From assembly GCA_902766815.1 (NCBI GenBank), contig CACXEZ010000157.1, forward strand, positions 1 to 7,089: DNA of 7,089 nt. Reading direction: 5' to 3'. This document shows, one piece after another, positions 1 through 7,089 of this stretch (position 1 is its first letter; every line of letters starts with the position of its first letter). The notes beneath the pieces were generated by a model, which saw only the letters and a list, made by a program, of their open reading frames with translations, was not told the origin of the DNA and searched no databases. Origin of the DNA: an uncultured Erysipelotrichaceae bacterium (lineage in GTDB: Bacteria; Bacillota_I; Bacilli_A; RF39; UBA660). A program made the position numbers and the translations under genes.

Positions 1-62
1 CTAACTGCTTCTAATCCTTCCAAAACTTGAATATCCGAAGCGTCATAATGTTCATTATTCAT
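1..62 (-). CDS. gyrB: DNA gyrase subunit B, N-terminal fragment
   Basis: Only the first 20 codons are in the window; the gene runs off the left edge. The ATG at 62-60 opens a peptide ending YDASDIQVLEGLEAV, which matches the conserved N-terminal arm and ATPase entry of type II topoisomerase B subunits (family pattern YDxxxIQVLEGLEAVRKRPGMYIG). ParE begins similarly, but a position right after recF is the classical place of gyrB, so GyrB is preferred. GyrB is the ATPase subunit of gyrase, which introduces negative supercoils ahead of forks. A Shine-Dalgarno AGAAGGA lies 8 bases before the ATG. The start overlaps the recF stop by 8 bases (55-62), so the two are probably co-transcribed and translationally coupled. 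The more upstream ATG at 70-68 hits a stop after two codons and was discarded. Confidence 0.93.
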   Translation of the reverse strand, partial: MNNEHYDASDIQVLEGLEAV

Positions 63-1185
63 TTTTGCATTCCTTCTTTCCATCAGTAACTATTTCACCA
101 TTCTCTACATGAAAAACACGAGCTTTATTTACTAACTCGTCATCAATTAAATCAATATCCGTAGTAGTAATAATAGTTTGAACATCATCTAAAATATATT
201 GTACTAACCTATTTCTCTTTTCAACATCTAATTCACTAAAAATATCATCTAAAAGTAAAATAGGATAATCCCCATCTTTTTCTTTGAATATTAATACTTC
301 AGCCAACTTAAGAGCTAGTATGGCAGCCCTAATTTGTCCCTGAGATCCATAAATAGCTAATTCTTTATCTCCCAAACGAAATTCAAAATCATCTCTATGT
401 GGCCCAATTATAGTTGCTCCATAAATTTTTTCTCTCTCATAAGAAGAAGTCAACTTATCCATCAACTGCTGAACCATCATTTCCTTTTCATCAATTTTAG
501 GAACATTAGCAATATATACAAAATGTAAATGATCAAAGCCCATAATCTCACGATAAATTTGAGACAAATATTGATTAACCTTAGAAACAAATTGTTGCCT
601 TTCTAATACAATATCCACAGCCAAAGAACAAAATGTTTCATTTAATTTATTTAAATAAATTTTATTATATTCACTTAAATACGCTACATTCTTTAAAAAT
701 TGATTTCTCTTTTTCAATATTGCATTATAATTTTGAAGCAAATTAACATATGAATTAGAAAACTGACTAATAACCATATTAATGCTTTTTCTTCTAACAC
801 TTGGACCATCTTTAACAAAATTAACATTATATGGACTAAAAATTAATACTTTAATTCTAGAAATATATTCACTATACTTCTTCATCTCAACTCGATTAAC
901 CTTTAACTTCTTAGAACTATCTGTGATTATAACCTCTAATTGATTTTTCTTATCACCATCCAAAAAAGTGGCTTTCAATCTAGAAAATTCTTCTCCGTCT
1001 TTAATCAAATTCTGATCCTTAATATTCATATACGATTTTGTGAGAGCTAAAACGAATACTGATTCCAATACATTAGATTTTCCTTGAGCATTCTTCCCAA
1101 TAAAAATATTTAAATTAGGAGATAACGTAATATCTAAATCTTTATAATTACGATAATTTTTAAGGTTTAAATTTTCAATTTTCAT
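55..1185 (-). CDS. recF: DNA replication and repair protein RecF
   Basis: RecF is an SMC/ABC-like ATPase that binds DNA at gaps and, with RecO and RecR, loads RecA. At 376 residues it is of normal family length. The N-terminus MKIENLNLKNYRNY is typical. Walker A is GKNAQGKS at residues 30-37, the FSPYN...KDGPSVRR region is at 116-132, GPHRDDFEF at 261-269, the ABC signature YGSQGQIR at 279-286, and Walker B with D-loop LLLDDIFSELD at 310-320. All catalytic motifs look intact. The start ATG (1185) fits the family N-terminus, but only a weak purine run (AAAGAT) precedes it. A short leader ORF (1210-1175) overlaps the start and has a better ribosome site, so coupling is possible. recF overlaps gyrB by 8 bases. 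The usual upstream partner yaaA (S4 domain) is missing; comK lies 183 bases upstream instead. A good extended -10 promoter sits in that gap. Confidence 0.97.
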   Translation of the reverse strand: MKIENLNLKNYRNYKDLDITLSPNLNIFIGKNAQGKSNVLESVFVLALTKSYMNIKDQNLIKDGEEFSRLKATFLDGDKKNQLEVIITDSSKKLKVNRVEMKKYSEYISRIKVLIFSPYNVNFVKDGPSVRRKSINMVISQFSNSYVNLLQNYNAILKKRNQFLKNVAYLSEYNKIYLNKLNETFCSLAVDIVLERQQFVSKVNQYLSQIYREIMGFDHLHFVYIANVPKIDEKEMMVQQLMDKLTSSYEREKIYGATIIGPHRDDFEFRLGDKELAIYGSQGQIRAAILALKLAEVLIFKEKDGDYPILLLDDIFSELDVEKRNRLVQYILDDVQTIITTTDIDLIDDELVNKARVFHVENGEIVTDGKKECKNE

Positions 1186-1210
1186 TATCTTTAAAATCTC
1201 TCGTATTCAT
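1175..1210 (-). CDS. possible 11-codon leader ORF overlapping the recF start
   Basis: The ATG at 1210-1208 opens a peptide MNTRDFKDNEN followed by TGA at 1177-1175, which overlaps the recF start by 11 bases in another frame. GGTGA stands six bases before this ATG and matches the anti-Shine-Dalgarno complement better than anything before recF itself. It lies about 33 bases downstream of the predicted recF transcription start. An in-frame TGA close upstream shows it is not the tail of a longer gene, and I see no S4-domain sequence, so it is not an obvious yaaA remnant. The likely role, if any, is translational coupling to recF. It may be a chance ORF. Confidence 0.25.
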   Translation of the reverse strand: MNTRDFKDNEN

Positions 1211-1249
1211 CTTACTTCACCAAACCTACCAAATATTTATACATTTAAA

Positions 1250-1277
1250 ATTATACCACAAAATGCTAAAAATACAA
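1250..1277 (-). promoter_or_regulatory. recF(-gyrB) promoter, extended -10
   Basis: On the minus strand TGGTATAAT gives a perfect -10 (1250-1255) with the TGn extension. A weak -35 TTGTAT (1272-1277, three of six consensus bases) lies 16 bases upstream. The predicted start near 1243 gives a leader of about 58 bases before recF. With the dnaN terminator further upstream, this is the best candidate driver of recF and gyrB. The DnaA-box pair at 1304-1337 falls roughly 60 to 95 bases upstream of the predicted start, so DnaA control is plausible. Confidence 0.65.
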
Positions 1278-1303
1278 AGCAATTTTCTGATTTTTTTTCA
1301 TTT

Positions 1304-1337
1304 GTTTTCCACAATTTTTCTTTACACTGTGGAAAAC
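1304..1337. promoter_or_regulatory. inverted pair of DnaA boxes between comK and recF
   Basis: GTTTTCCACA (1304-1313, plus) and TGTGGAAAAC (1328-1337) form a perfect 10-bp inverted repeat with a 14-base spacer. Each arm holds the TTTTCCACA box that also recurs upstream of dnaA, one change from the classical TTATCCACA. The pair lies about 2.9 kb to the left of the dnaA start, just downstream of comK and upstream of the recF promoter. It may act as a DnaA-controlled site for recF-gyrB, as an outlying origin or titration site, or as an RNA hairpin at the 3' end of comK mRNA. There is no T-run after it, so it is a poor intrinsic terminator. Confidence 0.7.
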
Positions 1338-1368
1338 TTTCTTCTAAAGAAAAAAAGAACATATAGTT

Positions 1369-1863
1369 TTAGCAAGAATTCTCTTCTAAAATCATACATT
1401 CATTTTTTATAAAATTCTTTCGATTTAAAAGAATTTTTTCTAATTTAATACATCGTATAATTTGATTGTCTACTAAATTATATTTACACCCTACTTTAAC
1501 AGTAACATTCTGATGAAAATAAAGTACTGTGGAAATTTCATTAAATTTAGTATACTTTACCAGATTTTGATAAGATATCCAAATAGAACTCTCTCGAATA
1601 CAACTAGAAGTTGGAAAAAATATAATACATCTACTATCTTCAATAACAATAGGAACTTTCATTTCAATGCCTATTAAAGACTTCGTTCCTTCCTTTCTTC
1701 CCTCATAGCTACTACCAAAAAATAAGCAACTATCTTCAATAATTTTACGAGTAGATTTCTTTACTATAAATTCACCTCCATACTCATACACTTTAGACTT
1801 ACGAATTCCAATTGGAATAATTACAAGTGTATCTACATTAATTTCATAATTTTCTTGTTCCAT
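1369..1863 (-). CDS. comK: ComK-family competence transcription factor
   Basis: In Bacillus subtilis, ComK activates the late DNA-uptake genes and its own gene by binding paired A/T boxes. Recognition here rests on blocks remembered from the B. subtilis protein: CLFFGSSYEGRKEGT at 46-60 (B. subtilis CRFFGSSYAGRKAGT), VPIVIEDSRCIIFFPT at 70-85 (PIMVDPSNQIFLFPT), W95-I-S, and YNLVDNQIIR at 128-137 (YNSFENQVYR). The chosen ATG (1863) has AAGGGGG seven bases upstream and gives 164 residues; an upstream ATG at 1899 lies inside a dyad and has no ribosome site. The protein is shorter than the 192-residue B. subtilis ComK. It ends ECMILEENSC, just past the position of the B. subtilis FMLYPK motif used by the adaptor MecA. 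It sits alone between a terminator after dnaN and the recF promoter, in the slot usually held by yaaA. It could be a diverged ComK paralogue with a non-competence role. Confidence 0.88.
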   Translation of the reverse strand: MEQENYEINVDTLVIIPIGIRKSKVYEYGGEFIVKKSTRKIIEDSCLFFGSSYEGRKEGTKSLIGIEMKVPIVIEDSRCIIFFPTSSCIRESSIWISYQNLVKYTKFNEISTVLYFHQNVTVKVGCKYNLVDNQIIRCIKLEKILLNRKNFIKNECMILEENSC

Positions 1864-1875
1864 AAATAATCCCCC

Positions 1876-1899
1876 TTGTACAGATTTCTTCCTGTACAA
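1876..1899. promoter_or_regulatory. perfect dyad at the comK start site and ribosome site
   Basis: TTGTACAG (1876-1883) and CTGTACAA (1892-1899) form a perfect 8-bp inverted repeat with an 8-base spacer. On the minus strand the distal arm runs directly into the comK ribosome site (CTGTACAAGGGGG) and the other arm falls at the predicted +1. This is where a repressor operator is expected. As RNA it would be a 5' hairpin ending at the Shine-Dalgarno, able to modulate translation. The arms contain G/C and are not simple AT noise. I do not recognise the regulator. Confidence 0.6.
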
Positions 1900-1904
1900 A
1901 ATAC

Positions 1905-1913
1905 ATTAAAGCA
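1905..1913 (-). promoter_or_regulatory. comK extended -10 promoter element
   Basis: The minus strand reads TGCTTTAAT: an extended TGn followed by TTTAAT (five of six consensus bases). No convincing -35 lies 16-18 bases upstream; tandem repeats occupy that place instead, which fits an activator-dependent promoter. The predicted start is near 1898. The alternative TTGTCG/TACATT pair further upstream has a 19-base spacer and poorer matches. Confidence 0.4.
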
Positions 1914-1921
1914 CAAAATAA

Positions 1922-1950
1922 TGTAGAATTTTGTAGAATATTGTCGACAA
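1922..1950. repeat. tandem TGTAGAAT repeats and TTGTCGACAA palindrome upstream of comK
   Basis: TGTAGAAT occurs at 1922-1929 and 1932-1939, a period of 10 bases, about one helical turn. Directly next to it, TTGTCGACAA at 1941-1950 is a perfect 10-bp palindrome. Relative to the predicted comK start the repeats cover roughly -24 to -41, the usual place for an activator that replaces a weak -35. The bound protein is unknown. The repeats do not fit the AAAA-N5-TTTT ComK box. Confidence 0.45.
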
Positions 1951-1982
1951 AAATAAAAAAAATAGTGTTTTTTCACTATTTT
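1951..1982 (-). terminator. intrinsic terminator after dnaN
   Basis: On the minus strand AAAATAGTG (1982-1974), a loop of six A, and CACTATTTT (1967-1959) form a perfect 9-bp stem. It is followed by a T-rich tail (TTTTATTT, 1958-1951). The stem starts inside the dnaN stop codon. It should separate dnaA-dnaN transcription from comK. Confidence 0.75.
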
Positions 1983-3096
1983 AGTAAGTTTTAATCGGTA
2001 AAACCAATTGAATTAAAGAATCATCTTCATTAGATTTAATAATAATTGGGCTATTATCGTTATTCATATACATTGTAACATGAGAAGTTTCAAAACTTTT
2101 AATACTATCTAACATATATTTAGAACTAAATGAAATAGAAATCTCATCTTGACTATCTACAGACATTTTTTCTTCTACCTTACCAATTTCAGGAGAATTA
2201 GAAGAAATAATCATTTCTTGATGTCCTAATTCCAATTTAATAGTATTTTTATCACGATCAGATGTAAGTAAAGAAGCACGATCAATCATGTTAAATAATC
2301 CATTGCAATCACATTCAACTTGTACTAAGAATTCATTTGGAATAATAGCTGAAGTTGCAGGATAAGTCCCACTAAGTAATCTAGACAAAAACAATATGTT
2401 TTTATATTTAAATAATATTTTATTTTCAAAAATATGCAATTCTAAATTTTCATCTCCATCTATGATAATCTTATCTAATTCCAATAAATTTTTACCAGGA
2501 ATAACAATATTAATATCATTATCCAATTCTCTATCTAAAATAATACTCTTTTTAGCAAGACGATAAGAATCAGTAGCAATAACTTCCATCAAATCTCCTT
2601 CAATTCTAAAATTAATACCTGTTAGTAAAGGTCTAGATTCGTTTTTAGAAGTTGCAAAAAATGTTTGAGAAATAATTTTCTTAATTAAATTAGTTTTCAA
2701 TATAATTGGTTCCTTCGTTTCAGTCAAATCTAAATTAGGAAATTCATTAGAATTAACTCCATTTAAATTAAATTCTGTGTTGTCTGTACTAACAATCATT
2801 TTATTACCATCCATAACTTCAATTGTAATGCTAGTATTAGGTAGTTTCTTAATAATTTCAACAATGTACTTACCACCAATAACAATACTTCCATACTCTT
2901 CTATTTTTTCAATATCCCCTGTTGGAATCAAACATCTAATCGATATATCAGTATCACTAGCAGATAAATATAAACCTTCTTCTGTTAAATCAAACTTAAT
3001 ACCTGTTAAAATTGGTATTAAATTTCTTGGTGATATCGCTCTAGATGCATGATAAAGACTTTCTAATAAAATCTCTTGTTTAATTATAAATTTCAT
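1981..3096 (-). CDS. dnaN: DNA polymerase III subunit beta (sliding clamp)
   Basis: DnaN forms the ring that tethers DNA polymerase III to DNA and serves as a hub for repair and replication partners. The product is 371 residues, the usual length for three clamp domains. Typical blocks are PILTGIKF at 28-35, SRPLLTGINF at 154-163, ATDSYRLAKK at 174-183, and the C-terminal LVLPIKTY, which corresponds to the conserved end of the partner-binding domain. The ATG at 3096 was chosen because MKFIIKQ matches the family N-terminus and GAGGG stands seven bases before it; the ATGs at 3102 and 3114 are too close to, or upstream of, that site. It follows dnaA with a 174-base gap that holds the origin boxes, and a hairpin terminator overlaps its stop codon. 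Confidence 0.97.
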   Translation of the reverse strand: MKFIIKQEILLESLYHASRAISPRNLIPILTGIKFDLTEEGLYLSASDTDISIRCLIPTGDIEKIEEYGSIVIGGKYIVEIIKKLPNTSITIEVMDGNKMIVSTDNTEFNLNGVNSNEFPNLDLTETKEPIILKTNLIKKIISQTFFATSKNESRPLLTGINFRIEGDLMEVIATDSYRLAKKSIILDRELDNDINIVIPGKNLLELDKIIIDGDENLELHIFENKILFKYKNILFLSRLLSGTYPATSAIIPNEFLVQVECDCNGLFNMIDRASLLTSDRDKNTIKLELGHQEMIISSNSPEIGKVEEKMSVDSQDEISISFSSKYMLDSIKSFETSHVTMYMNNDNSPIIIKSNEDDSLIQLVLPIKTY

Positions 3097-3114
3097 TTTC
3101 ATTCCCTCTTTCAA

Positions 3115-3163
3115 AAAAATATTTATTTATTTATTATATTATTTTTTATTATCTTTATTATAG
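3115..3163. other. candidate DNA unwinding element, with possible dnaN promoter
   Basis: This stretch is almost entirely A/T, with ATTT tandem units (3120-3133) and TAA/TTA runs. It directly abuts tandem DnaA-type boxes at 3164-3182. That is the layout of the B. subtilis unwinding site between dnaA and dnaN. I do not see a clean DnaA-trio series: only CTA follows the boxes before the pattern becomes TAATAA. On the minus strand a perfect TATAAT (3157-3162) lies in the same tract and could be the dnaN -10, but without a good -35. Another TATAAT is at 3198-3203. Confidence 0.5.
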
Positions 3164-3282
3164 TGTTGAAAACTGTGGAAAACTTATAAATTAGTTTATT
3201 ATATATAGTATTTTTTTTCCACAAAACAGTGTGGATAAAGTGCATTTTTATCCACTATTATCCACATTTATCATGTGGATAA
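3164..3282. promoter_or_regulatory. oriC: oriC DnaA-box cluster between dnaA and dnaN
   Basis: Boxes read directly: minus TTTTCAACA 3164-3172 (one further change) and TTTTCCACA 3174-3182, in tandem one base apart; plus TTTTCCACA 3215-3223; minus TTATCCACA 3230-3238; plus TTATCCACT 3248-3256; plus TTATCCACA 3258-3266; minus TTATCCACA 3274-3282. Three are perfect consensus boxes. The pair 3231-3239 and 3247-3255 makes a perfect 9-bp inverted repeat (GTGGATAAA, 7-base spacer). The last box lies inside the final codons and stop of dnaA. With the AT tract next to it, this is probably where the helix opens. Confidence 0.85.
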
Positions 3283-4668
3283 CATATCTTTTAGTTCTTT
3301 TATAACTACTTTCAATTGTTCATTAGTTTTTAAATCACTTTCTATTTTACGATAAGAGCTCATAATAGTAGAATGATCTCTTCCACCAAAATAAGTTCCA
3401 ATTTTTGGAAAAGATTCATTAGACATCGTTCTACACAAATAAATAGCAACTTGCCTAGGATAGTTAATATTTTGACTTCTTTTTTTGCCTTTTATATCAT
3501 CTAAAGTAATTTTAAAGTAATCACACACAATAGTTTGGATTCTATGAACGTCATTTTTGTAAACGCTTCTATCAGTCAATTGATCTTTCAAAGCATCTAC
3601 TGCAGTATCCAAATCAACAGTTCCTTTATTCATCATTAAAGCGTAAGCAAAAACGCGAGTAATTGCTCCTTCTAACTGCCTCACATCGGAGGCAAAGTTA
3701 TTAGCAATATATTCAATCACTTCTTTAGGAACATCTTTAGCCGATTCTTGGTGAGCAATTTTTCTTTCTATGATACTCATTCTAAGGTCAAAATCAGGAG
3801 GAGTAATATTAGCGGTAAGCCCCCAATTAAATCTAGTAAGTAACCGATTTTCTAAAGTCTTTAAATCATCAACAGAACGATCTGAAGCAATAATAATTTG
3901 TTTATTTTCGTTATACAATTCATTAAATGTATGAAAAAATTCAACTTGCCCTTTAGTAGCATTACCTAGAAACTGAATATCATCTATCATTAAAACATCA
4001 ATATTTCTATACTTACTTTTAAAATTATCTATTTTATCAAAATTATCTTTTTCATTAGACCGAACTACTGCATTAATAAAATCATCAACAAACTTATCAC
4101 TAGATATATATAGTACTTTCAAATTAGTATTTTCTAAAATATAATTTCCTATTGAATGCATTAAATGAGTTTTACCAAGACCACTTTTACCGTATAAAAA
4201 TAATGGATTATAGGCTTTTCCAGGCTTTTCTGCGACAGCCATAGAAGCAGTAAAAGCAAATCTATTAGAAGGACCAACCAAAAAATTATCAAAAGTATAA
4301 TCTTTATTTAAATTAGCTTCTTCAGAAGTTTGATTTCTTATATTGGATCGATCTTCTACAATAATATCATCAGGAGTAGACTCTATTTTCTCAAGTAATA
4401 CTTCATCTTTTTCCAAATTCCATTCTTCTTCAAGTAAAAATTTAAAAGTAAATCCACTCCCTATGATACTAGAAAATTTCTCTTCAATAATATCTGTATA
4501 ATTCTCAACCAAATGTTTTTTATGAACTGGCATCGGAACAACAATAGTAGCAACATTATTTCGTAAAGATACTAATTTTGTATCGCGAAACCATGTTTCA
4601 TAGGATAGTGAAGAAATACTTTCTTTTATATTGTCAAGAAAATTGTTCCATAAAGATTCAACATCCAT
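3271..4668 (-). CDS. dnaA: chromosomal replication initiator DnaA
   Basis: DnaA is an AAA+ ATPase that binds DnaA boxes, oligomerises as the ATP form, opens the origin and recruits the helicase. The product is 465 residues. Domain I (about 1-80) has the LWNNFLDNIK...SYETWF pattern, followed by an acidic linker (about 81-120). The AAA+ core has Walker A GKSGLGKTH at 160-168, Walker B VLMIDDIQFL at 225-234, sensor I IIIASDR at 258-264, the RLLTRF arginine-finger segment at 275-280 and sensor II SDVRQLEGA at 327-335. Domain IV carries the DNA-binding signature GGRDHSTI at 428-435. The ATG at 4668 has AGGAGG seven bases upstream; the in-frame ATG at 4689 lies before that site and was rejected. 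The last codons (Leu-Ser-Thr-stop) are themselves part of a DnaA box. DnaA boxes on both sides suggest autoregulation. Confidence 0.98.
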   Translation of the reverse strand: MDVESLWNNFLDNIKESISSLSYETWFRDTKLVSLRNNVATIVVPMPVHKKHLVENYTDIIEEKFSSIIGSGFTFKFLLEEEWNLEKDEVLLEKIESTPDDIIVEDRSNIRNQTSEEANLNKDYTFDNFLVGPSNRFAFTASMAVAEKPGKAYNPLFLYGKSGLGKTHLMHSIGNYILENTNLKVLYISSDKFVDDFINAVVRSNEKDNFDKIDNFKSKYRNIDVLMIDDIQFLGNATKGQVEFFHTFNELYNENKQIIIASDRSVDDLKTLENRLLTRFNWGLTANITPPDFDLRMSIIERKIAHQESAKDVPKEVIEYIANNFASDVRQLEGAITRVFAYALMMNKGTVDLDTAVDALKDQLTDRSVYKNDVHRIQTIVCDYFKITLDDIKGKKRSQNINYPRQVAIYLCRTMSNESFPKIGTYFGGRDHSTIMSSYRKIESDLKTNEQLKVVIKELKDMLST

Positions 4669-4695
4669 ACATACTCCTCCTAACTGCATAAAAAC

Positions 4696-4725
4696 ATTTT
4701 AACATAAAAAAATTTTTTGTGTAAA
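4696..4725 (-). promoter_or_regulatory. dnaA promoter
   Basis: The minus strand has TTTACA (-35, 4720-4725, five of six), an 18-base spacer, and TGTTAAAAT, an extended -10 (TAAAAT 4696-4701). The predicted start near 4689 leaves a leader of about 21 bases that carries AGGAGG. A perfect TATAAT at 4732-4737 a little upstream, without a good -35, may be a second start. The DnaA boxes at 4758-4777 lie just upstream, as expected for autoregulation. Confidence 0.6.
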
Positions 4726-4757
4726 TATTTCATTATAGAGTAACAAAAAAAATAATT

Positions 4758-4996
4758 TGTGGAAAATATGTGGAAACTTTTCTTTTTAAAATTAAGAATT
4801 CAACAAAATTCCACCACAAGTAAAAGCCTTGTATAAAAAGGGACTGCTGAAGTTTTCAACAGAAATAAACAGTATTAGCAAACAAGCAGCTGTGGAAAAC
4901 TTTTTCCTCAAAGTGGAATTATGTGGAAAAATATGCTGTATAAAATCTAAATGTATATAAAATAAAGGTTTCAAAAAAAGCGTTACCTGTGGAAAA
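4758..4996. promoter_or_regulatory. oriC: upstream oriC region: DnaA boxes between herA and dnaA
   Basis: This fills most of the 378-base gap without a gene. Minus-strand TTTTCCACA occurs at 4758-4766, 4891-4899, 4922-4930 and 4988-4996. Variants are GTTTCCACA at 4769-4777 (minus) and TTTTCAACA at 4853-4861 (plus). All four exact boxes are the T-variant in one orientation; no TTATCCACA occurs here, unlike the cluster after dnaA. Its position matches the upstream origin subregion of B. subtilis, which promotes origin folding and dnaA control. A 60-codon frame across 4974-4792 is an artefact of this region. Confidence 0.8.
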
Positions 4997-5009
4997 CTAA
5001 AAAAATTTT

Positions 5010-5044
5010 AAAAAAAAGAAAATAATTAATATAAAATTATTCTC
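5010..5044 (-). terminator. A/T-rich intrinsic terminator after herA
   Basis: On the minus strand GAGAATAATT (5044-5035), a 7-base loop, and AATTATTTTC (5027-5018) pair over 10 positions with one G.U wobble. Eight T follow (5017-5010). It begins two bases after the herA stop codon. It should keep herA transcripts out of the DnaA-box region, though its stem is weak in G/C. Confidence 0.6.
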
Positions 5045-5046
5045 AA

Positions 5047-6810
5047 TTAATTGATATTATTGTTCCAATCAACCATCCATTTATTATAAATAGAAGCATT
5101 AGAACTATGTGGTTCAGGATTAGGAATTTGCATTTTAACAATCATAGGTATTTTCATCATTTTTCCAAAAGCAACACAGGTACCAGCCTGCAAAGACTTT
5201 TGTTTTTCAATAACATCAGAACTGATATTAGGAACCATTTTCCTAATATACTCTAAATCACTTGGGTGTGTAATTTTAAAAATCAAAAAATTAGTACATT
5301 GAGAAATTACTGTTTCACTAAGCTCAGTCGGTCTTTGTGTAATTAAATCTAAAATAACCCCAAATTTTCTACCTTCTTTAGCAATTCTTTCAAAAATATT
5401 ATAACCTAATATATTAATATCATTATCATTTTGCACGTAACGATGTGCTTCTTCAAGCATTAAATGAAATGGCATAGCACCTCGATCCTGTAATCCTTTA
5501 CAGAACTTAAAAATAATACGGCAATAAACTTTTACTAATGCTTTAGCAAATCTATCATCTATATCTTCCAAGACAAAATTAATAATTTGTGCTCTTTTTG
5601 TCTGGCCAACCATAACAATATTTGTAATAAACTCTGATATAGAGCAAAATTGCTCACATTGGAATATTTGTTTATAACTACTATTGTTAATAGTATGAAG
5701 CTTAACTTTTAAAGCCATTGCTTCAGAAGATGTTTTTTCATTTAAAAGCAAACCTTCACTAATTAAAGCAAAATTAAGTGCAATTTCTAAATCATCTAAA
5801 GTAAAATAAGTAGGAACATAATCTTCATTCCACTTTGTATCGTTATCAATAAATTTTTGAATATATTCAGCAATTAAAACCCGTTCAGCAAATTCTCCCC
5901 TACTATCTATTTCAAAGCATTTACGAAACTGTCTAGTATAACCAACACCAGGAACATCTACATCCAAATTCAATTCTTCCGTATGACAACTTTCTAAAAT
6001 AGAAAATATTTGATCACGAATACGTCCAGGAGTTTGATTAGTATACAAAACTGAAACAATAGCACTAGCAATCAAATGATTTTTATAACGGTGTGATTCC
6101 TCATCATTTCTAGCAAAAGTAGATACTAAACTTAACATCTTCTCAATAATAGAAAGTTGAGAATATTCAGTAACATCTAACAAATTAGCGTAATCATCTA
6201 CTGTAAGTAACCATAACGGCAAATTAATTTTATTACCAGATTGTCCATGAATAGAATACATCTTGTAATTGTAATTAACATTAAGACTATTAATAGATTT
6301 AAAAGCATTATCATATTCATCAGTATTATTAAAAATAAAAATATTACTATTAAATGGAATCTTGTCAGGTATATTAAATAAATTCTGTACAAATCTAGAC
6401 ATCCCATATGTTTTACCACTACCAGTATTTCCAAAAAAAGCATTATGATTACTCCACATATCATCAATATTAATTTTTATAGGGCAGTCATTATATAAAG
6501 GGGATAAACCTAAAACCATACTCTTATTATCGTTTTTACCAACTAGTTCATCCAACTCTTCTTGATTTATCAATCGAGTAGCAGCAGCTAAACTAGGTTT
6601 TCGAATAATACCACTATAAAATTTTCCATCAATAAATTCTCCCAAAAATGAAACTTTAATCTGTCCATCGCTAACTTCCTCTACCTCACCTAAAATTTTC
6701 TTTGAATCATCTTCAAATATCAAATTCATATTAAGTAAGTCATCATTTGTATTTCCTTCAATACGAACAATGGCATAATTTTTACTAATATTAACGAGTT
6801 CTTTAAACAT
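5047..6810 (-). CDS. HerA-type DNA-translocating ATPase (DUF87 family)
   Basis: This is a 587-residue ATPase of the HerA/FtsK superfamily, hexameric motors that pump double-stranded DNA. Visible parts: an N-terminal beta-rich segment (about 1-110) consistent with a HAS-barrel; Walker A GNTGSGKT at 127-134; LPLWLLTVDDYANLL at 197-211, a common block after the core strand; Walker B with catalytic acid FHLMLEEAHR at 448-457; the arginine-bearing RIAKEGRKFGV at 475-485; and TQRPTELSETVISQCTNFL at 491-509, the typical C-terminal motif. The ATG at 6810 has AGGAGG upstream; a GTG at 6816 is too close to it. HerA usually works with the nuclease NurA in end resection, or with SIR2- or nuclease-type effectors in phage defence. 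No partner is visible in the window, and none can lie directly downstream because oriC follows. The function is therefore inferred as DNA translocation only. No transmembrane segment or FtsK gamma domain is evident. Confidence 0.85.
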   Translation of the reverse strand: MFKELVNISKNYAIVRIEGNTNDDLLNMNLIFEDDSKKILGEVEEVSDGQIKVSFLGEFIDGKFYSGIIRKPSLAAATRLINQEELDELVGKNDNKSMVLGLSPLYNDCPIKINIDDMWSNHNAFFGNTGSGKTYGMSRFVQNLFNIPDKIPFNSNIFIFNNTDEYDNAFKSINSLNVNYNYKMYSIHGQSGNKINLPLWLLTVDDYANLLDVTEYSQLSIIEKMLSLVSTFARNDEESHRYKNHLIASAIVSVLYTNQTPGRIRDQIFSILESCHTEELNLDVDVPGVGYTRQFRKCFEIDSRGEFAERVLIAEYIQKFIDNDTKWNEDYVPTYFTLDDLEIALNFALISEGLLLNEKTSSEAMALKVKLHTINNSSYKQIFQCEQFCSISEFITNIVMVGQTKRAQIINFVLEDIDDRFAKALVKVYCRIIFKFCKGLQDRGAMPFHLMLEEAHRYVQNDNDINILGYNIFERIAKEGRKFGVILDLITQRPTELSETVISQCTNFLIFKITHPSDLEYIRKMVPNISSDVIEKQKSLQAGTCVAFGKMMKIPMIVKMQIPNPEPHSSNASIYNKWMVDWNNNIN

Positions 6811-6835
6811 ATACACACCTCCTAGTATATAAATA

Positions 6836-6863
6836 ATTTTACCACAAAAACTAATAATAACAA
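6836..6863 (-). promoter_or_regulatory. herA promoter, extended -10
   Basis: The minus strand has TGGTAAAAT (TAAAAT at 6836-6841 with the TGn extension) and TTGTTA as -35 (6858-6863, four of six) at a 16-base spacing. The core TGTGGTA(A/T)AAT is nearly identical to the recF promoter. The predicted start near 6829 gives a leader of about 19 bases that carries AGGAGG. herA therefore looks like the first gene of its own transcript. Confidence 0.55.
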
Positions 6864-6888
6864 AGTAAAAACAAAATATTTTAGAATA

Positions 6889-6958
6889 TTAATTAGTGAT
6901 ACTAGTTAAAAATGTTCATATAAATGTAAATACTTAATAAAAAAACAACGTATTAAGT
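6889..6958. repeat. inverted repeats upstream of herA
   Basis: ACTTAATA (6932-6939) and TATTAAGT (6951-6958) are a perfect 8-bp inverted repeat with an 11-base spacer. TTAATTAG (6889-6896) and CTAGTTAA (6902-6909) match at 7 of 8 positions with a 5-base spacer. Both lie upstream of the herA promoter and could be regulator sites. In such AT-rich DNA chance is a real alternative. The rest of 6864-7030 holds no gene that I can support. Confidence 0.35.
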
Positions 6959-7032
6959 CATTAAAAATCAACAAAATTTAGTAAATAACAATAATTTTAA
7001 CCCAGGATAAAAACATGAAATTTTTTTAAAAT

Positions 7033-7075
7033 GAGATTAAACATTTGTAATTAATGGATTTAATCTCTTTTTCTT
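7033..7075 (+). terminator. terminator-like hairpin near the right edge
   Basis: GAGATTAAA (7033-7041) pairs with TTTAATCTC (7059-7067), and the stem continues inward as CATT (7042-7045) with AATG (7053-7056) across a two-base bulge, giving 13 pairs. The plus strand then has TTTTTCTT. The reverse direction has only a short ATTTT tail. No plus-strand gene in the window ends here, so it may be bidirectional and serve a minus-strand gene beyond the edge, or end an unseen small RNA. Confidence 0.5.
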
Positions 7076-7089
7076 TATAAAAATTTGTA

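Follow-up and report, generated by a model that had tools for sequence, protein, structure and literature searches.

How did a gene coding for a ComK protein come to lie between dnaN and recF, and what might it do there? The DNA we have analyzed, which we call the window, is a stretch of 7,089 nucleotides from an uncultured bacterium. Bacilli have a dnaA-dnaN-rlbA(yaaA)-recF-gyrB cluster at this place. The genes and their direction are the same here, but rlbA is gone and comK is found in its slot: The minus strand of the window, read outward from the origin, carries dnaA, dnaN, comK, and recF (Table 1). To our knowledge, comK of B. subtilis is not in the origin cluster.

Our best explanation, to which we assign a probability of about 70%, is that a genuine ComK replaced rlbA/yaaA in an ancestor, was mostly inherited together with its neighbours, and has its own promoter with Spo0A boxes. 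The replacement would date back to the ancestor of a largely spore-forming order of Bacilli with small genomes. Throughout this order, a regulator of cell fate would then be lodged in a gene cluster that is among the most conserved in bacteria.

A genuine ComK in the rlbA slot

The first-pass annotation, made from the sequence of the window, had taken the 164-residue protein for a ComK and proposed a profile search. This search confirms that it is a genuine ComK, with a PF06338 score of 120.9 bits (the gathering cut-off is 22.3) and a match covering positions 2–150 of the 152 in the profile. Its gene is the only minus-strand open reading frame of at least 50 amino acids in the dnaN-recF interval of the window. 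Among the homologues found, 120 were listed, and 59 of these form our set A1.

Searches of the window protein against NCBIfam profiles gave no match, and a sequence search of solved structures gave no telling match and found no solved ComK. The predicted structure suggests a fold like that of the LytTR domains of ComE of Streptococcus pneumoniae and of AgrA, but the window protein has neither a LytTR sequence match (ComK alone is listed at E-values up to 1) nor a receiver domain. If true, this resemblance joins ComK structurally to regulators of competence and quorum sensing.

Table 1. Features of the window, with two sets of relocated loci in the last line
Feature	Position	Strand	Remarks
recF	55..1185	-	PF02463; synteny
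Two inverted DnaA-box matches, comK-recF gap	1305..1336	.	TTTTCCACA at 1305 (+) and 1328 (-)
comK	1369..1863	-	164 aa, ATG at 1863; PF06338, E 5.2e-35; 573 homologues
Ribosome-binding site	1871..1877	-	AAGGGGG, strong; from sequence
Hairpin in predicted mRNA leader	1874..1901	-	11 pairs; 3' arm overlaps ribosome-binding site
Extended -10-like element	1905..1915	-	TGTGCTTTAAT; fits TRTG-N-TATAAT-like pattern of relatives
Three 0A-like boxes	1919..1950	-	TTGTCGACAAT, ATTCTACAAA, ATTCTACATT; 10-bp spacing; degenerate in window
Terminator-like hairpin and T tract, dnaN end	1951..1980	-	AATAGTG-A6-CACTATT, then T6; hairpin visible at 1961-1980
dnaN	1981..3096	-	PF00712/PF02767/PF02768
DnaA-box cluster, dnaN-dnaA gap	3174..3282	.	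5 TTWTNCACA matches; last overlaps dnaA end
dnaA	3271..4689	-	PF00308, PF08299, PF11638
DnaA-box cluster upstream of dnaA	4758..4996	.	4 TTWTNCACA matches; likely part of oriC
HerA/DUF87-type ATPase gene at origin	5047..6816	-	PF01935, E 2.6e-15
Relocated comK / recF-gyrB loci	L023, L028, L031, L033, L036; L099-L101, L104, L106		comK beside ligA; recF-gyrB after mnmE

The slot itself had been described as that of yaaA/rlbA, with rlbA absent, and this description holds well beyond the window. A profile for YaaA, the S4-domain protein found near RecF (TIGR02988), has matches with an E-value of 9.2e-20 or better in 35 of the 37 genomes analyzed outside the order, while none of 38 order genomes has a match better than 1.4e-4, and the weak matches there are to proteins of about 240–290 amino acids. 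Twelve outside loci were read: Nine have the YaaA match between dnaN and recF, and in the other three recF is adjacent and dnaN was unrecognised. Since rlbA is missing in the order and YaaA occupies the dnaN-recF slot outside it, we conclude that comK has replaced rlbA. The claim that no comK had been described in the origin cluster also agrees with our search, which gave no such case among the matches listed in open-licence papers of PubMed Central.

Distribution and inheritance of comK in the order

The genomes used for comparison are 288 order genomes, sampled from a larger set (the order of genome G002), with listed sizes of 0.6–1.9 Mb. Judging from genome size and sporulation genes, this order is probably the uncultured RF39. 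Genomes described here as outside the order were drawn for the class and are not among these 288; the label refers to the draw and not to kinship. A profile search detects ComK in 274 of the 288 genomes, with a single match in each except G029, which has two. Among the 14 genomes with no match, 10 have no RecF, or weak RecF matches in far longer proteins, and two have just a piece of RecF at the start of a contig. In G129 and G287 the contigs end 63 and 175 bases upstream of recF, where comK would be expected to start. These 14 cases are no evidence of loss, because assembly gaps can account for them.

We have read one locus in each of 76 order genomes: L001, L002, the 30 best ComK matches, 24 more, and 20 mostly lower-scoring ones. 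The order dnaN-comK-recF on the same strand is found in 67 of them, including L062 and L063, where comK is 2.0 and 2.9 kb away from one neighbour. Four other loci are cut by the end of a contig and have the other neighbour present, and in the remaining five comK is beside ligA. In contrast with the order, none of the 20 best-scoring loci read outside it has comK near dnaN or recF. The comparison of this interval among relatives, which had been proposed for the window, thus shows an arrangement that appears to extend over an entire order of bacteria with small genomes, most of them uncultured.

A chance insertion confined to a single contig is ruled out by this order-wide arrangement. An assembly join or a contamination has a negligible probability. 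It is true that two relatives are metagenome-assembled genomes and that most loci are on short contigs, but the gene order is the same as in the window in the 67 loci mentioned above, both these relatives included, and ComK varies with DnaN. Nor is the locus a join in one contig, because the cluster represented by P0001 (90% identity), which is identical to the window protein, spans 15 contigs, the longest of 52,884 bases.

An unrooted tree of 97 ComK proteins separates the 77 from the order, that of the window included, from 20 others, with a branch support of 100/97. The distances between ComK proteins and between DnaN proteins in 63 loci are correlated (r 0.59; none of 999 permutations is as high), as expected if comK and dnaN travel together. 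The five relocated comK genes form two groups in the free tree, and an AU test (p 0.79) is compatible with a single clade as well, so the relocation corresponds to one or two moves. The comK gene is beside ligA in these five genomes, and recF-gyrB is found there after mnmE.

These data also agree with another history, a frozen accident: comK landed once, rearrangement is rare, its position has no regulatory meaning, and control by Spo0A came with the ancestral promoter. We give this view even odds. A single branch splits the order ComKs from the others, the cluster is stable, some members live with comK beside ligA, and in B. subtilis comK is already known to be controlled by Spo0A (according to the available part of PMC3297582). 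Against it, ComK is kept almost universally in reduced genomes, although this is also compatible with such an accident. In fact, this history is compatible with our best explanation, save for any role of position.

Predicted Spo0A boxes upstream of comK

The first-pass annotation had no Spo0A link at comK. Among the order genomes, 53 of 55 have a match to the Spo0A_C profile, as do 7 of 17 others, and in G001 and G002 the whole protein also scores above the NCBIfam cut-off for Spo0A. The order genomes look largely spore-forming, because SpoIVA is over the cut-off in 42 of 53. These counts are in line with the prediction of spore formation in RF39 found in the accessible part of PMC10868615, a part in which comK and competence have 0 occurrences. 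Genomes of about 1 Mb with spoIVA correspond to very small apparent spore-formers.

When reading the order loci, we found repeats of TTCGACAAA upstream of comK. In 76 comK upstreams of up to 160 nt (one was dropped for length), the form TTYGACA appears 65 times in sense and 7 times in antisense orientation, while 200 dinucleotide shuffles give 2.8 on average and never more than 11. At least one such strict 0A box, a predicted site which is degenerate in the window, is found in 45 of the 76 upstreams. Only 16 occurrences are found in 502 control upstreams: The frequencies are 5.36 per kb at comK and 0.20 in the controls, about 27-fold enriched. There are also 2 occurrences before 92 genes of L059-L078 and 1 in 20 comK upstreams outside the order. 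The count alone is biased, because the motif came from the very sequences in which it was later counted. Neighbouring boxes are spaced 10 bp in 23 cases, 20 bp in 18, and other distances in 6.

Perfect tandem boxes are present in 17 of 42 order genomes, absent from the other 25, and present in 3 of 8 other genomes; the reversed pattern is found in none of the 42. There are 49 matches, 17 of them from G004, and 30 were fetched as loci, 26 of these in the order. A gene for a kinase of about 400 amino acids follows the tandem site in 10 of these 26, comK in 6 (from five genomes), spo0A in 2, and another gene or none in the remaining 8. G001 has three matches: One precedes spo0A, and the other two, which overlap, are at comK. 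Nine of the ten kinases were scanned, all with HATPase and eight with HisKA domains. Outside the order, one of four fetched tandem sites precedes a response regulator, which is the site of the Spo0A match in G302. A kinase gene behind tandem 0A boxes is likely to form a feed-forward loop with Spo0A. These sensor kinase genes are found near position 1500 in L302, L305, L307, L309, L311, L313, L316, L318, L320, and L321; the kinase of G002 matches, among others, the model for the sporulation kinase KinD, below its cut-off.

Strict comK boxes are found in none of 6 genomes in which Spo0A is missing or degraded (<101 bits), compared to 31 of 45 with an intact Spo0A (Fisher p 0.002; 51 order genomes have both kinds of data). 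Loss of the boxes together with Spo0A is suggestive only, because there are too few independent pairs on the tree (2 on well-supported branches, 5 on all). The 14 loci with an intact Spo0A and no strict box have in part near-boxes, detected by eye; the window is such a case.

TTYGACA repeats could also serve another regulator or belong to the core promoter. Some comK genes without TTYGACA would fit such a view, as would the tree, on which the pairs are too few to judge a co-loss of box and Spo0A. We nevertheless consider it improbable: The reverse complement, TGTCGAA, is exactly the 0A-box core published in PMC3485338 and PMC5295017 (in the available parts of both), and the repeats precede spo0A itself, have a 10-bp phasing, and are rare elsewhere.

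The window had been described as having comK enclosed by its own promoter and terminator. The promoter stands as a prediction: An extended -10-like element is preceded by the degenerate 0A-like boxes, which are perfect in L001. They consist of TTGTCGACAAT and two TTCTACA; the sum of the top two scores is reached by 0.4% of the 502 control upstreams. The terminator is less clear, a visible hairpin between dnaN and comK with two G-C pairs, under the threshold of the terminator scan. A sigma-70 scan of positions 1180-2000 was uninformative, with 9 sites compared to 5.7 in shuffles. In L012, L024, and L025 there is an inverted pair of 0A-like boxes upstream of comK near the predicted transcript start, which resembles a repression site.

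The hairpin in the comK leader is listed as terminator-like by the terminator scan. The fold of this leader has a z value of -3.8 in the window. Mean values are -1.37 for 77 comK genes and -0.38 for 120 controls, with 33 and 23 genes, respectively, below -1.5; the 50 bases preceding the leaders, terminators included, have a mean of -0.76. The arms in L001 and L002 differ in sequence, yet they pair, and the hairpin is not universal. It may add a post-transcriptional control of comK.

Taken as a target of Spo0A fixed at the origin in the ancestor of the order, which is the most likely reading of these sequences, comK would have a promoter with tandem Spo0A boxes in helical phase just upstream of an extended -10. 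Starvation would act through a sensor kinase and phosphorylated Spo0A to activate comK, as established for the B. subtilis comK promoter. The available part of PMC3297582 describes binding of Spo0A~P to this promoter, at sites with one or two mismatches placed among ComK and Rok sites. Both systems share the same Pfam family and Spo0A sites before comK, but the boxes of the order are often perfect and have a 10-bp phasing, and autoregulation through K-boxes is putative here. It is suggested that this connection between Spo0A and comK is old, or useful enough for genomes of about 1 Mb to keep it.

DNA uptake genes and the position at the origin

Parts for DNA uptake exist in the order genomes. 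ComEC is found in 50 of 53 genomes and at least one T2SSE-family ATPase in 52. The comEA and comEC genes are neighbours in G001 as well as in others, and a PilB-type ATPase gene is divergent from prepilin genes in G001. On the other hand, DprA (PF02481), which is normally required for transformation, is not detected in any of 53 order genomes (G001-G055), while 11 of 14 control genomes are positive, including B. subtilis.

Late competence genes with paired K-boxes (AAAA-N5-TTTT) had been proposed as a check on ComK function. Some of these genes are there, as seen above, but K-boxes are not enriched before comEA: They are found in 4 of 32 cases (shuffle mean 5.5), and there is no pair. The comEA gene was recognized by motif in 32 of 46 loci and pilB in 24 of 37; a prepilin partner could be assigned in 8 of 24, and we left out all other cases. 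The gap between pilB and prepilin genes (8 sequences from 5 genomes) has a K-box in 2 cases, with a shuffle mean of 1.0, and a loose sigma-H-like promoter also in 2, with a mean of 0.3. Upstream of comK itself, K-boxes are found in 31 of 77 cases, more than in any of 100 shuffles (mean 16, maximum 27); we do not claim them as a signal, because A/T tracts of terminators account for them at least partly.

Strict sigma-H-like promoters are found at comEA in 4 of 32 cases, with a shuffle mean of 0.3 and maximum of 2, and 3 in 150 controls; the loose form is found in 6, with a mean of 2.0 and a maximum of 6. They are a lead only. The four loci with AGGAWW ... GAATAAT before comEA are L204, L208, L214, and L290. 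Most of 37 order genomes code for SigH-like sigma factors which match nearly the whole profile, and none of these reaches the curated cut-off. Competence in Staphylococcus aureus uses SigH with ComK1/ComK2. The order resembles this system in having ComK and a SigH-like sigma factor, with sigma-H-like sequences upstream of some comEA genes, but it has Spo0A and a single copy of comK.

According to our best explanation, ComK would act through a DNA-binding fold similar to LytTR on a set of targets which may include comEA-comEC and DNA uptake by pili. It is also possible, with less than an even chance, that ComK no longer governs DNA uptake and serves another Spo0A-dependent programme, for example pili or a state of growth arrest. 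The lack of DprA, the K-boxes not enriched at comEA, and the strict sigma-H-like promoters there point in this direction; the almost general presence of ComEC and of the T2SSE ATPase, and the adjoining comEA and comEC genes, argue against it.

The place of comK next to oriC had been thought to expose it to DnaA. This is not borne out: DnaA boxes flank dnaA on either side and are also found between comK and recF, but there are none in the comK promoter of the window. We have discarded control of comK by DnaA for this reason. From its position, a comK dose linked to replication would follow, as comK would be among the first genes copied in each round. Whether the place beside the origin times the fate decision can now be tested.

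A more speculative reading, doubtful as a whole, goes further. The whole order, genome-reduced spore-formers of the gut, would have built its ComK switch into the origin cluster. A phosphorelay kinase, spo0A, and comK would share a code of Spo0A boxes, dosage would rise with each initiation, and a ComK with a LytTR fold would drive a fate coupled to sporulation and different from transformation. Its case against textbook transformation rests on the missing DprA and on the K-boxes not enriched at comEA.

Beyond the DnaA-box stretch upstream of dnaA, which separates both genes, is the gene for the HerA/DUF87-type ATPase. Such a gene is also found in L001, L002, L059, and L069.
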